Assembly: GCF_018847975.1 (NCBI RefSeq)
Contig: NZ_CP072597.1
Span: 2,891,001-2,955,000 of the forward strand
From: Lysobacter sp. K5869
GTDB lineage: Bacteria; Pseudomonadota; Gammaproteobacteria; Xanthomonadales; Xanthomonadaceae
DNA: 64,000 nucleotides
Direction: 5' to 3'
Shown here: piece by piece, positions 1 to 64,000 of the stretch
How positions within the stretch are numbered: the first letter of the stretch is position 1
How the letters are laid out: each line of letters opens with the position of its first letter
The notes under the pieces: model-generated
What the model was told of the DNA's origin: nothing
Seen by the model: only the letters and a program-made list of their open reading frames with translations
Databases searched by the model: none
Program-made: the position numbers and the translations under genes

Positions 1-910
1 AGCCGTCGAGCTCGGTCAGGAATTGGCTCACCAACTTCGCCGAGGCCGACTCGCGCGAGTACTGGCGCTTGCCGCCGATGGCCTCGACCTCGTCGAAGAA
101 CACCACGGCCGGCGCCTGCTTGCGCGCGGTCTCGAAGATCGCATGCAGCTTGCGCTCGGATTCGCCGATATACATGTCCAGCACATCGGTGATCGCGACG
201 TTGAAGAAGCGCGCGCCGCATTCGCCGGCGGTGGCGCGGGCGAGCAGGGTCTTGCCGCAGCCCGGCGGGCCGTACAGCAGGATGCCGCCGCCGGAGCGGC
301 GCTTGAAGCGCTCGAACAGCGAGGGCTTGAGGAACGGGGTGACGATGCGGCGGCGGATCTGCTGCTTGACCTCGTCCAGCCCGCCGACTTCGGCGAAGCC
401 GATGCGCGCCTGCGCCGGTTGCAGCAGGCGGACCACGTCCTGCGCGTCGGTGTCGTCGTTGGCGATGCTGGTTTGCGCGCCCGCGCCGGGGCGGCGCGCG
501 GCGGCGAGCGAGATCACCTTGCCGCTGAGTTCCGACGCCAGCGCCGCGTCTTCCAGCGCCGGGTTGAGCGCGACGGCCTGTTGATAGAGCGAGCGCGCTT
601 CCTCGCGCGCGCCGTCGCCCAGGCGCAGGCGCGCGCGGGCGAACAGCGCGGCGGCCGAGTCGGGCGCGGCGACGAGCAGCACGCGTTCGTCGTCGCCTTG
701 GCGCAGCAGCAAGGCCAGCGCAGCGTCGCGGCGGGCCGGGTCGGCGAGCAGGGCGGGGCCGGACAGGTCCAGCGCGCGGCCCAGCGCGGCGGCGTCCGGC
801 GTGTTTAGGCAGGCGTCCACCACCAGCGTCGCCAGCGCCGGATTGGCCGGGCTGGCGGCGAGGGCGGCGAGCAGGCCGTCGAGCAATTCGTTCGGGGGCG
901 TATCGGGCAT
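1..910 (-). CDS. AAA+ ATPase of the CDC48/FtsH group (3' end beyond window)
   Basis: The visible part is residues 1-303, starting at the ATG whose complement is CAT at 908-910; the frame stays open to base 1, so the C-terminus lies outside the window. Residues 1-150 are Ala/Leu-rich and helical, with a TPR-like stretch at about 101-124. An AAA module follows: Walker A GPPGCGKT (214-221), Walker B VVFFDE (269-274), and a 'YIGESERKLHAIF' second-region pattern typical of CDC48, katanin and FtsH relatives. The family remodels or unfolds proteins using ATP. No membrane segment or zinc-protease domain is visible in this part. The gene is divergent from the MoxR operon across 273 bp, which suggests, without proving, that it belongs to the same system. 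Confidence 0.88.
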   Translation of the reverse strand, partial: MPDTPPNELLDGLLAALAASPANPALATLVVDACLNTPDAAALGRALDLSGPALLADPARRDAALALLLRQGDDERVLLVAAPDSAAALFARARLRLGDGAREEARSLYQQAVALNPALEDAALASELSGKVISLAAARRPGAGAQTSIANDDTDAQDVVRLLQPAQARIGFAEVGGLDEVKQQIRRRIVTPFLKPSLFERFKRRSGGGILLYGPPGCGKTLLARATAGECGARFFNVAITDVLDMYIGESERKLHAIFETARKQAPAVVFFDEVEAIGGKRQYSRESASAKLVSQFLTELDG

Positions 911-1041
911 GGCGGCATCCGGGCCGGCGAGGCGTGATCGAAAGGGCGGGGCGCAACGGGATCGCTAGGGTAACCAACCGCGCCGCCGGCCGGCGAGGCG
1001 CGCACAGCGCTGCGACGCTCACGATCCTAACGCGACGCGAG

Positions 1042-1071
1042 TTGCGGTTTCGCGCGGCCGGCGCCTACAGT
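1042..1071 (+). promoter_or_regulatory. Possible sigma70-type promoter of the MoxR operon
   Basis: TTGCGG at 1042-1047 and TACAGT at 1066-1071 are separated by 18 bp. This would place transcription start about 105 nt before the MoxR ATG. The 273-bp gap also has to hold the promoter of the divergent AAA+ gene, which I could not pick out. The call rests on hexamer similarity only. Confidence 0.3.
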
Positions 1072-1183
1072 GCGCGCGTGGCCGGCGCACGCGCGCGGCC
1101 GTTCCGATCAAACCCCAACGCCACGCCGCCGCGGCCGTTCCCGCCGCCGCCGCGCGCCGCCAAGGACTCAGGCCGCTCCCGTC

Positions 1184-2347
1184 ATGACTTCCAGTTCCGC
1201 CGCCCCGAACCCGGCCGCTCCCGATTCCGCCGCCCAGCAAGCCGCGGCCCGCGTCCGCGACGCCGCGCACGCGGCCACCGCCGGGCTGGTCGAGCGCGAA
1301 CAACTCGCCGAACTGATCGTGCTGGCGGCGGTGGCGCAAGAGCATCTGCTGATCCTCGGCCCGCCCGGCACCGCCAAGAGCGCGGTGGTGCGGCGTGTCG
1401 CCGCGGCGCTGGGCGGACGCTATTTCGAATACCTGCTGGGCCGCTTCACCGAACCCTCGGAACTGTTCGGCCCGGTCGATCTGCGCCGCCTGCGCGAGGG
1501 CGTGGTCGAGACCGACGTCAGCGGCATGCTGCCCGAAGCCGAGGTCGCCTTCCTCGACGAAGTGTTCCTGGGCTCGACCGCGATCCTCAACACCTTGCTC
1601 GGCGTGCTCAACGAGCGTCGCTTCCGCCGCGGCCACACCCAGATCGCGTGCCCGCTGCGCGTTTGCGTCGGCGCGTCGAACGCGCTGCCCGACGACGAAT
1701 CGCTGGCCGCGTTCGCCGACCGTTTCTTGCTGCACCTGTTCGTCGAACCGGTGCCGGACCATCAGCTCGAAGCGCTGCTCGCCGGCGGCTGGCAGGCCGA
1801 GCGCGCGGCCTTGTCGCATCAGGCCGAACTCAGCGACATCGACGAACTGAGCCGGCGCGTGCCGATGGTGGCGATGGAGCGCGCGCGCGGTTTGTTGGCG
1901 CAGGCGATCCGCAAATTGCGCGGCGCCGGGCTGAGCTTGTCGGACCGGCGCATCGTCAAAGTGCAGCGTCTGATCGCCGCGGCCACGGTGCTGGCCGGGC
2001 GCGACAGCGCGAGCGAGGCCGATCTGTGGCCGCTGTTCTACGTCATGCCCACGCGCGAAGCGCAGTTGGCCGCGCAGGAGGTGCTGCGCGATTCGCTCGC
2101 CGCCGCCGCCAATCCGACCTTGCGCGCGGCGGTCGAACACGCCGCGCTGCAGCCGGTTTCGCGGGTGGCGCGCTTGCTCGAAGCCGCGCGCAACTGTCTG
2201 GCCGGCGCGGCCGACGCGCCGGGCGCCGGCGTCATCGCTGAGGCGTTGCTGCGCGAGATCGACGCCAACTTCGACAGCGACCGCCTGCCGGCCGAACTGG
2301 CCGCCGAGCGCGCGCGTCTGGCCGAACGGGTGACGGCGGCGGCATGA
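1184..2347 (+). CDS. MoxR-family AAA+ ATPase of a ternary (vWA/beta-propeller) system
   Basis: The protein is 387 aa from the ATG at 1184; an upstream in-frame extension to 1070 is Arg-rich and looks non-coding. The MoxR/RavA-type AAA core is clear: Walker A GPPGTAKS (59-66), the 'GRFTEPSELFGP' loop, Walker B VAFLDEVF (121-128), and a sensor-like 'GASNALPDDESLAAFADRFLL' region. MoxR ATPases work as chaperone-like motors, usually with a von Willebrand A partner encoded next door, to insert cofactors or remodel complexes. The stop codon overlaps the start of the next gene (ATGA), implying translational coupling. The two downstream genes supply a vWA-like and a beta-propeller protein, which is why I assign it to the MoxR-vWA-beta-propeller class rather than to ravA. 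Confidence 0.92.
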   Translation: MTSSSAAPNPAAPDSAAQQAAARVRDAAHAATAGLVEREQLAELIVLAAVAQEHLLILGPPGTAKSAVVRRVAAALGGRYFEYLLGRFTEPSELFGPVDLRRLREGVVETDVSGMLPEAEVAFLDEVFLGSTAILNTLLGVLNERRFRRGHTQIACPLRVCVGASNALPDDESLAAFADRFLLHLFVEPVPDHQLEALLAGGWQAERAALSHQAELSDIDELSRRVPMVAMERARGLLAQAIRKLRGAGLSLSDRRIVKVQRLIAAATVLAGRDSASEADLWPLFYVMPTREAQLAAQEVLRDSLAAAANPTLRAAVEHAALQPVSRVARLLEAARNCLAGAADAPGAGVIAEALLREIDANFDSDRLPAELAAERARLAERVTAAA

Positions 2348-2763
2348 ACTGGGAGTGGGGCCCGGAACCGGAACCGCCCGCGCCGCAGGGCGCGGCCGGC
2401 GTCGGCCGCGCCGTCTCGCGCGCGTTGCTGGCCGCGGTGGAAGCGTTGGAACCGGCGCGGCGCGGCAAGCTCATGCTCACCGCCAACGCCGATGTGCTGG
2501 TCGCCACCGGCCCCGCCGCGGAACTGCCGTGGTGCGAAGGCGTGCTCTACATCGCTCCGCGCGAACCCGCGCCGGCGCTGTGGTTGCCGACCACGCAGCG
2601 CCCGCAATTGCCGCTGGATTTGCTGCAACGCGCGCTGGAGCGCCGCCACCGGCCCTCGCCGCTGCTGATGCTGCGCGAACCGGCGCAACTGGTGCCGCTG
2701 CACCGCGCGCTGCCGGCCAGCGACGAACTGATCGCGCAGATCCGCGCGCGCTGGCAGGACTGA
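2344..2763 (+). CDS. Small accessory protein of the MoxR/beta-propeller system
   Basis: The 139-aa protein starts inside the MoxR stop codon (ATGA overlap). It is soluble, with no signal peptide or membrane span. It shows a Trp-containing N-terminus, a central 'LPWCEGVLYIAPR' motif and a helical C-terminal half ending in WQD. I do not recognise an enzymatic motif. Position and size match the small accessory domains (bpX series) described for MoxR-vWA-beta-propeller ternary systems, and the LPW.xGV.Y pattern looks like bpX5, but that number is from memory and unverified. The next gene starts 5 nt after its stop, so it is certainly part of the operon. Confidence 0.75.
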   Translation: MNWEWGPEPEPPAPQGAAGVGRAVSRALLAAVEALEPARRGKLMLTANADVLVATGPAAELPWCEGVLYIAPREPAPALWLPTTQRPQLPLDLLQRALERRHRPSPLLMLREPAQLVPLHRALPASDELIAQIRARWQD

Positions 2764-2767
2764 GCGC

Positions 2768-4624
2768 ATGCGCCTGCCCGCGACCCTGGCGCCCTGGCGG
2801 CAGTGGCTGGACTGGTTCGACCCGGACCTGGCCGGCGCGCTCGGCGACGTCTTGCTGCGCCTGCATCCGTTGCTCGGCGCGTTCCGCCTGCGCGCGCTGC
2901 GCGGACGCAGCGAGCCCGAAGGCATCGACGACCTGCGCCGGCGCGGCAGCTACGAACGCCTGCTGCTCAGCGAGTGGGCGCTGGCCGACGCCGCGCCGGA
3001 AGAATTCGACCGCCGCGCCGCCGGCGGCGAGCATTTGTTCCTGAGCCCGAAACTGATCGCGCGTCAGGCCGACGCGCTGACCGTGGCGGTGTTCGACAAC
3101 GGCCCGGCGCAACTCGGCGCGCCGCGTTTGTTGCATATGGCGTTGTGGATTTTGTTGGCGCAGCGCGCGCAGGCGGCGAAGGCGCGGTTCTTGTGGGGCG
3201 TGCTGAGCGCGCCGGGCGAACTGTTCGAGGCCGATTCGGAGGAGCGTTTGCGCGAGTTGTTGAGCGCGCGGACATGGCGGTTCGGCGAGAGCGCCGGCGG
3301 CTCGGCGCAGGCGCGCGCGGCGCTGGAGCAGGAATGGGCGCGTTGCCTGGATGGCTTGCAGCCGAGCCCGAGCGAGCGCTGGTCGATCGGCGCGCCGGGC
3401 GCGGGGCATGGCCTCGGCCATCGCGTCGGCATCGGCGCGGCGCAGACCGGCGAACTGACGGTGACGGTGAGCGCGGCCAGCGCGCGGCGCGAGGCCACGC
3501 TGGCCTTGCCCGATCCGGCGCGGGCGAAGCGGTTGCTGCACGGGCTGTTCGTGCTGCAGCCGGGGACGGTGGCGGCGGTCGATGAGATCGGGCCGGTGCG
3601 GGTGGTGCGGGTGGCGCGCAAGATTTCGCTCAAGCAGCCGCCGCTGTTGTCGCCCAACGGCTTGTCGGTGGCGGTGCCGCTGCTGAACGAGCACGCCGCG
3701 CACTTGCACCGGCTGGCGGGCCGGCGCCGGCTCGAAGAGCCCCACCATGCGCCGTACTTATGGTCGTTGGTGGCGGCGACCATCCACACGCACAGGCTCG
3801 GTGCGTGCTTGATCGGCGATCGCCAGGTGGAGTTCCGCTCGTTGCCCGGATTCGCCCGCGGTCCGTTGCCGCCGCAGCTGAATCACCGGCCCGAACGCGG
3901 GCGTTGGCTGCCGATGATCTGGGTGCAGCCGATGGACGCGCGCGCCAGCGGCCGGCACAAGCCGCAGCCGGAACTGTTCCTGCTCCACGCTGGCGCCCTG
4001 TGGCGTTGGCGTTCGCAGGACGCCGGCCTGGATCCGCAGACGTTCGCGCCGTTTGCGCGCGACGTGCTGGCGATCGCGCCGATGCACGAAGCCTGGGTGG
4101 ACTACCTGCGCTTGCACGGCGGCAGCCTGCAGATCGGCACCAGCCGCAACGGTCACGGCCAGCGTCCGGTGGCCCAGGTCGATTGCGCCGGCGAGGCGCG
4201 ATCGGGCTGGCTGGCCGTGCAGCGGGTCAAAGGCCTGTATCGCCACGTCGCGGCGGTGGAGCTGCGCGTCGGCGGCCACGGCGGCGACCGCGCCGGGGCG
4301 TGGCGGGTGCTGCAATGGGACAACGGCGCGGTCGCGGTGGATTTCGAGATCATCCTACCCAGCGAATGGAAGGTGATCGGCGTCGACGCGCCGCGCGACG
4401 GCGGACCCGCGCTGATCGCGATCAACCCCGACCGCACGGCGCTGCTGTCGCTCGGCGAGAAGGAGCGCCGCACCCTGTACCGGTCCGCGGCCCGGCTCAG
4501 CGTCGGCAGCGTCGCCGGCGGCGGCGAGACCATCGCCCTGATCGACCTCGACGGCCGCCTGGTGGTGTTGCACGAACGCGGCGCCAGCATCACGATCTAC
4601 GCCGGGGGGGAAGGCGATGGTTGA
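2768..4624 (+). CDS. vWA-like plus beta-propeller protein of the ternary system
   Basis: The protein is 618 aa, with its ATG 5 nt after the upstream stop. Residues about 95-170 ('TVAVFDNGPAQLGAPRLLHM' followed by an alternating helix/strand region) resemble a von Willebrand A fold. The metal-binding DxSxS is replaced by DNGPA, so the site is degenerate. From about residue 220 to the end the chain is a run of short beta-strand repeats with recurring W/L-DxDGxL endings, consistent with a beta-propeller. In this class of system the vWA protein bridges the MoxR motor and a sensor or effector, and the propeller is thought to bind a target. The fold call is by eye from residue pattern; no signal peptide is present, so the protein is cytoplasmic. 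Confidence 0.7.
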   Translation: MRLPATLAPWRQWLDWFDPDLAGALGDVLLRLHPLLGAFRLRALRGRSEPEGIDDLRRRGSYERLLLSEWALADAAPEEFDRRAAGGEHLFLSPKLIARQADALTVAVFDNGPAQLGAPRLLHMALWILLAQRAQAAKARFLWGVLSAPGELFEADSEERLRELLSARTWRFGESAGGSAQARAALEQEWARCLDGLQPSPSERWSIGAPGAGHGLGHRVGIGAAQTGELTVTVSAASARREATLALPDPARAKRLLHGLFVLQPGTVAAVDEIGPVRVVRVARKISLKQPPLLSPNGLSVAVPLLNEHAAHLHRLAGRRRLEEPHHAPYLWSLVAATIHTHRLGACLIGDRQVEFRSLPGFARGPLPPQLNHRPERGRWLPMIWVQPMDARASGRHKPQPELFLLHAGALWRWRSQDAGLDPQTFAPFARDVLAIAPMHEAWVDYLRLHGGSLQIGTSRNGHGQRPVAQVDCAGEARSGWLAVQRVKGLYRHVAAVELRVGGHGGDRAGAWRVLQWDNGAVAVDFEIILPSEWKVIGVDAPRDGGPALIAINPDRTALLSLGEKERRTLYRSAARLSVGSVAGGGETIALIDLDGRLVVLHERGASITIYAGGEGDG

Positions 4625-7388
4625 TGCGTCCGGCGCGCAAGTGCGTTATCCGGTCTGGCGCGGCCAGCAGGCCGTGGCCGGGCTGTGGCTGCCCGCGGAT
4701 TGGCTCGACGCGCGACAGCGCGGCGAGCGCCTGCTGCGCTGGTGGGCGCCGGGCTGCCGCGCGTGGCGTTTCGAGAGCGGCGCGGCGCGCGGCGATCTGC
4801 TGCGCTTCGAGGGCGAACGCGCCTTGCACTGCGAACGCATCGGCGCCACGCCGTTGTGCCGGATCGGCGCGCACGGGCTTTACGCGGGGCCGCTGACCGA
4901 ACGCGAGCGCGAAGGCTTGGCGCCGGCCGATGTGCGTCTGGTGCTGGGCGGGCGGTCGGTCGCGTTGGATTTGAGCGAAGGCGAGGCGTTGGATCCGTCG
5001 CTGGCGATCGATCTGGACGCTTACGCCTTGCACGACACGTTCGCCTGCGATCGCGCGCTGCCGAAGTTGGGCGCGGACCTGCTCGCCGGCAAGAACGTGC
5101 GCGACGTGCTCGGCGGGCGCATTCCGCCGCCGAGCGAGGAGCGCAAGCGCTTCCTGCGCGCGCTCGGCCGCGACGGCGGCGGCGACGGGCCGACGAGCGT
5201 GGGCGAACGCGCGGTCGCGTGGCGCGACGGCGCGGCGGCATGGCTGTTGCGTCGGTTTCCCGGATTGGCCGGCGACAGCGCGAGCGGCGCGGGGAAAGCG
5301 AACGCTGCGCAAGCGTCCGGCGGCGGCGTCGCCGCGCGCGCGCAGTCGCCGCGCCCGCAGCGTTGGCGCGCGGCGCTCGCGCGCATGGCCGCGGCGAGCG
5401 GCGCGGCGCGGTTGATCGGCCTGCGCCAGGGCGCGTACCTGCGCCGCCTGATGGAACAGTTCGACCGCGGCGACCTCATGGAAGCGCTGCGCCATGCCTT
5501 GCCCATCGACGGCGACGGCGGCGATTCGCTCGGCCAAGCCTTCGGCACGCCGGGCCGGCGCGCGGATCTGCGCATCGGCGCGCAACGCGGCGCCGGCGCG
5601 AGCATCGGCGCGGGCGACGACATCCGCGAGTCGCTGCGCCAGCGTTATCGGCAAGCGTTCGAGCGCCTGGACCGGCAAGGCCGCGTCGACGAAGCGGTGT
5701 TCGTGCTCGCCGAATTGCTCAGCGCGCGCCAGGAAGCGCTGGATTACCTGCTCAAGCACGAACGCGCGGCGCAGGCCGCGGAACTGGCGCTGGGCTGGGA
5801 CATGCCCGCCGACACGATCATCCGCCTGCTGTTGTTGGCCGGCGACCGCGAGCGCGCGGTGATGGTGGCGCGCCGCGACAACGCCTTCGCCGCCGCGGTG
5901 GCGATGCTGGAAGCCAAGCGCGACCAAGCGGGGCACGCGCTGGCGCTGCGCCGCGAATGGGGCCGCGCGTTGGCCGCGCAAGGGCGCTGGCTGGAGGCGG
6001 TGGACGCGGTCTGGCCGGACGCCGATCCGAACTCGGATTCGCGCGAAAACGCCGGCCGCTGGTTGCAGGCGGCGGAAGCCGGCGGCGCGGAATTGTCGGC
6101 GCGCGCCCTGGTGCAGCGCGCCAGCCTGTTGCCCGACACCATCAAACACTACGCCGCGCGCATCGACGCCTTGGCCGACGCCGACGCGCCCGCCGGCGCG
6201 CGCGAAGCGCTCGGGCTGGCGCTGGCCGGCTGCGCGCAAGGCAACGCCGCGCTGGCGCGGATCGCCGCGCGCACGCTGCCGGCGCTGGCGGCCGACCGCG
6301 CCGGCGGCGCCAACGCGCTGGAACGCGCGCAGTTGGAGCGGATCCTCAAGCTCGCCGACGATCCCTGGCTGGCGGCCGATCTGCCGACCTGGAGCCTGCC
6401 GTCGGCGCCGCGCGCCGCGCCGCTGTGGGACCGCACCGAACCGCTGCAGCTGCGGATCGAGGACGCCGCCGGCATCCAGCCGCCGCTGGATCTGGCCGCG
6501 CTCGGCGAGGGCCGCTGGCTGGCCGCGTTGGGCGAGGCCGGCGCGGCGGTCTACGACGCCGCCGGCCGCTGCCTGCGCCGTTACGCGGTGCCCGCGCACC
6601 GGCTGGTGATCGGCGACAGCGGCGAGGTCGCGCTGGCGCTGGCCAAGCGCGATTCGGTGTGGCGCATCGCCCGGCTCGATCTGACCCGGCACGGCATCGA
6701 CGACCTCGGCGCGATGCCGCTGCCGTTCTTCGCCGACCGTTTCGACGGCATCGCCTGGTCGGTGGCGACGCCGCAACGCATCGTCGCGCTCGACGCCGGC
6801 CCGCCGGCCGCGGGCGCGCGGCCGCTGGAGGTGTTGTGGAGCGTCGGCGATCTCGGCGGGCAGATCGTGCAGGCGCGGTTCCTGCGCCACGACGAACTGT
6901 TCCTGGTCGCCGGCGCCGGCGCCACCTCGGTCTGGCATTACCGCACCCATCCCAACCGCGCGCTGGTGTCGCGCGAGGCGGTGGAGCTGGAAACCCACGG
7001 CACCTTGCTCGATCCGCACAACGTCGTCAGCGACGTGCGCTTGCAGGTCGACGACTCCGGCGCGGCGCGGTTCTCGTTCCGCAGCATGCAGCGCGAGTGC
7101 GCGATCGACCTGGAGCCGGTCGAGCCCGGTTGCGGCGACTGCGGCGGGCGCGTGCTGCCGCTGGCGCGTGGCTTCGTCGTCGTGCTGCACGGGCGTACGC
7201 GCATGCGCGCGCACCTGATCCGCCGCGGCGACCAGCCGCGGGCGCGCTGCGTGGCGCGGATCGATTGGCCGCTGGGAACGTTGCGCGCGCGCGAGCAGCC
7301 GGAACGGGTGGTGTTGTTCGACGAGCGCGGGCGGGCGTTGAGCTTGGGGGTGGGGAATTCGCAGGCGCGGGCGGTGCAGGTGCTTTGA
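4617..7388 (+). CDS. Large bpX6-like protein with helical repeats and C-terminal beta-propeller
   Basis: The protein is 923 aa and its ATG lies 8 nt inside the previous gene. Residues 1-110 carry a 'PVWRGQQAVAGLWLPADWL' start and a 'GDLLRF' element that I associate with the bpX6 domain of MoxR-vWA-beta-propeller systems. Residues about 120-230 are low-complexity and Ala/Arg-rich. About 310-590 is an alpha-helical repeat region of TPR-like pairs. About 610-920 is a beta-propeller with repeated blade-like units ending in short hydrophobic strands. No catalytic motif is visible. As the last gene of a four-gene overlapping operon it is the likeliest recognition or scaffold subunit. Domain limits are approximate and the bpX6 name is from memory. 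Confidence 0.75.
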   Translation: MVDASGAQVRYPVWRGQQAVAGLWLPADWLDARQRGERLLRWWAPGCRAWRFESGAARGDLLRFEGERALHCERIGATPLCRIGAHGLYAGPLTEREREGLAPADVRLVLGGRSVALDLSEGEALDPSLAIDLDAYALHDTFACDRALPKLGADLLAGKNVRDVLGGRIPPPSEERKRFLRALGRDGGGDGPTSVGERAVAWRDGAAAWLLRRFPGLAGDSASGAGKANAAQASGGGVAARAQSPRPQRWRAALARMAAASGAARLIGLRQGAYLRRLMEQFDRGDLMEALRHALPIDGDGGDSLGQAFGTPGRRADLRIGAQRGAGASIGAGDDIRESLRQRYRQAFERLDRQGRVDEAVFVLAELLSARQEALDYLLKHERAAQAAELALGWDMPADTIIRLLLLAGDRERAVMVARRDNAFAAAVAMLEAKRDQAGHALALRREWGRALAAQGRWLEAVDAVWPDADPNSDSRENAGRWLQAAEAGGAELSARALVQRASLLPDTIKHYAARIDALADADAPAGAREALGLALAGCAQGNAALARIAARTLPALAADRAGGANALERAQLERILKLADDPWLAADLPTWSLPSAPRAAPLWDRTEPLQLRIEDAAGIQPPLDLAALGEGRWLAALGEAGAAVYDAAGRCLRRYAVPAHRLVIGDSGEVALALAKRDSVWRIARLDLTRHGIDDLGAMPLPFFADRFDGIAWSVATPQRIVALDAGPPAAGARPLEVLWSVGDLGGQIVQARFLRHDELFLVAGAGATSVWHYRTHPNRALVSREAVELETHGTLLDPHNVVSDVRLQVDDSGAARFSFRSMQRECAIDLEPVEPGCGDCGGRVLPLARGFVVVLHGRTRMRAHLIRRGDQPRARCVARIDWPLGTLRAREQPERVVLFDERGRALSLGVGNSQARAVQVL

Positions 7389-7419
7389 GTGTCAGGTCGC
7401 GGTGTCGATGGGTTCACTG

Positions 7420-7591
7420 CCTGTAGGAGCTGCGCGAGCTGCGACCAAACGCAGAGGTTCAATACCACGCCGCATCCGAAGCCCGGCCCTACGAGCGCTG
7501 TCTGTCGAAACCACGCCGATTGGACGGGCTTCGGGCGACTGCGCTTGCGTAAACCTCTGCGTTTGGTCACAGCTCGCGCAGCTCCTACAGG
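7420..7591. repeat. Composite inverted-repeat element (REP/MITE-like), copy 1
   Basis: Outer arms at 7420-7459 and 7552-7591 are 40 bp each and complementary at 39 positions; they begin CCTGTAGGAGCTGCGCGAGC. Inside lies a second inverted pair built on CCGAAGCCCG and CGGGCTTCGG. The same architecture recurs at 40362-40529. It sits between the convergent ends of the bpX operon and the first M13 gene. Confidence 0.85.
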
Positions 7592-7624
7592 TAGTAAACC
7601 CCTCCTCACCGCGATCTGGCGGCA

Positions 7625-7658
7625 AAGAAAAAGCCCGGCGTTCGCCGGGCTTTTTCGT
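7625..7658. terminator. Bidirectional rho-independent terminator
   Basis: GCCCGGCG and CGCCGGGC form an 8-bp GC stem (7633-7640 with 7643-7650), flanked by an A-rich tract on the left and five T on the right. It lies between convergent genes ending at 7388 and 7681 and can serve both strands. Confidence 0.88.
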
Positions 7659-7680
7659 TACTCAAGAACCGAACCGACGA

Positions 7681-9696
7681 TCAGGGAAACACCTTGATCT
7701 GCTGATCCGCCTTGCGCACCATCGCCGTCCCCGCCTTGCAGCCGAACGCTTCGCCGAACGCCGGCAGGTTCGACAGCGGGATGTTGGTGCGCCACTGGCC
7801 CGGCGCGTGGATGCCCGAGGCCGCGCGCTGCGCCGCGGCTTCCGGGCTCAGCTGCTGCGCCCACACGCCGGCCCAGGCCTTGAAGAAGGACTGGTTGGCG
7901 TCCTTGTTCGCCGCCGGCTGGGCGGCGCGGTAGGCCGACCACGCCAGCTCGACGCCGGCCTGATCGGCGATGGCGACTTCGCGCACCTGATTGCCGTTGA
8001 CCTTGACCGAGCTCAGGCCCGGCCAGGATTCGGCGCTGTACTGCGCGGCCACGCGCGCGGTCATCGCGTCCCAGGCCGACACTTCGGTCGGAGTCCACCA
8101 GTCGCGCACTTCCTGCTTGGCGTCGACGTAGCGGCCGCGGCTGTCGAAGCCGTGGGTCAGCTCGGCGCCGACCAGGGCGCCGAAGGAACCGTACTGCGCG
8201 GCTTCGCCGCGGCTCATGTCGAGCACCGGCGCCTGCAGCATCGCCGCGGTCACGATCAGGCGGTTCTGGGCGATGTCGTAGGCCAGCGACGGCTCCTGCG
8301 GCAGCACGTCCCAGCGGCGGTCGGCGTTGCCGCGGCCGATGCGCTTCATCTCTTCGCGGTGGCGCCAGGTCGAGGCGATCAGCATGTTGCTGCCGAAGCT
8401 GCCGCGGCCCATCGGCTGCACGGTGTAGTCCAGATCGCGCTTGGGCGTGCCGACTTCGATCTTGAGCTTGCCGAGCTTGGCGCGCGCTTCGTTCTTGGCG
8501 CTGTCGCTGAAGCGGGTGTCGGCGTCGATCGCCTTGCCGAGCGCTTCGCGCACTTGCTGGGCGATCTGCTCGGCGCGCTGGTCGGTGGCGGCGGGCAGGT
8601 AGCGCGCGGCGTATTCGTGGCCGACCATCGGGCCGGCGGCGAGGGTGATCGCGTCGAGCACGGCCTGCTGGCGCGCGGGCTGTTCGCGTTCGCCGCGCAG
8701 GATCTTGCCGCGGAAATCGAACTCGGCGTCGCGGAACGACTTGGCCAGATACGGCGCCATCGAATCGCCGACGCGCCAGCGCAGATAGGTCTTCCACTGG
8801 TCCGGCTTGAGCTGGTCGATCAGCTTGTCCATCTCGGCGAACAGCGCCGGGTTGGCCATCGACACGCTGTCGTCGCTGACGCCCTGGGCCTTGAGGAAAT
8901 CGCCGAGCTGCAGGCGCTTGTAGGTCTTGCCCAAGGTGTTGGTGGCGACCGGCGCATAATTGGCGAGCGGATCGCGCAGCGCCGACAGCGGCTTGGAGGC
9001 GCGGGCGAGGCGGGTTTCCAGATCGATGACCAGCTGCGACTCGGCCGCGAGCTTGTCCTTCGGCGTGCCGGTTAGGGTCAGGATCTTCTGCACGTAGACG
9101 TTGTACTGCGCCAGCAGCTGGCGGGTGTCGTTGTCGGTGCGGGTGTAGTAGGCCGGATCCGGCAGGCCCAGGCCGCCCTGGCTGAAGTAGCCGATGTGGC
9201 GTTCCAGGTCCTTCAGGTCGATGTCGGCGCCGAAGTTGAACAGCACCGGGATGCCGACCTGATGCAGCGCGGCGATCGAGGCGGGGATGTCCTTGGACTT
9301 CTTGATCGCGTTGATGCGGCCCAGCAGCGGGGCGATCGGCTGCGAGCCGTCGCGCTCGACCGCGGCTTCGTCCAGGCCGCTGGCCCAGAAGTCGCCGAGC
9401 AGCTTCTGCACGTTGCCCTGCGGCGCGGTCATCGCGGTGTTGAGCAGTTCCAGCTGCTGGCGGCGCGCGTTGTTCGCCAGGGTCTCCAGCGCGGAGACCG
9501 AGGCGGCGCCGGACAGCGGGTTGGCGCGCAGCCAATCGGCGTTGGCGTTGCCGTAGAAATCGGTGCAGGCGTTGGCGACGGCCGGGGCCTTGGACTTGGG
9601 CGCGGCCTTCTTCTTGGCGGCGTCGGCGGCGGGCGAGGCCAGGCCGGCGATGAGGCTTAGGGCGAGGGCGCAGGCAAGCGGGCGTAGGGTCGACAT
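7681..9696 (-). CDS. M13 (neprilysin-type) peptidase homologue, probably inactive
   Basis: The protein is 671 aa from the ATG at 9696, 11 nt after an AGGA; an alternative start at 9708 has no room for a ribosome site. It has an N-terminal signal peptide (MSTLRPLACALALSLIAGLA) with no lipobox, then a full-length M13 fold collinear with the two upstream paralogues. The key residues are changed. HExxH reads AELTH (511-515), with GCC in place of the first His codon. The GENIAD element carrying the third zinc ligand reads EVAIAD, putting Val574 where Glu should be. The substrate-binding NAYY is replaced by LAYD, and the family's C-terminal Trp is missing. The frame is intact, so this looks like a maintained pseudoenzyme rather than a pseudogene. 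It is the last of three same-strand M13 genes. Confidence 0.9.
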   Translation of the reverse strand: MSTLRPLACALALSLIAGLASPAADAAKKKAAPKSKAPAVANACTDFYGNANADWLRANPLSGAASVSALETLANNARRQQLELLNTAMTAPQGNVQKLLGDFWASGLDEAAVERDGSQPIAPLLGRINAIKKSKDIPASIAALHQVGIPVLFNFGADIDLKDLERHIGYFSQGGLGLPDPAYYTRTDNDTRQLLAQYNVYVQKILTLTGTPKDKLAAESQLVIDLETRLARASKPLSALRDPLANYAPVATNTLGKTYKRLQLGDFLKAQGVSDDSVSMANPALFAEMDKLIDQLKPDQWKTYLRWRVGDSMAPYLAKSFRDAEFDFRGKILRGEREQPARQQAVLDAITLAAGPMVGHEYAARYLPAATDQRAEQIAQQVREALGKAIDADTRFSDSAKNEARAKLGKLKIEVGTPKRDLDYTVQPMGRGSFGSNMLIASTWRHREEMKRIGRGNADRRWDVLPQEPSLAYDIAQNRLIVTAAMLQAPVLDMSRGEAAQYGSFGALVGAELTHGFDSRGRYVDAKQEVRDWWTPTEVSAWDAMTARVAAQYSAESWPGLSSVKVNGNQVREVAIADQAGVELAWSAYRAAQPAANKDANQSFFKAWAGVWAQQLSPEAAAQRAASGIHAPGQWRTNIPLSNLPAFGEAFGCKAGTAMVRKADQQIKVFP

Positions 9697-9777
9697 CGCG
9701 TAATCCATCCTGAGGAGGCGCGAGTTTAACAATCCGGCGTGGGATGGCGGTGAATGGGGTTGGGGGAGAGCAGAAGC

Positions 9778-9933
9778 GGGAACAGGGAGTGGGGAACAGG
9801 GAATGGGATGGGCGTCGCCGTTCGGAGCGCCACGGGCCGTCCAAGACCGTCGTCCTCGACGCAGCGGCAGATCGCGGGAAACACCATCCAAGCCCGTTCC
9901 TCACCATTCCCCGTTCCCTGTTCCCCATTCCCG
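9778..9933. repeat. Heptamer-word inverted repeat (GGGAAYRGG type)
   Basis: The left arm at about 9778-9808 is a run of GGGAACAGGGAGTGG-like words; the right arm at about 9904-9933 is their complement (CCATTCCCCGTTCCC). Roughly 95 bp of ordinary sequence separates the arms. Related elements occur at 12317-12440, 16199-16326 and 46030-46122, always between genes. Confidence 0.7.
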
Positions 9934-9938
9934 GCTCC

Positions 9939-9970
9939 AAAAACAAAGGCCCGGGGAAATCCCCGGGCCT
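9939..9970 (-). terminator. Rho-independent terminator of the second M13 gene
   Basis: AGGCCCGGGG (9947-9956), a 4-base AAAT loop and CCCCGGGCCT (9961-9970) form a perfect 10-bp stem. On the minus strand it is followed by a T-rich tail, 44 nt beyond the stop of the gene ending at 10014. Confidence 0.88.
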
Positions 9971-10013
9971 TCGTCGATCCAGCGGCTTCGGCGCAATCAG
10001 CGCGCCGCAGCGA

Positions 10014-12134
10014 TCACCAGATGATCACCTGCTTGTCGCCCTCGCGCACCATCGGCTGACCGGGCTTGCACGAGAACGCCGCGGCGAACGCCGGCAGGTT
10101 CGACGGCGCGCCGATCGCGCGGAAGTTGGCCAGCGCGTGCTCGTCGGTCTGCAGGCGCATCTTCTCCTCGTCCGGGGTGAAGTTGCGGCGCCACACCGTG
10201 GCCCAGTTGAGGAAGAAGCGCTGGTCGCGGGTCAGGCCGTCGGTCTTCGGATCCGGGGTCTCGCCCGCGGCCTTCTTCATCGCGTCGTACGCGGTGGCCA
10301 GGCCGCCGAGGTCGGCGATGTTCTCGCCCAGGGTGTGGGTGCCGTTGACCTTCTGCCCGCCGATCGCGGTGTAGCCGTCGAACTGCTTGATCAGCTTGCC
10401 GGTCAGCGCCGAGAACGCCGTGGCGTCGGACGGCGCCCACCACACTTCCATGTTGCCGGTCGGCCCGAAGCGCGAGCCCTGGTCGTCGTAACCGTGGGTC
10501 ATTTCATGGCCGATCACCGCGCCGATGCCGCCGTAGTTGGTGGCGTCGTCGGCCTTCGGGTCGAAGAACGGCGGCTGCAGGATGGCGGCCGGGAACACGA
10601 TCTCGTTCTGCAGCGGGTTGTAGTAGGCGTTGACCGTCTGCGGGCTCATGCCCCATTCGGTCTTGTCCACCGGCTTGCCGACCTTGCTGAGGTTCCACTT
10701 GTAGTTGAACTCGTTGGCCGCCTTGACGTTGGCGTAGTAGCTGTCGCGGTTGGTGTTCAGGCCGCTCCAGTCGCGCCACTTGTCCGGGTAGCCGATCTTC
10801 GGGGTGAAGCTCGCCCACTTCTCCAGCGCCTTCTTCTTGGTGTCGGCGCTCATCCACGAGAGATTTTCGATGCGGCCCTTCAGCGCCTGGCGCAGGTTCT
10901 CCACCAGCGCCTGCATGCGCTGCTTGGATTCGGCGGGGAAGGCGACCTTCACGTACAGCTGGCCCATCGCTTCGCCGGCCTGGCCTTCGATGGTGGCCAT
11001 CACGCGCTTCCAGCGGTCCTTGATTTCCTTCTGGCCGCGCAGGGTCTTGGAATAGAAATTGAAGTTCTCCTGCACGAACGCGTCGGACAGGAACGGCGAG
11101 GCGCCGTCGATGGCGTGGAAGCGCAGGTAGGCCTGCCACGTGGCCGCCGGGGTGTCGGCGATCATCTTGCTGACTTCCTCGTGGAAGCCCGGCACCGCCA
11201 GCGAGAACATCTTCGGCAGCGCCACGCCCTGCGATTCGAAGAACTTGGTCCACGAGAAATTCGGGGTCAGCTCGTCGGCCTTGGCCGGGCTGATCGGGTT
11301 GTAGTACAGCGAGACGTCGCGCGAGAGCTGCTCGCGGGTCTTGGAGGCCTTGGCCAGACGGGTTTCGAACGCGATCACGTCCTTGGCCTGCTTGGCGGCG
11401 TCCTCGGGCTTGGCGCCGCCGAGTTCGAGCACCTTGGCGATGTGCGTCTCGTACGCGGCCAGCTTGTCCTTGTGCTTGGCGTCGGTGTAGTACGGCGCGT
11501 CCGGCAGGCCCAGGCCGCCCTGCGAGGCGTAGGCGATGTTGTTGGCCGAATCCTTGAAGTCGGCTTCGGCGCCGAAGCCGAACAGCGGGTTGTCGCCGGT
11601 GGCCGCGGTGTCGCGCAGATAGGCGGCGATCTTCTCGGGGCTGTCGACGGCGTCGATCTTGGCCAGGTCGGCCTTCAGCGGCTCGATGCCCTGAGCGTTG
11701 ACCTTGGCCTCGTCCATGCCGGTGGCCCACAGGTCGCCGACGATCTTGGTCACGCCGGTGGCCTTGGCGTCGGCCGCGGCCTGTTCGGCGAGCTGGTGCT
11801 GCACGCCATTGGAGCGCTCGTCGAGCATTTCGAACGCGCCCCAGGAGGTGCGGTCGCCCGGGATCGGGTTGGCCGCGAGCCACTTGCTGTTGGCGTAGCC
11901 GGTGAAGTCGACGCAGGCGTCCTTGCTGCTGTCCAGGTCGGCGATGGCGAAGCGGTTGACCGCCGGCAGCTTGCTCTCGTCGAGCTTGAACTCGGTGGCG
12001 GCTTCGGCCGGCTTGGCGGCGGCCTGATCGGCCGGGGCGCCCGCGGCGGGGGCTTCGGTTTTGCCGCCGCACGCCGCGACGGCGGTGGCGATGGCGACGG
12101 ACAGCAACAGGACTTGCGGTTTCTTCAGGGTCAC
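10014..12134 (-). CDS. pepO: M13 family metallopeptidase, lipoprotein
   Basis: The protein is 706 aa and starts at a GTG (complement at 12132-12134) with GGAG six bases upstream. It is a type II lipoprotein with lipobox TAVAAC (Cys22) followed by an Ala/Pro-rich linker, so it is membrane-anchored on the periplasmic side. The M13 signature is complete: NAYYNP (502-507), HEMTH (543-547), GENIAD with zinc ligand Glu604, and a C-terminal Trp. The neprilysin/PepO family cleaves oligopeptides on the amino side of hydrophobic residues. It is about 75 percent alike by eye to the neighbouring 701-aa copy, pointing to tandem duplication. The symbol reflects the family; orthology to PepO of other species was not tested. 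Confidence 0.95.
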   Translation of the reverse strand: MTLKKPQVLLLSVAIATAVAACGGKTEAPAAGAPADQAAAKPAEAATEFKLDESKLPAVNRFAIADLDSSKDACVDFTGYANSKWLAANPIPGDRTSWGAFEMLDERSNGVQHQLAEQAAADAKATGVTKIVGDLWATGMDEAKVNAQGIEPLKADLAKIDAVDSPEKIAAYLRDTAATGDNPLFGFGAEADFKDSANNIAYASQGGLGLPDAPYYTDAKHKDKLAAYETHIAKVLELGGAKPEDAAKQAKDVIAFETRLAKASKTREQLSRDVSLYYNPISPAKADELTPNFSWTKFFESQGVALPKMFSLAVPGFHEEVSKMIADTPAATWQAYLRFHAIDGASPFLSDAFVQENFNFYSKTLRGQKEIKDRWKRVMATIEGQAGEAMGQLYVKVAFPAESKQRMQALVENLRQALKGRIENLSWMSADTKKKALEKWASFTPKIGYPDKWRDWSGLNTNRDSYYANVKAANEFNYKWNLSKVGKPVDKTEWGMSPQTVNAYYNPLQNEIVFPAAILQPPFFDPKADDATNYGGIGAVIGHEMTHGYDDQGSRFGPTGNMEVWWAPSDATAFSALTGKLIKQFDGYTAIGGQKVNGTHTLGENIADLGGLATAYDAMKKAAGETPDPKTDGLTRDQRFFLNWATVWRRNFTPDEEKMRLQTDEHALANFRAIGAPSNLPAFAAAFSCKPGQPMVREGDKQVIIW

Positions 12135-12316
12135 AGCGGGCTCCGGCCGTAAGGCGTAGGCGAGTAACGAGGCGAGGATTGTGGCCGATTTCGGGCAGAC
12201 ACGTTTTGCTCAGGAGCGCACGCGCGCCCCGCGCATCGGGCGGACGATAGTCCCGCGGGCCGCGCCCGCAGGGTGTCGAAGGTCATGTGTGACGGTTTCG
12301 TAATGCTTGGAAGAGC

Positions 12317-12440
12317 GGGAATGAGGGGAAAGGAGGGAGCGGGGAATGGAAGGGGTTTCGCCCGTTCATGCTCAGCGGCGCGCCCGCGCCGACGAATCGC
12401 CCCCACCATTCCCTTCTTTCCCTGTTCCCCTCATTCCCCT
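12317..12440. repeat. Heptamer-word inverted repeat between M13 genes
   Basis: The left arm (12317-12355) reads GGGAATGAGGGGAAAGG and similar words; the right arm (12405-12440) is its complement (CCATTCCCTTCTTTCC). It begins 9 nt beyond the stop of the third M13 gene on the minus strand, where no ordinary terminator is visible, so it may itself stop transcription. Confidence 0.65.
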
Positions 12441-12448
12441 GCCTCACC

Positions 12449-14554
12449 TCACCAAATCACCACCTGCTTATCCGCGTCGCGCACCATCGGCTGCCCCGGC
12501 TTGCACGAGAACGCGGTGGCGAACGCGGGCAAATTCGACGGCGCGCCGATCGCGCGGAAATCGCTCGGGGCGTGCGGGTTGGAGGCGATCAGCACCTTGA
12601 GCAGGTCCGGCGTGTAGCGGTCGCGCCAGCTCATCGCGAAGCTCAGGAAGAAGCGCTGATCGCGGCTCAGGCCGTCGGTCTTGGGATCGGGCTGGTCGCC
12701 CACGGCCAAGCGCATCGCGTCGTACGCGGTGGCGAGGCCGCCGAGGTCGGCGATGTTCTCGCCCAAGGTCAGCTTGCCGTTGACCTTGAGTCCGGGCGCC
12801 GCTTCGTAGCCGTCGAACTGTTCGATCAGCTTCTGGCTGCGCGCGGCGAAGCCCTTGGCGTCGGCCGGCGTCCACCAGTTGACCATGTTGCCGGTCGGGC
12901 CGAAGCGCGAGCCCTGGTCGTCGTAGCCGTGGATCATCTCGTGGCCGATCACCGCGCCGATGCCGCCGTAGTTGGTGGCGTCGTCGGCCTTGGGATCGAA
13001 GAACGGCGGCTGCAGGATCGCCGCCGGGAACACGACTTCGTTCTGCAGCGGGTTGTAGTAGGCGTTGACCGTCTGCGGGCTCATGCCCCATTCGGTCTTG
13101 TCCACCGGCTTGCCGATCTTGCCCAGGCTCCAGCGGTAGTTGAACTCGTTGGCGGCCATGACGTTGGCGTAGTAGCTGTCGCGGCCGGTCGCAAGGCCGC
13201 TCCAATCGCGCCACTTGTCGGGATAGCCGATCTTGGGCGTGAAGCTCGCCCACTTCTCCAGCGCCTTCTTTTTCGTCTCCGCGCTCATCCACGACAGGTT
13301 CTCGATGCGCGCCTTCAACGCGGTGCGCAACTGCTGCACCAAGGCCTCGGTGCGCGCCTTGGCTTCGGCCGGGAACGCGACCTTGACGTACAGCTGGCCC
13401 ATCGCTTCGCCGGCTTGCCCGTCGATGCCGCCGAGCACGCGCTTCCAGCGCGCCTTCGGCTCCTTCTGCCCGCGCATGGCCTTGGCGTGGAACTCGAAGC
13501 TTTCCTGCACGAACGCGTCGGACAGATACGGCGAGGCCTCGTCGACCGCGTGATAGCGCAGGAACGCGCGCCAGGCGTCCAACGGCGTGTCGGCGATCAT
13601 CTTGCTGACTTCCTTGTGGAAGTCCGGCATCGCCAGCGAGAAGCTCGCCGGCGTCGCCACGCCTTGCGACTGGAAGAACTTCGTCCACGAGAAATTCGGC
13701 GTCAGCTCGTCGGCCTTGGCCGGGCTGATCGGGTTGTAGTACAGCGCGACATCGCGCGAGAGCTGCTCGCTCGACAGCGACACCTGCGCCAGGCGGGTCT
13801 CGAATTCGACCACGGCCTTGGCCTGCTTTTCGGCGTCGGCCGCGTTGGCGCCGGCGAGTTCCAGCACCTTGGCGACGTGCTTGCGGTAAGCGTCGAGCTT
13901 GTCGCGCTTGTCGGCGTCGAAGTAATAGCCGCGGTCGGGCAGGCCCAGGCCGCCTTGCGAGGCGTAGGCGATGTTCATCGCCGAGTTCTTGAAATCGGCC
14001 TCGGGCGCGAAATCGAACAGCGGGTTGCGGCCGTGCGCGGCGCTCTCGCGCAGATACGCGGTGAGCTGTTCGGGCGACTGCACCGCCTCGATCGCGGCCA
14101 GTTCGTCCTTCAACGGCGCGATGCCTTGCGCGTTGATCTTGGCCTCGTCCATGCCGGTGGCCCACAGGTCGCCGACCAGTTTCTCCACGCCGCCGGCCTT
14201 GGCGTCGGCGGCGGCTTGTTCGGCGAGTTGGCGCTGGATCGCCAGTGAGCGCTCGGCGAGCACGTCCGACACGCCCCACGAGGAGCGGTCGCCGGGGATC
14301 GGATTGGCCGCGAACCACTTGCCGTTGGCGTAGTCGCTGAGGTTGTCGCAGGCGCTCTTGCCCGCATCCAGATCGCTCAGGGCGAAGCGCACCGGCTGCG
14401 GCAGCTTGGATTCGTCGAGCTTGAGTTCGGCGGCCGCGGCGGGCGCCGGCGCGGCTTGCGGCGCGGCCGGGGCGGCGGGCTCTGGCTTGGCGCAGGCGGC
14501 CACGGCGGCGGCGACGGCCAGCGGCAACAGCAGGTGGCGGGGGCGGACGGTCAT
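12449..14554 (-). CDS. M13 family metallopeptidase, lipoprotein (second active copy)
   Basis: The protein is 701 aa from ATG (complement CAT at 14552-14554) with GGAG upstream. Lipobox AVAAC (Cys21) leads into a Pro/Ala linker. Active-site elements are intact: NAYY (497-500 region), HEMIH (538-542) and GENIAD with Glu599. It is very similar to the copy at 10014-12134, including 'TPNFSWTKFF' and 'WASFTPKIGYPDKWRDWSGL' blocks. It is a periplasm-facing, membrane-anchored zinc endopeptidase. It is the first gene of the minus-strand trio, with 314 bp of repeat-bearing DNA before the next, so the three are probably transcribed separately. Confidence 0.95.
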   Translation of the reverse strand: MTVRPRHLLLPLAVAAAVAACAKPEPAAPAAPQAAPAPAAAAELKLDESKLPQPVRFALSDLDAGKSACDNLSDYANGKWFAANPIPGDRSSWGVSDVLAERSLAIQRQLAEQAAADAKAGGVEKLVGDLWATGMDEAKINAQGIAPLKDELAAIEAVQSPEQLTAYLRESAAHGRNPLFDFAPEADFKNSAMNIAYASQGGLGLPDRGYYFDADKRDKLDAYRKHVAKVLELAGANAADAEKQAKAVVEFETRLAQVSLSSEQLSRDVALYYNPISPAKADELTPNFSWTKFFQSQGVATPASFSLAMPDFHKEVSKMIADTPLDAWRAFLRYHAVDEASPYLSDAFVQESFEFHAKAMRGQKEPKARWKRVLGGIDGQAGEAMGQLYVKVAFPAEAKARTEALVQQLRTALKARIENLSWMSAETKKKALEKWASFTPKIGYPDKWRDWSGLATGRDSYYANVMAANEFNYRWSLGKIGKPVDKTEWGMSPQTVNAYYNPLQNEVVFPAAILQPPFFDPKADDATNYGGIGAVIGHEMIHGYDDQGSRFGPTGNMVNWWTPADAKGFAARSQKLIEQFDGYEAAPGLKVNGKLTLGENIADLGGLATAYDAMRLAVGDQPDPKTDGLSRDQRFFLSFAMSWRDRYTPDLLKVLIASNPHAPSDFRAIGAPSNLPAFATAFSCKPGQPMVRDADKQVVIW

Positions 14555-14819
14555 CGCGGGAACTCCAGGGCGGCGAGGGTGGGGCGCGGCGGGCGCGCGG
14601 AACCTAGCGATGATGGACCCGGCCGGCGCCGGGGGAGGGTGTCTTCAGTCACGTGGGGTGGCCGCCGGCTTTGCCTTTGCCGGGGTTTTCGCGGCGCGTG
14701 CGGGCGCGCGGCCGCAGCGCGGCGCGCCGGGACCGAAGCCTCACCGCCGCGGCTGAACCGGCGTGGTAATTTCGCCCCAGTCCGCGGCCCCCGCCCGCGG
14801 CGGCAAGGAGTCGTACCCG

Positions 14820-16193
14820 ATGCGAGTGCATTTCCACGGCGCGGCCGGCGAGGTCACCGGTTCGCTGCACGAAGTCGAGGCCGCCGGCCATCGCCTGTTG
14901 CTGGACTGCGGCATGATCCAGGGCAGCCCCGAGGCCGAGCGCCGCAATCTCGATCCGTTCGGCTTCGACGCCGCCGCGCTCGACGCGCTGGTGATCAGCC
15001 ACGCCCACATCGACCACATCGGCCGCGTGCCGCTGCTGCTCAAGCGCGGCTTCCGCGGCGAGATCCACGCCCAGGACGCCACCGCCGATCTGATGCGGAT
15101 CATGCTGCTGGATTCGGCCTCCATCGCCGAAAGCGAAGCCGAGCGCGGCAACCGCCGGCGCGGCCCCGGCGAAGCGCCGCTGCAACCGCTCTACACCCGC
15201 GAGGACGTGGAAGAAACGATGCGCCGGGTGCGCCCGCTGCGCTACGACACCGACAGCGAAATCCTGCCCGGCGTGCGCCTGACCTTCCGCGAGGCCGGCC
15301 ACATTCTCGGCTCGTCGGTGGTCGAACTGCGCGCCGAGGGCCGCACCCTGGTGTTCTCCGGCGATCTCGGCCCGAAGGGCACGCCGATCCTGCGCGACCC
15401 CGAACCCATCGCCGCCGCCGATCTGGTGCTGATGGAATCGACCTACGGCGACCGCCTGCACAAGGACCGCGCCGAAACCATCCTCGAACTCGGCCGCATT
15501 CTGGAGGCGGCCTGGAACGACGGCGGCAACGTGCTGATTCCCGCGTTCGCGGTCGGCCGCAGCCAAGAGCTGCTGTACTGGTTCGCCAAATACTGGGACG
15601 AGTGGAAGCTCTCGCGCTGGAAGATCTTCCTCGACAGCCCGATGGCGGCCAAGGTCGTGGCCGTGTACGACCGCCACACCGACCTGTTCGACGAGGACGC
15701 GGTGCGGGTGTGGAAGGAAAAGCCCAACCCATTCAACCTGCCCAACCTGCACCTGACCGAATCGGCGCAGGACTCGATGGCGATCAACGCGATCGAACGC
15801 GGCGCCATCGTCATCGCCGGTTCCGGCATGGCCAACGCCGGCCGCATCCTGCATCACTTCCGCCAGAACCTCGACAAGCCGCAGACCCATGTGGTGTTCG
15901 TCGGCTATCAAGCCGAGGGCACCGTCGGCCGGCGTCTGGTCGAAGGCGCGCAGTGGGTGCGCATCCACGGCCGCGACGTCCGCGCCCGCGCTCAGCGCCA
16001 TACCATCGGCGGCTTGTCGGCGCATACCGATCAGCACGGTTTGATCGAGTGGTACGGGAACATCGCCGGGCATCCGCCGCTGGCGTTGGTGCACGGCGAG
16101 GACAAGGCGCGCGAGGCCTTGGCCGGGGAGATCGGCGAGCGGTTCGGCGTGCGCGCGGTATTGGCGCGGCCGGGGTTGACGCTCGAGGTCTGA
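14820..16193 (+). CDS. MBL-fold RNA metallohydrolase (beta-CASP type)
   Basis: The protein is 457 aa. The ATG at 14820 is chosen because AAGGAG lies 10 nt upstream; an ATG at 14763 would add an unlikely leader. The metallo-beta-lactamase motif SHAHIDH (60-66) is followed by 'AGHILGS', 'SGDLG', and beta-CASP elements 'ESTYGDR', 'PAFAVGRSQELLY', 'GSGMANAGRILHH' and 'GLSAHTDQ'. This is the YSH1/CPSF-like exonuclease group that processes RNA with two zinc ions. It is cytoplasmic. The gene stands alone on the plus strand and is followed by a heptamer hairpin immediately after the stop. Confidence 0.93.
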   Translation: MRVHFHGAAGEVTGSLHEVEAAGHRLLLDCGMIQGSPEAERRNLDPFGFDAAALDALVISHAHIDHIGRVPLLLKRGFRGEIHAQDATADLMRIMLLDSASIAESEAERGNRRRGPGEAPLQPLYTREDVEETMRRVRPLRYDTDSEILPGVRLTFREAGHILGSSVVELRAEGRTLVFSGDLGPKGTPILRDPEPIAAADLVLMESTYGDRLHKDRAETILELGRILEAAWNDGGNVLIPAFAVGRSQELLYWFAKYWDEWKLSRWKIFLDSPMAAKVVAVYDRHTDLFDEDAVRVWKEKPNPFNLPNLHLTESAQDSMAINAIERGAIVIAGSGMANAGRILHHFRQNLDKPQTHVVFVGYQAEGTVGRRLVEGAQWVRIHGRDVRARAQRHTIGGLSAHTDQHGLIEWYGNIAGHPPLALVHGEDKAREALAGEIGERFGVRAVLARPGLTLEV

Positions 16194-16198
16194 GAGCT

Positions 16199-16326
16199 GG
16201 GAGATAGCGGATAGGAGGTAGGAGGTAGCGAAAGCCTTCTATCCGCCGCTTCGGCTGTTCGCTCGCTCGCAGCGGCTATCGCGCCGCTTCTCGCTATCTC
16301 CCATCTCCTATTCGCTATCTTCCCTT
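16199..16326. repeat. Heptamer-word inverted repeat (GGAGATAGCG type)
   Basis: The left arm (16199-16235) reads GGGAGATAGCGGATAGG followed by AGGTA words; the right arm (16288-16326) is TCGCTATCTCCCATCTCC and more. The space between contains shorter complementary pieces (GCGGCTATCGCG). It begins within 6 nt of the MBL stop codon and ends 23 nt before the M24 gene. Confidence 0.75.
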
Positions 16327-16348
16327 CCCCCAAGACCGGAACTCCCCG

Positions 16349-17011
16349 ATGTCCGAGCTCCACCCGAAAGAACGCACCGGCGCCGCGTTCGACGCCGACG
16401 CGATGCAGCGCGCGCGCGAGCTGACCTGGCAGGCGGTCGAGCGCATCCGCGCGCAGATCGTGCCGGGCATGCGCGAGTCGCAGGCGCGCGAGCTGGGCCA
16501 GCGCACCCTGGTCGAACTGGGCATGGGGCGGATCTGGCATCCGCTGCTGATCCGTTTCGGCGCCAACACGCTCAAGACCTTCCGCGAGCGCTCCGACGGC
16601 GATCCGGAGCTGGGCGCGAACGACATCTACTTCATCGACATGGGCGTGGTTTGGGACGGCCACGAAGGCGATTCGGGCGACACCTTCGTGGTCGGCGACG
16701 ATCCCGAGATGCACGCCTGCGCCGCGGCCGCGCGCAGTTTGTTCGACGAAGTGCGCGCGCGCTGGCGCGACCACGGCGCCAGCGGGCCGGCGCTGTACCG
16801 CTACGCGCAGGAGCGCGCCGAGGCGATGGGCTGGCGGCTCAATCTCGACATCCAGGGCCACCGGGTCAGCGATTTCCCGCATGCGGTGTATCGCGCCGGC
16901 GATCTGGGCGAGTTCGAGGGCACGCCGGCGTCGGGGCTGTGGATTCTGGAGATTCAGATCGCCCATCCGCAGCGGCCGTTCGGGGCGTTCTACGAGGACT
17001 TGCTGGTCTAG
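16349..17011 (+). CDS. Short M24-family metallopeptidase-like protein
   Basis: The 220-aa protein corresponds to the catalytic 'pita-bread' domain alone, without the N-terminal domain of creatinase or aminopeptidase P. The five metal ligands of M24 can all be placed: Asp97 (FIDMG), Asp108 (EGDSGDTF), His171 (DIQGHRVSDF), Glu202 region (ILEIQ) and Glu216 (FYED). It is therefore likely an active dinuclear metal peptidase, for example an Xaa-Pro or methionyl-type aminopeptidase, acting in the cytoplasm. No signal peptide is present. The specific substrate cannot be read from the sequence. Confidence 0.9.
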   Translation: MSELHPKERTGAAFDADAMQRARELTWQAVERIRAQIVPGMRESQARELGQRTLVELGMGRIWHPLLIRFGANTLKTFRERSDGDPELGANDIYFIDMGVVWDGHEGDSGDTFVVGDDPEMHACAAAARSLFDEVRARWRDHGASGPALYRYAQERAEAMGWRLNLDIQGHRVSDFPHAVYRAGDLGEFEGTPASGLWILEIQIAHPQRPFGAFYEDLLV

Positions 17012-17141
17012 GCCGCGAATCCGGCGTTCGCGGGAAACGCGCGGCGTTGCGGCGAATTTACGCGCCGCCGCCGACCGCGCCATAGCGGCTTTACGCGCGC
17101 GGCGCGCAAGCTGTCGGCGTCTTCCCCCGCACCGATCCGCC

Positions 17142-17561
17142 GTGAGCATCCTGATCCTGCAAGGCCGCCATCCCGCCTCCGCGCCGCTGCCATCGCAGTT
17201 CCTGCTGGAACTGCGCCGCCTCGCCCAAGCGGTCGGCCGCAATCTCGAACTGCGTCCTTGCGCCAGCGTGCGCGAGCTGGTCGGCAGCCTGCGCGCCGCG
17301 CGCCGGCGCCGCAGCGAATTCGTGCTGCTCGATCCCGGCGAACTGGCGCCGCAGGCGCTGGCCGAGCCCGAACCGCTGCGGCAGGCGCTGGACGAATTGC
17401 CCAGCGCCTACATCGAAGTGCACGACGACAGCGCCACCACGCTCGACGAACGCCTGCGCGCGCACGCCGCGCCGCTGGCGACCATCGTCATCAACGGCGA
17501 TCTGGCCGCCAGCTACCGCATCGGCTTGGGCATCGCGCTGCGCCGGCTGGCGCGCGCCTGA
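17142..17561 (+). CDS. AroQ-like (type II dehydroquinase fold) protein lacking catalytic residues
   Basis: The protein is 139 aa from a GTG at 17142 (SILILQG...). The order of elements follows type II 3-dehydroquinate dehydratase: an opening strand where NGPNLNLLG would be (here ILILQGRHP), 'LLDPGELAPQALAEP' where INPGAYTHTSVAL would be, 'YIEVHDDS' where IEVHISN would be, and a closing 'VINGDLAASYRIGLGIAL'. The lid Arg/Tyr, the NPGxxxH histidine and the active-site Asn are missing; only the His of IEVH remains. I infer a degenerate paralogue, not the shikimate enzyme. It is 130 nt downstream of the M24 gene on the same strand and ends 3 bp before the convergent BCCT gene. Confidence 0.65.
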   Translation: MSILILQGRHPASAPLPSQFLLELRRLAQAVGRNLELRPCASVRELVGSLRAARRRRSEFVLLDPGELAPQALAEPEPLRQALDELPSAYIEVHDDSATTLDERLRAHAAPLATIVINGDLAASYRIGLGIALRRLARA

Positions 17562-17564
17562 GCG

Positions 17565-19103
17565 CTACGCCGCCGCGCCGTCCTCGCGCGTGAGCCAGCG
17601 CTGCATCGCATGGCGGAAACGCGCGTTCTGCCGCTGCTGGCGCACGTATTCCTGATCGAGCGCGCGGTACAGCGACCACATCACCAAGGCCAGCAACAGC
17701 GCGAACGGCAGCGCGGCGACGGTGATCGCGCCTTGCAGCGCGTCCAGGCCGCCGGCCAGCAGCAAGGTCACCGCGATCAGCGCCTGGATGCCGCCCCACA
17801 CCGCGCGCCGCCACAGCGGCGGGTCGGCGCGGTCCTCGCTGGACATGCTCGCCAGCACCAAGGTGGCCGAGTCGGCCGAGGTGACGAAGAAGATCATCAG
17901 CAGCGCGATCGCCGCCACCGCCAGCACCCGCGCCCACGGCAGGCTTTCCAGCAGCGAGAACAGCACCTGCTCGTAGCCCTGCGCGAGCGCGCCGGTGAGG
18001 TCGGTGCCGGCGAACATCTGCGCCCACAGCGCGGTGCCGCCGAAGGTGGCGAACCAGACGAAGCTCATCAGCGACGGCACCAGCACCACCCCGAACACGA
18101 ACTCGCGGATGCGCCGGCCGCGCGAGATGCGGGCGATGAAGCTGCCCACGAACGGCGCCCAAGCGATCCACCACGCCCAGTAGAAGATCGTCCATTCGCC
18201 GACCCACGGATCGCGCGAGAACGGCGCCATGCGCAGGCTCATGTTCGGCAATTGGTTGATGTAGCCGCCGAGCGTGGTGGTCAGCGTCTCGAACACGAAC
18301 GCGGTCGGGCCGGCGACCAGCACGAAGGCCAGCAACAGCGCGGCCAGCGCCAGATTGAGGTTGCTGAGCCATTTGATGCCGCGGTGCAGGCCGGTCAGCG
18401 TCGAAACCATGTACAGCACGAACGCCACCGCGACCACGCACAGTTGCAGCGCCGGCGTGACTTGCAGGCCGAACACGCGCGACAGGCCCGCGCTGATCTG
18501 GATGGTGCCGAAGCCGAGCGTCGTGGCCACGCCGATGGCGGTGGCGACCACTGCGGCCACGTCGATCAGCTGGCCGGGCCAGCGCCGGTGCCAGCGGCCG
18601 ATCAGCGGCTGCAGCAGATCGCTGATCTGGCCGCGGCCGTTGCGGTTGAACTGGAACCACGCCATCGCCAAGCCGACCAGCGCGTAGATCGCCCACGGAT
18701 GCAGGCCCCAATGGAAGAACACGTAGCGCATCGACGCGCGCGCGGCTTGCATGCTCTGCGGCGCGAGGCCTTCGGGCGGATGCTGGAAGTGCGAGATCGG
18801 CTCGGCCGCGCCCCAGAACACCAGGCCGATGCCCATGCCCGCGGCGAACAGCATCGACAGCCAGCTGGTGCGCGAGAACTCGGGTTCGGCGTCGTCGCCG
18901 CCGATGCGCAGATCGGCGAAGCGGCCGAGCGAGAGATAGATCAGGAACAACAGTGCGGCGAACACCACGATCAGGTACAGCCAACCGGCCTTGGCCACGG
19001 TGAGCGCCAGCGCGTGCTGCGCGGCGGCGTTGAATTCCTGCGGCATCAGCGCGCCGGCGGCGACCAAGGCGATGAGCAGGACGATGGACAATCGGAAAAC
19101 CAA
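17565..19103 (-). CDS. BCCT-family betaine/carnitine/choline transporter
   Basis: With a TTG start at 19103, preceded by GGAGAG, the protein is 512 aa, the usual length; the longer frame to 19337 would add an Arg/Pro-rich non-family leader. About 12 hydrophobic spans are visible. Family blocks include 'FAAGMGIGLVFWGAAEPISH', 'FFHWGLHPWAIYA', 'TTLGFGTIQISAG' and 'FYWAWWIAWAPFVGSFIARI', the last with the aromatic Trp cluster that binds the trimethylammonium group. It is an inner-membrane symporter for osmoprotectants such as glycine betaine. The regulatory C-terminal tail is short. Which ion drives it is not evident. Confidence 0.92.
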   Translation of the reverse strand: MVFRLSIVLLIALVAAGALMPQEFNAAAQHALALTVAKAGWLYLIVVFAALLFLIYLSLGRFADLRIGGDDAEPEFSRTSWLSMLFAAGMGIGLVFWGAAEPISHFQHPPEGLAPQSMQAARASMRYVFFHWGLHPWAIYALVGLAMAWFQFNRNGRGQISDLLQPLIGRWHRRWPGQLIDVAAVVATAIGVATTLGFGTIQISAGLSRVFGLQVTPALQLCVVAVAFVLYMVSTLTGLHRGIKWLSNLNLALAALLLAFVLVAGPTAFVFETLTTTLGGYINQLPNMSLRMAPFSRDPWVGEWTIFYWAWWIAWAPFVGSFIARISRGRRIREFVFGVVLVPSLMSFVWFATFGGTALWAQMFAGTDLTGALAQGYEQVLFSLLESLPWARVLAVAAIALLMIFFVTSADSATLVLASMSSEDRADPPLWRRAVWGGIQALIAVTLLLAGGLDALQGAITVAALPFALLLALVMWSLYRALDQEYVRQQRQNARFRHAMQRWLTREDGAAA

Positions 19104-19460
19104 AGGGCTCTCTCCATGCGGGCGCGCGAAGACGTTCGCGCGCGGGGCGCCGCCGCGCGAAGCGCGCACGAGCGGACGGACACGGCCCGGACGCCCGCAT
19201 GCGCGGGCGCCGCCGACTGAGGCGGCGATGAGGGGACCGACGGAGGCGTTCGCCGTCGCGAGCCATGGCCGCGGCGGTGGCGGCGCAAGCGGACGCTCAG
19301 GTCCGGTGCGAGGCGGTGAACCGGGCGATTGTAGCAAACGCGCGATTTTCGGCCTTCACGTGGCGAAAACGCATCGACGTTCGCGGGCGCGCTCGTCGAT
19401 GCGGGCATCGACGTTCGCTATCTTTTCTCGATGTTCTCTACCCGATTTTTGCGGGGCGGC
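19104..19460. other. Intergenic region between BCCT and LtrA genes
   Basis: The 357 bp upstream of the BCCT gene hold a slightly less GC-rich stretch (19320-19450) with a repeated CATCGACGTTCGC word at about 19372 and 19408. I see no gene, terminator or convincing promoter here. Confidence 0.4.
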
Positions 19461-20654
19461 TCAGTGCGCGTGCGAAGCCGCGTTCTCGCGCCGCAGCGCC
19501 GCGGTTTCCCAACCGGCCACGATCACGAACACCGTCGTCGTCGCCGCGCCCAAGGCCAACGCCGACAAATGCAGCGGCGCGGCGGCGAACCACAACGCGA
19601 TCAACATCGCCAGGCCGGCCATATGCGACAGCGGCGGGAACTTGCGCGTGTTGGTCACCCATTTGAACAGCGCGCAGCCGAGCAGATACAGCGCCGGCCC
19701 GCCGACGATGGCGGCGACGCCGGCGGCTTCGGCGTGGCCCGGATGCACCAGCACCAACTCGTCGGCGACCGCGCAGACGATGATGCCGGCGACGATCAGC
19801 AAATGCAGGTAGGTGTAGGCGAGCCGCGCTTGCCGCGCCGCGTCGCCGCCGTGGACGATGCGGTGCTCGCCGCGCGCCGCGCCGCTGTCGAAGTAGATCC
19901 ACCACATCGCCACGCTGCCGAGGAACGCGATCACGAACGCGGTCAGCGTGGTCGGGTTCCAGTCGAGGTTGGCGTAGGTCGCGCCGGTGACGAGGATCGA
20001 TTCGCCCAGGGCGATGATGACGAACAGGCCGCAGCGCTCCGAGAGATGACCGCCTTCGATGTCCCAGTCGGTCAGCGAGGAGCGGCCCAGGCCGGGCACG
20101 CGGAAGAACGCGACGGGGCCGAGGTATTCGATGGCGACCGCGATCAGCCAGTACCACAGCCGCGCCTCGGGTTCGGCCAGTCCGCCGAGCAGCCAGAACA
20201 CCGCCGACACGCACAGCCAGATCAGGATGCGCACGAAGTTGCGGAAATTGCCGGGGCTGCGGCCGCCGCGCAGCGCCCACAGCATGAACGCGGTGCGCCC
20301 GACCTGCATCGCGGCGAAGGTGGCGCCGTAGGCGAGGCCGCGTTCGGCGAAGGCGTGCGGCAGCGAGGACGACAGCAGCAGGCCGCCGAGCATCAGCGCG
20401 AAGATCATGAGCCGCACCGGCACCTTCTCCGGGTCGAGCCAGTTGGTGACCCAGGAGGTGTAGATCCACAGCCACCACACGCCGAGGAACAGCAGACCGG
20501 TGCGCAGCGCGCCGGCGAGGTCGAGGTGTTCGAGCAGGGTGTGCGAGAGCTGGGTGACGGCGAAGACGAACACCAGGTCGAAGAACAGTTCGGCGAAGCC
20601 GACCTTGGCGTGGCCTTCGCGGATGCGCAGCAGACTGGGGCGGGTTGGGGTCAT
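19461..20654 (-). CDS. ltrA: Low temperature requirement A (LtrA) family membrane protein
   Basis: The protein is 397 aa with multiple hydrophobic spans. The family-specific start 'VGFAELFFDLVFVFAVTQLSH' is followed by 'WWLWIYTSWVTNWLDPE' and later 'ERCGLFVIIALGESILVTG', which are hallmarks of LtrA. The family was named from a Listeria locus needed for cold growth; its biochemical role is unknown. It is an integral inner-membrane protein. Its ATG has GGGG upstream. The next gene on this strand starts 170 bp away, so it may be monocistronic. Confidence 0.9.
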   Translation of the reverse strand: MTPTRPSLLRIREGHAKVGFAELFFDLVFVFAVTQLSHTLLEHLDLAGALRTGLLFLGVWWLWIYTSWVTNWLDPEKVPVRLMIFALMLGGLLLSSSLPHAFAERGLAYGATFAAMQVGRTAFMLWALRGGRSPGNFRNFVRILIWLCVSAVFWLLGGLAEPEARLWYWLIAVAIEYLGPVAFFRVPGLGRSSLTDWDIEGGHLSERCGLFVIIALGESILVTGATYANLDWNPTTLTAFVIAFLGSVAMWWIYFDSGAARGEHRIVHGGDAARQARLAYTYLHLLIVAGIIVCAVADELVLVHPGHAEAAGVAAIVGGPALYLLGCALFKWVTNTRKFPPLSHMAGLAMLIALWFAAAPLHLSALALGAATTTVFVIVAGWETAALRRENAASHAH

Positions 20655-20824
20655 GGCGGACGGGCAGGTGGCGGGCGCGGGATCAGACTAGCGCGGTTGC
20701 TTGCGTAAGCGGCGTGGAGGCGGCGGGGCGTCGCGCTCTTCGCGTGGGACGGGTCCGCGGCTTTCGGGCCGGTTCGCTGGCGAGCCGTGTACGAGCATCG
20801 TCCCGGCTGCGTCCGCGCGCGACC

Positions 20825-21097
20825 TCAGCCTTTGGCCAGCCGCCACCACAGCAGCCCGGCGACCGCCGCCGGCACGGCGTAGATCAGCAGGAAGATCGGC
20901 AGTTCCTCGGTGACCGAATAACCCGCCCGGGCGACGCCGATGTACATGTTGATTCCCGCGCCGACGAACCACAGTGGCAGGAAGGCCTTGATCGCCAGAA
21001 TCAGCGGCGCCGCGCCCGGGCCGCCGAAGCCGCGGCCGGCGAGCAGGCACACGGCGAGCAGGGCGAAGCCGCCGAGGATGACGAGGACGGTATGCAT
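20825..21097 (-). CDS. Small conserved-type membrane protein
   Basis: The 90-aa protein from the ATG at 21097 has AGGGGA seven bases upstream, which favours this start over an in-frame upstream one. Three hydrophobic segments can be drawn (residues about 2-20, 28-50 and 60-82), with a 'WFVGAGINMYIGV' middle motif. I recognise no domain with an assigned function. Position suggests an independent gene: it is 170 bp downstream of nothing on its strand and followed by ltrA. Confidence 0.7.
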   Translation of the reverse strand: MHTVLVILGGFALLAVCLLAGRGFGGPGAAPLILAIKAFLPLWFVGAGINMYIGVARAGYSVTEELPIFLLIYAVPAAVAGLLWWRLAKG

Positions 21098-21235
21098 GCG
21101 GGTTCCCCTGGGTTGGTGGGTTGTGCGTGGAGTCGTCAGTGCGTCTTGCGGATCGTCGGTGTGTCGCGTGGATGCGGCTCGATGGTTCCCCAAAGCCCCG
21201 TTCGTCCCCGCCGCGATTGCAGCGAAAGCCACGTG

Positions 21236-21437
21236 CCGTCATTCCGGCGAAAGCCCTCTACCGTCATTCCGGCGAAAGCCCTCTACCGTCATTCCGACGA
21301 AAGTCCCCTACCGTCATTCCGACGAAAGCCCTCTACCGTCATTCCGGCGAAAGCCGGAATCCATTTTGCTGTTGCTCTCCTCGGCAAAGCAGGCGCGGAG
21401 CAAGATCAAAATGGATTCCGGCTTTCGCCGGAATGAC
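21236..21437. repeat. CATTCCGGC hairpin element with five 25-bp tandem repeats, copy 1
   Basis: Five units of exactly 25 bp begin at 21236, 21261, 21286, 21311 and 21336; each opens CCGTCATTCCGRCGAAAG. The fifth runs into a long inverted repeat whose arms (about 21339-21367 and 21409-21437) pair over about 28 bp around ATTCCGGC...GCCGGAATCC. The units are contiguous, with no spacers, so this is not a CRISPR array. A second hairpin with the same core is at 35359-35467. Confidence 0.85.
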
Positions 21438-21637
21438 GATGCGGGGAGGGCCGGAGGATCGGAGCTCTTCGGGCGGGCTCGCACCCGACCATGCCGCTTC
21501 GCACATCGCGGCCATCTTTCGGCCTTGCGCGTGCAAGCCATGTGCACATCGGCCCGCGCAGCGCGGTACTCGCCAAACACCGGCGGCGGAGCGCTCCCGC
21601 CCCGCCGCCGATACCGTCGCAGCCGACCGCGCCGCCC

Positions 21638-22411
21638 TCAGCGCGTCGTGTATCCGCCATTGGCGAAGATCGTCTGCCCGGTGATCCACCAACCGTCGGT
21701 CACCAGGAATTTCACCAGCGGCGCGATGTCCTGGATCTCGGTCAAACCGCTCTTGGTGCGGTTGCTCAACGCCGCCGCCGTGGCGTGGTACGCCGCCGAT
21801 TCCTTCGACTCGGCCGGATAGAAGAACGGCGTGTCCATCGGCCCCGGGCCGACCGCGTTGACCGAGATCCCGCGCTCGCCGAACTCCTTCGACGCGGCGC
21901 GGGTGAAATGCTCGATCGGCGCCTTGCTGCCCGGATACACCGCATAGAACGGCGTATAGGCGGCCAGCAGCGAACTGACGATGGTGCAGATGTTGCCGTC
22001 GTCGGCGAGCTTCTTGCCCGCCTCCTGGATGAAGAAGAACGCGGCCTTGGAATTGACCGCGAACATGGTGTCGTACTCGGCCTCGCTCACGTCCACCAGC
22101 GGCTTCTTGATGACCATGCCGGTGGTGTTGATGGCGATGTCGAGCTTGCCGAACTTCGCCTTGGCCGCGTCGAACAGCTTGGCGACTTCGGCCGGTTGGG
22201 TCAGATCGCCTTGATGGGCGAACGCATCGGCGCCGGCGGCCTTGACCGCGGCGACGGTCTCCTCGGCCGCGGCGCGGGTGGCGTCGGAGTTGTAGTGCAC
22301 GGCGATGCCGGCGGCGCCGCCTCGGGCGAGTTCGCGCGAGATCAGGCCGCCGAGATTCTTGGCGCCGCCGCCGATGACGACGTGCTTGCCTTGGAGAGAA
22401 CGGTCGGGCAT
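21638..22411 (-). CDS. SDR family NAD(P)-dependent oxidoreductase
   Basis: The protein is 257 aa from the ATG at 22411. It is a classical short-chain dehydrogenase: dinucleotide-binding loop 'GGGAKNLGG' near residue 14, 'GDLT' after the second strand, 'INTTGM' (NNAG equivalent), catalytic Ser in 'IVSS', and 'YPGSK' supplying Tyr and Lys. It would oxidise or reduce a hydroxyl/carbonyl group; the substrate is unknown. It is encoded 33 nt downstream of an NTF2-like gene on the same strand, and both lie opposite an AraC regulator. This suggests an inducible two-gene catabolic or detoxification unit. Confidence 0.92.
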   Translation of the reverse strand: MPDRSLQGKHVVIGGGAKNLGGLISRELARGGAAGIAVHYNSDATRAAAEETVAAVKAAGADAFAHQGDLTQPAEVAKLFDAAKAKFGKLDIAINTTGMVIKKPLVDVSEAEYDTMFAVNSKAAFFFIQEAGKKLADDGNICTIVSSLLAAYTPFYAVYPGSKAPIEHFTRAASKEFGERGISVNAVGPGPMDTPFFYPAESKESAAYHATAAALSNRTKSGLTEIQDIAPLVKFLVTDGWWITGQTIFANGGYTTR

Positions 22412-22444
22412 TGCAAAGCTCCTGGGTGAGGGACGAGCGGGAGG

Positions 22445-22888
22445 TCAGTGGCCGACGATGCGCATCTCGCGGATGCGTTCGCCGTCCACGCTGAACACGA
22501 AACGGCTGTCGCCGCTGTAGAAACTGCTGGCCCAGCCGGCGTCGACGACGATGCGTTCGCCGTCGCGGCTCACCCGGGTCGGGGTCAGGCGGCCCTGGGC
22601 GCCGACGAATTCGCGCGCGCTCCATCGCGCGATCGCGGCGGCGCCGACATAGCGCGTGCCCCAGTCGTCGACCACGCCGTCGGCGCCGAAGAAGGCGAGC
22701 GCGGTCTTGCCGTCGCCGCGATTGACCGCGGCGATGAATTCGGCGAGGGGCGGGGGCAGGGTGGGCGGGGTCATGCGGGCGGATTCCTGGGCGGGGACGG
22801 CGGCGCTCAGCGCCAGCCACGCGGCCGCGGCCGCGATGCGAAGACGGGCGCGCGGCGAGGCTTGGGCTGAACGGGCGAAATGAGGCAT
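22445..22888 (-). CDS. Secreted NTF2-like (SnoaL-type) protein
   Basis: The protein is 147 aa from the ATG at 22888; a further in-frame ATG at 22927 would overlap the candidate promoter and the araC leader. Residues 1-35 form a signal peptide (ARLRIAAAAAWLALSAAVPA). The rest is an NTF2-like cone: 'AEFIAAVNRGDGKTALAFFG', 'DDWGTRYVGAAAIARWS', 'FVFSVDGERIREMRI'. Such proteins are small hydrolases, isomerases or binding proteins. It is co-directional with the SDR gene and divergent from the AraC gene, so it is probably under that regulator. Confidence 0.82.
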   Translation of the reverse strand: MPHFARSAQASPRARLRIAAAAAWLALSAAVPAQESARMTPPTLPPPLAEFIAAVNRGDGKTALAFFGADGVVDDWGTRYVGAAAIARWSAREFVGAQGRLTPTRVSRDGERIVVDAGWASSFYSGDSRFVFSVDGERIREMRIVGH

Positions 22889-22961
22889 CGAAAACACGCG
22901 GCCTTGACGCAATGTGAGCGAAGTCATGTTTACATCCACGCAGGCCACGTCCGCTTTCAAC
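22889..22961. promoter_or_regulatory. Divergent control region between NTF2/SDR and araC
   Basis: On the plus strand TTGACG (22904-22909) is followed 17 bp later by TGTTTA (22927-22932). A short inverted repeat ATGT-TT-ACAT (22926-22935) covers this -10 and would suit a regulator operator. No minus-strand promoter is convincing. Confidence 0.35.
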
Positions 22962-23912
22962 ATGTCCGAAGCACTGTCAATTTCTCCGCGCGACGGCGAG
23001 GCCGAACGCGCCGGCCTGAACGGCGCGGCCGCGCTCGGCGAGGCGGCCGCGCGCGGCTGGTCGGGGCGGCGCCGGATCGAGCGCCGCGACGAGGTCGAAC
23101 TCGGCCGCGGCCTGCAGTTCGCCTACGCCACCGAGAACATCGCCCTGCCCACGCAGTGGACGCTGGAGCACGCGCGCCACACCTTGATCGTCCATCTCGA
23201 CGGCCCGATGCGCCGGCTGGAAACCCGCATCGACGGCGCCGGCCGCCTGCGCGCGGCGCCGGCGGCGGGCGATTGGTGGCTGATTCCGGCCGGGCGCCGC
23301 TACCTCGGCCGCGCGCTCGGCGGCGAGATCGCCTACGCCGAACTCAACATCGATCCGGCCGGCTTCGCCGAATCCGCGCCGGGCCTGGGCGAGGGCGCGG
23401 AGTTGAAGGCGCGGATGAAGCACCGCGATCCGTTCGTGCACGGCCTCGCCGCGCGCCTGGCGCACCTGAGCGAGGCGCGCGACGACTTGGCCGCGATGCT
23501 GCGCGAATCGCTGGGCCAAGCTCTGTACCTGCACTTGCTGCGCGAACACAGCGCCGGCGCGGCGATGCGCGCGGCGCCGACGGACGCGCGGCTGAGCGAG
23601 GCGGTGCGGCGGCGGGTCGAGGACTACATCCAGGTCCATCTGGACCGGCGCATCACCTTGGACGAACTGGCGCGGCTCAGCGGTTTGAGCACGCACCAAC
23701 TGCTGATCGCGTTCCGTCATGCGTTCGGGATGACGCCGATCCAGTACGTGCTGGCGCAGCGCTTGCTGCAGGTATGTCGGCGTTTGCGCGGCGGCGCCGA
23801 CGACATCGCCACCATCGCGGTGGAAAGCGGCTTTTCCAGCCACAGCCATTTGTCGGCGGTGTTCAAGAAGCGGTATGGGCTGACGCCGAAGGAGTTCCGC
23901 TTGCAGGGGTGA
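22962..23912 (+). CDS. AraC-family transcriptional regulator
   Basis: The protein is 316 aa from the ATG at 22962; starts at 22926 (ATG) or 22914 (GTG) are possible but would overlap the likely promoter. The N-terminal two thirds is a cupin-like sensing region ('LIVHLDGPMRRLETRIDGAG', 'WWLIPAGRRYLGRA'). The C-terminal 100 residues hold two helix-turn-helix units: 'ITLDELARLSGLSTHQLLIA' and 'IATIAVESGFSSHSHLSAVF', then the 'YGLTPKEFR' end typical of the family. It probably activates the divergent SDR/NTF2 pair in response to a small molecule. Confidence 0.92.
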   Translation: MSEALSISPRDGEAERAGLNGAAALGEAAARGWSGRRRIERRDEVELGRGLQFAYATENIALPTQWTLEHARHTLIVHLDGPMRRLETRIDGAGRLRAAPAAGDWWLIPAGRRYLGRALGGEIAYAELNIDPAGFAESAPGLGEGAELKARMKHRDPFVHGLAARLAHLSEARDDLAAMLRESLGQALYLHLLREHSAGAAMRAAPTDARLSEAVRRRVEDYIQVHLDRRITLDELARLSGLSTHQLLIAFRHAFGMTPIQYVLAQRLLQVCRRLRGGADDIATIAVESGFSSHSHLSAVFKKRYGLTPKEFRLQG

Positions 23913-23940
23913 AACCGCAGTTCGCCGCGTTCGCCCCTTG

Positions 23941-23967
23941 TCGTCATTCCCGCGAATGCGGGAATCC
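23941..23967. repeat. Short CATTCCCGC palindrome
   Basis: GTCATTCCCGCGAATGCGGGAATCC forms a stem of about 8 bp (ATTCCCGC with GCGGGAAT). It lies 30 nt after the araC stop and may help end transcription. It is related in core sequence to the larger CATTCCGGC elements. The rest of the 23968-24269 gap shows no gene. Confidence 0.6.
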
Positions 23968-24269
23968 AGAGACTTCGGCGTCATATCGCGATAAAGCCCG
24001 GGACGCCCGCGCTCGCCGCACGCTCCCCGTGAGCGCGAAACAGCGCACCGGCATCGATGGTTTCCGCGACCGCGGCACGATCCCCGAACCCGCGACCGAT
24101 CGCCGCGATCCCCGCGCGGCCGCGCGCAGCGTCACGACATCGCCCTGATCCCTGCCATCGGTCATCCCCCCTAATTGGTCATGGGCCGCATCGGGCCCGC
24201 CGATAGCATCGCCGGAACGACGACTCGCGGCCGCGCCCATGCGCGGCCGGCGCCTATCCGGAGCCCACG

Positions 24270-25163
24270 ATGCTGACCATCCGCGACCTCACCAAGACCT
24301 ACGCCAACGGGGTGCGCGCCCTGGACGGCATCGACCTCGACATCCCGCGCGGCATGTTCGGCCTGCTCGGGCCCAACGGCGCCGGCAAGTCGTCGCTGAT
24401 GCGCACGCTGGCGACCTTGCAGGACGCCGACGGCGGCAGCGCCGTCTTGGAGACCGACGGCCGCAGCATCGACGTGCTGCGCGACAAAGATGCGGTGCGC
24501 CGTCTGCTCGGCTATCTGCCGCAGGATTTCGGCGTCTATCCGAAGGTGAGCGCGCAGGACTTGCTCGATCACTTCGCCGTGCTCAAGGGCTTGAGCGAGC
24601 GCAAGCAGCGGCGCGAAGTGGTCGAGGGGCTGCTGCATCAGGTCAATCTGTGGAACGTGCGCAAGCAGAAGCTCGGCGGTTTTTCCGGCGGCATGCGCCA
24701 GCGCTTCGGCATCGCCCAGGCGCTGCTCGGCGATCCGCGGTTGGTGATCGTCGACGAACCCACCGCCGGCCTCGACCCGGAAGAGCGCAACCGCTTCCTC
24801 AACCTGTTGGCCGAGATCGGCGAGAACGTCGCGGTGATCCTGTCCACCCACATCGTCGAGGACGTCACCGACCTGTGCCCGCGCATGGCCATCGTCAACA
24901 AGGGCCGGGTGCTGCTCAGCGGCGAGCCGAACGCGGCGATCGCCGCGCTGGCCGGGCAGGTGTGGCGCCGGCAGGTGCCCAAGGCCGAGCTCGACAGCTA
25001 CGAAACCCGCTTCACGGTGCTGTCCACGCGTCTGGTCGGCGGCCAGCCGGTGATCCACGTGTTCAGCGCCGATGCGCCGGAGCCGGGCTTCGACCCGGTC
25101 GAACCGGGCCTGGAAGACGTGTACTTCCAGCGCCTGCGCCAACAGGCGCGGGTCGCGGCGTGA
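24270..25163 (+). CDS. ABC transporter ATP-binding protein
   Basis: The protein is 297 aa. Walker A is GPNGAGKSS (about residues 37-45), the Q-loop is in 'YLPQDFG', the signature is 'FSGGMRQRFGIAQAL' and Walker B 'LVIVDEPTAGLDP', followed by H-loop 'STHIVED'. This is the DrrA/CcmA-like subclass that pairs with ABC-2 type permeases. The following gene, 10 nt downstream, encodes such a permease fused to a peptidase, so the two form one transporter. The C-terminal 70 residues are a family-typical extension with no known motif. Confidence 0.95.
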   Translation: MLTIRDLTKTYANGVRALDGIDLDIPRGMFGLLGPNGAGKSSLMRTLATLQDADGGSAVLETDGRSIDVLRDKDAVRRLLGYLPQDFGVYPKVSAQDLLDHFAVLKGLSERKQRREVVEGLLHQVNLWNVRKQKLGGFSGGMRQRFGIAQALLGDPRLVIVDEPTAGLDPEERNRFLNLLAEIGENVAVILSTHIVEDVTDLCPRMAIVNKGRVLLSGEPNAAIAALAGQVWRRQVPKAELDSYETRFTVLSTRLVGGQPVIHVFSADAPEPGFDPVEPGLEDVYFQRLRQQARVAA

Positions 25164-25173
25164 GGAGCGGACG

Positions 25174-28100
25174 ATGATCTACGAGTTCTTCCGCTTCGAG
25201 TTGCGGCAACAGCTGCGCTCGCCCTTGCTGTGGGTGCTGGCGATCCTGTTCGGGCTGCTCGCGTTCGCCGCCGCCAGCAGCGACGCGGTGCAGATCGGCG
25301 GCGGTATCGGCAACATCAACCGCAACGCGCCGACCACGATCGCGACCTTCTTCGGCATGATGAGCCTGCTGAGCTTGCTCGCGATCGCCGCGTTCGTGTC
25401 CAACGCGCTGCTGCGCGATTTCGAGATGGGCACCGCCGATCTTTTCTTCTCCACCCCGATGCGCAAGCGCGATTTCCTGATCGGCCGCTTCGCCGGAGCG
25501 ATGGTCGCGTGCTTGTTGGTCTATCTGATGATCGCGGTGGGGCTGTTGCTCGCGCCGGCGATGCCGTGGATCGATCCCGAGCGGTTGGGGCCGTTCTCGC
25601 TGTATCCCTACGTGTGGAGCTTCGCGGTTTTGGTGCTGCCGAACCTGGTGTTCATCGGCGCGCTGCTGGCCTTGCTCGCGGTGACCGGGCGCAGTTTGCT
25701 GGTGGTCTATCTGGGCGTGATGGGATTCTTTCTGCTGCAGGTGCTGGCCGGCACGCTGGTGAGCGACCTGGAAAACGAGGCGCTGGCGTCGCTGCTCGAT
25801 CCCTTCGGCGTCACCGCGTTCTCGCGCGTCACCCGCTATTGGACCGCGCCCGAGCTCAATAGCCGCTTGCCGGAACTGGCCGGGTATTTGCTGGTCAACC
25901 GCGTGCTCTGGGTCGCCGTCGGTCTGGCCATGACCGCCGCCGCGTTCGCCTTGTTCAAGCCGCAGCGCACCGGCACCGGACGCGGCTGGTTGCGGCGCAA
26001 GTCCAAGCCCGCCGCGGCGCCGGCGGCGCGCGCGAAGGCGGCGAGCGTCGTGGCGGCGACACCGGCGTTCGGCCGCGCGACGGTGCGCGCGCAGTTCTGG
26101 CGCAGCGTCCGCCTGGACGCGGTCGGCGTGTTCAAGAGCGTGCCGTTCCTGATCCTGCTGGCGTTCGCCGCGCTCAACTTCCTCGCCGGCGCCAGCAGCT
26201 TGCAGAAGCTCTACGGCACCCAGGTGTATCCGAGCACCTCGCTGATGCTGTTCGCCTTGCAGAGCAGCTACAGCTACGTCGTGGTGCTGATCGCGATGTT
26301 CTACGCCGGCGATCTGGTGTTCAAGGAGCGCAGCGCCAAGCTCAACGAAGTGACCGATGCGATGCCGGTGCCGAACTGGGTGCCGCTGCTGAGCAAGTTC
26401 GTCGCCTTGATCGCGGTGGTGCTGGCGTTCCAGGCCATCGGCGGCGTGGCGTCGATGGGGCTGCAGTTGTTCAAGGGCTACACCCACCTGGAACCGCTGC
26501 TGTACCTCAAGGGGCTGCTGCTGGCCTCGATCCCGTACGTGCTGATGGGCGGGCTGGCGCTGGCGCTGCAGGTGTTCTGCAACAACCGCTTCATCGGCTA
26601 CGGCCTGACCATCGCGGTGGTGGTCGCGCTCGCCACGCTGAACATGCTGCACTTCGAGCACAACCTCTACCGCTACGCCAACGCGCCGAAAGCGCCGTAT
26701 TCGGACATGAACGGCTACGGCCACTATCTGGCCGCGCGGCTGTGGCTGCAGAGCTACTGGGGCTGGTTCTTGAGCGCGCTGTTGTTGTTGGCGGCCGCCT
26801 TCTGGGTGCGCGGCGCGCCCGGCGGCTGGCGCGCGCGGCTGCGGGTGGCGCGCGAGCGCCTGCGCGGCGGACCGCGGCTGGCGTTGGTCGGCGTGTTGGC
26901 GGCGTGGGCGGCGACCGGCGCGTGGATCTTCTGGAACACCGCCGTGCTCAACCGCTACGTGCCCAAGGACGTGGCGATGGACGAGCAGGCGCGCTACGAG
27001 CAGCAGTTCCGCCAGTACAAGGATCTGCCGCAGCCGAAGATCCTCGCGGTCGACAACCATATCGACCTGAGCCCGGAAACCCTGAGCCTGCGCGCGCAGG
27101 GACGCTACACCCTGGTCAATCCGCACGCGGCGCCGATCGGCGAATTCCACATCACGGTCGATCCCGACTCGAAGATCGAGACCCTGGAGTTCGGCGGCGC
27201 CGAACTGGTGCGCAACGACGAACGCCTGGGCTACCGCATCTACCGCCTGAAACAGCCGATGCGGCCCGGCGAACGGCGCGAGCTGCGCTTCGCCCAGTCG
27301 CGCGCCCAGGTCGGTTTCGCCAACGAGCCCAGCCAGCACGCCATCGTCGGCAACGGCAGCTTCTTCAACTCCGGGATCTTCCCGCACTTCGGCTACGACC
27401 CGGGCCGGCAGTTGCTCGACCGCAACGAGCGGCGCAAGCGCGGCCTGGGCGACGTGCCGCGCATGGCCAAGCTCGAGGACGAATCGGCGCGCCAGCGCAA
27501 TTACATCGTCCACGATGCGGACTGGATCGACTTCAAGACCTCGATCTGCACCGCGCCGGACCAGATCGCGCTGTCGCCGGGTTACTTGGTGCGCGAGTAC
27601 TCGCAAGGTGGGCGCAAGTGCTTCGACTACGCGATGGACCGGCCGATGCTGCCGTTCTACGCGTACTTGTCGGCGCGCTGGAAGGTCAAGCGCGACACCT
27701 ATCCGGGCGGGATCGCCATCGAGATCTACTACGATCCCAAGCACGGCTACAACGTCGACCGGATGATCGCGGCGAGCAAGAAGTCGCTGGATTACTTCCA
27801 GGCGAATTTCACCCCGTACCAGCACCGTCAGGTGCGGATCGTCGAATTCCCCGGCTACGAAACCTTCGCCCAGAGCTTCGCCAACACCATCCCGTTCTCC
27901 GAATCCATCGGCTTCGTCGCCGATCTGCGCGATCCCGACGCGGTCGATTACGTGTTCTACGTGACCGCGCACGAAGTCGCGCACCAGTGGTGGGCGCATC
28001 AGGTGATCGGCGCGGACCTGCAGGGCTCGACGATGCTGTCGGAGACGCTGTCGCAATACTCGGCGTTGATGGTGATGGAGCGCGAATACGGCCGCGGCAA

Positions 28101-28749
28101 GATGCGCCGCTTCCTCAAGTACGAACTCGACCGCTATCTGTCCGACCGCGCCGGCGAACGGGTCGAGGAACTGCCGCTGTTCCGGGTCGAGAACCAGCCT
28201 TACATCCACTACCGCAAGGGCTCGCTGGCGCTGTACCGCTTGCGCGAGGAACTGGGCGAGGCGGCGGTGAACCGCGCGCTCAAGCAGTTCCTGCTCGACA
28301 AGGGCTACCAACAGCCGCCGTACACGACTTCGGCCGAATTGCTGGCCTATCTGCGCCGCGAGGCGCGGCCGGAGCAGCAGGCGCTGATCACCGATCTGTT
28401 CGAGAAGATCTCGTTCTACGACAACCGGGTGCTGTCGGCCTCGTCGAAGAAGCGCGCCGACGGCAAGTACGAGGTGACGATGCGGGTGCAGGCGGCCAAG
28501 CGTTACGCCGACGGCAAGGGCAGCGAGACGCCGGGGCGGCTGGACGACTGGATCGAGGTCGGGGTGTTCGCGCGCGGGCCGTCGGGCAAGGAGGAGGACG
28601 AGCAGGCGCTGTTCTTGCAGCGCCGCCGCGTGACCCAGGGCGAGTTCACCGTCACCGCCGTGGTCGACCGGGCGCCGTACGAGGTCGGGTTCGACCCCTA
28701 CAACAAGCTGATCGACCGGGTGCCGGACGACAATCGCAAGAAGCTGTGA
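25174..28749 (+). CDS. ABC-2 permease fused to M1-family aminopeptidase domain
   Basis: The protein is 1191 aa from the ATG at 25174, with GAGGAGCGG upstream. Residues 1-280 form one six-span permease unit and about 310-560 a second, so a single chain holds both transmembrane halves. A linker span near 575-595 leads to a periplasmic-type M1 domain with HEVAHQWW (zinc ligands His933, His937; catalytic Glu934) and the downstream ligand Glu in 'TMLSETLSQY' (about 956). The exopeptidase GAMEN motif is not obvious. With the adjacent ATPase, the gene product would be a membrane pump carrying its own zinc peptidase. The substrate is unknown; peptide export with processing is an inference. Confidence 0.93.
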   Translation: MIYEFFRFELRQQLRSPLLWVLAILFGLLAFAAASSDAVQIGGGIGNINRNAPTTIATFFGMMSLLSLLAIAAFVSNALLRDFEMGTADLFFSTPMRKRDFLIGRFAGAMVACLLVYLMIAVGLLLAPAMPWIDPERLGPFSLYPYVWSFAVLVLPNLVFIGALLALLAVTGRSLLVVYLGVMGFFLLQVLAGTLVSDLENEALASLLDPFGVTAFSRVTRYWTAPELNSRLPELAGYLLVNRVLWVAVGLAMTAAAFALFKPQRTGTGRGWLRRKSKPAAAPAARAKAASVVAATPAFGRATVRAQFWRSVRLDAVGVFKSVPFLILLAFAALNFLAGASSLQKLYGTQVYPSTSLMLFALQSSYSYVVVLIAMFYAGDLVFKERSAKLNEVTDAMPVPNWVPLLSKFVALIAVVLAFQAIGGVASMGLQLFKGYTHLEPLLYLKGLLLASIPYVLMGGLALALQVFCNNRFIGYGLTIAVVVALATLNMLHFEHNLYRYANAPKAPYSDMNGYGHYLAARLWLQSYWGWFLSALLLLAAAFWVRGAPGGWRARLRVARERLRGGPRLALVGVLAAWAATGAWIFWNTAVLNRYVPKDVAMDEQARYEQQFRQYKDLPQPKILAVDNHIDLSPETLSLRAQGRYTLVNPHAAPIGEFHITVDPDSKIETLEFGGAELVRNDERLGYRIYRLKQPMRPGERRELRFAQSRAQVGFANEPSQHAIVGNGSFFNSGIFPHFGYDPGRQLLDRNERRKRGLGDVPRMAKLEDESARQRNYIVHDADWIDFKTSICTAPDQIALSPGYLVREYSQGGRKCFDYAMDRPMLPFYAYLSARWKVKRDTYPGGIAIEIYYDPKHGYNVDRMIAASKKSLDYFQANFTPYQHRQVRIVEFPGYETFAQSFANTIPFSESIGFVADLRDPDAVDYVFYVTAHEVAHQWWAHQVIGADLQGSTMLSETLSQYSALMVMEREYGRGKMRRFLKYELDRYLSDRAGERVEELPLFRVENQPYIHYRKGSLALYRLREELGEAAVNRALKQFLLDKGYQQPPYTTSAELLAYLRREARPEQQALITDLFEKISFYDNRVLSASSKKRADGKYEVTMRVQAAKRYADGKGSETPGRLDDWIEVGVFARGPSGKEEDEQALFLQRRRVTQGEFTVTAVVDRAPYEVGFDPYNKLIDRVPDDNRKKL

Positions 28750-28904
28750 GCCGCTTCCGCCGCCGGTCCCGGCCGGCGGCGCGGGCCTGGGCGGGGCGGG
28801 CGGGGCGCCGCTCCCGCGCCGCGCCGGGACCGCGCGCTGCGTCACGCGGCGCTTTTCCGCGCTTGGCCGGAATGAGCCGCGGCTGACCCCGGCCCCGCCG
28901 CAAC

Positions 28905-28933
28905 TGGCGTAAGCGTTTGTTTTCGCGTAGAGT
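28905..28933 (+). promoter_or_regulatory. Possible promoter and long leader of the rhlE-type gene
   Basis: TGGCGT (28905-28910) and TAGAGT (28928-28933) are 17 bp apart. If used, the helicase mRNA has a leader of about 265 nt. The gap 28750-29203 has no gene; 28934-29203 contains several short GC-rich complementary pieces but no recognised riboswitch. Confidence 0.3.
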
Positions 28934-29203
28934 GCGCCCCGTTCAGCGCACGGCTGCCTCCCCGCAAGGGTACGTTTCCCAGGTTGCCCGTCGCCCCGCA
29001 CACGCCTTCCACGGCCGCGGCGCGACTTCTTATCCCGCACGTCTTTCGTAGCGCAGACACGGCCCGGAGCATCCGGCGCCGTCAAAAATCGATACTCGCA
29101 GCGCGGTTCAAGGGAACGCTGGAGTGATCACGCGACCCATGAAGGTCCGGCTCGCCCATGGCGCGGCCGGCACATCGGCGCGAACATCTGGAGTTCCAAA
29201 GCA

Positions 29204-30550
29204 ATGACGTTCGAATCGCTGGGACTGGCGCCCGCGCTGCTGCGCGCGCTGTCCGAACAAAACTACGCGACCCCCACCCCGATCCAGGCCGAAGCGATCC
29301 CGCTGGCGATGGCCGGCCACGACCTGCTCGGCGGCGCTCAGACCGGCACCGGCAAGACCGCCGCGTTCGGCCTGCCGCTGCTGCACCGTCTGGCCACCGC
29401 CGCGCCGCAGAGCGGCCCGCGCCGTCCGCGCGCGCTGATCCTGGCGCCGACCCGCGAGCTGGCGCTGCAGGTCAGCGACAGCCTGCGCGGCTACGCCAAG
29501 TACCTGCGCCTGAACATCCACGCCATCTACGGCGGCGCCGGCATGGGCCCGCAGCTCGACGCGCTGCGCCGCGGCGTCGACGTGCTGGTCGCCACCCCGG
29601 GCCGCCTGATCGACCACCTCGAGCGCGGCAGCGCCAAGCTCGACGCGGTCGAGCTGCTGGTGATGGACGAAGCCGACCGCATGCTCGACATGGGCTTCCT
29701 GCCGGCGATCAAGCGCATCCTCGGCCGCCTGCCGCACTCGCGTCAGACCCTGCTGTTCTCGGCCACCTTCGAGGCCCAGATCAAGCAGCTCGCGCTGGAG
29801 TTCATGCGCGCGCCGCAGCAGGTGCAGATCGCCGCCAAGAACGTCGTGGCCGATGCGATCAGCCACCGCGTGCATCCGGTCGACGGCGGCCGCAAGCGCG
29901 ATCTGCTGATCCAGATCCTGGCCGCGCGCCCGAACGATCAGGTGATCGTGTTCGGCCGCACCAAGCACGGCTGCAACCGCTTGGCCGAACAGCTCGAAGA
30001 CGCCGGTCTGAAGGCCGTCGCGATCCACGGCAACAAGAGCCAGGCCCAGCGCCAGAAGGCGTTGCGCGATTTCAAGGCGAACAAGGCCCGCGTGCTGGTC
30101 GCCACCGACGTCGCCGCGCGCGGCCTGGACATCCCGAGCCTGCCGCTGGTGATCAACTTCGATCTGCCGATGGTGGCCGAGGACTACGTCCACCGCATCG
30201 GCCGCACCGGCCGCAACGGCGCGACCGGCGAAGCCCTGTCGCTGGTGTCGCCGGACGAGGCGGGCCTGCTGCGGCAGATCCAGCGCATCCTCAAGGACGA
30301 CATCGAGATGGTCAGCGTCGCCGGCTTCGAGCCCTCGCGCCCGCTGCGCATGGGGTCCGACGCGCCGGGCGCGCGCCGTCCGGGTCCGGGCGGCAACCGC
30401 GGCGGCAACAACGCGCCGCGCAAGCCCGCGCACCGTCCGCACGGCAAGCCGCCGGCGCGTCACGCGCACGCCGGTCCGAAGCAGCATCGCGGCGGCGGCA
30501 ACGGCGGCGGTCAGCAAGGCGGCCCGCGCCGGGATCGCAGCGCGGGTTGA
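29204..30550 (+). CDS. rhlE: DEAD-box RNA helicase, RhlE type
   Basis: The protein is 448 aa. All DEAD-box motifs are present in order: Q motif 'TPTPIQ', motif I AQTGTGKTA, Ia PTRELA, Ib TPGRL, II DEAD, III SAT, V 'TDVAARGLDI', VI HRIGRTGR. The C-terminal tail from about residue 380 is low-complexity and rich in Gly, Arg, Pro and His, typical of RhlE-type RNA-binding tails. It unwinds short RNA duplexes, with roles in ribosome assembly and mRNA decay in relatives. It is followed directly by a strong terminator, so it is a single-gene unit. Confidence 0.94.
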   Translation: MTFESLGLAPALLRALSEQNYATPTPIQAEAIPLAMAGHDLLGGAQTGTGKTAAFGLPLLHRLATAAPQSGPRRPRALILAPTRELALQVSDSLRGYAKYLRLNIHAIYGGAGMGPQLDALRRGVDVLVATPGRLIDHLERGSAKLDAVELLVMDEADRMLDMGFLPAIKRILGRLPHSRQTLLFSATFEAQIKQLALEFMRAPQQVQIAAKNVVADAISHRVHPVDGGRKRDLLIQILAARPNDQVIVFGRTKHGCNRLAEQLEDAGLKAVAIHGNKSQAQRQKALRDFKANKARVLVATDVAARGLDIPSLPLVINFDLPMVAEDYVHRIGRTGRNGATGEALSLVSPDEAGLLRQIQRILKDDIEMVSVAGFEPSRPLRMGSDAPGARRPGPGGNRGGNNAPRKPAHRPHGKPPARHAHAGPKQHRGGGNGGGQQGGPRRDRSAG

Positions 30551-30584
30551 TCGATCCGCCTCGGCGTCTCGTCGTGGAAAGTAG

Positions 30585-30615
30585 AAAAGGCCGGCATTGC
30601 CGGCCTTTTCTTTTT
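30585..30615 (+). terminator. Rho-independent terminator after rhlE
   Basis: AAAAGGCCGGC, a 3-base ATT loop and GCCGGCCTTTT form an 11-bp stem (30585-30595 with 30599-30609), followed by more T. It lies 35 nt past the rhlE stop. Confidence 0.9.
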
Positions 30616-30805
30616 GCGGCGCGACCCGGCGAAGAGGCCGGGACCGACGGCTTTCGTCGTCGACGGACGAAGGCGCGGCGCGCGCTGCTTGCTTGAACGC
30701 CCGCCGTCGCGAGGGCTGCTGCCCGGATGTCTGCCGAGCGTGCCGTCGCGCGTCGATCCGGCCGCCGAGGTTCTTGCGTGTTCGGTCTCGGCGCGAACCC
30801 GCGGC

Positions 30806-31147
30806 TTACTGCTGTTTCAAGCAGACCGCGAACGCCGTGCCGACCGAGGAGCCCGGCGGGATCGGAACCGACGCCAACCAGAAACGGAATTTCCATCCCT
30901 GCAGCGAACCGCTGGTGACCGGACCGTTGTAGTAAATGAACAAACCATCGCCGTAGGTCATGTTGTGACCGCCGCCGCTGACGACTTCGCCGGCCTGACA
31001 CCACGCGATCGCCTCGACTTGCGCTCCGCCCATCGTGGTGAAGGTGCTGGAGGTGCGCACGGTTTGGACGATGGCGGCGTCCGCCGTGGCGAGACCGCTC
31101 AGGCCGATGGCCACGAGCGCCGAGATCCGAAGAACGAGCTTCGACAT
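30806..31147 (-). CDS. Small secreted protein of unknown function
   Basis: The protein is 113 aa from the ATG at 31147, with AGGAGA at good spacing. It has a signal peptide (MSKLVLRISALVAIGLSGL, cleavage near ADA-A). The mature part is about 90 residues with Ser/Thr- and Gly-rich strands and two Cys (in 'WCQAGEV' and near the C-terminus 'FAVCLKQQ') that could form a disulfide. I do not recognise a family. It is a single gene between convergent rhlE and the CHASE2 cyclase gene. Its coding sequence is less GC-biased than its neighbours. Confidence 0.75.
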   Translation of the reverse strand: MSKLVLRISALVAIGLSGLATADAAIVQTVRTSSTFTTMGGAQVEAIAWCQAGEVVSGGGHNMTYGDGLFIYYNGPVTSGSLQGWKFRFWLASVPIPPGSSVGTAFAVCLKQQ

Positions 31148-31410
31148 GGATATCTCCTGGTGAGAATTGCGCATGGCCCGATCCGAAATGGACGAACTGC
31201 GTACACCCATTCCTTCGGGTGAATCCAGGATAGAGCGTCGGTTTTCGCGCCGGATCGGCGGCCGTCGGAATGCGCGCGATCCGAGTGCGGGTGCGATCAC
31301 AGATCGCGCCGCCGTAATGTTTCGGTTGGCGTAGGCGTGCGCGCAGTCGCCATGGTGGGCGCATCGCGGAAGCGGCCGGCGTCAGCGACGCGAGCGTGTA
31401 GCCATTGCGT

Positions 31411-33066
31411 CTAGAGTTCGCCCAACCGCGCCGCCTCGCGCCGATCCCGCCCGTTCTCCTTGGCGCGATACAAGGCCGCGTCCGCGCCGTCGAACACGGT
31501 GCGCACATGCGTGTGCGGGCTCGGTACGCAGGTGTACAAACCCACGCTCAAACTCACCCGCTGGTCTTCGCGCGGGCCGTAGCGCGCGTCGAGCTTGCGC
31601 ATGTCGGCAAGGATCGCGTCGGCGACCTGGGCCGCGCCTTCGACGTGGGTGTCGGGCAGGATCACCGCGAATTCGTCGCCGCCGAAGCGCGCGGGCAGGT
31701 CGCGCGGGCGGCGCGCGTGGGCGGCGATCACCGCGGCGATCTTCTGCAGCAGTTTGTCGCCGGCGCGATGGCCGTGGGCGTCGTTGTAGGCCTTGAAGTG
31801 ATCGACGTCGATCAGCGCCAGCGACAGCGGCGCGCGGGTGCGGCGGGCGCTGGCGAGTTCGCGCTGCAGCACGTGGTCGAAGCGGCGGCGGTTGCCGAGC
31901 TGGGTCAGGGTGTCGACGTTGGCTTCGCGGCGCCAGTGGCGCAGGTGGCCGATCAGCCAGGCCAGATACGCCAAGCCGATCGTGGCGATGGTGCCCGCCG
32001 GCGGGAACCACAGGTCGGTCAGGCGCAGCAGCACGATGCTGCCGGCCGCGGCCAGCAGCGCGGCGCCGCCGGCGATCAAGGCCGGACGCTGCAAGCGCGG
32101 GTTGACCATCGTGTAGACCACGGCCAGCAGCATCGCCGCGGCCAGCAGCGCCTGCCACCACGGCGCCAGCGGCACGATCGCGCGCCGGTGCAGCAGCATT
32201 TCCAGCACGTTGGCTTGGTATTCGGCGCCGTGCATGCGCTGGTCTTCGGACATCGGCGTGAGGTAGCGCGGCGCCAGCCCGGTCGCGGTCACGCCGATCA
32301 CCACCCAGCGGTCGCGCAGCAGTTCGGCCGGCACTTGGCCGCTGAGCACGTCGGCGTAGGAGACCTGACTGAAGGTGTCGGGCGGGCCGGCGTAGCGGAT
32401 GCGCACGTAGTTGTCGCGCGTCCATTGATACGGCGAGCCGCGGTCGGACGCGGGCCGGCGCAGGCCGGGCAGCGGATCGCGCGCGACGCCCGCGTCCAGC
32501 GAAATCAGCGCCAGCGACAGCGCCGACCAGCGCGCGTCGCCGAGCCCGGCCTTGAGGTAGAGGCCGCGCGCGGTGCCTTCGGCGTCGAGTTCGATGTCGG
32601 TGTGGCCCAGCGTCGAGGCGGCGGTGGCGATCACCGGCGTCGGCAGCACTTCCACCGGCGGCGCGTTCTGGCGCAGCGGCGCGGTCACCACCGGCAGGGC
32701 GACGCGGCCGAGCCGGCGCATCGACGCGGCCAGGGCGCGGTCGTGCTCGTCGCCGCTGCGGTCGGGTTCGGCCAGCACCAGATCCAGGGCCACGCCGCGC
32801 ACGCCGGCGTAGCCGAGGCGGTCGAGCATCTGCGCGTGGATGTCGCGCGGCCACGGCCATTGGCCGAGTTCGTTGAGGCTGCGGTCGTCGATGGCGACCA
32901 CGACCACGTCGCCCTCGGGCGTGTAGCCCCAGTGCGAGAGGTGCAGGTCGTAGAAGAAATCGTCCAGGCGCCAGGTCGCGCCGCTGACCGTCAGCAGCGC
33001 CGCCAGCGCGGCCGCGCCCAGCGCCGCGGCGCCGCGCAACAGCTTGGGCAGCGCGCCGGGCTTCAT
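31411..33066 (-). CDS. CHASE2-domain diguanylate cyclase
   Basis: The protein is 551 aa. An N-terminal span (about 10-30) precedes an extracytoplasmic CHASE2 domain ('DDFFYDLHLSHWG', 'VVVVAIDDRSLNELGQWPWPR', 'RDRWVVIGVTATG'). Three spans follow at about 300-370, then a GGDEF domain with 'TLTQLGNRRRFD' and FGGDEF. An RPRD motif five residues before GGDEF is the inhibitory I-site, so product feedback by c-di-GMP is expected. It makes c-di-GMP from GTP in response to a periplasmic cue. It is 66 bp downstream of the LysM-FecR gene on the same strand, and this pairing is likely functional. Confidence 0.93.
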   Translation of the reverse strand: MKPGALPKLLRGAAALGAAALAALLTVSGATWRLDDFFYDLHLSHWGYTPEGDVVVVAIDDRSLNELGQWPWPRDIHAQMLDRLGYAGVRGVALDLVLAEPDRSGDEHDRALAASMRRLGRVALPVVTAPLRQNAPPVEVLPTPVIATAASTLGHTDIELDAEGTARGLYLKAGLGDARWSALSLALISLDAGVARDPLPGLRRPASDRGSPYQWTRDNYVRIRYAGPPDTFSQVSYADVLSGQVPAELLRDRWVVIGVTATGLAPRYLTPMSEDQRMHGAEYQANVLEMLLHRRAIVPLAPWWQALLAAAMLLAVVYTMVNPRLQRPALIAGGAALLAAAGSIVLLRLTDLWFPPAGTIATIGLAYLAWLIGHLRHWRREANVDTLTQLGNRRRFDHVLQRELASARRTRAPLSLALIDVDHFKAYNDAHGHRAGDKLLQKIAAVIAAHARRPRDLPARFGGDEFAVILPDTHVEGAAQVADAILADMRKLDARYGPREDQRVSLSVGLYTCVPSPHTHVRTVFDGADAALYRAKENGRDRREAARLGEL

Positions 33067-33132
33067 GCGCGCGCGCCCGTGGCGGTCGGCGGCGAGGGCG
33101 GCGTGGCGGGCGGCTGCATCGGCGCGCGCGGG

Positions 33133-34842
33133 CTACAGCGCCAGCAGCAGCAACACGGCGCCGGCGCCGCCGGCGGCGTAGCACAGGCGGCAGGGCAGGC
33201 GGATTTCCTGGGCGGGGCCGTAGGGCGCGGCATAACCGTCGTCTTCGATGGTCTGCACGCGCACGTGCCACGTGCCGCCGCCGGGACGGTCGATTTCGAT
33301 CTGCGGCTCATCCACCTCTCGCTCCAGCAGCGGCTTGGCGAAGTCGGCCTTGCGCGAAATCTGCACGCGGTAGCGCTGGCCGGGTTCGCCGCGCTGCCAG
33401 CGCAGGGTCAGCTTGCCTTGCGCGGCTTGCGGCGGCTCCAGGCCGGGATCGACCGGGGCATCGCTGATCTGGAACGGCAAGGCGTTGCCGAAGCGGCCGG
33501 GCCGGCCGTCGCCGTCGCGCGAAGCGACGCGCCAGAAGTAGGCGCCGGGTTCCAGGTCGCGGTTCGGGCGATAGCGCAGGCCGCGCACCTGTTCGTCGAT
33601 CAGCGGCGCGGCGAAGTCGGCGTCGCGGGCGATCTGCACGCGGCTGGTGGCGGCGCCTTCGACCTTGGCCCACTGGAAGCGCGGCTGCGGCAGATGCAGG
33701 GTCTGGCCGTCGAGCGGGGCCAGGGTCAGCGGCGGCGCCGGGCCGGCGGGGACGTCGAAGGCCTGGACCAGATCGTGCCCGCCCAGGCCGTTGCCGGCGA
33801 CCGCGCGCACCAGCAGGCGCTGGCGGCCGGGCGGCAGGTCGTCGATGCGCACGCGGGGTTCGCTGGTGGCTTGCTCGAACAGCAATTCTTCCGGCGCGTC
33901 GTCGCGCACCACTTCGATGCGGTAGCCGCTGGCGCCGGGCACCGCGCTCCAGGCGGCGCGCGCGGGCAGCTCGTCCAGGCGGGTGGCGGCGGGGTCGAGT
34001 CGCGGCGCGGGCAGCAGTTGGATCGGCGCGGCCGGCGCGCCGTCGCGGCCGGCGACGGTGCCGTAGCCCGGCGTCACCAGCACTTGCCCGCGTTGCGCGC
34101 CGACCTGGACCTTGCCTTCCAGCACTTCGGTCGCGTCCAGCGCGCCCTCAAAGCCGGCGCTGATGCGGAAGCGCGTGCCGCGCACGCTCGAGGTCGCCGA
34201 CGGGGTTTCGATGATGTAGCGCGAGGCCGGCCCCTTGGCCGGAATCACCCGGTTGGTCGCGCGCCCGCGCTGCAGGCGCATGCGCGTGTCGACCATGCCG
34301 GTGGAACCGTAGCTGCTGAGTTCGTCGAACTGCACCGCGCTGTTGTCCTGCACGGTCATGCGCGAGCCGTCGGCGAATTCGAGCGTGGCGCTGGCGCCGG
34401 GTCCGGTCTCCAGGCGGCTGCCGATGCCCAGGCGCAGGCCGGCGCTGACCAACTGCGCCGGCGCCTTGTCCGAGGCCAGCCAGTTGACCGCGCCGCGCAC
34501 CGCGATCACTTGCGCCTTGGCCGGTTCGATCCGCAGCCAGCCGATCGGGAAGCGCATGCGCGTGCCCGGCGGCAGGTGGTAGGGGTCGGAGATGCCGTTG
34601 TGCTGCTGCAGGCGGCGCCAGTCGATGCCGCTCTTGAGGTGTTTGGCGCCCAGATCCCACAAGGTGTCGCCGGGGCGGACGCGGTAGCTCCAGTCCTGCG
34701 CCGACGCCGGGGCGCAGACGGCCGCGAGCGCGAGCAGCGCGATCAGCAGGGCGAACCAGCGGGACCCGCGCGGACGCGGACGGGCCGCCGGCGGGACGGC
34801 GGAAGGCGCAAGCGCTGCGGCGGGTGCTGCGATGGAGAACAT
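33133..34842 (-). CDS. Secreted LysM-FecR domain protein
   Basis: The protein is 569 aa. The signal peptide spans about residues 25-49 ('FALLIALLALAAVCAPASA'). A LysM domain follows ('YRVRPGDTLWDLGAKHL', about 53-100), expected to bind peptidoglycan. FecR-like sequence covers about 110-230 ('GSRLETGPGASATLEFADGS', 'SSVRGTRFRI'). The rest resembles two or three fibronectin-type III repeats ('GQTLHLPQPRFQWAKV', 'FWRVASRDGDG'), ending in a hydrophobic C-terminal stretch. It is a periplasmic or surface protein and probably the sensory partner of the CHASE2 cyclase encoded next. FecR/CHASE2 pairs are recurrent in proteobacteria. Confidence 0.88.
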   Translation of the reverse strand: MFSIAAPAAALAPSAVPPAARPRPRGSRWFALLIALLALAAVCAPASAQDWSYRVRPGDTLWDLGAKHLKSGIDWRRLQQHNGISDPYHLPPGTRMRFPIGWLRIEPAKAQVIAVRGAVNWLASDKAPAQLVSAGLRLGIGSRLETGPGASATLEFADGSRMTVQDNSAVQFDELSSYGSTGMVDTRMRLQRGRATNRVIPAKGPASRYIIETPSATSSVRGTRFRISAGFEGALDATEVLEGKVQVGAQRGQVLVTPGYGTVAGRDGAPAAPIQLLPAPRLDPAATRLDELPARAAWSAVPGASGYRIEVVRDDAPEELLFEQATSEPRVRIDDLPPGRQRLLVRAVAGNGLGGHDLVQAFDVPAGPAPPLTLAPLDGQTLHLPQPRFQWAKVEGAATSRVQIARDADFAAPLIDEQVRGLRYRPNRDLEPGAYFWRVASRDGDGRPGRFGNALPFQISDAPVDPGLEPPQAAQGKLTLRWQRGEPGQRYRVQISRKADFAKPLLEREVDEPQIEIDRPGGGTWHVRVQTIEDDGYAAPYGPAQEIRLPCRLCYAAGGAGAVLLLLAL

Positions 34843-34915
34843 CCGTAATCCGTGGCTGAGAAAGACGGCGGAAACCGGCCGCGCGGCCGGCGGGCAAGGG
34901 ACACAGCAACCCCTA

Positions 34916-34921
34916 ATTATG
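34916..34921 (-). promoter_or_regulatory. Candidate -10 box of the FecR-CHASE2 unit
   Basis: The minus strand reads GCGCATAATTAGGG; CATAAT is close to the consensus and lies 74 nt upstream of the FecR start. The -35 position (GGCAAA) is poor. Confidence 0.35.
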
Positions 34922-35358
34922 CGCCTTCAGTCACATTTTTGCCGCTGGTGGGAGTGCGTAACGGTGGATCGGGTGGGATCGGCGGTCGTCGGACGGGCGG
35001 TTTCGGCATGTCTGATCGGGCCTGGGGGCTCGCGCGTCAGGCGCGAATTCCGTGCCTTGGGGGCGATCCTAGCGCCTGCGCGCCGTATGGGGCAGTGGGC
35101 GGGAGCCGGTTTGCGCGGGCGACCGCATGGATGTTTGCGCGGGCGAGCGCATGGATGAGGGCTGCGCGCGCGACCGGCCGTCTTCCCGTTTTCGGCCTTG
35201 TCGCTGGATGGGGTGCCCGCGCGGGCATCGTCCCGCGAACTCGGGACCGGAACTTCAGACTCCGGGCGCGGCGGCGCCCGAGCTTTCGGCGTTCCGAGGG
35301 GACGACGGCTTCGGACGAATCGCGCAGTCGTTTCGTTCCTGCGCCGCGACTCCCCTTT
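34922..35358. other. Intergenic region with no visible gene
   Basis: About 440 bp upstream of the FecR gene hold a degenerate repeat of GCGCGGGCGACCGCATGG-like words (35112-35160) but no coding frame with a ribosome site or family pattern on either strand. Confidence 0.4.
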
Positions 35359-35545
35359 CCGTCATTCCGGCGAAAGCCGGAATCCATTTTGCTGTTGTCG
35401 TTCTTGTCGCTGGCCGCGCAGGAGCGGAGCAAGATCAAAATGGATTCCGGCTTTCGCCGGAATGACGGGGGATGCTGACGCCGGAATGATGGGGCGATGC
35501 TGACGCCGGAATGATGGGGCGATGCTGACGCCGGAATGACGGGGC
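35359..35545. repeat. CATTCCGGC hairpin element with three 25-bp tandem repeats, copy 2
   Basis: A hairpin with arms at about 35361-35389 and 35437-35467 pairs ATTCCGGCGAAAGCCGG with its complement. The loop includes GAGCAAGATCAAAATGG, nearly as in copy 1. After the right arm come three 25-bp units (35471, 35496, 35521) each reading GATGCTGACGCCGGAATG. In copy 1 the tandem units lie on the left side instead. Confidence 0.85.
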
Positions 35546-35643
35546 GATGCTGAGGAATCGATAGCTGAGGAATGCGACGTTCCCTCACGACCTCATCCCC
35601 GCAGCAGCGGGGATGACGCCGGCACGCGCATCGCGTTTGCGCC

Positions 35644-37482
35644 TCAGCCCTGCTTCGCCGCGATCCAGCGATCGATCTTGCGCTCCAGAATCTCCAGCGG
35701 CACCGCGCCGTCCTTGAGCATCTCGGCATGGAACTCGCGCACGTCGAAGCGCGGGCCCAGTGCGGCCTGCGCGCGCTTGCGCAGCTCCATGATCTTGAGT
35801 TCGCCGATCTTGTACGCCAGCGCCTGCCCCGGAATCGCCATGTAGCGCTCGGCCTCGGCAGTGGACTGGGTTTCGCTCTCGGCCGAGTTGGCGAGCATGT
35901 ACTCGATCACCTGCTCGCGGGTCCAGCCCTTGCTGTGCAGGCCGGTGTCCACCACCAGCCGGATCGCGCGCCACAGCTCGTTCTGCAGATAGCCGAAGTA
36001 GTCGTACGGGCTTTCGTACACGCCCAGATCCTTACCCAGCGATTCGGCGTACAAGCCCCAGCCTTCGGTGAAGGCGGTCTCGCCGCCGAAGCGGCGGAAC
36101 TTGGGCAGGCCGGTCAGTTCCTGCTGCAAGGCGAGCTGGAAGTGATGGCCCGGAATCGCCTCGTGCAGGTACAAGTCTTCCGCGTCCCAGGTCTTGCGCG
36201 TGGGCAGGTCGTACGTGTTGACGTAGAAGATGCCCGGCCGCGTGCCGTCCTCGCTCGGACGCATGTAGGAGCCGCCGGCCGCCGATTGCGCGCGGAAGGC
36301 TTCGACCGGACGGATCTCGAACGGCGCCTTGGGCGTCAGCGAGAACTGCTCGGGGATGCGCTGGTTGATCTTGGCTTCCAGGCCGCGGTAGTGCGCCAGC
36401 AGCGCCGGTTCGTCCTTGAACACGAAACGCGGATCGGTCTGCAGGAATTTGAAGAACGCCGCGCGGTCGCCCTTGAACTTGAGCCCGGCGATGACCTTGT
36501 CCATCTCGCCGTGGATGCGCGCGACCTCGTCCAGGCCGATCTGATGGATCTGCGCCGGCGTCATCGAAGTGCTGGTGGAGCGGCGCGCGTTGAACGCGTA
36601 CCACTCGCCGCCGTTGGGCAGCGCGCCCAGGCCCGCGCTGTCGCGCGCCTTGGGCAGATAGTCGTCGCGCACGTAGTCGCGCAGGCGCGCGTAGGCCGGC
36701 ATCAGCTCGGTCTGGATCGCGCGGCGGTAAGCCTCGGTGAGGCGCTGCTTGTCGGCGTCGGAGAAGCTCGCCGGGAATTTGTTCACCGGCGTCCAGAACA
36801 AGGTCGCCTCGGGCGAGTCCTTGATCAGCGCGTCGAGCTGCGACACCACCTTCACCATCAGCGCCTTCGGCTGGACCACGCCGCGCTTCACGCCTTCGCG
36901 GCTGTTGGCGATGAACTGATCGAACACCGACGGCACCTTGGCCGCGCGCTTGAGCCAGTTGTCGTAATCGGCGACGGTCTTGAACGGCTGCGCGCCGGCG
37001 CCGGAGCCGTACTGGGCGACGCTGGAAGCGAAGTTGTAGAACTGGTTGATCGGCTGCTGCCAATCGGGGAAGCGGTCGGCTTCCAGCTCCAGGCGCGCGT
37101 TGCGGGCGAAGATTTCGTAGCTCAACAGATCCTGCGCGGACAGGCCCTGCGAGCCGACCGATTCGACCGTCTTGAGCCAGCGCTGGAAGAACGCGCGGCG
37201 TTGCTGGCGGTACTGCGCGCTGCCCAGCGCCGGCAGTTGATCGTTGTAGCGCGGATCGCCTTGCTGGGTCGCCAGCAGCGGGTTGAGCTTGAGGTTCTCT
37301 TCCCAGTACTGCTCGTACAGGCGGGTGAGCTTGTCGGCCTTGGTCTCGACGACGACCTTGGACGCCGGCGCGGGCGCCTCGGCGGGCGCGGCGAAGACGG
37401 CGGCGGGCAGGGCGAGGGCCAGCGCCGCGGCGAGCAGGCTCGCGGCCGGGCGCGCGAAGGCGCGGGACGAAGAGGCGGTCAT
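35644..37482 (-). CDS. DUF885 family secreted metallopeptidase-like protein
   Basis: The protein is 612 aa, with a signal peptide (residues about 10-32, ending VFAAPA). DUF885 proteins contain a zinc-protease-like HExxxH arrangement; here HEAIPGHH at 440-447, with a downstream Glu in 'ETAFTEGWGLYAE' (about 468) as candidate third ligand. The 'FYVNTYDLPTR' and 'YFGYLQNELWRAIRLVVDTG' blocks fit the family. It is probably a periplasmic carboxypeptidase-like enzyme, but few members have been studied. It is 105 bp downstream of the queuosine-precursor transporter on the same strand and could be read through from that operon. Confidence 0.9.
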   Translation of the reverse strand: MTASSSRAFARPAASLLAAALALALPAAVFAAPAEAPAPASKVVVETKADKLTRLYEQYWEENLKLNPLLATQQGDPRYNDQLPALGSAQYRQQRRAFFQRWLKTVESVGSQGLSAQDLLSYEIFARNARLELEADRFPDWQQPINQFYNFASSVAQYGSGAGAQPFKTVADYDNWLKRAAKVPSVFDQFIANSREGVKRGVVQPKALMVKVVSQLDALIKDSPEATLFWTPVNKFPASFSDADKQRLTEAYRRAIQTELMPAYARLRDYVRDDYLPKARDSAGLGALPNGGEWYAFNARRSTSTSMTPAQIHQIGLDEVARIHGEMDKVIAGLKFKGDRAAFFKFLQTDPRFVFKDEPALLAHYRGLEAKINQRIPEQFSLTPKAPFEIRPVEAFRAQSAAGGSYMRPSEDGTRPGIFYVNTYDLPTRKTWDAEDLYLHEAIPGHHFQLALQQELTGLPKFRRFGGETAFTEGWGLYAESLGKDLGVYESPYDYFGYLQNELWRAIRLVVDTGLHSKGWTREQVIEYMLANSAESETQSTAEAERYMAIPGQALAYKIGELKIMELRKRAQAALGPRFDVREFHAEMLKDGAVPLEILERKIDRWIAAKQG

Positions 37483-37587
37483 GGGGTCGATCCGGACAGA
37501 TGGACCCGCAGGCTCGCGCGCGGACGCGGGTGGGGCATGGGCCGAAGGTCATGGCGCGGCGCCCGCCGCCGCGCTCGCTGCCGCGCG

Positions 37588-38400
37588 TCAGTCGGCCGCG
37601 GCCTCGTCGCGCAGCTGCTTGGCGCGCTCGTGGCCCAGATAACCGTGGATCCACACGCGCAGCAGATAGATCAGCGGAATCATCGCGAACGCCGCCAGCA
37701 TCTTGTAGCCGTAGTTGACCGTGCTGATCGCCAGGAACTGCGGGATCGGCCAGTGCTGCGGCCCGAGCACGAAGGCGATGTACAGCACCACGAAGCTGTC
37801 GACCAGTTGCGACACCGCGGTCGAGCCGGTCGCGCGCAGCCAGATGTGCTTCTCGCCGGTGGCGCTGCGGATGCGGTGGAACACCGCCACGTCGATCAAC
37901 TGGCCGAGCATGAACGCCACCAGCGAACCGGCGATGCTCCACATGCCCTGGCCGAAGATCGCCGCGAACGCGGCCTGATAGTCGGGCACGCCCTGCGCTT
38001 GCGCGGCGGTGACCCACCAGCCCGCCGGCGCCAGCGCGATCGCGGCGAAGGCGAACAGGAAGCCGTAAGCGATCAGCATCGCCGCCAGCCAGGAAATCAG
38101 GCGCACGCCGCGGCGGCCGAAGAATTCGTTGATGACGTCGGTCATCAGGAACACGATCGGCCACAGCAAGGTGCCGGCGGTGAAGTTCAGCGAGCCTTGT
38201 TGGCCGAACAGATTCCATTGCAGCGGCGCGATGCCCAGCGTGTCTTCCAGGGCGAAGATCTTGACCCCGATGAACTCGGCCAGCGCCGCGTTCACGCAGA
38301 AGAAGCAGGACAGCACGATGAACAACCGCAGCGAGCGGTCCTGCAAGGTGCGCGTGCCTTCGCCGCTGACGAAGGGAATGCTGGTTTCGCTGGCGCTCAC
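37588..38400 (-). CDS. yhhQ: Queuosine precursor transporter (YhhQ/VUT family)
   Basis: The protein is 270 aa from a GTG at 38400 that overlaps the TGA of the upstream gene (GTGA). Six to seven hydrophobic spans are visible. The family blocks 'FIGVKIF', 'TDVINEFFGRRGVRLISW' and 'LRATGSTAVSQLVDSFVVLYIAF' are clear. It imports preQ0/preQ1 for tRNA queuosine modification in studied relatives. As it sits in an operon, no preQ1 riboswitch is expected or seen before it. Confidence 0.92.
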   Translation of the reverse strand: MSASETSIPFVSGEGTRTLQDRSLRLFIVLSCFFCVNAALAEFIGVKIFALEDTLGIAPLQWNLFGQQGSLNFTAGTLLWPIVFLMTDVINEFFGRRGVRLISWLAAMLIAYGFLFAFAAIALAPAGWWVTAAQAQGVPDYQAAFAAIFGQGMWSIAGSLVAFMLGQLIDVAVFHRIRSATGEKHIWLRATGSTAVSQLVDSFVVLYIAFVLGPQHWPIPQFLAISTVNYGYKMLAAFAMIPLIYLLRVWIHGYLGHERAKQLRDEAAAD

Positions 38401-39575
38401 CGCTTCGGCCTCACTTTGTAGATCACGCCCGACTTGTCGTCGGTGAACAGGAAGCTGTCGCGGCCCACGGCGAGCACGTCGCAGGGCCGGCCCACGGCCT
38501 TGCCGCCTTGCACGAAACCGCCGACCAGCTCGCCGCGCTGGCGGCCGTCGCCGCCGACGCGGACGATGCGGTAGCCGTGGCCGAGCTTGAGCTTGCTGGA
38601 ACCGTGCAGGGCCACGGCGAACTCGTCGCGCAGTTGGCCGTTGTCGCTGGCCGGGAACCAGGTCAGGCCGAGCGCGGAGGCGTGCGACGGGAACCACGCG
38701 AACGGCTTGGGCACGATCGCGCAGCCTTCCTTGCGCGGGAATTTCGGATCGGTGAACGGCTTGCCGTTGCTGAAGTGGCAATACGGCCAGCCGTAGTCGG
38801 CGCCGTCGCGGACCACGAACAGGGTTTCGTCGGGCTTGTCGTCGCCGAGATGGTCCGAGCCTTGGTTGGTGGCGTAGAGCTTGCCGTCGCGGTACAGCAG
38901 CCCGACCGCGTTGCGCAGGCCGCGCGCGTAGGTGCGCTGGCCGCTGCCGTCGGGGTTCATCTGCAGGATCGCCGCGCGCACTTCTTCCTTTTCGATGCAG
39001 GCGTTGCAGCTGCTGCCGACCGAAACGTAGAGCTTGCCGCCGCCGAAGGCGAGGCTGCGGGTCAGATGCCAGCCGCCGTATTTGTAGCTCAGGCCGTAAT
39101 CGGGGAAGGTCGCCAGCGTCTCGGGTTGCGACGACGGCTGGGTGTCGCCGTTGCGGTAGCGATAGCGCAGCAGCTTGTCGGTGTTGGCCACGTACAGCCA
39201 TTGCTGGCCGCCGGCGTCGGTGTGGAAGGCGACGCTGTTGGGGTTGCGCTGCTTGTCCAGGTACACCGACAGCTTGGTGTAGCGCTCGGTCTTTTCGTCC
39301 CAGCCGTCGAGCGCGTACACGCGGCCGAGCTTGTTGTCGCTCAAGTCGTGCATGTCGGTGACGAACAAGCGGCCGTCGGGGCTGCGGGCGAAGAAGCGCA
39401 CGCGCTTGAGGCCTTGCGCGACCGGAACGATGTCGAGATCGGCCGGCAGGTCGAGCGTGAAGCTGCGGCCGTCGTCGAGCTTGACCGGATGCGGCGTCAG
39501 CGCGGCGGCGCTCGCGGCGAACGGCAGGGCCAGCGCGGCGGCGAGGGCGAGGGAAAACGCGGAGCGTGGGGTCAT
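38397..39575 (-). CDS. PQQ-dependent sugar dehydrogenase-like secreted beta-propeller
   Basis: The protein is 392 aa from the ATG at 39575, overlapping the previous stop (ATGA). A signal peptide covers about residues 1-22. The remainder is a six-bladed soluble glucose/sorbosone dehydrogenase-type propeller: 'LKRVRFFARSPDGRLFVTDM', 'RNPNSVAFHTDAGGQQWLYV', 'CNACIEKEEVRAAILQMNPDGS', 'GADYGWPYCHFSN', 'GSSKLKLGHGYRIVRV'. A CNAC pair near residue 203 may form a disulfide. Relatives oxidise aldose sugars or sorbosone in the periplasm with PQQ; whether this one binds PQQ is not certain. Confidence 0.88.
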   Translation of the reverse strand: MTPRSAFSLALAAALALPFAASAAALTPHPVKLDDGRSFTLDLPADLDIVPVAQGLKRVRFFARSPDGRLFVTDMHDLSDNKLGRVYALDGWDEKTERYTKLSVYLDKQRNPNSVAFHTDAGGQQWLYVANTDKLLRYRYRNGDTQPSSQPETLATFPDYGLSYKYGGWHLTRSLAFGGGKLYVSVGSSCNACIEKEEVRAAILQMNPDGSGQRTYARGLRNAVGLLYRDGKLYATNQGSDHLGDDKPDETLFVVRDGADYGWPYCHFSNGKPFTDPKFPRKEGCAIVPKPFAWFPSHASALGLTWFPASDNGQLRDEFAVALHGSSKLKLGHGYRIVRVGGDGRQRGELVGGFVQGGKAVGRPCDVLAVGRDSFLFTDDKSGVIYKVRPKR

Positions 39576-40258
39576 GCGTGGGCGTCCTTGTCGGGGGCGG
39601 CCGCGGGCTTCGCCGCGGGCACGGAGAACGGAATCGTCGCCGGCGACACCGCGCCGCCGGAAATGATGAAGCTCATCGCCTGATCCACGCTCCAGTCGGT
39701 CGGGGTGATCTTCTCCACCGGCACGATTTCCAGATAGCCCGACGTCGGATTGGGCGTGGTCGGCACGTACACCGCGGCCAGCTCGCGGCCGCTGCCTTCT
39801 TCGCGCATCACCTTGGTGACGAAACCGATCGATTTCATCTCGGTGTGCGGGAAGTCGACCAACACCACGCGCTGGGTGCCGTCGGGCTTGGTCTGCAGGA
39901 TGTCGAGCAACTGCCGCGCGCTGCCGTAGATGGTGCTGGCGAGCGGGATGCGGCGGATCAACGATTCGAACCAGCGCAGCAAGGTCTGGCCGACCACGCG
40001 GCGGGCGAGGACGCCGGACAGCAGGATCACCGCGACGGTGGCGACCAGCGCCAGCGCGGTCTGGACCCAGGCGTCGTTGAGCCAGCCCAGGGCGTGCGGC
40101 TGGGCGAGGGCGAGGTTCTGCAGCATCGGCCCGATCAGTGGCCGGCTGATGTCGGACAGCAGCACGAACACGAACTTGACCACGACCCAGGTCAGCCAGA
40201 TCGGCAGCAGGGTCAGCAGGCCGGTGAGGAACAGGCGTTGCAGATTGGGCGGGCGCAT
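39572..40258 (-). CDS. DUF502 family membrane protein
   Basis: The protein is 228 aa from the ATG at 40258. Two N-terminal hydrophobic segments ('LFLTGLLTLLPIWLTWVVVKF' and 'TALALVATVAVILLSGVLA') precede a soluble part with 'VVLVDFPHTEMKSIGFVT' and 'VYVPTTPNPTSGYLEIVP', the DUF502 hallmarks. The function of the family is unknown. It is the first gene of the minus-strand run and overlaps the PQQ-type gene by 4 bp. Confidence 0.92.
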   Translation of the reverse strand: MRPPNLQRLFLTGLLTLLPIWLTWVVVKFVFVLLSDISRPLIGPMLQNLALAQPHALGWLNDAWVQTALALVATVAVILLSGVLARRVVGQTLLRWFESLIRRIPLASTIYGSARQLLDILQTKPDGTQRVVLVDFPHTEMKSIGFVTKVMREEGSGRELAAVYVPTTPNPTSGYLEIVPVEKITPTDWSVDQAMSFIISGGAVSPATIPFSVPAAKPAAAPDKDAHA

Positions 40259-40361
40259 GGCGCGGATTGTAGGGGAGCGCGGCGACGCTGGGAGGCGCGC
40301 GGCTTTGCCGGTGCGAGCGGGTCGGCGGGGGGCGAGGTCTGTGTCGTGTTCGGATGCCCTT

Positions 40362-40529
40362 TGTAGGAGCGGCGTAAGCCGCGATCGACCGAAGCGACTG
40401 ACGCAAGCGCGCCGGCCGAAGCCCGGAACCTCGGCCGGCGCCTCAGAAGCGAGGGCTCGCACCGCCGGGCTTCGGATGCTGTGTGGTATCGCGTCGCTTC
40501 GGTTGATCGCGGCTTACGCCGCTCCTACA
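40362..40529. repeat. Composite inverted-repeat element (REP/MITE-like), copy 2
   Basis: Outer arms at 40362-40398 and 40493-40529 are 37 bp, complementary at 36 positions, and start TGTAGGAGCGGCGTAAGC. An inner inverted pair CCGAAGCCCGG and CCGGGCTTCGG lies between. Size and layout match the element at 7420-7591. Confidence 0.85.
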
Positions 40530-40540
40530 GGGGCGCGGCC

Positions 40541-40572
40541 CAACAAAAAGCCCTCCGCGAGGGAGGGCTTCG
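40541..40572 (-). terminator. Terminator of the Ser/Thr kinase gene
   Basis: On the minus strand GCCCTCCCTCGCGGAGGGC is followed by five T. It is 26 nt downstream of the kinase stop. Confidence 0.85.
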
Positions 40573-40597
40573 TAGCGAACGTCCGTCGCGCCGCGCC

Positions 40598-42622
40598 TCA
40601 GCGCTCGCGCACCAAGCGGAACCCGACGTCGTCGTACCCGCGCCCCGAGCTCAACGGCCGCTGCGCCTGCGCGCTGCGCCACGAGTTGCCGCCGACTTGC
40701 CGCTGCTGGCAGTTGCGCCCGCAATCGGCCGACCACATCGACAGCGAACGCCCGCCGTTGATCGGCATGCGCTGCGCTTCCTCGGCGGTGGGCAGGCGGT
40801 AGCGGCGGCCGGTCTGCTGGCTGTACCACTGCGCATACGCCTCCGCATCGGAGACCGACACGCACACCACCGGCTCGGACTCGGTCTGGCCGAAGCCCGG
40901 GTCCTTCCAGTCCTTGGGCGAGAGCACGCGCAGCAGCGACACGCGCTCGCGGCACAGCGCCGGCGTGCGCTGGTTGGCGTTGGCGAAGCGGGCGAACTCG
41001 CCGCGGCTGACCGGGCGCGGGTTGAAGCTCACCGCCACGCTCGCCGCGGGCGCGGCGGCGCTGGCGGCGACGGTGCCGCGCGCGACCGTGCCGTCGCCAG
41101 CGATGCCGCGCGCCTGCGCGACCAGCTTGGTCGAGACCGTGCGCGGCAGCGCGAACTCGTCGGCCAGCGCGATCACCTTGCCGGCGTCCGCGCCGTCGCC
41201 GCGGCGCGCGGCCAGATCCAGCCGCGCCTGCAGCGCCTGCGCGGCCTTCTCGCGCAGCGCGAGCTGCGCCGGCGAGTCGGCGGTGCCGGTCTGCTGGCCC
41301 AGCGCGGTGACGTTGACCAGATGCTGGCGCGCCTGCGGATCGCGGCCCTCGCGCAGATCGCGCGCGAGCGCGTCGCCGAAGGCCTGGGTGAGTTCGTCCA
41401 CCACCACCGCCACTTCCGGATTGGTGCTGTCCAGATGCCAGGCGGTGAGCAGGCTGTTGTAGGCGTTGGCGTCGGCCGGCGCGGCCAGACGGCCCTCGGC
41501 GATATAGCTGCGCGCGGCCTGCAGCGATTCCTGCAGCGGCGCTTGCGGCAGCGGCGCCATCATCGCCTGGGTCGGATCCGGCGCGGCCGGCGCCGCGGCG
41601 GCGCTGACGGCGGGCTTGGATTCGACCCGGAAGAAACCGTCCTTCTCGACCCGGTTGAGGCCGAAACCGACCGCGACCACGCCGATCGCGGCCACGGCCA
41701 GACCGGCCCAGGCCGGCGTGGCCCAGCGCTTGAGCGGACGCAGCGCGCTCATGGCGCGGCCGAAGCCGCTCATCTGCCCGCGGTGCTTGATCTCGCTCAT
41801 CGCCGCGGCCATCTCGGCGGCGTGCTCGAACCGCTGCTCGGGCTGCTTGGCCAGGGCGCGGTTCATGAAGCGCTGCCAGTGCTTGAGCGGCGGCGGCAGC
41901 TTCGGGATCGGGTCTTGCGCGTGCATCACCGCCATCGACAGCGCGTCGGGCGCCTCGAACGGCAACCGGCCGGTGAGCATTTCCCAGATCAGCACGCCGA
42001 GGCTGTAGAGGTCGGCGCGGCCGTCGACTTCCTCGCCGCGCGCCTGCTCCGGCGCCATGTAGGCGGTGCTGCCCACGGCCAGCCCGGTCGCGGTCATGCG
42101 CGCGCCGAAACCGCGGCGCAGGGCGATGCCGAAATCGGCCAGCAGCGGGCGTTCGCTGTTGTCGAACAAGACGTTCTCGGCCTTGACGTCGCGGTGCACG
42201 ACGCCGCGGGCGTGGGCGTACTCCAGCGCCGCCAGCAAGGGCTCGGCGATGGCGATGACGTCGGCTTCGCCGCGCGAGAACCCCTGCTCGATGCGCTTGC
42301 CCAGATGGCCGCGCGGCAGGTACGGCATGGCGTAGTAGGGCAGGCCGTCGCGAGTGCGGCCGACCTCGTGGATGCTCACCACATGCGGGTGTTCCAGCCG
42401 CGCGATGGTGCGCACTTCGTTCTCGAAGCGGCGCCGGCTGACCTCGTCGGCCAAGGCGTGCGGCAGCATGATCTTGATCGCGACTTCGCGACCCAACGCG
42501 CTTTGCTCGCCCAGGTACACCGTGGACGAGCCGCCGTGGTTGATGATTTCGCGCAGACGATAGCCGGCGATCTCCGGCATCGGCGCGCGATAAGCATCGG
42601 TTTGAGTTGTGCTGTTGGACAT
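40598..42622 (-). CDS. Membrane Ser/Thr protein kinase with C-terminal FGE/SUMF-like domain
   Basis: The protein is 674 aa from the ATG at 42622 (MSNSTTQ); the longer frame to 42652 is less likely. The kinase core covers residues 20-280: a GGSSTVYLG loop, Lys50, HRDVKAEN (143-150), DFG near 163, and an APE motif. A single span at about 317-337 ('WAGLAVAAIGVVAVGFGL') puts the rest in the periplasm. Residues 370-530 are helical and Ala-rich. The C-terminal 130 residues resemble the formylglycine-generating/SUMF fold: 'PVSRGEFARFANANQRTP', 'PVVCVSVSDAEAYAQWYS', 'YRLPTAEEAQR', 'GYDDVGFRLVRER'. This places phosphorylation in the cytoplasm and a substrate-binding FGE-like domain outside. No phosphatase gene is adjacent. 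Confidence 0.93.
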   Translation of the reverse strand: MSNSTTQTDAYRAPMPEIAGYRLREIINHGGSSTVYLGEQSALGREVAIKIMLPHALADEVSRRRFENEVRTIARLEHPHVVSIHEVGRTRDGLPYYAMPYLPRGHLGKRIEQGFSRGEADVIAIAEPLLAALEYAHARGVVHRDVKAENVLFDNSERPLLADFGIALRRGFGARMTATGLAVGSTAYMAPEQARGEEVDGRADLYSLGVLIWEMLTGRLPFEAPDALSMAVMHAQDPIPKLPPPLKHWQRFMNRALAKQPEQRFEHAAEMAAAMSEIKHRGQMSGFGRAMSALRPLKRWATPAWAGLAVAAIGVVAVGFGLNRVEKDGFFRVESKPAVSAAAAPAAPDPTQAMMAPLPQAPLQESLQAARSYIAEGRLAAPADANAYNSLLTAWHLDSTNPEVAVVVDELTQAFGDALARDLREGRDPQARQHLVNVTALGQQTGTADSPAQLALREKAAQALQARLDLAARRGDGADAGKVIALADEFALPRTVSTKLVAQARGIAGDGTVARGTVAASAAAPAASVAVSFNPRPVSRGEFARFANANQRTPALCRERVSLLRVLSPKDWKDPGFGQTESEPVVCVSVSDAEAYAQWYSQQTGRRYRLPTAEEAQRMPINGGRSLSMWSADCGRNCQQRQVGGNSWRSAQAQRPLSSGRGYDDVGFRLVRER

Positions 42623-42819
42623 TCGCGGCCCCGTGTCGCGACTGCGCAGCATAACGCTGCGACAGTGCCCGCGTGACGACTAGTGTGGCTTTTAAGTGCC
42701 CGCGTTTACAAGCCTGAGCGGGGCTCAGGCGTCGTTTCTGACAGTTGCTTCCATACCGCAGCGGCGCGGAAGGAATGGCGACGCGGGTCTCAAAGCCGCG
42801 CCGGCGCGGCCGCGGCCGC

Positions 42820-43269
42820 TCAGCGGTCGCGCTTGCGCCGCACGTACAGCTGTTTGCGCACTTTGGCGACGACCTCGCCGCCGGCGTCGAGGATGTCGTT
42901 CTCGAACCAGCGCAGGTACTTGTCGCCGTTGGCGGTGGCCGCGCGCAGTTCTTCCAGCACCTCTTCGCTGAGGTCGAACCGGGCGCGGACCGTGCCGCGG
43001 CCCGGCTTGACGAATTCGATCGCCCCGGCGCGGTCCCAGACGATGTAGTCGCGGCCCAGCGACTGCATCGCCAGCAGCATCCAGAACGGATCGGTCATTG
43101 CGAACAGGCTGCCGCCGAAGTGGGTGCCGACGTAGTTGCGGTTCCACGGCCGCATCCGCAGTTCGACCGTGGCGTGGCGGTAATCGGGCGAGATCGCGGC
43201 GACGTGGACGCCGGAGAACAGGAACGGCGGCCACAGATTCAGGCCGTGACGCAGGGTGTTGGCTTTCAT
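42820..43269 (-). CDS. DUF4442 hotdog-fold protein
   Basis: The protein is 149 aa from the ATG at 43269 (MKANTLRHGLNLWPPFLFSG). The hotdog-like DUF4442 pattern is seen in 'VELRMRPWNRNYVGTHFGGS' and 'DRAGAIEFVKPGRGTVRARF'. Relatives resemble thioesterases acting on acyl-CoA, but the catalytic residues of this group are not settled. It is soluble and cytoplasmic, and it is isolated from neighbours by 200-450 bp. Confidence 0.88.
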   Translation of the reverse strand: MKANTLRHGLNLWPPFLFSGVHVAAISPDYRHATVELRMRPWNRNYVGTHFGGSLFAMTDPFWMLLAMQSLGRDYIVWDRAGAIEFVKPGRGTVRARFDLSEEVLEELRAATANGDKYLRWFENDILDAGGEVVAKVRKQLYVRRKRDR

Positions 43270-43718
43270 GCGCGCGCTGGGTGGGGACGGGCGCGGGCAG
43301 TGTGCCATACGGGTGCGTATTGTTGAAGCGGGGGCAGGGCGCTGGGACTGGGCGGGACGGCGAGGGCCCGCTTCGGTTCGTGGCTGGCTTTCGGCTGTAA
43401 GCCGCCGCGGCCTTGGTTCGGATGTGGTTCGGCAGTTTCTGGTTGCGCATTGCTTCGAACGCCACTCGAAATGGCTTTTTGGCTTCGCGCAAGCGGCGAT
43501 CCGCCCTCGGATGCGACGGTCGGCCCCTCGATCGCCTCCCGACGCCCTCGATGTCGAACGGCGGCATCGGCGCGGCCGCCACACCCGCCCATCCCCCGGC
43601 GACCCGTCGCCGGACGCCGCCCTCCATGCGCTACTGTTTCGCGGGGCGCCGGTCTGCCGTCTTCACAGATCGCCTCGGCCCCTTTGGGTTGGAACCGCGA
43701 CAGACCACCGGGAAGCAC
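43270..43718. other. Intergenic region between DUF4442 and GNAT genes
   Basis: About 450 bp with the divergent promoters of the two genes presumably inside. I see no gene, repeat or clear promoter. Confidence 0.4.
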
Positions 43719-44174
43719 ATGATTCGTCCAGCCAGCGCTTCCGATGCCGAGGCGATAAGCCGCTTGATCAACGCCTTAGCCCATCATTTCCTGGTCGACC
43801 CGTCCGGCCCCGAAGCGGCGCCGTTCCTGCAAACCCTGACGCCCGCCGCTGTCGCCCAGCGTATCGTTGCGCCTGATTTTCGCTCCTACGTCGCGCAAGA
43901 CGCCTCCGGAATCCACGGATTTCTCGCGATGCGGGGCGATTCGCATCTGTACCACCTCTTTGTCAGGGCCGACGCACAGCGCAAAGGGGTCGGCCGCGCG
44001 CTTTGGGAGCACGCTGCGGCCCTATCCGGGCAATCGACCTTTACGGTCAACGCGTCGCTGTATGCGGTGCCGATGTACGAACGTCTGGGCTTCGTCGCGC
44101 AAGGGCAAGCGCAAACCGCGAATGGGCTGATGTTTGTGCCGATGGTCGCCGACGGCGGAATTCGGGACCAATAG
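43719..44174 (+). CDS. GNAT family N-acetyltransferase
   Basis: The protein is 151 aa from the ATG at 43719, with GGGAAG upstream. The GNAT core is clear: 'IRPASASDAEAISRLINALA' start, motif A 'FVRADAQRKGVGRALWEHA' with the acetyl-CoA P-loop (RKGVGRA), and 'VNASLYAVPMYERLGFVAQG' in motif B. The substrate amine is unknown. Codon use looks less GC-extreme than flanking genes, and a decayed tRNA-like sequence lies just downstream; together these hint at acquisition. Confidence 0.9.
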   Translation: MIRPASASDAEAISRLINALAHHFLVDPSGPEAAPFLQTLTPAAVAQRIVAPDFRSYVAQDASGIHGFLAMRGDSHLYHLFVRADAQRKGVGRALWEHAAALSGQSTFTVNASLYAVPMYERLGFVAQGQAQTANGLMFVPMVADGGIRDQ

Positions 44175-44208
44175 AAGGGCCGCGATGGCTCGCAGCCCTG
44201 GGGACTAC

Positions 44209-44289
44209 CGGCGCCCGGAGTCGGACTCGAACCCGCGCCCCCTGATCAACAGTCGGGCGCTCTGACCGTCCTCTTCGCAAGGGGCGGGC
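44209..44289 (-). pseudogene. Degraded tRNA-like sequence (anticodon loop as tRNA-Asn GTT)
   Basis: Read on the minus strand, the 3' half has a T-loop GGTTCGAGTCC, an anticodon loop CTGTTGA (anticodon GTT, Asn) on a mostly paired stem, 'GGTCAGAGCG' like the D-loop end, and an acceptor-like TCCGGGC paired in five of seven positions with GCCCGCC at the 5' end. The D-stem does not pair, the T-stem has two mismatches, and CCA reads CCG. It looks like a decayed tRNA, perhaps a relic of an integration event. Confidence 0.4.
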
Positions 44290-44377
44290 GACGGAAACAC
44301 GCGCGGCGAAGACCCGGCGGAGCGACCTCCCCGCCATTCCCCGCTCCTCTTATGTCCTGCTTTCCGCCGCGCCAATC

Positions 44378-45247
44378 TCAGAACAACAACGCCGACATCT
44401 TGCGCCGATACACCCCGACCAGATCCTCATCGGCCACGACCCGGAACGCGTCGATCAGCGCCTTGCGCGGCAAACCCTCTTGGAAGGCGCGGTCGCGGCG
44501 CAGCAGTTCGATCAGCTGCTCCAGGCCGGCCTGATCCTGGCCGGCGGCGATCAGGCGCGCGCCGAGCAGGTAGCGGGCCTGCGAGTCCTCGGGCGTGGCG
44601 ACCAGGGCCGCTTCCAGAGTCGCGGCCGGCGGCGCGTCGGCGACGACCTTGAGGAAGCCGAGCTTGGCGCGGGCGCGCACGCTGCGGTCGTCGGTCGCCA
44701 GATTCGCCGGCAGCGCGTCGAGCAGTTGTTCCGATTCGGCCTGGGCGCCGGTGGCGAGCAGGGCCAGGGCGAGGTCGAGCTGGAGTTCGGGCTTGTCGGG
44801 CTGCTCGGCGCTCTCGCGGCGCAGGCGCACGACTTCGGCGTGCGGGTCCACGGGCGGGGCTTCGGCCTCGACGTCGGCCGGCGCGGCGGCACCGGGCTCG
44901 ATACCGTGCGACTTGAGGAACTCGCGCACCACGCCCTCGGGCAGCGCTTCGGCGAAACCGTCGACGAGCTGGCCGTCCTTCATCAGATAGACGGTGGGAA
45001 TCGAGCGGATCTGGAACGCCGCGCCGAGCTGCTGCTCGGCCTCGACGTCGACCTTGGCCAGCACGAACGCGCCGTTGTACTCGCCGGCCAGCTTTTCCAG
45101 GATCGGGCCGAGGGTCTTGCACGGCTGGCACCACTCGGCCCAGAAGTCGATCAGGACCGGCGTCTCCAGCGACTTCTGCAGGACGTCCTGCTGGAATCGC
45201 TCGGCGGTGGCGTCGAACACGTGGGGATTGGCGGCGGTGGCGGTCAT
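44378..45247 (-). CDS. cnoX: Thioredoxin-TPR protein (CnoX/YbbN type)
   Basis: The protein is 289 aa from the ATG at 45247; a start at 45259 would add four residues. Residues 8-115 form a thioredoxin domain with WCQPC (Cys40, Cys43) rather than WCGPC, then 'FQIRSIPTVYLMKDGQ' with the cis-Pro. About 150-289 are tetratricopeptide-like helices, as in CnoX, the chaperedoxin that protects proteins from bleach and hands them to GroEL. Many CnoX proteins lack one Cys; here both are present, so redox activity is plausible. It is divergent from a DUF998-like gene. Confidence 0.9.
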   Translation of the reverse strand: MTATAANPHVFDATAERFQQDVLQKSLETPVLIDFWAEWCQPCKTLGPILEKLAGEYNGAFVLAKVDVEAEQQLGAAFQIRSIPTVYLMKDGQLVDGFAEALPEGVVREFLKSHGIEPGAAAPADVEAEAPPVDPHAEVVRLRRESAEQPDKPELQLDLALALLATGAQAESEQLLDALPANLATDDRSVRARAKLGFLKVVADAPPAATLEAALVATPEDSQARYLLGARLIAAGQDQAGLEQLIELLRRDRAFQEGLPRKALIDAFRVVADEDLVGVYRRKMSALLF

Positions 45248-45345
45248 CGGCGGGCTCATGAAGGCGAAAGCGGATTCGTTCCGAAGTGGGGACGAAGGCG
45301 CGGCGAGGCAAGCGCGCCGCGAGCCGCGCACGCTAGCATGTCGCG

Positions 45346-46032
45346 ATGAAGGGCTCATCCAAGAAAGCCGGCGGCGCGGGCGCGTCGGCCGGTTCCGCCG
45401 CGTCGGGCGCTGCGGTCGCGGCGCGCGGCGGCGCGAACGCGCGCTCGCGCGACACGTTCGTGGCGCTGGCCGCCGCGCTGTGCTGCGTGGCGGCGCTGCT
45501 CGGTTTCGGCGCCGCGCTCGAAGGGTATTCGCACTGGCGGCACCCGCCGGGCCTGCTCGGCGCCGACGGCATTCCGCGCGCGCTGGCGTTCAATTGGCTC
45601 GGCTACATCGGCCCCGGCCTCGCGTTGGCGTGGGTGGCCTGGCGCTTGACCGGCGCCGCGCGCGCGCAGCGCGCGACCGCGCGGATCGGCGCGTGGCTGT
45701 GGCTGTGGTCGGCGCTGGCCTGGGCCGCGCAGGGCGTGGCGACGCTGGATCCGCAAGACCTCGACGCGCACGCCAGCCGCTTGCACGCGCTGGCCTGGAT
45801 GCTGTGGTGGCTGGCGTTCGCGCCCGGCGCGGTGTTGCTGGCCTACGCCTCGCTGGCGGCGCCGGCGTGGCGCCGCTTCGGCGCGATCGCGCTGGCCGCA
45901 GCGGCGACGGTGGCCTTGGCGGTGATCGCCGCGGATTGGCGGTTGGTGCCGGCGGCGCCCGCGCAGCGCGTGGCCTTGCTCGCGTGGCTGGCGGCGTTCG
46001 TGGCTTCCACGCGGCTGGAAGCCAGAAGCTAG
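45346..46032 (+). CDS. DUF998-like integral membrane protein
   Basis: The protein is 228 aa. After a Gly/Ala-rich cytoplasmic tail of 35 residues come six hydrophobic segments; a 'GYSHWRHPPGLLGADGIPRA' loop and 'FNWLGYIGPGLALAWVAW' match my recollection of the DUF998 pattern. The function is unknown. The stop overlaps the first base of a long heptamer-word hairpin (46030-46122), which may act as its terminator. Confidence 0.72.
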   Translation: MKGSSKKAGGAGASAGSAASGAAVAARGGANARSRDTFVALAAALCCVAALLGFGAALEGYSHWRHPPGLLGADGIPRALAFNWLGYIGPGLALAWVAWRLTGAARAQRATARIGAWLWLWSALAWAAQGVATLDPQDLDAHASRLHALAWMLWWLAFAPGAVLLAYASLAAPAWRRFGAIALAAAATVALAVIAADWRLVPAAPAQRVALLAWLAAFVASTRLEARS

Positions 46033-46122
46033 CGAATAGGAGATAGGAGATAGGAGTTAGGAGATAGCAAGAGCGTCGGCACGCTTTTGCTATCTCCTAA
46101 CTCCTATCCGCTATCTCCTAAC
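46030..46122. repeat. Long heptamer-word hairpin (GGAGATA type) with 6-base loop
   Basis: The left arm (to 46075) is made of repeated GGAGATA/GGAGTTA words ending GGAGATAGCAAGAGCG; the loop is TCGGCA; the right arm (46082-46122) is the complement, starting CGCTTTTGCTATCTCC. About 40 bp pair with few mismatches. It is the tightest member of the family also seen at 16199-16326. Confidence 0.85.
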
Positions 46123-46134
46123 CATGGCGCCGGT

Positions 46135-46200
46135 GCCGCAGCAAGGTCGGTCGTAATCGGCGCCTGCCGCGGGCGCGCCCGCGGCTGACCTTGCTGCGGC
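46135..46200. repeat. Nested GC-rich palindrome
   Basis: GCCGCAGCAAGGTC (46135-46148) pairs perfectly with GACCTTGCTGCGGC (46187-46200). Inside the loop is an 18-bp perfect palindrome, CCGCGGGCGCGCCCGCGG (46167-46184). There is no T-run, so it is not a standard terminator. Confidence 0.75.
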
Positions 46201-46722
46201 AACGGCATGGAAGCGATCGCTCAGCGCGCGTGCCCGTCCTGGCCGGTGGTCGCGCCAACGGCGGCGCGAAGCGGGGATGTCATCGGCGAAATCCTTTTCT
46301 GCGAAGGGCGGGCTGCGAAGACGGCGGCATTGCGGAGCGTGCGTTGCGGAGGAAAGCGGCGCGGACGGGGGAGGCGGCGTACGCGCAACCGGCAGGGTTA
46401 TGGCATGTGCCCGCGGCGATCGCCGTGACCGGGCTCACGCGGTGGACGCCGGCGCCGGCTTGGGCGCGACGGGATTGCCGGAATTGGGATCGCAGGTGTG
46501 AAGCCCGTGTGCAAGCGGGCGGTTGCGGGCGCGGCGGCGGAGCGGGGCGCCGATGCGATGCGGCGCGGTATCCCGGTCGCGCATCCCGCTTGATGTTCCG
46601 CGCATCCAGCGCCCGCCATCGGCGAGGACCCGAAGCGGATCGCGATACGGCTGCGAGGCGAAGCCAACGCGACGCCGCACTCGAACGCAACGCGGGATCC
46701 CACTCGCGAACGACCGCACGCG
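46201..46722. other. Intergenic region with no visible gene
   Basis: About 520 bp between the nested palindrome and the amidohydrolase terminator. Open frames here overlap on both strands without ribosome sites or family patterns. Confidence 0.4.
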
Positions 46723-46766
46723 CGCACGAAAAACCCCGGCCGCCTGCGCGACCGGGGTTCGCGTGC
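46723..46766 (-). terminator. Terminator of the amidohydrolase gene
   Basis: On the minus strand, CGCACGCGAACCCCGGTCGC pairs with its downstream complement GCGGCCGGGG followed by five T. It is 22 nt past the stop. Confidence 0.88.
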
Positions 46767-46787
46767 GAACACCGACCGAAACCGCGC

Positions 46788-48122
46788 TTACAAGGCCTGC
46801 TTGTAGACCTTGCCGTCCTTCATCACGAACGCCACGTCCAGCACCGTGTTGATGTCGGCGATCGGATCGCCCTTGACCGCGACGATGTCGGCGCGCTTGC
46901 CGGTTTCGATGGTGCCCTGGTCGTCCACGCCGAGCACCTCGGCCGCGCGGATCGTCGCCGCCTGCAAGGCCACCGCGGCCGGAATGCCGGCTTCGACCAT
47001 GTAGACGAACTCGCGCGCGTTGTCGCCGTGCGGGCCGACGCCCATGTCGGTGCCGAAGGCGATCTTGACGCCGTTCTTGTACGCGTTGGCCGCGGTCTGC
47101 TGGATCATCGCGCCGATCCGCGCCGCCTTGGGCCGCACCACGTCGGGGAAGTAGCCGTCGATCTTGGCCTTGTCGGCGACGAAGCGGCCGGCGTAGATGG
47201 TCGGAACGTACCAAGTGCCGCGCTGCTTCATCAGCGACATGACTTCCGGGCTCATGTAGGTGCCGTGCTCGATGCTGGTGACGCCGCCGAGCACCGCGCG
47301 CTTCATGCCTTCCTCGCCGTGCGCGTGCGCGGCGACGCGATAGCCGTAATCCTTGGCGGTGTCGACGATGGCCTTGACCTCTTCGACCGTGAACTGCGGC
47401 GCGTCGCCGGACTTGGCGTAGGACAGCACGCCGCCGGTGGCGGTGATCTTGATGACGTCGCTGCCTTCCTTGTAGCGCTGGCGCACCGCTTGGCGCGCGT
47501 CGTCGATGGAGTTGATCACGCCCTCGGTCGGGCCGGGCGGGCCGATCAGATGCGAGAGCGCGTCGTTCATGCCGTTGGTGGGATCGGCGTGGCCGCCGGT
47601 GGTGGCGATGGACTTGCCCGCCGCCCAGATGCGCGGGCCGCTGACCAGGCCTTGATTGATCGCGTCGCGCAGATGCGGACTGACTTCGCCGCCGAGATCG
47701 CGCACGCTGGTGAAGCCGGCCAGCAAGGTCTTGTTGGCGTAGCCGACCGAGCGGAAGGCGAAATCGACCGGGTCGAGGCGAAAACCTTCGGAATAGCTCT
47801 GCGCGCTGGACTGGCCGCCCAGGTGCACGTGCAGGTCGGTCCAGCCGGGCGTGCAGGTGTGCTGGCTCAGATCGACCGCGCGCGCGCCGGCCACGTCGTT
47901 GAGGCCGGCTTGCACGTCGGCGATCTTGCCGTCGCGCACGGTCACCGTGTGCGGGCCGAGCAGCTTGCCGCTGCGCGCGTCGAACAGCTTGCCGCAGCGC
48001 AGCGCCGTGGGTTCGGCCGCGGGCGGCGGCGCGGCGTGCGCGGCGGCGGCGAAGACGGAAACGAGGACGGCCAGGGCCAGCGGAGCGGCGGCGGTCGGTC
48101 GGGGCGTGAGCGTTCGGGGCAT
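46788..48122 (-). CDS. Secreted metal-dependent amidohydrolase
   Basis: The protein is 444 aa from the ATG at 48122, with a signal peptide ('[20 protein letters not shown]'). It is an amidohydrolase-superfamily TIM barrel: 'LHVHLGG' (first metal pair), '[11 protein letters not shown]' with the lysine that is often carboxylated, 'HAHGEEG', 'IEHGTY', and '[12 protein letters not shown]' with the final Asp. It is the imidazolonepropionase-like/Xaa-Pro dipeptidase subclass, often acting on dipeptides in the periplasm. It is the only gene in its unit and ends in its own terminator. Confidence 0.93.
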
Positions 48123-48440
48123 GGTCGGTTCCGGCGTGGGCGGGCGTGCGCGCGGAGCGGCGAGGCGCCGTTCGCGCGGTGGAATCGCAGGATCGTGCAA
48201 GCGCGGCGCCGCGGCGGACTCCCCCGGCCGCGGCCGCCGGCCGGGCCAGCATGCAAGCGCGGCGCGGCGCGGGTCAACGTGACCAAAGCACTAGACGCGG
48301 CGCGTCAGTCGGTGCGCGCGTTCGCGTCTGGGCGTGCGCTCCATTCGTCGGCGCGTCGCGCCTGCGCGCTTGTCCTCGTCGCGGCGCGCGCGCAGGCTGG
48401 CCGCTGCGCCGCCGCCGCGCGGCTTTCGAGGGAACGAACG

Positions 48441-48677
48441 ATGAAGCGCGATACGACGATCCGAACGGCCGTGCTGACGGCGTTGCTGCTCAGCGGCGCG
48501 GCGTTGGCCGACGACGACGGCGGCGGGCAGGGCAGCAGCGGCACCGACCGCAGCAATCTGGCCAAGTCCGCGCCGGTGGTTTGCCGCGGCGAGGCGACGG
48601 CGGTGGCGGTGCCGCAAGCCGACGGTTCGGTGGTGTGGATTTGTCCGGCGGTGGAGGCGCAAACGCCGGGCGGCTGA
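48441..48677 (+). CDS. Small secreted Cys-pair protein
   Basis: The protein is 78 aa; the ATG at 48441 is preceded by GAGGGAACGAACG. Signal peptide 'TIRTAVLTALLLSGAALADD' is followed by a Gly/Ser/Asp-rich stretch and a C-terminal part with two Cys in 'VVCRGEATAVAV' and 'VVWICPAVEA'. No family is recognised. It lies 530 bp upstream of another tiny secreted protein with two Cys (49208-49378). Confidence 0.65.
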   Translation: MKRDTTIRTAVLTALLLSGAALADDDGGGQGSSGTDRSNLAKSAPVVCRGEATAVAVPQADGSVVWICPAVEAQTPGG

Positions 48678-48762
48678 ATCGGGCGATCCATCGTCGGAGA
48701 GGCGATAGCCGCTTGATCGGAATCGGAGCGCGGCGGACGAAGGCGAACCGATCTGGCGCGGG

Positions 48763-48894
48763 CCGATCAAAAGCGAGCCGATCAAGCACGCCGATCAAGC
48801 GAGCCGATCAAGCGAGCCGATCAAGCGAGCCGATCAAGCGAGCCGATCAAGCGAGCCGATCAAGCGAGCCGATCAAGCGAGCCAACCAAGCAAG
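48763..48894. repeat. 13-bp tandem repeat array
   Basis: Seven perfect copies of CCGATCAAGCGAG occupy 48791-48881, with degenerate copies on both sides (48763-48790 and 48882-48894). Since 13 is not a multiple of three, copy-number change inside a gene would shift frame; here no gene covers it. Confidence 0.9.
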
Positions 48895-49207
48895 CCGACA
48901 CAACGCCCGATGCGCCCGCGCCGCCGCACCCGCGCCGCGGCCAACGCACGCCGCCGTAGGGTCGCCCGCGATGCGCGCGCATACGCAAGCGCATGCGCGC
49001 GCCGCGTCGCGAGCTTCGTTGCGATCACACAGCGCGCTTGCGATTCCGTAACCGAGTTGGCCAAAAAAACGCCATCGCCCGAGCCGCCGCACTTGTCAGC
49101 GCGACGGCGCTTGCGCAAGGTGAGCCCCGGCCGGACTCCATACGGACCGGGGAATCCGTCGCCTTCGCCACCACGCTTCCGGTTCGCCCAGCGAGTCGAA
49201 CCCCATC

Positions 49208-49378
49208 ATGAGCAAGTCGCGTCTGTTCGCGGCCTTGGCCGCCGCCGGCCTGTTGGCCTTCGCCACCCACGCCGCCGCCGACATCTTCAAGCCGATGCCG
49301 CAACCGTGCCCGGCCGGCAAGATCGAGAAACTGCTGTACGACAAGGACGGGCGCCCGGTCGGGCGCGTGTGCGTCTGA
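49208..49378 (+). CDS. Tiny secreted Cys-pair protein
   Basis: The protein is 56 aa and starts at 49208 (ATG AGC AAG). A signal peptide fills residues 1-25 ('LFAALAAAGLLAFATHAAA'); the mature part of about 30 residues contains two Cys, 'PQPCPAGK' and 'VGRVCV', the latter at the C-terminus. No strong ribosome site is seen. A good terminator 103 nt past the stop supports transcription through this point. Function unknown. Confidence 0.55.
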   Translation: MSKSRLFAALAAAGLLAFATHAAADIFKPMPQPCPAGKIEKLLYDKDGRPVGRVCV

Positions 49379-49480
49379 ATCGGCGTGTCCGCATCTGCGC
49401 GTCTGAATCTGCGCATCCGAATCGGCGCGTTTGAGCCGGCGCGTTTGAGCCGACGCGCCGGATGAGGCGCAGCGCTCGGG

Positions 49481-49510
49481 CCCGGGACGGTGCGCCGTCC
49501 CGGGTTTTTT
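49481..49510 (+). terminator. Rho-independent terminator after the tiny secreted gene
   Basis: CCCGGGACGG, loop TGCG and CCGTCCCGGG form a perfect 10-bp stem followed by six T. Confidence 0.92.
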
Positions 49511-49639
49511 CGTGAAAGAACGTCGCAGCGTTCGCGGACGCAGCGACGATCCCGACGCTCAGGCCGCCAGCGGCCGCGATCGCGCGATCCGCAACGCCGG
49601 CAGCAGCGTCGACGCGCGTCTTGCGAAAGCGAGCGCGGC

Positions 49640-51433
49640 TTACCCGCCGTCGCCCGCCGCCCGCTGGCCGTCGACCACCCGGTCGCGCCCCTCGGCCTTG
49701 GCCCGGTACAGCGCTGCGTCGGCGGTCTGCAGCAACTGCTGCGGCGTATCGCGCTCGCTCGCCGAAGTCGCCACGCCGATCGAACACGTCGCCGGGCCGA
49801 AGGTTTGGCGCAGGTGCACGATCGTGGTCGCGGCGATGGCCGCGCGGATCCGCTCGGCGCGCTGCCGCGCGGCTTCGCCGTCGGCTTCGGGCAGCACCAC
49901 GGTGAATTCCTCGCCGCCGTAGCGGCAGGCGATGTCCTCGTTGCGCACCAGTTCCTGCAGCAGTTGCCCGACCCGCGCCAGCAGCGCGTCGCCGGCGGCG
50001 TGGCCGTGGGTGTCGTTGAAGCGCTTGAAGTGGTCGACGTCGAGCATCAGCACCGACAGCGGCAGGCCGCGGCGCTGGCAACGCAGCAGTTCGCGCTGCA
50101 GGTTCTCTTCCAGGTAGCGGCGGTTGAACAAGCCGGTCAGCGGATCGCGCAGCGATTGCACGCGCAGGGTTTCGCGCAATTGCAGGTTGACGATGGCGAG
50201 GCTGAGCTGTTCGGCGATGGATTGGATCAGGGCCAGATCGGCTTCGCGCGGCGGGTGTTCGCCGCTCAGGCACAGCAGGCCGAGCGAGGTGTTCTGCGCC
50301 ATCAGCGGCACGCACAGGCTCCAGCGCGGGTCTTCGTCGCCGCGCGCGGCGCGTTCCAGGTGGGCGCAGCGCACGCCGCCGTCGTGGGCCTGACTGCGGT
50401 GCACTTGGCCGCGGCGCAGCGCCCAGCAGTCGTTGGGTTGCAGCAGGTCGGCGCTGGGAATCGCTTCGCGGCCGAAGCGCGCGGCGGTTTCGGCCAGATT
50501 CTGCGAGGCGCGCAGGATGTAGCAGCGCCCGCCCAGCTCCGGGATCAGGTCGGCGATGACGTGCGCGGTCATGTCCATCGCCTCTTCCAGGGTCTGGCAG
50601 CTTTGCAGCAGGCCGGCGTAGTGGCTGAGGCTGCGGTGGCGCTCGGTCAGGCGCTGGCGTTCGGCGGCGGAGGCTTCCAGTTCGGCCAGCGCTTGCCGGC
50701 TTTCGCGCTCCAGCGCGCGGCTGCGGCGGTTTTCCTGCCACAGGTTGAGCATCAGCAGCGCCAGCAAGGTCAGCGCCAGCAGCAGCCCGGACACCACCAG
50801 CGCGGTCAGCCAGGTCGCGTTGCGCTCGCTGCGCGCGTCGCGCGCGTGCAGCAGGCCGCGCTCGTTCTCGCGCATGGCGTCGGCCACCGCGGTCAGCGCG
50901 CGCATGTGCTCGGCGCCGTGGCTGGTCTGGCTGTCGAGGCGGGCCTGGGCCGGGTCGCGCAGGTGCAGGGCGACCACAGCGTCGATGTCGGCCAGCCGCT
51001 GCCGCACCCGTTTCTGGATGTCGCGGGCGAGGCGGTGCTGCAACGGGTTGTCGCGGGTCAGTTCGACCAGTCGCTCGGAGTGGCTCAGCGCGCCGGGAAT
51101 GCTGGCGAGGTATTCGGCGTGCAGGGCGGGGCGGTCGGTGAGGCGGTAGCCGCGCGCGTTGGATTCGACCGTGCGGGTCGAGGCCAGGGTCGATTCGATC
51201 TCGGCGATGACTTGATAGGAGTGCTCGACCCACTCGGCGCTCTCGGCGAAGCCGCGCAGGCCGACCACGGTGGCGATGCCGACCGCGGCCAACAGCGCGG
51301 CGGCGAGCAGGAACGCCGGCAGGCGGTAGGCGCGGTAGCGCGAAGCGAAGCGCGCCGCGAACGGCGCCGCGATGGGCGCGGGCGGCGTTGCGGAAGCGGC
51401 CGGCGGGGGCGCGGACGGCGACGGCAGGGCCAA
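49640..51433 (-). CDS. CHASE3-GAF-GGDEF diguanylate cyclase
   Basis: The 597-aa length assumes the TTG at 51433; the frame extends upstream to ATGs at 51598 and 51664, but those overlap the leuS promoter region. A hydrophobic span ('AFLLAAALLAAVGIATVVGL') and a second one about 190 residues on enclose a helical CHASE3-like periplasmic domain. A GAF domain ('SLSHYAGLLQSCQTLEEAMD'...'SLCVPLMAQNTSLGLLCLSG') and a GGDEF domain follow. The active site is GGEEF, and RNED five residues earlier is an intact I-site. It is expected to make c-di-GMP with product inhibition. The start codon is uncertain. Confidence 0.9.
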   Translation of the reverse strand: MALPSPSAPPPAASATPPAPIAAPFAARFASRYRAYRLPAFLLAAALLAAVGIATVVGLRGFAESAEWVEHSYQVIAEIESTLASTRTVESNARGYRLTDRPALHAEYLASIPGALSHSERLVELTRDNPLQHRLARDIQKRVRQRLADIDAVVALHLRDPAQARLDSQTSHGAEHMRALTAVADAMRENERGLLHARDARSERNATWLTALVVSGLLLALTLLALLMLNLWQENRRSRALERESRQALAELEASAAERQRLTERHRSLSHYAGLLQSCQTLEEAMDMTAHVIADLIPELGGRCYILRASQNLAETAARFGREAIPSADLLQPNDCWALRRGQVHRSQAHDGGVRCAHLERAARGDEDPRWSLCVPLMAQNTSLGLLCLSGEHPPREADLALIQSIAEQLSLAIVNLQLRETLRVQSLRDPLTGLFNRRYLEENLQRELLRCQRRGLPLSVLMLDVDHFKRFNDTHGHAAGDALLARVGQLLQELVRNEDIACRYGGEEFTVVLPEADGEAARQRAERIRAAIAATTIVHLRQTFGPATCSIGVATSASERDTPQQLLQTADAALYRAKAEGRDRVVDGQRAAGDGG

Positions 51434-51614
51434 GGCGGGCTCGGGGGACGGTCTGACCGCAGCCAGTTTCCCACACCCGGGCGGCCGCCGCCGTGCACGC
51501 GCCGCGACGGGCGCCGCCGCCGGACCGGCGCCGCCCGTCGCGGACGCGCGCGTGGCGGGCTTTTGTGCGCTGCGGTAGGCTTGGCGGTCCTGCCCCATCG
51601 CCACCGCCACGCCC

Positions 51615-54395
51615 GTGTCCGACGCCGCCGCCCCCGCCCCGCACGACTCCCAGACCGATTCCAAGGCGTTCGAGCCCGCCGCGCTCGAAGCCGCCGCCCA
51701 GCGCTACTGGGACGAAACCCGCGCCTTCGAGGTCGACGAGCGCTCGGCCAAGCCCAAGTACTACTGCCTGTCGATGCTGCCGTACCCGTCGGGCGCGCTG
51801 CACATGGGCCACGTGCGCAACTACACCATCGGCGACGTGATCAGCCGCTACAAGCGCATGACCGGCTTCAACGTGCTGCAGCCGATGGGCTGGGACGCGT
51901 TCGGCCTGCCGGCCGAGAACGCCGCGATCAAGAACAAGACCGCGCCGGCCAAGTGGACCTACGCCAACATCGCCCACATGAAGGCGCAGCTCAAGACCAT
52001 GGGCTACGCCATCGACTGGTCGCGCGAGTTCGCCACCTGCACGCCGGACTACTACGTGCACGAGCAGCGCATGTTCGTGCGGCTGATGAAGCAGGGCCTG
52101 GCCTACCGCAAGAATTCGGTGGTCAACTGGGACCCGATCGACCAGACCGTGCTGGCCAACGAGCAGGTCATCGACGGCCGCGGCTGGCGCACCGGCGCGC
52201 TGGTGGAAAAGCGCGAAATCCCGCAGTGGTTCCTCAAGATCACCGACTACGCCCAGCAGCTGCTCGACGGCCTGGACGCGCTGCCGGGCTGGCCGGACGC
52301 GGTCAAGACCATGCAGCGCAACTGGATCGGCCGCAGCGAAGGCCTGGAGATCCGTTTCGACGTGGTCGAGGAGGACGGCCGCCCGGTCGATGCCGCGCTG
52401 AACGATCTGGTGGTGTTCACCACCCGTCCCGACACCTTGATGGGCGTGACCTACGTGTCGGTCGCCGCCGAGCACCCGCTGGCCGCGCACGCCGCGCTCA
52501 GCGATCCCGATCTGGCCGCCTTCATCGCCGAGCTGCGCCAGGGCGGCGTGTCGGAAGCCGAGCTGGAAACCCAGGAAAAGCGCGGCCGCGACACCGGCCT
52601 GCGCGCGGTCCATCCGGTCACCGGCGAACAAGTGCCGGTGTACGTGGCCAACTTCGTGCTGATGAGCTACGGCACCGGCGCGGTCATGGCCGTGCCCGGC
52701 CACGATCAGCGCGACTGGGAATTCGCCAAGCGCTACCACCTGCCGATCAAGACCGTGATCGTCCCCGACGCGGTGCGCGACGCGCTGGCCGAAATCGGCC
52801 GCGACGTGGCCGCGCACGCCGACCCGATGCGCAGCGCGCTGGGCGGCGCGCCGGCGCTGGACGTGTACGACACCAGCGCCGCGGTGCAGGTGGTGCAGGA
52901 ATTCCAGACCGGCATCGACGAGCAAGGCCCGTGGACCGAGCGCGGCTGGCTGGTCAATTCCGGCGAGTACGACGGTTTCGACTTCCAGCAGGCGCTGGAC
53001 GCCCTGGCCGCGCGTTTCGAGGCCGAAGGCCGCGGCAACCGCCGGGTCAACTTCCGCCTGCGCGACTGGGGCGTGAGCCGCCAGCGCTATTGGGGCTGCC
53101 CGATCCCGGTGATCCTGTGCCCGAGCTGCGGCGACGTGCCGGTGCCGGAAGACCAGTTGCCGGTGGTGCTGCCGGAAGACGTCGAATTCAGCGGCGTCGC
53201 CTCGCCGATCAAGGCCGATCCGAACTGGCGCAAGACCACCTGCCCGAACTGCGGCGGCGCGGCCGAGCGCGAAACCGACACCTTCGACACCTTCATGGAG
53301 TCGAGCTGGTACTACGCGCGCTACACCTCGCCGGGCGCGGCCCAGCAGGTCGACGAACGCGCCAAGTACTGGACCCCGGTGGACCAGTACATCGGCGGCA
53401 TCGAGCACGCGATCCTGCACCTGATGTACTTCCGCTTCTATCACAAGCTCATGCGCGATCAGGGGCTGGTGAACAGCGACGAGCCCGCGGTCAATCTGAT
53501 GACCCAGGGCATGGTGATCGCCGAGACCTACTCGCGCGGCCCGAAGGGTTCGGAGGAGTGGTTCAACCCGGCCGACGTCGAGGTCACGCGCGACGAGCGC
53601 GGCCGCATCGTCGGGGCGACGCTCAAGGCGGACGGGCAGCCGGTGGACATCGGCGGCACCGAGAAAATGTCGAAGTCGAAGAACAACGGCGTCGACCCCA
53701 AGCTGATGGTCGACAAGTTCGGCGCCGACACCGTGCGCCTGTTCTCGATGTTCGCCGCGCCGCCGGACCAGTCGCTGGAGTGGAACGAGGCGGGCGTGGA
53801 AGGCATGGCGCGGTTCCTGCGCCGGCTGTGGACCGCGGTGCAAAAGCACGCCGACGCCGGCGTCGCGCCGGCGCTCGACGCCGCCGCGCTGACCGCGCCG
53901 CAAAAGACCCTGCGCCGGCAGATCCACGAAACCGTGCAGAAGGTCGGCGGCGACTACGGCCGCCGCCACAGCTTCAACACCGCGATCGCCGCGGTGATGG
54001 AACTGCTCAACCATCTGTACAAGTTCGACGACGCCAGCGGCAACGGCCGCGCCCTGCGCCAGGAAGCGCTGGAAGCGATGGTGCTGCTGCTCAATCCGAT
54101 CACCCCGCACACCAGCCACGCGCTGTGGCAGACGCTGGGCCACGCCGAAACCCTGCTGGAAGACATCGCCTTCCCGCAGGCCGACGAGGCCGCGCTGACC
54201 CGCGACGCGGCGACCCTGGCGGTGCAGGTCAACGGCAAGCTGCGCGGCACGATCGAGGTCGCGATCAACACGCCCAAGGACGAGATCGAACGGCTCGCGC
54301 TGGCCGAACCGAACGCGGCCAAGTACCTGGAAGGGCTGACCGTGCGCAAGGTGATCGTGGTGCCGGGCAAGATCGTCAACATCGTCGCGGCCTGA
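51615..54395 (+). CDS. leuS: Leucyl-tRNA synthetase
   Basis: The protein is 926 aa from a GTG at 51615, longer than the usual ~860-880 because of an Ala/Pro-rich N-terminus and a larger editing-domain region. Class I signatures are present: '[14 protein letters not shown]' (HIGH variant HMGH) and KMSKS (684-688). '[13 protein letters not shown]' marks the CP1 editing domain that hydrolyses mischarged tRNA, and two CxxC zinc-type pairs occur near residues 503 and 544. It charges tRNA-Leu. It heads the leuS-gst-lptE-holA-nadD-rsfS block, largely conserved in xanthomonads. Confidence 0.97.
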
Positions 54396-54555
54396 TCGCC
54401 CGCCGGTCCGTCCTCGCTCGACCGACGCCGCCAACCCGGCGCCGGTCGAGCCGCGCGCCGGCGAAGCCGGGCAGGGCGTTGTCGCGCGTCTATCCCGGTT
54501 CCCCATTCCCGCTTCTTGACCCCGCGGCTCACTCCCGCTTCTCGGCCCCCGCCCC

Positions 54556-55227
54556 ATGACCGCGATCCTTTACTGCCACCCCGATTCGGGCTTCAGCTAC
54601 AAGGTCGCGCTGGCGCTGCGCCTGCTCGATGTCGAATTCGAGCAGCGCCAGGTCGATATCCGCCTCCCGCGCGACCAACGCTCGCAGGAATTCCGCGCCA
54701 TCGCCGCGCACGGCGAAGTGCCGGTGCTGCGCATCGACGGGCTGACCCTGTGCCAGTCCAACGTGATCCTGGATTACCTCGCCGCGCGCCAGGACGCGCA
54801 CGGCGGCCCGCGCCGCCTCGACGGCGCCGATCTCGAACAGCGCCTGCACGTGCGCGAGTGGCTGTCGTGGGAAGCCAACCGGGTCAGCCTCAACCTCGCC
54901 CATTCGCGCTACGGCCGCCAGTTCGGCGATTACGGCCCGGCCTTGCTGGCGTGGTACGACCGCCGCAGCCGCGCCGATCTCGAGCGCTTGCAGGCGCAGC
55001 TCGCGCAGACCCCGTGGCTGGCCGGCGCCGCGCCGACCATCGCGGACGTGGCCTGCATGGGCTATCTGTGCTTCACCGTCGAGCCCTGGGCCGAACCGGC
55101 CGGCGTCGCCCACGCCGAGTGGGCGCAGCGCTGGCCCGCGCTCAAGCAGTGGTACGACCGGGTCCTGGCGCTGCCGGGCGGCGCCAGCGCGCAGGACCTG
55201 TTCGCCGGCCACGAAATCCGTTACTGA
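54556..55227 (+). CDS. Glutathione S-transferase family protein
   Basis: The protein is 223 aa. The N-terminal thioredoxin-like domain reads 'ILYCHPDSGFSYKVALALRL' with Ser as likely catalytic residue, 'GEVPVLRIDG' with the cis-Pro, and 'LCQSNVILDYLA' (the usual SNAI position). The helical C-terminal domain follows with 'TPWLAGAAPTIADVACMGYL'. It likely conjugates or isomerises with glutathione; the substrate is unknown. It lies between leuS and lptE, which are adjacent in many gammaproteobacteria. Confidence 0.92.
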   Translation: MTAILYCHPDSGFSYKVALALRLLDVEFEQRQVDIRLPRDQRSQEFRAIAAHGEVPVLRIDGLTLCQSNVILDYLAARQDAHGGPRRLDGADLEQRLHVREWLSWEANRVSLNLAHSRYGRQFGDYGPALLAWYDRRSRADLERLQAQLAQTPWLAGAAPTIADVACMGYLCFTVEPWAEPAGVAHAEWAQRWPALKQWYDRVLALPGGASAQDLFAGHEIRY

Positions 55228-55315
55228 GCCGCGGCCGCGCGCGGCGCGCGCACCGCGTCGCACGGTTCAGCCTTCGCTATTGATGCCCACGGCCGCCTCG
55301 TCCAGACTTCGCCCC

Positions 55316-55825
55316 ATGACGCCTCGCTCCCTTTTCGCCCGCACGTCGCTTGCGGCTCTCGTGCTGGCCCTGTCGGCCTGCGGCTTCCAATTGCGCCAAG
55401 CGCTGACCCTGCCGCCGGACCTCGGCCCCGTGCGCGTGGTCTCGGTCGACCGCTACAGCCCGCTGGCCGAATCGCTGGCCCAGGCGCTGACCCGCGCCGG
55501 CGCCGTGCCGGCCCAGGAGGGCTCGGCGGAAGTGGCGGTGCTCGACCTGATGTCCGAACGCTGGGGCGACACCCCGGCCGCGCTCGACGAACTCGGCCGC
55601 GTGCAGGAATACAGCCTGCGCTACGCCGTGGTGTTCGAGCTGCGCAAGGCCGACGGCAAGCCGCTGGTGCCGCGCCAGAGCATCGAACTGTCGCGCGACT
55701 ACGTGTCCAGCCCGACCAACGCCATCGGCACCGAGGGCGAGCGCGAAATCCTGATGCGCGAAATGCGCCGCGAAATGAGTTCGGCGGTGCTACGCCGGAT
55801 CGGCGCGGTCAGCGAACGGCGCTGA
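55316..55825 (+). CDS. lptE: LPS-assembly lipoprotein LptE
   Basis: The protein is 169 aa from the ATG at 55316; an earlier start at 55280 would put 12 residues before the signal. Lipobox LSAC (Cys about 20) is followed at once by 'GFQLRQALTLPPDL', the conserved LptE opening. It plugs the LptD barrel in the outer membrane and helps deliver lipopolysaccharide to the surface. Its place between leuS and holA is the standard one. Confidence 0.94.
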   Translation: MTPRSLFARTSLAALVLALSACGFQLRQALTLPPDLGPVRVVSVDRYSPLAESLAQALTRAGAVPAQEGSAEVAVLDLMSERWGDTPAALDELGRVQEYSLRYAVVFELRKADGKPLVPRQSIELSRDYVSSPTNAIGTEGEREILMREMRREMSSAVLRRIGAVSERR

Positions 55826-55853
55826 GCCGCATCGCCGGCCGGCCCGTCGCCTC

Positions 55854-56900
55854 ATGGAACTGACCCCCGAGCGCCTCGTCGCCCAGCTCGACCAGGAACC
55901 GCTGCGCCCGGCCTATCTGATCGCCGGCCCCGAGCCGCTGCGCGTGCTCGAAGCCGCCGACGCCGTGCGCGCCGCCGCGCGCGCCCAGGGCATCGGCGAG
56001 CGCGAAGTGTTCGAAGCCGAAGGCAACCAGCGCGAACCCGACTGGAACGCGCTGTCGGCGAGTTTCCGCGCGCCCAGCCTGTTCGCCAGCCGGCGCTTGC
56101 TGGAACTGCGCCTGCCCAGCGGCAAGCCGGGCAAGGAAGGCGCCGAGGTCATCGCCGATTTCTGCGCCGACCCGCCGCAAGACGCGTCCTTGCTGATCTC
56201 CTGCGGCGAATGGAGCAAGCAGCACGGCGGCAAGTGGAGCGAAGCCATCGGCCGCATCGGCCACATCGCCGTGGCCTGGGCGATCAAGCCGCACGAACTG
56301 CCCGAATGGATCGAGCGCCGCCTGCGCCAGCGCGGCCTGCGCGCCGACCGCGACGCGGTGCAGAGCCTGGCCGACCGGGTCGAGGGCAATCTGCTCGCGG
56401 CCGCGCAGGAAGTCGACAAGCTCGCGCTGCTGTCCGACGGCGAGACGCTCACGGTCGAGCGCATGCAGGCCTTGGTCGCCGACGCCGCGCGCTTCGACGT
56501 GTTCCGCGTGCTCGACGCGGCGATGAACGGGCAGGGCGCGAACGTCTCGCGCATGCTCGCCGGCCTGCGCGCCGAGGGCGAAGCCGTGCCGGCGCTGCTG
56601 GGCATGGTGGTGATGGAACTGCAGCGCACCGCCGCGCTGGCGCGGGTGTCGGCGCGCGGCGGCAATCTGACCTCCGAATTCAAGGCCCAGCGCATCTGGG
56701 ATTCCAAGCAGCCGATGTACCGCCGCGCGCTGCAGCGCCACGACGCGCGCCGCTGGGAAGCGTTGCTGGCCCAGGCCGGACGCGTGGACCGCATGGCCAA
56801 GGGCCGCGAAGCCGGCGACGCCTGGGTGGCGCTGGAACGGCTGCTGCTGGCGGTCGCTGAACCGCGCGCGCTGCGCCTGCTGGCCGTCGGCGCGGTCTGA
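55854..56900 (+). CDS. holA: DNA polymerase III subunit delta
   Basis: The protein is 348 aa and starts 28 nt after lptE. 'RPAYLIAGPEPLRVLEAADA' is the opening P-loop-like region of the delta subunit; a 'LLISCGEWSK' strand and 'DAVQSLADRVEGNLLAAAQE' then 'FDVFRVLDAAMNG' blocks are family hallmarks. It opens the beta clamp within the clamp loader during replication. It is co-transcribed with nadD. Confidence 0.95.
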   Translation: MELTPERLVAQLDQEPLRPAYLIAGPEPLRVLEAADAVRAAARAQGIGEREVFEAEGNQREPDWNALSASFRAPSLFASRRLLELRLPSGKPGKEGAEVIADFCADPPQDASLLISCGEWSKQHGGKWSEAIGRIGHIAVAWAIKPHELPEWIERRLRQRGLRADRDAVQSLADRVEGNLLAAAQEVDKLALLSDGETLTVERMQALVADAARFDVFRVLDAAMNGQGANVSRMLAGLRAEGEAVPALLGMVVMELQRTAALARVSARGGNLTSEFKAQRIWDSKQPMYRRALQRHDARRWEALLAQAGRVDRMAKGREAGDAWVALERLLLAVAEPRALRLLAVGAV

Positions 56901-56917
56901 GCGGCGGGCCTGCGCGC

Positions 56918-57577
56918 ATGAGCCTGCTCGTTTTCTACGGCGGCACCTTCGATCCGATCCACGACGGCCACCTCGCCGTCGCCCGCGCCGCGCGCGACGC
57001 GCTGGCCGCGCAAGTGCGGCTGATGCCGGCCGCCGACCCGCCGCACCGCGCCGCGCCCGGCGCCGACGCGGCGCAGCGCGCGCACATGCTCGATCTGGCC
57101 GTGGCGGACGAAACCGGGTTGCTGGTGGACCGGCGCGAACTGCGCCGCGAGGGCCGTTCCTACACGGTCGAGACCCTGCGCGAGGCGCGCGCCGAATTCG
57201 GCGCGCAGCGCCCGCTGGCGCTGCTGGTCGGCGCCGACAGCTTCCTCGACCTGCCCCAGTGGCGCGAATGGCAGGCCTTGTTCGGGCTGGCCCATTTCGT
57301 CGTCGCCGAGCGGCCCGGCAGCCCGCTGGACGCGGCCCGCATCGAAGCCATCGCACCGGGACGCGAGACCGCGGACCCCGAAGCATTGCGCGGCGCCCCG
57401 GCCGGCCGGGTCTACCGCCTCAAACAGCCGCTGCACGCCGAATCGGCCAGTCAGGTCCGCCAGCTCATCGCCGATGGGCGGCCCTGGGACGAGTTCGTGC
57501 CGCCGCCGGTGGCCGCCTACATCCGCCGCAGCGGGCTGTACGGCGTCGTCGCCGACCGCGGCGCGACGACCGCCTGA
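56918..57577 (+). CDS. nadD: Nicotinate-nucleotide adenylyltransferase
   Basis: The protein is 219 aa. Nucleotidyltransferase motif 'YGGTFDPIHDGH' (residues about 6-17) holds the (H/T)xGH signature; 'LLVGADSFLDLPQWREW' and 'VRQLIADG' complete the adenylyltransferase fold. It makes deamido-NAD from nicotinate mononucleotide and ATP in the NAD pathway. It starts 17 nt after holA. Confidence 0.95.
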   Translation: MSLLVFYGGTFDPIHDGHLAVARAARDALAAQVRLMPAADPPHRAAPGADAAQRAHMLDLAVADETGLLVDRRELRREGRSYTVETLREARAEFGAQRPLALLVGADSFLDLPQWREWQALFGLAHFVVAERPGSPLDAARIEAIAPGRETADPEALRGAPAGRVYRLKQPLHAESASQVRQLIADGRPWDEFVPPPVAAYIRRSGLYGVVADRGATTA

Positions 57578-57598
57578 ACGCCGCGCCGCGCGGTCCGC

Positions 57599-57634
57599 AG
57601 CGCCGCCGCGAAGGCCTTGGGTATAATCGGCGCA
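57599..57634 (+). promoter_or_regulatory. Promoter with perfect -10 before rsfS
   Basis: TATAAT at 57622-57627 stands out in this GC-rich DNA, in TTGGGTATAATCGG. The -35 is weak. Transcription would start about 30 nt before the rsfS TTG, so rsfS may have its own promoter in addition to the operon's. Confidence 0.6.
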
Positions 57635-57662
57635 TATCTTCCGAATCACGAGCCGCATCCTC

Positions 57663-58100
57663 TTGACCAGCCAAGCCCAAGTCATCAAGACCCAGTTGCC
57701 GAACCCGCCGCCGCCGACCGAACTGCTGCTCAAGACGGTCCACGCAGCGGTCGAAGAGCTCAAGGCCAAGGATGTCGTCGAAATCGACGTGCGCGGCAAG
57801 AGCAGCGTCACCGACTACATGGTGGTCGCCTCCGGCACCTCGACCCGGCACGTCAAGTCGATCGCCGACGAAGTCGTCAAATTCGCCAAGAACCTCGACG
57901 TCATGCCGCTGGGCGTGGAGGGCGAGCGCGAAGCCGAGTGGGTGCTGGTCGATCTCGGCGACGTCGTCGTCCACGTCATGCTGCCGCGCGTGCGCGAGTT
58001 CTACGCGCTCGAGCGCCTGTGGACGGTCGGCGACCAACCGCCGCCGCCGGAAGGCGTCGAAGGCCGCCGCGGCGAATCCGACGAAGACGAACGCTACTGA
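57663..58100 (+). CDS. rsfS: Ribosomal silencing factor RsfS
   Basis: The protein is 145 aa from a TTG at 57663. The RsfS/YbeB core is clear: '[20 protein letters not shown]', '[16 protein letters not shown]', '[20 protein letters not shown]', '[10 protein letters not shown]'. It binds ribosomal protein uL14 and blocks subunit joining in starved cells. The acidic C-terminal tail (about 25 residues) is not needed for the fold. rlmH, the usual next gene, is not present; a REP array follows instead. Confidence 0.95.
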
Positions 58101-58115
58101 CGCCTTCGCCCCCGC

Positions 58116-58154
58116 GAAACGAAAACGGCGCCCAACGGCGCCGTTTTTCGTTTC
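58116..58154 (+). terminator. Terminator after rsfS
   Basis: ACGGCGCC and GGCGCCGT pair around a short CAA loop, flanked by complementary GAAACGAAA and TTTCGTTTC, with five T after the stem. Confidence 0.9.
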
Positions 58155-58177
58155 CGCCCAAACACCCGCGCCGCCAC

Positions 58178-58450
58178 GATTCCGACCGTAGGAGCGGCGT
58201 AAGCCGCGACCGCGACACCTCGCCAACGACGAAACCCGCATCCCGGCGTCCTCACCCACCGTCGAATTCCAGGCCCGCGCGCCGCCAAGATTCCGACTGT
58301 AGGAGCGGCGCAAGCCGCGACCGCGACACCTCGCCAACGACGAAACCCGCACCACCCGGCGTCCTCACCCACCGCCAAATTCCAGTCCTGCGCGGCGCCA
58401 CGATTCCGACTGTAGGAGCGGCGCAAGCCGCGACCGCGACACCTCGCTTA
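58178..58450. repeat. Three-unit ~111-bp REP array
   Basis: Units begin GATTCCGAC at 58178, 58289 and 58402 (periods 111 and 113). Each contains GTAGGAGCGGCG(T/C)AAGCCGCG and then CGCGACACCTCGC. The REP core is the same as the arm of the composite elements at 7420 and 40362, here always in one orientation. Confidence 0.85.
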
Positions 58451-58519
58451 CGACGCAACCTGATCCGCGCGCCGACCGCGCACGACGCTCCGACCGAACC
58501 GACGCAACCCCCACACCGC

Positions 58520-59137
58520 TCAACTCAACGCCAGCTTCCCCGCCGCTATCGCCACCAACCCGCCGGCGAAACCATCGATCCACCGCCGCTTGCGCTCGCC
58601 GAACCCACCGCCGCCACGCGCGCTGCGTCCGAGCACCACGCTCAACCCCGCATACACCACCGCGCAACCCGCGACGAACAGCCCCGACAACGCGACCGCC
58701 TGCATCGCCGCCGGCGCCCCGGGGCGCATGAACTGCGGCAGGATCGCGAGATAAATCATCATCCCCTTGGGATTCAGCGCGGCGGTCAGAAACCCTCGCC
58801 GGAACGCATCGCCGCGCCCGCCCGCCGCGCGCACCTCCAACCCGCCGGGCCGCCACGCCGCGCGCAACAGCTTCAACGCCAACCACGCCAGATAAACCAC
58901 TCCGATCCAGCGCAACGCCTGGAACAACACCGGCGAGGCCGCCACCAACGCCGCCAGCCCCAGCGCGGCCAGCAGCGAATGCAGCACGTACCCGGCGCAC
59001 ACCCCAGCGGTGGCGCGCAGCCCGGCCGCGGCGCCGCCGCCGAGGCTTTGCGAGGCGACGAACAGCATGTCCGGCCCCGGCGTGCAGATCAGCGGGAGCA
59101 CGGTGGCGCAGAAGAGCAGGGCGGTATGCGGGTCCAT
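58520..59137 (-). CDS. LysE-family amino-acid exporter
   Basis: The protein is 205 aa from the ATG at 59137 (or 208 from 59146). Six spans are visible; 'CTPGPDMLFVASQSLGGGAA' and 'NPKGMMIYLAILPQF' are LysE/RhtB hallmarks. It exports an amino acid. A divergent Lrp-family regulator gene starts 112 bp away, which is the usual control arrangement, with the amino acid as likely signal. Confidence 0.93.
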   Translation of the reverse strand: MDPHTALLFCATVLPLICTPGPDMLFVASQSLGGGAAAGLRATAGVCAGYVLHSLLAALGLAALVAASPVLFQALRWIGVVYLAWLALKLLRAAWRPGGLEVRAAGGRGDAFRRGFLTAALNPKGMMIYLAILPQFMRPGAPAAMQAVALSGLFVAGCAVVYAGLSVVLGRSARGGGGFGERKRRWIDGFAGGLVAIAAGKLALS

Positions 59138-59249
59138 GGACGCCATGGTCGGCCGAATCGGCCGGCAGAGGGTTGCGCCGATGCCGCGTTTGTCGGAATT
59201 ATTGGCAGGAAATGCCGCTCCGGCACCGATAAGCGCAACCAGGATTCCA

Positions 59250-59708
59250 ATGAGACTCGACGAAACCGACCGCCGCATCCTGCGCGCCCTGCAGCGCAAC
59301 GGCCGCATCCAGAACGCCGAACTGGCCGAGCAGGTCGGCCTGTCGCCGTCGCCCTGCCTGCGCCGGGTCCGGCTGCTGGAAGAGGCGGGCGTGATCGAGC
59401 GCTACATCGCCGTGCTCGATCCGGCCCGCCTGGGCCTGCGCATGACGCTGTTCACCCGGGTCTGGCTGCTGACCCAGGACGCCGAAACCATCGACCGCTT
59501 CGTCGCCGCGATGCAGCGCCTGGAGCAAGTGATGGAGTGCTACATCGTGCTCGGCGAATGCGACGCGATGCTGCGCGTGGTGGTCGCCGACCTCGACGAT
59601 TACCGCCGCTTCCAGACCACGCACTTGACCCGCGCCAACGGCATTTCCAACGTCAAGACCGATCTGCCGAGCCAAGTGGTCAAGCGCAGCTACGAGTTGC
59701 CGCTGTAA
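59250..59708 (+). CDS. Lrp/AsnC-family transcriptional regulator
   Basis: The protein is 152 aa. The N-terminal helix-turn-helix is 'DRRILRALQRNGRIQNAELA' with 'VGLSPSPCLRRVRLLEE', followed by the RAM ligand-binding domain ('VMECYIVLGECDAMLRVVVA', 'ISNVKTDLPSQVVKRSYELP'). It probably responds to an amino acid and controls the divergent exporter. It starts at 59250, after the weak AGGATTCCA site. Confidence 0.93.
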   Translation: MRLDETDRRILRALQRNGRIQNAELAEQVGLSPSPCLRRVRLLEEAGVIERYIAVLDPARLGLRMTLFTRVWLLTQDAETIDRFVAAMQRLEQVMECYIVLGECDAMLRVVVADLDDYRRFQTTHLTRANGISNVKTDLPSQVVKRSYELPL

Positions 59709-59723
59709 GCCGCGGCGCAAACG

Positions 59724-59750
59724 AAAAGGGCGCCCGAAGGCGCCCTCTCG
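59724..59750 (-). terminator. Terminator between lrp and bax1-type genes
   Basis: AGGGCGCC, loop CGAA and GGCGCCCT form an 8-bp stem; the minus strand continues TTTTCG, so it mainly serves the gene ending at 59769, while lrp may also stop here. Confidence 0.85.
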
Positions 59751-59768
59751 CGGAATCGCGCGGGTGGA

Positions 59769-60533
59769 TCAGTTGCGCGACTGCAGCTTCGACAGCAGGC
59801 GCAGGAACTCGATGTACAGCCACACCAGGGTGACCATCAGGCCGAACGCGCCGTACCACTCCATGTACTTCGGCGCGCCTTGCTCGACGCCGGTTTCGAT
59901 GAAGTCGAAATCCAGCACCAGGTTCAGCGCGGCGATCACCACCACGAACAGGCTGAAGCCGATGCCGATGATGCCGGACTGGTGGATGTAGGGGATTTCG
60001 ATGTTGAACATGCGCAGCACGATCGACGCCAGATACACCAGGCCGATGCCGCCGGTGGCCGCGACTACGCCGAGCTTGAAGTTCTCGGTGGCCTTGATCA
60101 GGCCGGTGCGGTACGCCGCCAGCAGCGCGAACAAGGTGCCGAAGGTCAGCATCACCGCCTGGATCACGATGCCCGGGAAGCGCGCTTCGAAGATCGAGGA
60201 GATCGCGCCGAGGAAGAAGCCTTCCAGCAGCGCGTACAGCGGCGCGCTGATCGGCGACCACTCCTTCTTGAAGATGGTGACCATGCTCAGCACGAAGCCG
60301 CCGATCAGGCCGCCCCACAGATACAGGCCGGCGCCGGAGACCTGTCCGCGCGGGCCGATCTCGATCTGGTTCCAGGCGAAGGCGGCGGTGAGCACGGTCA
60401 GCAACAGCAGGAAGCCGGTCTTGTTGACCGTTCCGTTCAGGCTCATCGCCTGATCGCCGCCGCGGACGACCGCGCCGCTGCCGAGGTCGAGGAAGGTGGA
60501 TTCCTTGAGGGCGGGATTGCCGCTGCGCATCAT
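59769..60533 (-). CDS. Bax inhibitor-1/YccA family membrane protein
   Basis: The protein is 254 aa (start at 60533 or the next codon, with GGAG ten bases upstream). Seven hydrophobic spans follow a 35-residue cytoplasmic tail. 'LYALLEGFFLGAISSIFE' and 'VVVIAALNLVLDFDFIE' match the bacterial BI-1 group with its conserved acidic pair (D.DFIE). Members form calcium-leak or proton-sensitive channels; in E. coli YccA interacts with FtsH. The gene is followed by a terminator. Confidence 0.92.
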   Translation of the reverse strand: MMRSGNPALKESTFLDLGSGAVVRGGDQAMSLNGTVNKTGFLLLLTVLTAAFAWNQIEIGPRGQVSGAGLYLWGGLIGGFVLSMVTIFKKEWSPISAPLYALLEGFFLGAISSIFEARFPGIVIQAVMLTFGTLFALLAAYRTGLIKATENFKLGVVAATGGIGLVYLASIVLRMFNIEIPYIHQSGIIGIGFSLFVVVIAALNLVLDFDFIETGVEQGAPKYMEWYGAFGLMVTLVWLYIEFLRLLSKLQSRN

Positions 60534-60704
60534 CGGTGTAGCTCCTTTTCGTAGCCGGCCGCGGGCGGCGCCCGCGACTTGAGAATGAATTCCAACTGGC
60601 CCGAAGCATACACGCGGCCCGCGGCGGCCGGCCTCGGCAGGATGTTTCCAAATGTTCGCGCCGCCCGCCGCGGACGGGCGGACTGGACCGATTGCGCGAC
60701 AGGA

Positions 60705-60737
60705 TTGACAGTTCAGGAATCGGCGACGAAACTATGC
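60705..60737 (+). promoter_or_regulatory. tRNA operon promoter
   Basis: A perfect TTGACA at 60705-60710 is followed at about 17-19 bp by AAACTAT (60729-60735). This puts transcription start at about 60740, near 40 nt before tRNA-Pro. Confidence 0.6.
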
Positions 60738-60777
60738 GGCCTTTCGCGGCGTTGGCGCGCTACGGAAGTCCCGGTTC

Positions 60778-60854
60778 CGGGGTATAGCTCAGCCTGGTAG
60801 AGCGCCAGCTTTGGGAGCTGGATGTCGTGGGTTCGAATCCCTCTGCCCCGACCA
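60778..60854 (+). tRNA. tRNA-Pro (anticodon TGG)
   Basis: The 77-nt cloverleaf is complete: acceptor CGGGGTA pairs with TGCCCCG, D-arm AGCTCAGCCTGGTAGAGC, anticodon TGG in CTTTGGGAG, T-arm GGGTTCGAATCCC, and encoded CCA. Confidence 0.97.
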
Positions 60855-60897
60855 TCCATCGATCAGGCCGGCCGTCAGTTAAGATTCGCTTTACCTG

Positions 60898-60974
60898 GCG
60901 CCCGTAGCTCAACCGGATAGAGCACCGGCCTTCTAAGCCGGTGGTTGCAGGTTCGATTCCTGCCGGGCGCGCCA
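60898..60974 (+). tRNA. tRNA-Arg (anticodon TCT)
   Basis: The 77-nt gene has acceptor GCGCCCG paired with CGGGCGC, D-arm AGCTCAACCGGATAGAGC, anticodon TCT in CTTCTAA, T-arm CAGGTTCGATTCCTG and encoded CCA. Its 3' end abuts an integrated element, so the T-arm to CCA segment is the likely attachment-site core. Confidence 0.97.
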
Positions 60975-61042
60975 TATCTATCAGTAGGTTAGCGCGTTCG
61001 CGCTGTGGATAACCTGACCTCTCCTGAAAATCCCCCTGAAAA

Positions 61043-62251
61043 TTAGCTCTCTGCCTGATGTTTCACGGCGGGGTCTGCGGCCGGTTCGACCTCGGGCACA
61101 TCGTGGTCGTAGTGCCGAACCATCGCCTCGGTCAGGCCCGATTCCGCGCGCTTGTCGCCCTTCGAATCGGTGATGCCGCGGTGCTTGAGGCCGTGCAGCG
61201 CGAACCGCTGCTCCGGCTTCAGCACGCCGGCCTTGATCGCCTCGCGCATCAGGCGCTGCCACATCGAATGCCAGCCCGAGCTCGTCAGCGGCGTGCCGCG
61301 CTCGCTGACCAGGATCGTCCGATCCTCCGGCCGCAGCGGCGTCGGCATCCGCTTTTTCGCCCATATCGCCGCGCGCCGCGCCAGCAGCACCTCCAGCGCC
61401 TCGGCCATGCGTTCGCCGATCCGGGTCAGGTTGTCCCGGCTGCCCTTGCGCCGGTTCGTGCGCAGCCGCTCGGCCTCCACGTGCGCGTCGTTCATCGTCA
61501 GCACCTCAATGCCGCGGAGCCGGGCCTGATAGGCCAGTTCCATCGCGGCCCAGGTGTAGGGCGGAAGGGCGCCTTTCTTGCGGCCGCCGAGCTGCCCGCG
61601 CGCGCGAACGAAGTCCTGCACGGCGCGGAACAGCAGCAAGTCGGGCATCCGATTGTTCGCGCGCTCCTGCACCTCGCTGACGCCCTTGAACGGGTTGGTC
61701 TTGCACTCGTCGTTCTCGTAGCCCCAGCCCGCAACGCGGCGCAGGTAGCGCAGCCAGTGGTTCGCCTTCGTCGGGTAGCCTGGCACCGCTTCCTCGCCGG
61801 GCTTCTCCGCCGGCCGGCCGAGCGCGATCGCGTGAATGACCTTGCGCACGCCGCCGGGCGTCAGCTTGTCGATCAGCAGGTCACCGAGCTGCGCGCCGTT
61901 CTTGACGCGGTAGACCTTGATCGCCTTCAAATAATCGCCGTAGTGCTCGCGCGTTTTCGGGCTCAACTGCTTGAACTCGTAGCTGTCGTGGAACCGGTCC
62001 ATAACGAAAGCGATGGAGCCCTGCATGGCTTTGCCCGCGCGCGCCTCGGCGATCGCGTGCAGGTCCGACAGCTTCGCCTCGGGGCCGGCCACCGGCCGCG
62101 CGCGCTTGCCTGTGCGCTTCTCCGGCGCCGGCTCCAGCACGTACCAGCGGCCCGCGCCGCTGGCGTCCCAATAGATGCCCTTCGGCACCTTCAGGTGATC
62201 GATGTGGCGCGGCAGGTTCGCCGCGCGCGTTCTTGGCCGTCCTCGTGGCAT
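61043..62251 (-). CDS. int: Tyrosine-type phage integrase
   Basis: The protein is 402 aa from the ATG at 62251. An N-terminal core-binding region with 'RFHDSYEFKQLSPKTREHYG' precedes the catalytic domain: Arg in 'YQARLRGIEVLTMND', then 'HGLKHRG' at about 353-359 and the nucleophile Tyr in 'RHYDHD' (about 381). HxxR is changed to HxxK, as in some phage integrases. The gene points toward tRNA-Arg(TCT), 69 bp away, the classic arrangement at the end of an integrated element. Its start overlaps the stop of the DUF4224-like gene by one base. Confidence 0.93.
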   Translation of the reverse strand: MPRGRPRTRAANLPRHIDHLKVPKGIYWDASGAGRWYVLEPAPEKRTGKRARPVAGPEAKLSDLHAIAEARAGKAMQGSIAFVMDRFHDSYEFKQLSPKTREHYGDYLKAIKVYRVKNGAQLGDLLIDKLTPGGVRKVIHAIALGRPAEKPGEEAVPGYPTKANHWLRYLRRVAGWGYENDECKTNPFKGVSEVQERANNRMPDLLLFRAVQDFVRARGQLGGRKKGALPPYTWAAMELAYQARLRGIEVLTMNDAHVEAERLRTNRRKGSRDNLTRIGERMAEALEVLLARRAAIWAKKRMPTPLRPEDRTILVSERGTPLTSSGWHSMWQRLMREAIKAGVLKPEQRFALHGLKHRGITDSKGDKRAESGLTEAMVRHYDHDVPEVEPAADPAVKHQAES

Positions 62252-62484
62252 CAGCCCAACTCGTTCGGATCGTAGGTGTCGCGCGCCTTGTTGCCGCCGG
62301 CCAGGCCGAGCGCGGCGTTCAGCGCTTCCAGGGTGGTCCAGACGCCGCCCTGGCCGTCGTAGCAGAAGGGCACACCCTGCGCGCGCAGCCAGCGCTCGAC
62401 GGTGGCGAGCTTCGGCGGCGGCGCGTCGGGCTTTGGCTTGCACATGCTCTGCAGGTCCGCGAACTGGTAAACGTCGCCGATCAT
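62251..62484 (-). CDS. Small DUF4224-like phage protein next to integrase
   Basis: The protein is 77 aa from the ATG at 62484. A helical 'PPKLATVERWLRAQGVPFCY' region fits the small DUF4224 proteins often encoded beside phage integrases, where they are thought to help in excision or DNA binding. Its ATG overlaps the methyltransferase TGA (ATGA) and its TGA overlaps the integrase ATG, so the three are translationally coupled. Confidence 0.75.
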   Translation of the reverse strand: MIGDVYQFADLQSMCKPKPDAPPPKLATVERWLRAQGVPFCYDGQGGVWTTLEALNAALGLAGGNKARDTYDPNELG

Positions 62485-64000
62485 CGCACCTCCAAATTTG
62501 CCCTCACGATCGCGCGAAGCGGGGGCGGGCTCACGCTGTTGCCGACCATCGCGACGGACTCATGCACCTTGAGGCGCCGACCGTCCGCGGTTCGGTCGAT
62601 GATGTATTCAGGCGGGAAGCCTTGCGCGGCGAACAGCTCCGGCGCATCGAGCATCCGATAGAGGATGTCGATTCGAAAGGCTCGCAGCACCGGGACCGCG
62701 CAAGCGAAATCACCGCCCCTCGCGGTTGTGATCGTTCCGACGGAATCGCTGGCGAGGCGTGCGCGACCGATTCGGCTCGCGTTGCAGGTCGACACGATCA
62801 CAGGTTCGGCGACGCTGAAGCGAGTCTTCGTCGTGACCGCTGGGAGCGATTCCGAGGCGGGTTTTCCCGTTCGACCGCTCCCGCTCCCGTAATAGGGCGC
62901 GATGACTGGTTCGAACAGTTGGGGTCGCGCGCAGCCCGGATGCTTCGCGTTCGTAGCGCCGCCGGTGGTGATCGTCGGCATTCCATCGCTAACGGGCTTC
63001 GCGGCGCTTGTGCTCTGAGTGCCGAGCAGTACAGCCATCATCGCCGGTCGGATCAGTTGAGGCCTTGCGCCTCCCTGGCCGCCCTCGGTGATGGTGGGGA
63101 CGCCTTCGGCAACCGAACGCGGCACTCCGCCACCGCCGACAGCCATGATCAGGCTGTCCATGTGGGTGATGCCAAAAGCCTCTACCTCCTCGGGGGTCAG
63201 TAGAAGCCGCGGCTCTTGACCGTCCCGCAACGCTTCTAGCGCGTCGATGTATGGCTGCGGCCAATGACCGCGCCGCGCGCCGTCTAGGACGCGCATTATG
63301 GTGTTGCGCACTAGCGGGCGAGCCCGGTTGAAAATCGAACGGCCTTCCTTCGACCAGTCGATGCAATCCGCCGCGGTGACGAACGGCAGCGAACAGTCCG
63401 GCCCGTGCGTCGGCTCCGGCCAACGGACCGGAACGCCGTCGCTTCTACCAATGCCGAAAAGGCGCTTGCGGGTGGTGCCGGCACCCCAATGCCGCGCGAC
63501 GAGCTTTCGGTACTCGAGGGGAACGCCTTGCTTAGCCATCGCGGCGACGAACTGGCGCCAGGTGCGGCCCTCGTGCCGCTTGTCTGGGACCAGGAACTGC
63601 TCGCGTAGCGGCGTGCGCTCGCCAGGCGCGGCTATACTTCCATCGAGCTTGACGACTCGGCCGGTGGTCTTGTCGCGCTTTGCGACAAGCGGCCCCCATT
63701 TCAGCATCTGCTCGACATTCTCCAAGCTGACGATCCGCGGCGGCGCGCCGCGCTTCCTGGTCTTTCCTACCCACTTCAGGATCACCCACGCCAGCGCGCG
63801 AATTTCCCTGCTGCGCGGCTGACCTCCTTTCGCTTGGCTGAAATGCGTGCAGTCCGGCGACGCGTGCAGCCAGCCAATTCGGCGGCCGCCGGTTTCTGCG
63901 CAGGGGTCAGCCTTGAAAACGTCCTCGCACAAATGCCTCGTGAGAGGGTGGTTCGCGGCGTGCATCCCGATCGCGATTTCGTTGTGATTGATGGCGATGT
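62481..64000 (-). CDS. Phage-type DNA (cytosine-5) methyltransferase (5' end beyond window)
   Basis: The frame is open from the right window edge, so the N-terminus with motif I is outside. Visible C5-methyltransferase motifs: a motif IV variant 'ASPDCTHFSQAKGG' with catalytic Cys in PDC rather than PPC, motif VI 'SLENVEQ', motif VIII 'TRKRLFGIGR', and motifs IX-X 'ESVAMVGNSVSPPPLRAIV'. Between them are four repeated units (62680-63110) of a 'PTITTGG...P' pattern. The enzyme methylates cytosine at an unknown site; on a mobile element this often protects against host restriction. It overlaps the DUF4224-like start by 4 bp. GC content looks lower than the chromosome's. Confidence 0.9.
   Translation of the reverse strand, partial: IAINHNEIAIGMHAANHPLTRHLCEDVFKADPCAETGGRRIGWLHASPDCTHFSQAKGGQPRSREIRALAWVILKWVGKTRKRGAPPRIVSLENVEQMLKWGPLVAKRDKTTGRVVKLDGSIAAPGERTPLREQFLVPDKRHEGRTWRQFVAAMAKQGVPLEYRKLVARHWGAGTTRKRLFGIGRSDGVPVRWPEPTHGPDCSLPFVTAADCIDWSKEGRSIFNRARPLVRNTIMRVLDGARRGHWPQPYIDALEALRDGQEPRLLLTPEEVEAFGITHMDSLIMAVGGGGVPRSVAEGVPTITEGGQGGARPQLIRPAMMAVLLGTQSTSAAKPVSDGMPTITTGGATNAKHPGCARPQLFEPVIAPYYGSGSGRTGKPASESLPAVTTKTRFSVAEPVIVSTCNASRIGRARLASDSVGTITTARGGDFACAVPVLRAFRIDILYRMLDAPELFAAQGFPPEYIIDRTADGRRLKVHESVAMVGNSVSPPPLRAIVRANLEVR

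Follow-up and report, generated by a model that had tools for sequence, protein, structure and literature searches.

We found that positions 1184-7388 of the window (the whole 64,000-nucleotide stretch of Lysobacter sp. K5869 DNA that was analyzed) are one four-gene MoxR-vWA-beta-propeller ternary cassette of the bpX5/bpX6 type. Sequence comparisons suggest that related bacteria trade the propeller of its 618-aa protein like a cartridge, with the N-terminal domain of this protein and the other three genes staying alike. This kind of system is already known (Kaur et al. 2020), and the window cassette is a further member; what is new here is the propeller swapping in the 618-aa protein. A literature search found no experiment on any bpX system. 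The features are as follows:

1..910, minus strand: AAA+ ATPase facing the cassette, 454 aa, of which the first 303 lie in the window (PF00004, 141.3 bits at full length)
1184..2347, plus strand: bpMoxR AAA+ ATPase, 387 aa (PF20030, 308 bits)
2344..2763, plus strand: bpX5 protein, 139 aa (PF19921, 161.7 bits)
2768-4624, plus strand: gene of the 618-aa protein, without Pfam match
2768..3547, plus strand: constant domain at the N-terminus of the 618-aa protein, residues 1-260 (alignment A1, AF2 model, motif)
3578..4621, plus strand: predicted beta-propeller at the C-terminus of the 618-aa protein, residues 271-618, the variable and apparently swapped module (AF2 model, fold search)
4617-7388, plus strand: gene of the bpX6 protein, 923 aa, the third component
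4641..5162, plus strand: bpX6 domain, residues 9-182 (PF19922, 207.8 bits)
5616..6380, plus strand: predicted helical-repeat (TPR-like) region, residues 334-588 (consecutive helices, AF2 model)
6444..7385, plus strand: predicted beta-propeller with 28 strands at the C-terminus of the bpX6 protein, residues 610-923 (AF2 model, fold search)

With a Pfam cut-off of 27 bits each, bpMoxR, bpX5 and bpX6 were matched and the 618-aa protein was not, and AlphaFold2 (AF2) models together with a fold search placed a C-terminal beta-propeller in both the 618-aa and the 923-aa protein. The MoxR ATPase, the small protein and the large bpX6-like propeller protein of the first-pass annotation were thereby confirmed, and its assignment to the ternary systems of Kaur et al. 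is supported by the Pfam families, propeller folds and gene order found here and by the published description (PMC7159879). Its tight packing with 4-8 bp overlaps held at two junctions, as the MoxR and bpX5 genes overlap by 4 bp and the 618-aa and bpX6 genes by 8 bp, but a 4-bp gap with no overlap separates bpX5 from the 618-aa gene. The four genes occurred together in the window order at 74 of the 80 fetched loci. Neither bpX5 nor bpX6 was matched in any of 14 control genomes, so the matches are not due to chance; PF20030, by comparison, exceeded its cut-off in 12 of the 14 and is therefore not diagnostic alone. The MoxR ORF spans 1070-2347 and is open from 1070, and the ATG at 1184 was taken as the start, giving 387 aa. 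The protein carries the P-loop GPPGTAKS and the Walker B motif FLDE, which were found in 76 and 81, respectively, of 81 aligned copies (window copy included), while a sensor 1 and arginine finger pattern, itself judged poor, matched none of the 81.

Residues 1-260 of the 618-aa protein were modeled by AF2 as helices followed by an alpha/beta part, and this domain occupies the vWA position of the cassette; an FDxGxxQ motif lies in the alpha/beta part and was present in 77 of 81 aligned copies. The propeller has 27 strands in the model and probably seven blades. Pfam gave nothing at E <= 1 for the protein and only stray matches for 65 aligned family members (A1), with any one family in at most 2 of the 65 at E <= 0.1. 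A mixed vWA alignment, used first, was superseded by separate CoxE and Bat-type sets; with hhalign, neither set matched the N-terminal domain, and the two matched each other at 95.8%. The predicted order of elements in the domain is nevertheless compatible with a vWA fold. Against the PDB, the single sequence and the A2 profile found no match and the A1 profile one, at E 0.36; the fold-search lists were filled by propeller matches, and N-terminal domains were barely sampled in them. Thus, of the earlier label "vWA-like/propeller", the propeller part was borne out by the model and fold search, and the vWA part was not by profile comparison.

In the bpX6 protein, the predicted order of an N-terminal globular domain, helical repeats and a C-terminal propeller corresponds to the layout reported for the third component, although the repeats gave no Pfam match to TPR. 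A hydropathy scan detected no membrane segment in the window copy or in the nine Lysobacter copies among the matches listed, and one or two such segments in many copies from Pseudomonas, Variovorax and Chromobacterium. A weak hydrophobic stretch was seen at residues 108-117 in two Xanthomonas copies (L021 and L029). Compensation for a lost bpX6 membrane segment by the membrane proteins of the neighboring AAA-TM-TPR module (described below) is not supported, since Xanthomonas loci show neither the module nor a linker membrane segment.

The exchange of the propeller is seen between two related loci, L177 and L182. Their amino acid identity was 99% for MoxR, 96% for bpX5, 94% for the N-terminal domain and 88-93% for the parts of bpX6, but 46-47% for the propeller; the propeller had a dS of 1.11, compared with 0.09-0.27 for the remaining parts of the cassette. 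At the nucleotide level, roughly the first 2300 positions of the cassette were 92-99% identical; identity then fell to 43-70% for about 1.1 kb and recovered to 84-98% in most of bpX6, apart from a 100-base stretch at 81%, so that the divergent segment has sharp edges. Among 201 pairs whose MoxR identity was at least 85%, 168 had their lowest conservation, of the seven parts compared, in the propeller, and the tree of the N-terminal domain conflicts with that of the propeller. In AU tests, whose groups were named only after the trees had been inspected, five of six rejected the grouping of the other half (p from 0.007 to 8e-70) and the remaining one did not (p 0.20). Propellers tolerate sequence change, and the 168 pairs would also be expected if the module were merely weakly constrained and drifting, with neither exchange nor a recognition role. 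We regard this as quite improbable: drift does not raise dS several-fold across a single 1.1-kb stretch, and it explains neither the sharp edges nor the well-supported conflicting trees.

Swapping was not seen everywhere: the closest Xanthomonas pairs showed no excess divergence of the propeller (93% against 93-99% elsewhere for L022/L026; 99% against 95-99% for L028/L061) and two Pseudomonas pairs showed little (89% against 90-99% for L062/L065; 74% against 77-98% for L054/L063). A search for silent donors with the window propeller found a single place in each of six Lysobacter genomes and nothing in two Massilia-group genomes; the latter are known to carry such genes, so the search is blind at that distance. 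Five of the eight carriers in the Massilia group have tandem copies of the 618-aa-type gene, and the full-length copies share their N-terminal ends and differ in the propeller.

We propose, with a probability of about 55%, that the cassette is a MoxR-driven machine in which the swapped 618-aa propeller is an interchangeable recognition part with a lineage-specific target. MoxR would act as an ATP-driven ring on which the constant N-terminal domain, in the vWA position, docks, perhaps through bpX5. The 618-aa propeller would bind a target that varies from lineage to lineage; bpX6, with its helical repeats and its own propeller, may serve as scaffold or output component; and, with the propeller occupied, ATP hydrolysis would remodel the complex. 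A changing target would fit a conflict role, such as the sensing of invaders, better than a fixed housekeeping client. Going further, we tentatively suggest, at somewhat less than even odds, that cassettes of the bpX5/bpX6 kind act as motor-driven innate immune receptors in which one MoxR motor serves a constant docking domain, ligand-binding propellers are recombined between lineages and, in some Massilia, alternative propellers form a tandem array.

The same machinery could instead be a RavA/ViaA-like chaperone that assembles a complex of its own cell, with the propeller tracking a rapidly evolving partner from the same cell (a surface structure, for instance) and no role against invaders. 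MoxR-vWA pairs of known role assemble complexes, according to the excerpt of PMC7159879, and the window MoxR scored 165.5 bits with the NCBIfam RavA model, though far under the curated cut-off of 681. Mobile copies were nearly absent: 72,556 plasmid records yielded one weak match, to 27% of the query, and 50,697 phage records yielded none. The flanks contained 139 Pfam families, and the 25 commonest were ordinary. A point against our own proposal is that no defence-island signal was seen in a check, run without a control set, of flanking proteins from 17 of 29 chosen loci; rough gene calls gave 222 eligible proteins of 120-700 aa, of which 138 were covered. At E <= 1e-10, PADLOC matched RtcR-type proteins in two of the 138, with single matches to MzaA, PDC-M42C and mad3. 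Within the cassette, PADLOC models gave only weak matches to MoxR (best E 0.0094) and none at E <= 1 to the other three proteins. However, bpX6 is rare in the order, occurring in 6 of 299 genomes, and the flanking families vary, none recurring beyond small groups of loci; this patchiness is ill-suited to housekeeping, and the exchange of divergent alleles and the tandem copies suggest many targets. We consider the chaperone reading fairly unlikely.

The AAA+ gene facing the cassette had been read in the first-pass annotation as the second half of a two-motor system. This gene crosses the window edge and encodes 454 aa when read from the genome, with one AAA stretch only; NCBIfam NF042959 (the IetA/IteA anti-phage ATPase) gave 52.9 bits for the 303-aa part, under the curated 510. 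It is accompanied by two more genes, for a membrane and a TPR-membrane protein (the AAA-TM-TPR module). Joint action is suggested by co-occurrence within the genus (20 genomes, of which 15 have both, 4 have neither and 1 has the cassette alone), by the head-to-head arrangement in 14 of 16 cassette-bearing ones, and by the FtsH ternary systems, described in the excerpt of PMC7159879 as combining MoxR and another AAA+ protein. Against this, no such module was seen at 74 of the 80 loci, some of which lack full upstream sequence, and eight genomes of the order had the AAA match without bpX6. In G309, G355 and G059, an M13 peptidase gene adjoins the AAA gene with no cassette between, in G304 the cassette occupies this site but AAA, TM and TPR are all missing, and one genome of the genus has the AAA+ gene about 194 kb from the cassette. 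Because module and cassette are separable, the two-motor reading is unsupported and very improbable; we judge the module to be separate and not part of the cassette, which was most likely inserted beside a pre-existing AAA+ neighbor.

Should recognition lie in the swapped propeller, the ligand question could be tested directly by comparing natural alleles whose difference is confined to a single 1-kb segment. Comparison with known systems places the cassette in MoxR-vWA ternary subsystem 4, the beta-propeller-containing one, with Xanthomonas and Pseudomonas among its hosts; the portion of Kaur et al. consulted (PMC7159879) describes a MoxR of bpMoxR type, a P-loop that is often GXXXTAKS, some divergent vWA domains and a membrane-spanning segment in the third component, and calls the propeller systems enigmatic for want of a conventional effector. 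The window differs from that description in that the 618-aa N-terminal domain, at the vWA position, has no vWA profile match, the first propeller is modeled with 27 strands and about seven blades rather than about four, and bpX6 has no membrane segment, a trait that we do not regard as defining for the system. Kaur et al. stress the N-terminus of the third component, whereas here within-genus variability peaks in the 618-aa propeller. FtsH subsystem 3 resembles the window in having MoxR with a second AAA+ protein nearby, but its third component has two FtsH-type AAA domains according to the same portion, whereas the window neighbor has one AAA domain and is separable from the cassette; that subsystem also includes ubiquitin-like conjugation genes. 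RavA-ViaA of Escherichia coli likewise couples a MoxR-family motor to a vWA partner (PMC7159879, same portion), but the window MoxR is distant from RavA (165.5 against 681 bits) and its operon includes bpX5 and bpX6. In the VMAP systems, as presented in the part of Dore et al. 2024 consulted (PMC10907252), a variable domain of the vWA protein is proposed as a sensor that signals via MoxR; there, a retroelement (DGR) mutates a C-type lectin domain, whereas in the window type the propeller appears to be exchanged by recombination. If this is true, propeller domain exchange would join the retroelement route proposed for VMAP among the ways in which MoxR systems diversify.

The cassette genes lie on the plus strand of the window and face an AAA+ gene:

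910 to beyond 1, minus strand: opposing AAA+ gene (window starts inside gene)
1184 (ATG chosen) to 2347, plus strand: MoxR (Pfam bpMoxR, 308 bits)
2344-2763, plus strand: bpX5 (Pfam bpX5, 161.7 bits)
2768-4624, plus strand: 618-aa protein in the vWA position (no Pfam match at E<=1)
4617-7388, plus strand: bpX6 (Pfam bpX6, 207.8 bits)

The Pfam cut-off was 27 for each of bpMoxR, bpX5 and bpX6. The MoxR and bpX6 assignments of the first-pass annotation held, its small protein matched bpX5, and its vWA-like/propeller protein found no Pfam match at E<=1. The proposed 4-8 bp overlaps were present between MoxR and bpX5 (4 bp) and between the 618-aa gene and bpX6 (8 bp), with a 4-bp gap between bpX5 and the 618-aa gene. 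The window's genome contained a single bpX6 match and a single bpX5 match, and bpX6 and bpX5 searches were positive in 0/14 control genomes. PF20030, the Pfam model that takes its name from the MoxR of the ternary systems, scored above cut-off in 12/14 control genomes, so annotation by PF20030 alone overcalls the system and a match to it is by itself non-diagnostic.

Genome contigs were then scanned with a 65-sequence alignment of the 618-aa protein, and 80 of the 110 loci found were kept. All four genes stood in the window's order in 74/80 loci (tblastn); short or cut loci (L027, L044, L091, L092) lacked 1-3 genes, and bpX5 was undetectable by tblastn in L089 and L094. Judged by record title, the loci came from Lysobacter, Xanthomonas and relatives, Pseudomonas, several Betaproteobacteria, Myxococcota and single metagenome-assembled genomes of other phyla. 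By a rough gene call, the only families in most loci were MoxR (75/80), the 618-aa protein (78/80) and bpX6 (75/80); the small bpX5 grouped as one family in only 25 loci, and the next commonest family, LysR-like by sequence, occurred in 16/80 at scattered positions. Aligned MoxR copies kept GPPGTAKS in 76/81 and FLDE in 81/81, and the FDxGxxQ motif of the 618-aa family was found in 77/81 aligned copies. Junctions across loci were tight, with medians of -1 bp for MoxR-bpX5 (n=36 measured; 17 at -4), 2 for bpX5 to the 618-aa gene (n=69 measured) and -7 for the 618-aa gene to bpX6 (n=44 measured). The available part of one report describes a similar set (ravA, bpX5 domain, 6ND4 entry, bpX6 domain) in one Pseudomonas syringae region of genome plasticity (PMC9677677). 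In L083 (a Xanthomonas phaseoli record), the 618-aa homologue matched in separate segments and looks interrupted.

Two genes follow the AAA+ gene; their products are a 159-aa protein containing several hydrophobic segments and a 310-aa TPR protein containing one. Of 20 genomes examined in the genus, the AAA protein (at least 74% identity) occurred in 15, bpX5 in 16, both in 15 and neither in 4, with the two adjacent in 14 of the 15; this co-occurrence favours a link at genus level. The AAA module was seen at only 6 of the 80 loci, all Lysobacter and from the same genomes as six of the genus set; some of the other 74 loci are truncated upstream. An order-level search gave AAA matches at E<=1e-55 in 15/398 genomes, 11 of them outside the genus. 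bpX6 was absent from eight of these 11, all eight covered by the bpX6 search (in G011, G078 and G237 the AAA match lay mainly across the AAA part); in G291 the two lay on separate contigs, and the bpX6 search set contained neither G355 nor G338. The AAA gene, followed by those for the small membrane protein and the TPR protein, stood cassette-free in fetched stretches of G309, G355, G059, G338, G291 and G003, and, by gene call and tblastn, of G177 and G034. These cassette-free modules count against the first-pass proposal of a two-motor system, as do G304, where the cassette occurs without the AAA module, and G309, where a single contig carries both at a distance of ~194 kb. By rough gene call, 36-126 bp separate the AAA gene from an M13 peptidase gene in G309, G355 and G059; the cassette sits between these two genes in the window's genome, and in G304 it is flanked by the M13 peptidase and rhomboid genes. 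The simplest interpretation is insertion of the cassette beside an older AAA module from which it is separable.

Several neighbouring features were also recorded. The three-gene module corresponds to L095:4138-6910, partly window 1-910, and is cassette-free in stretches of eight other genomes. Three long minus-strand ORFs next to the cassette (window 7681-14554) resemble M13-family peptidases, the first confirmed by Pfam and the other two judged only by inspection of their translations. Outside the window, L095:1960-2964, between the TPR and rhomboid genes, encodes an RHS-repeat-end-like protein with a possible metallopeptidase motif, which grouped with no gene of 14 other loci compared.

We compared the parts of the cassette between species representatives, so that related genomes here means related species. 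Loci L177 (G302) and L182 (G288) were 99% identical in MoxR, 96% in bpX5, 94% in the N-domain of the 618-aa protein and 92-93, 93 and 88% in the bpX6 domain, helical region and propeller, whereas the predicted 618-aa propeller was only 46-47% identical. Its dS was 1.11, compared with 0.09-0.27 in other cassette parts, and nucleotide identity was 92-99% over the first 2.3 kb, 43-70% over ~1.1 kb and recovered near the bpX6 start. The window locus and L016 showed the same contrast in a milder form (N-domain 80%, propeller 38-41%, the three bpX6 parts 73-84%), and L179 and the further sequence P0033 were 98% identical in N-parts and 47% in propellers. In a seven-part comparison of 81 loci (201 non-independent pairs with MoxR at least 85% identical), the 618-aa propeller was the least conserved part in 168/201 pairs; the closest Xanthomonas pairs showed no propeller excess and Pseudomonas pairs little. 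This comparison excluded 11/80 loci: L017-L020, which duplicate genus genomes, and L027, L044, L057 and L091-L094, a number of which are short. Within the 618-aa propeller, conservation was lowest at residues 361-500 (0.25-0.40 vs 0.39-0.64 in the rest of 281-618; 20-residue bins). A search of 6 Lysobacter genomes with the window's propeller gave no second copy, so any donors would belong to other lineages.

For 33 Lysobacter-type sequences, the N-domain tree and the propeller tree conflicted. For test groups picked after the trees were seen, N-domain data rejected L177+P0012+P0022 (p 0.0012) and P0032+P0033 (p 0.007), while propeller data rejected P0033+L179+L180 (p 1.6e-6), P0022+P0030 (p 1e-39) and the eight-row L177/L182 group (p 8e-70); P0006+L015+L119 was unrejected (p 0.20).

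In the genus group of Massilia rubra, 8/17 genomes carried the gene, five of these with at least 2 copies. One M. rubra locus (L074, G412) contains one MoxR, four 618-aa-type genes, a propeller-only open frame and then bpX6; the coverage given in its record name is 6, making assembly errors possible, but the copy pairs in G431 and G418 lie on 7.4 Mb contigs. Full-length same-locus copies, comparable in four of the five multicopy genomes (G412, G418, G421, G431), were 83-96% identical over residues 1-130, 46-54% over 131-258 (v2/v3 of G412, 88%) and 33-38% in the propeller (v2/v3, 71%). Between G418 and G421, copies in the same position were 96% identical over residues 1-130, with propeller identities of 54% for copy b and 93% for copy a. 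The first copy lacks an internal N-terminal stretch in G412, and in G423 (L202 from 6144) its match begins only at ~residue 96; the two share 81% identity over residues 131-258 and 77% in the propeller, suggesting that they are perhaps kept for a purpose. The first G412 copy (L074:5342-7036) is missing the most conserved N-terminal motif.

An end that stays constant together with MoxR, joined to a propeller that is freely exchanged, fits a candidate recognition module. No defence-island signal was found among 138 flanking proteins, which were compared with no control set, and almost no copies turned up in plasmid or phage records; both count against a defence role. The literature searched, with subscription titles thinly covered, made no mention of propellers being exchanged. 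In the accessible text of Dore et al. (PMC10907252), the vWA protein of VMAP systems is the proposed sensor and a retroelement mutates the lectin domain, whereas in the cassette the propeller is exchanged. The accessible text of Kaur et al. (PMC7159879) locates the variability of these propeller systems at the N-terminus of the third component, whereas in the Lysobacter loci it is the propeller of the 618-aa protein that stands out.
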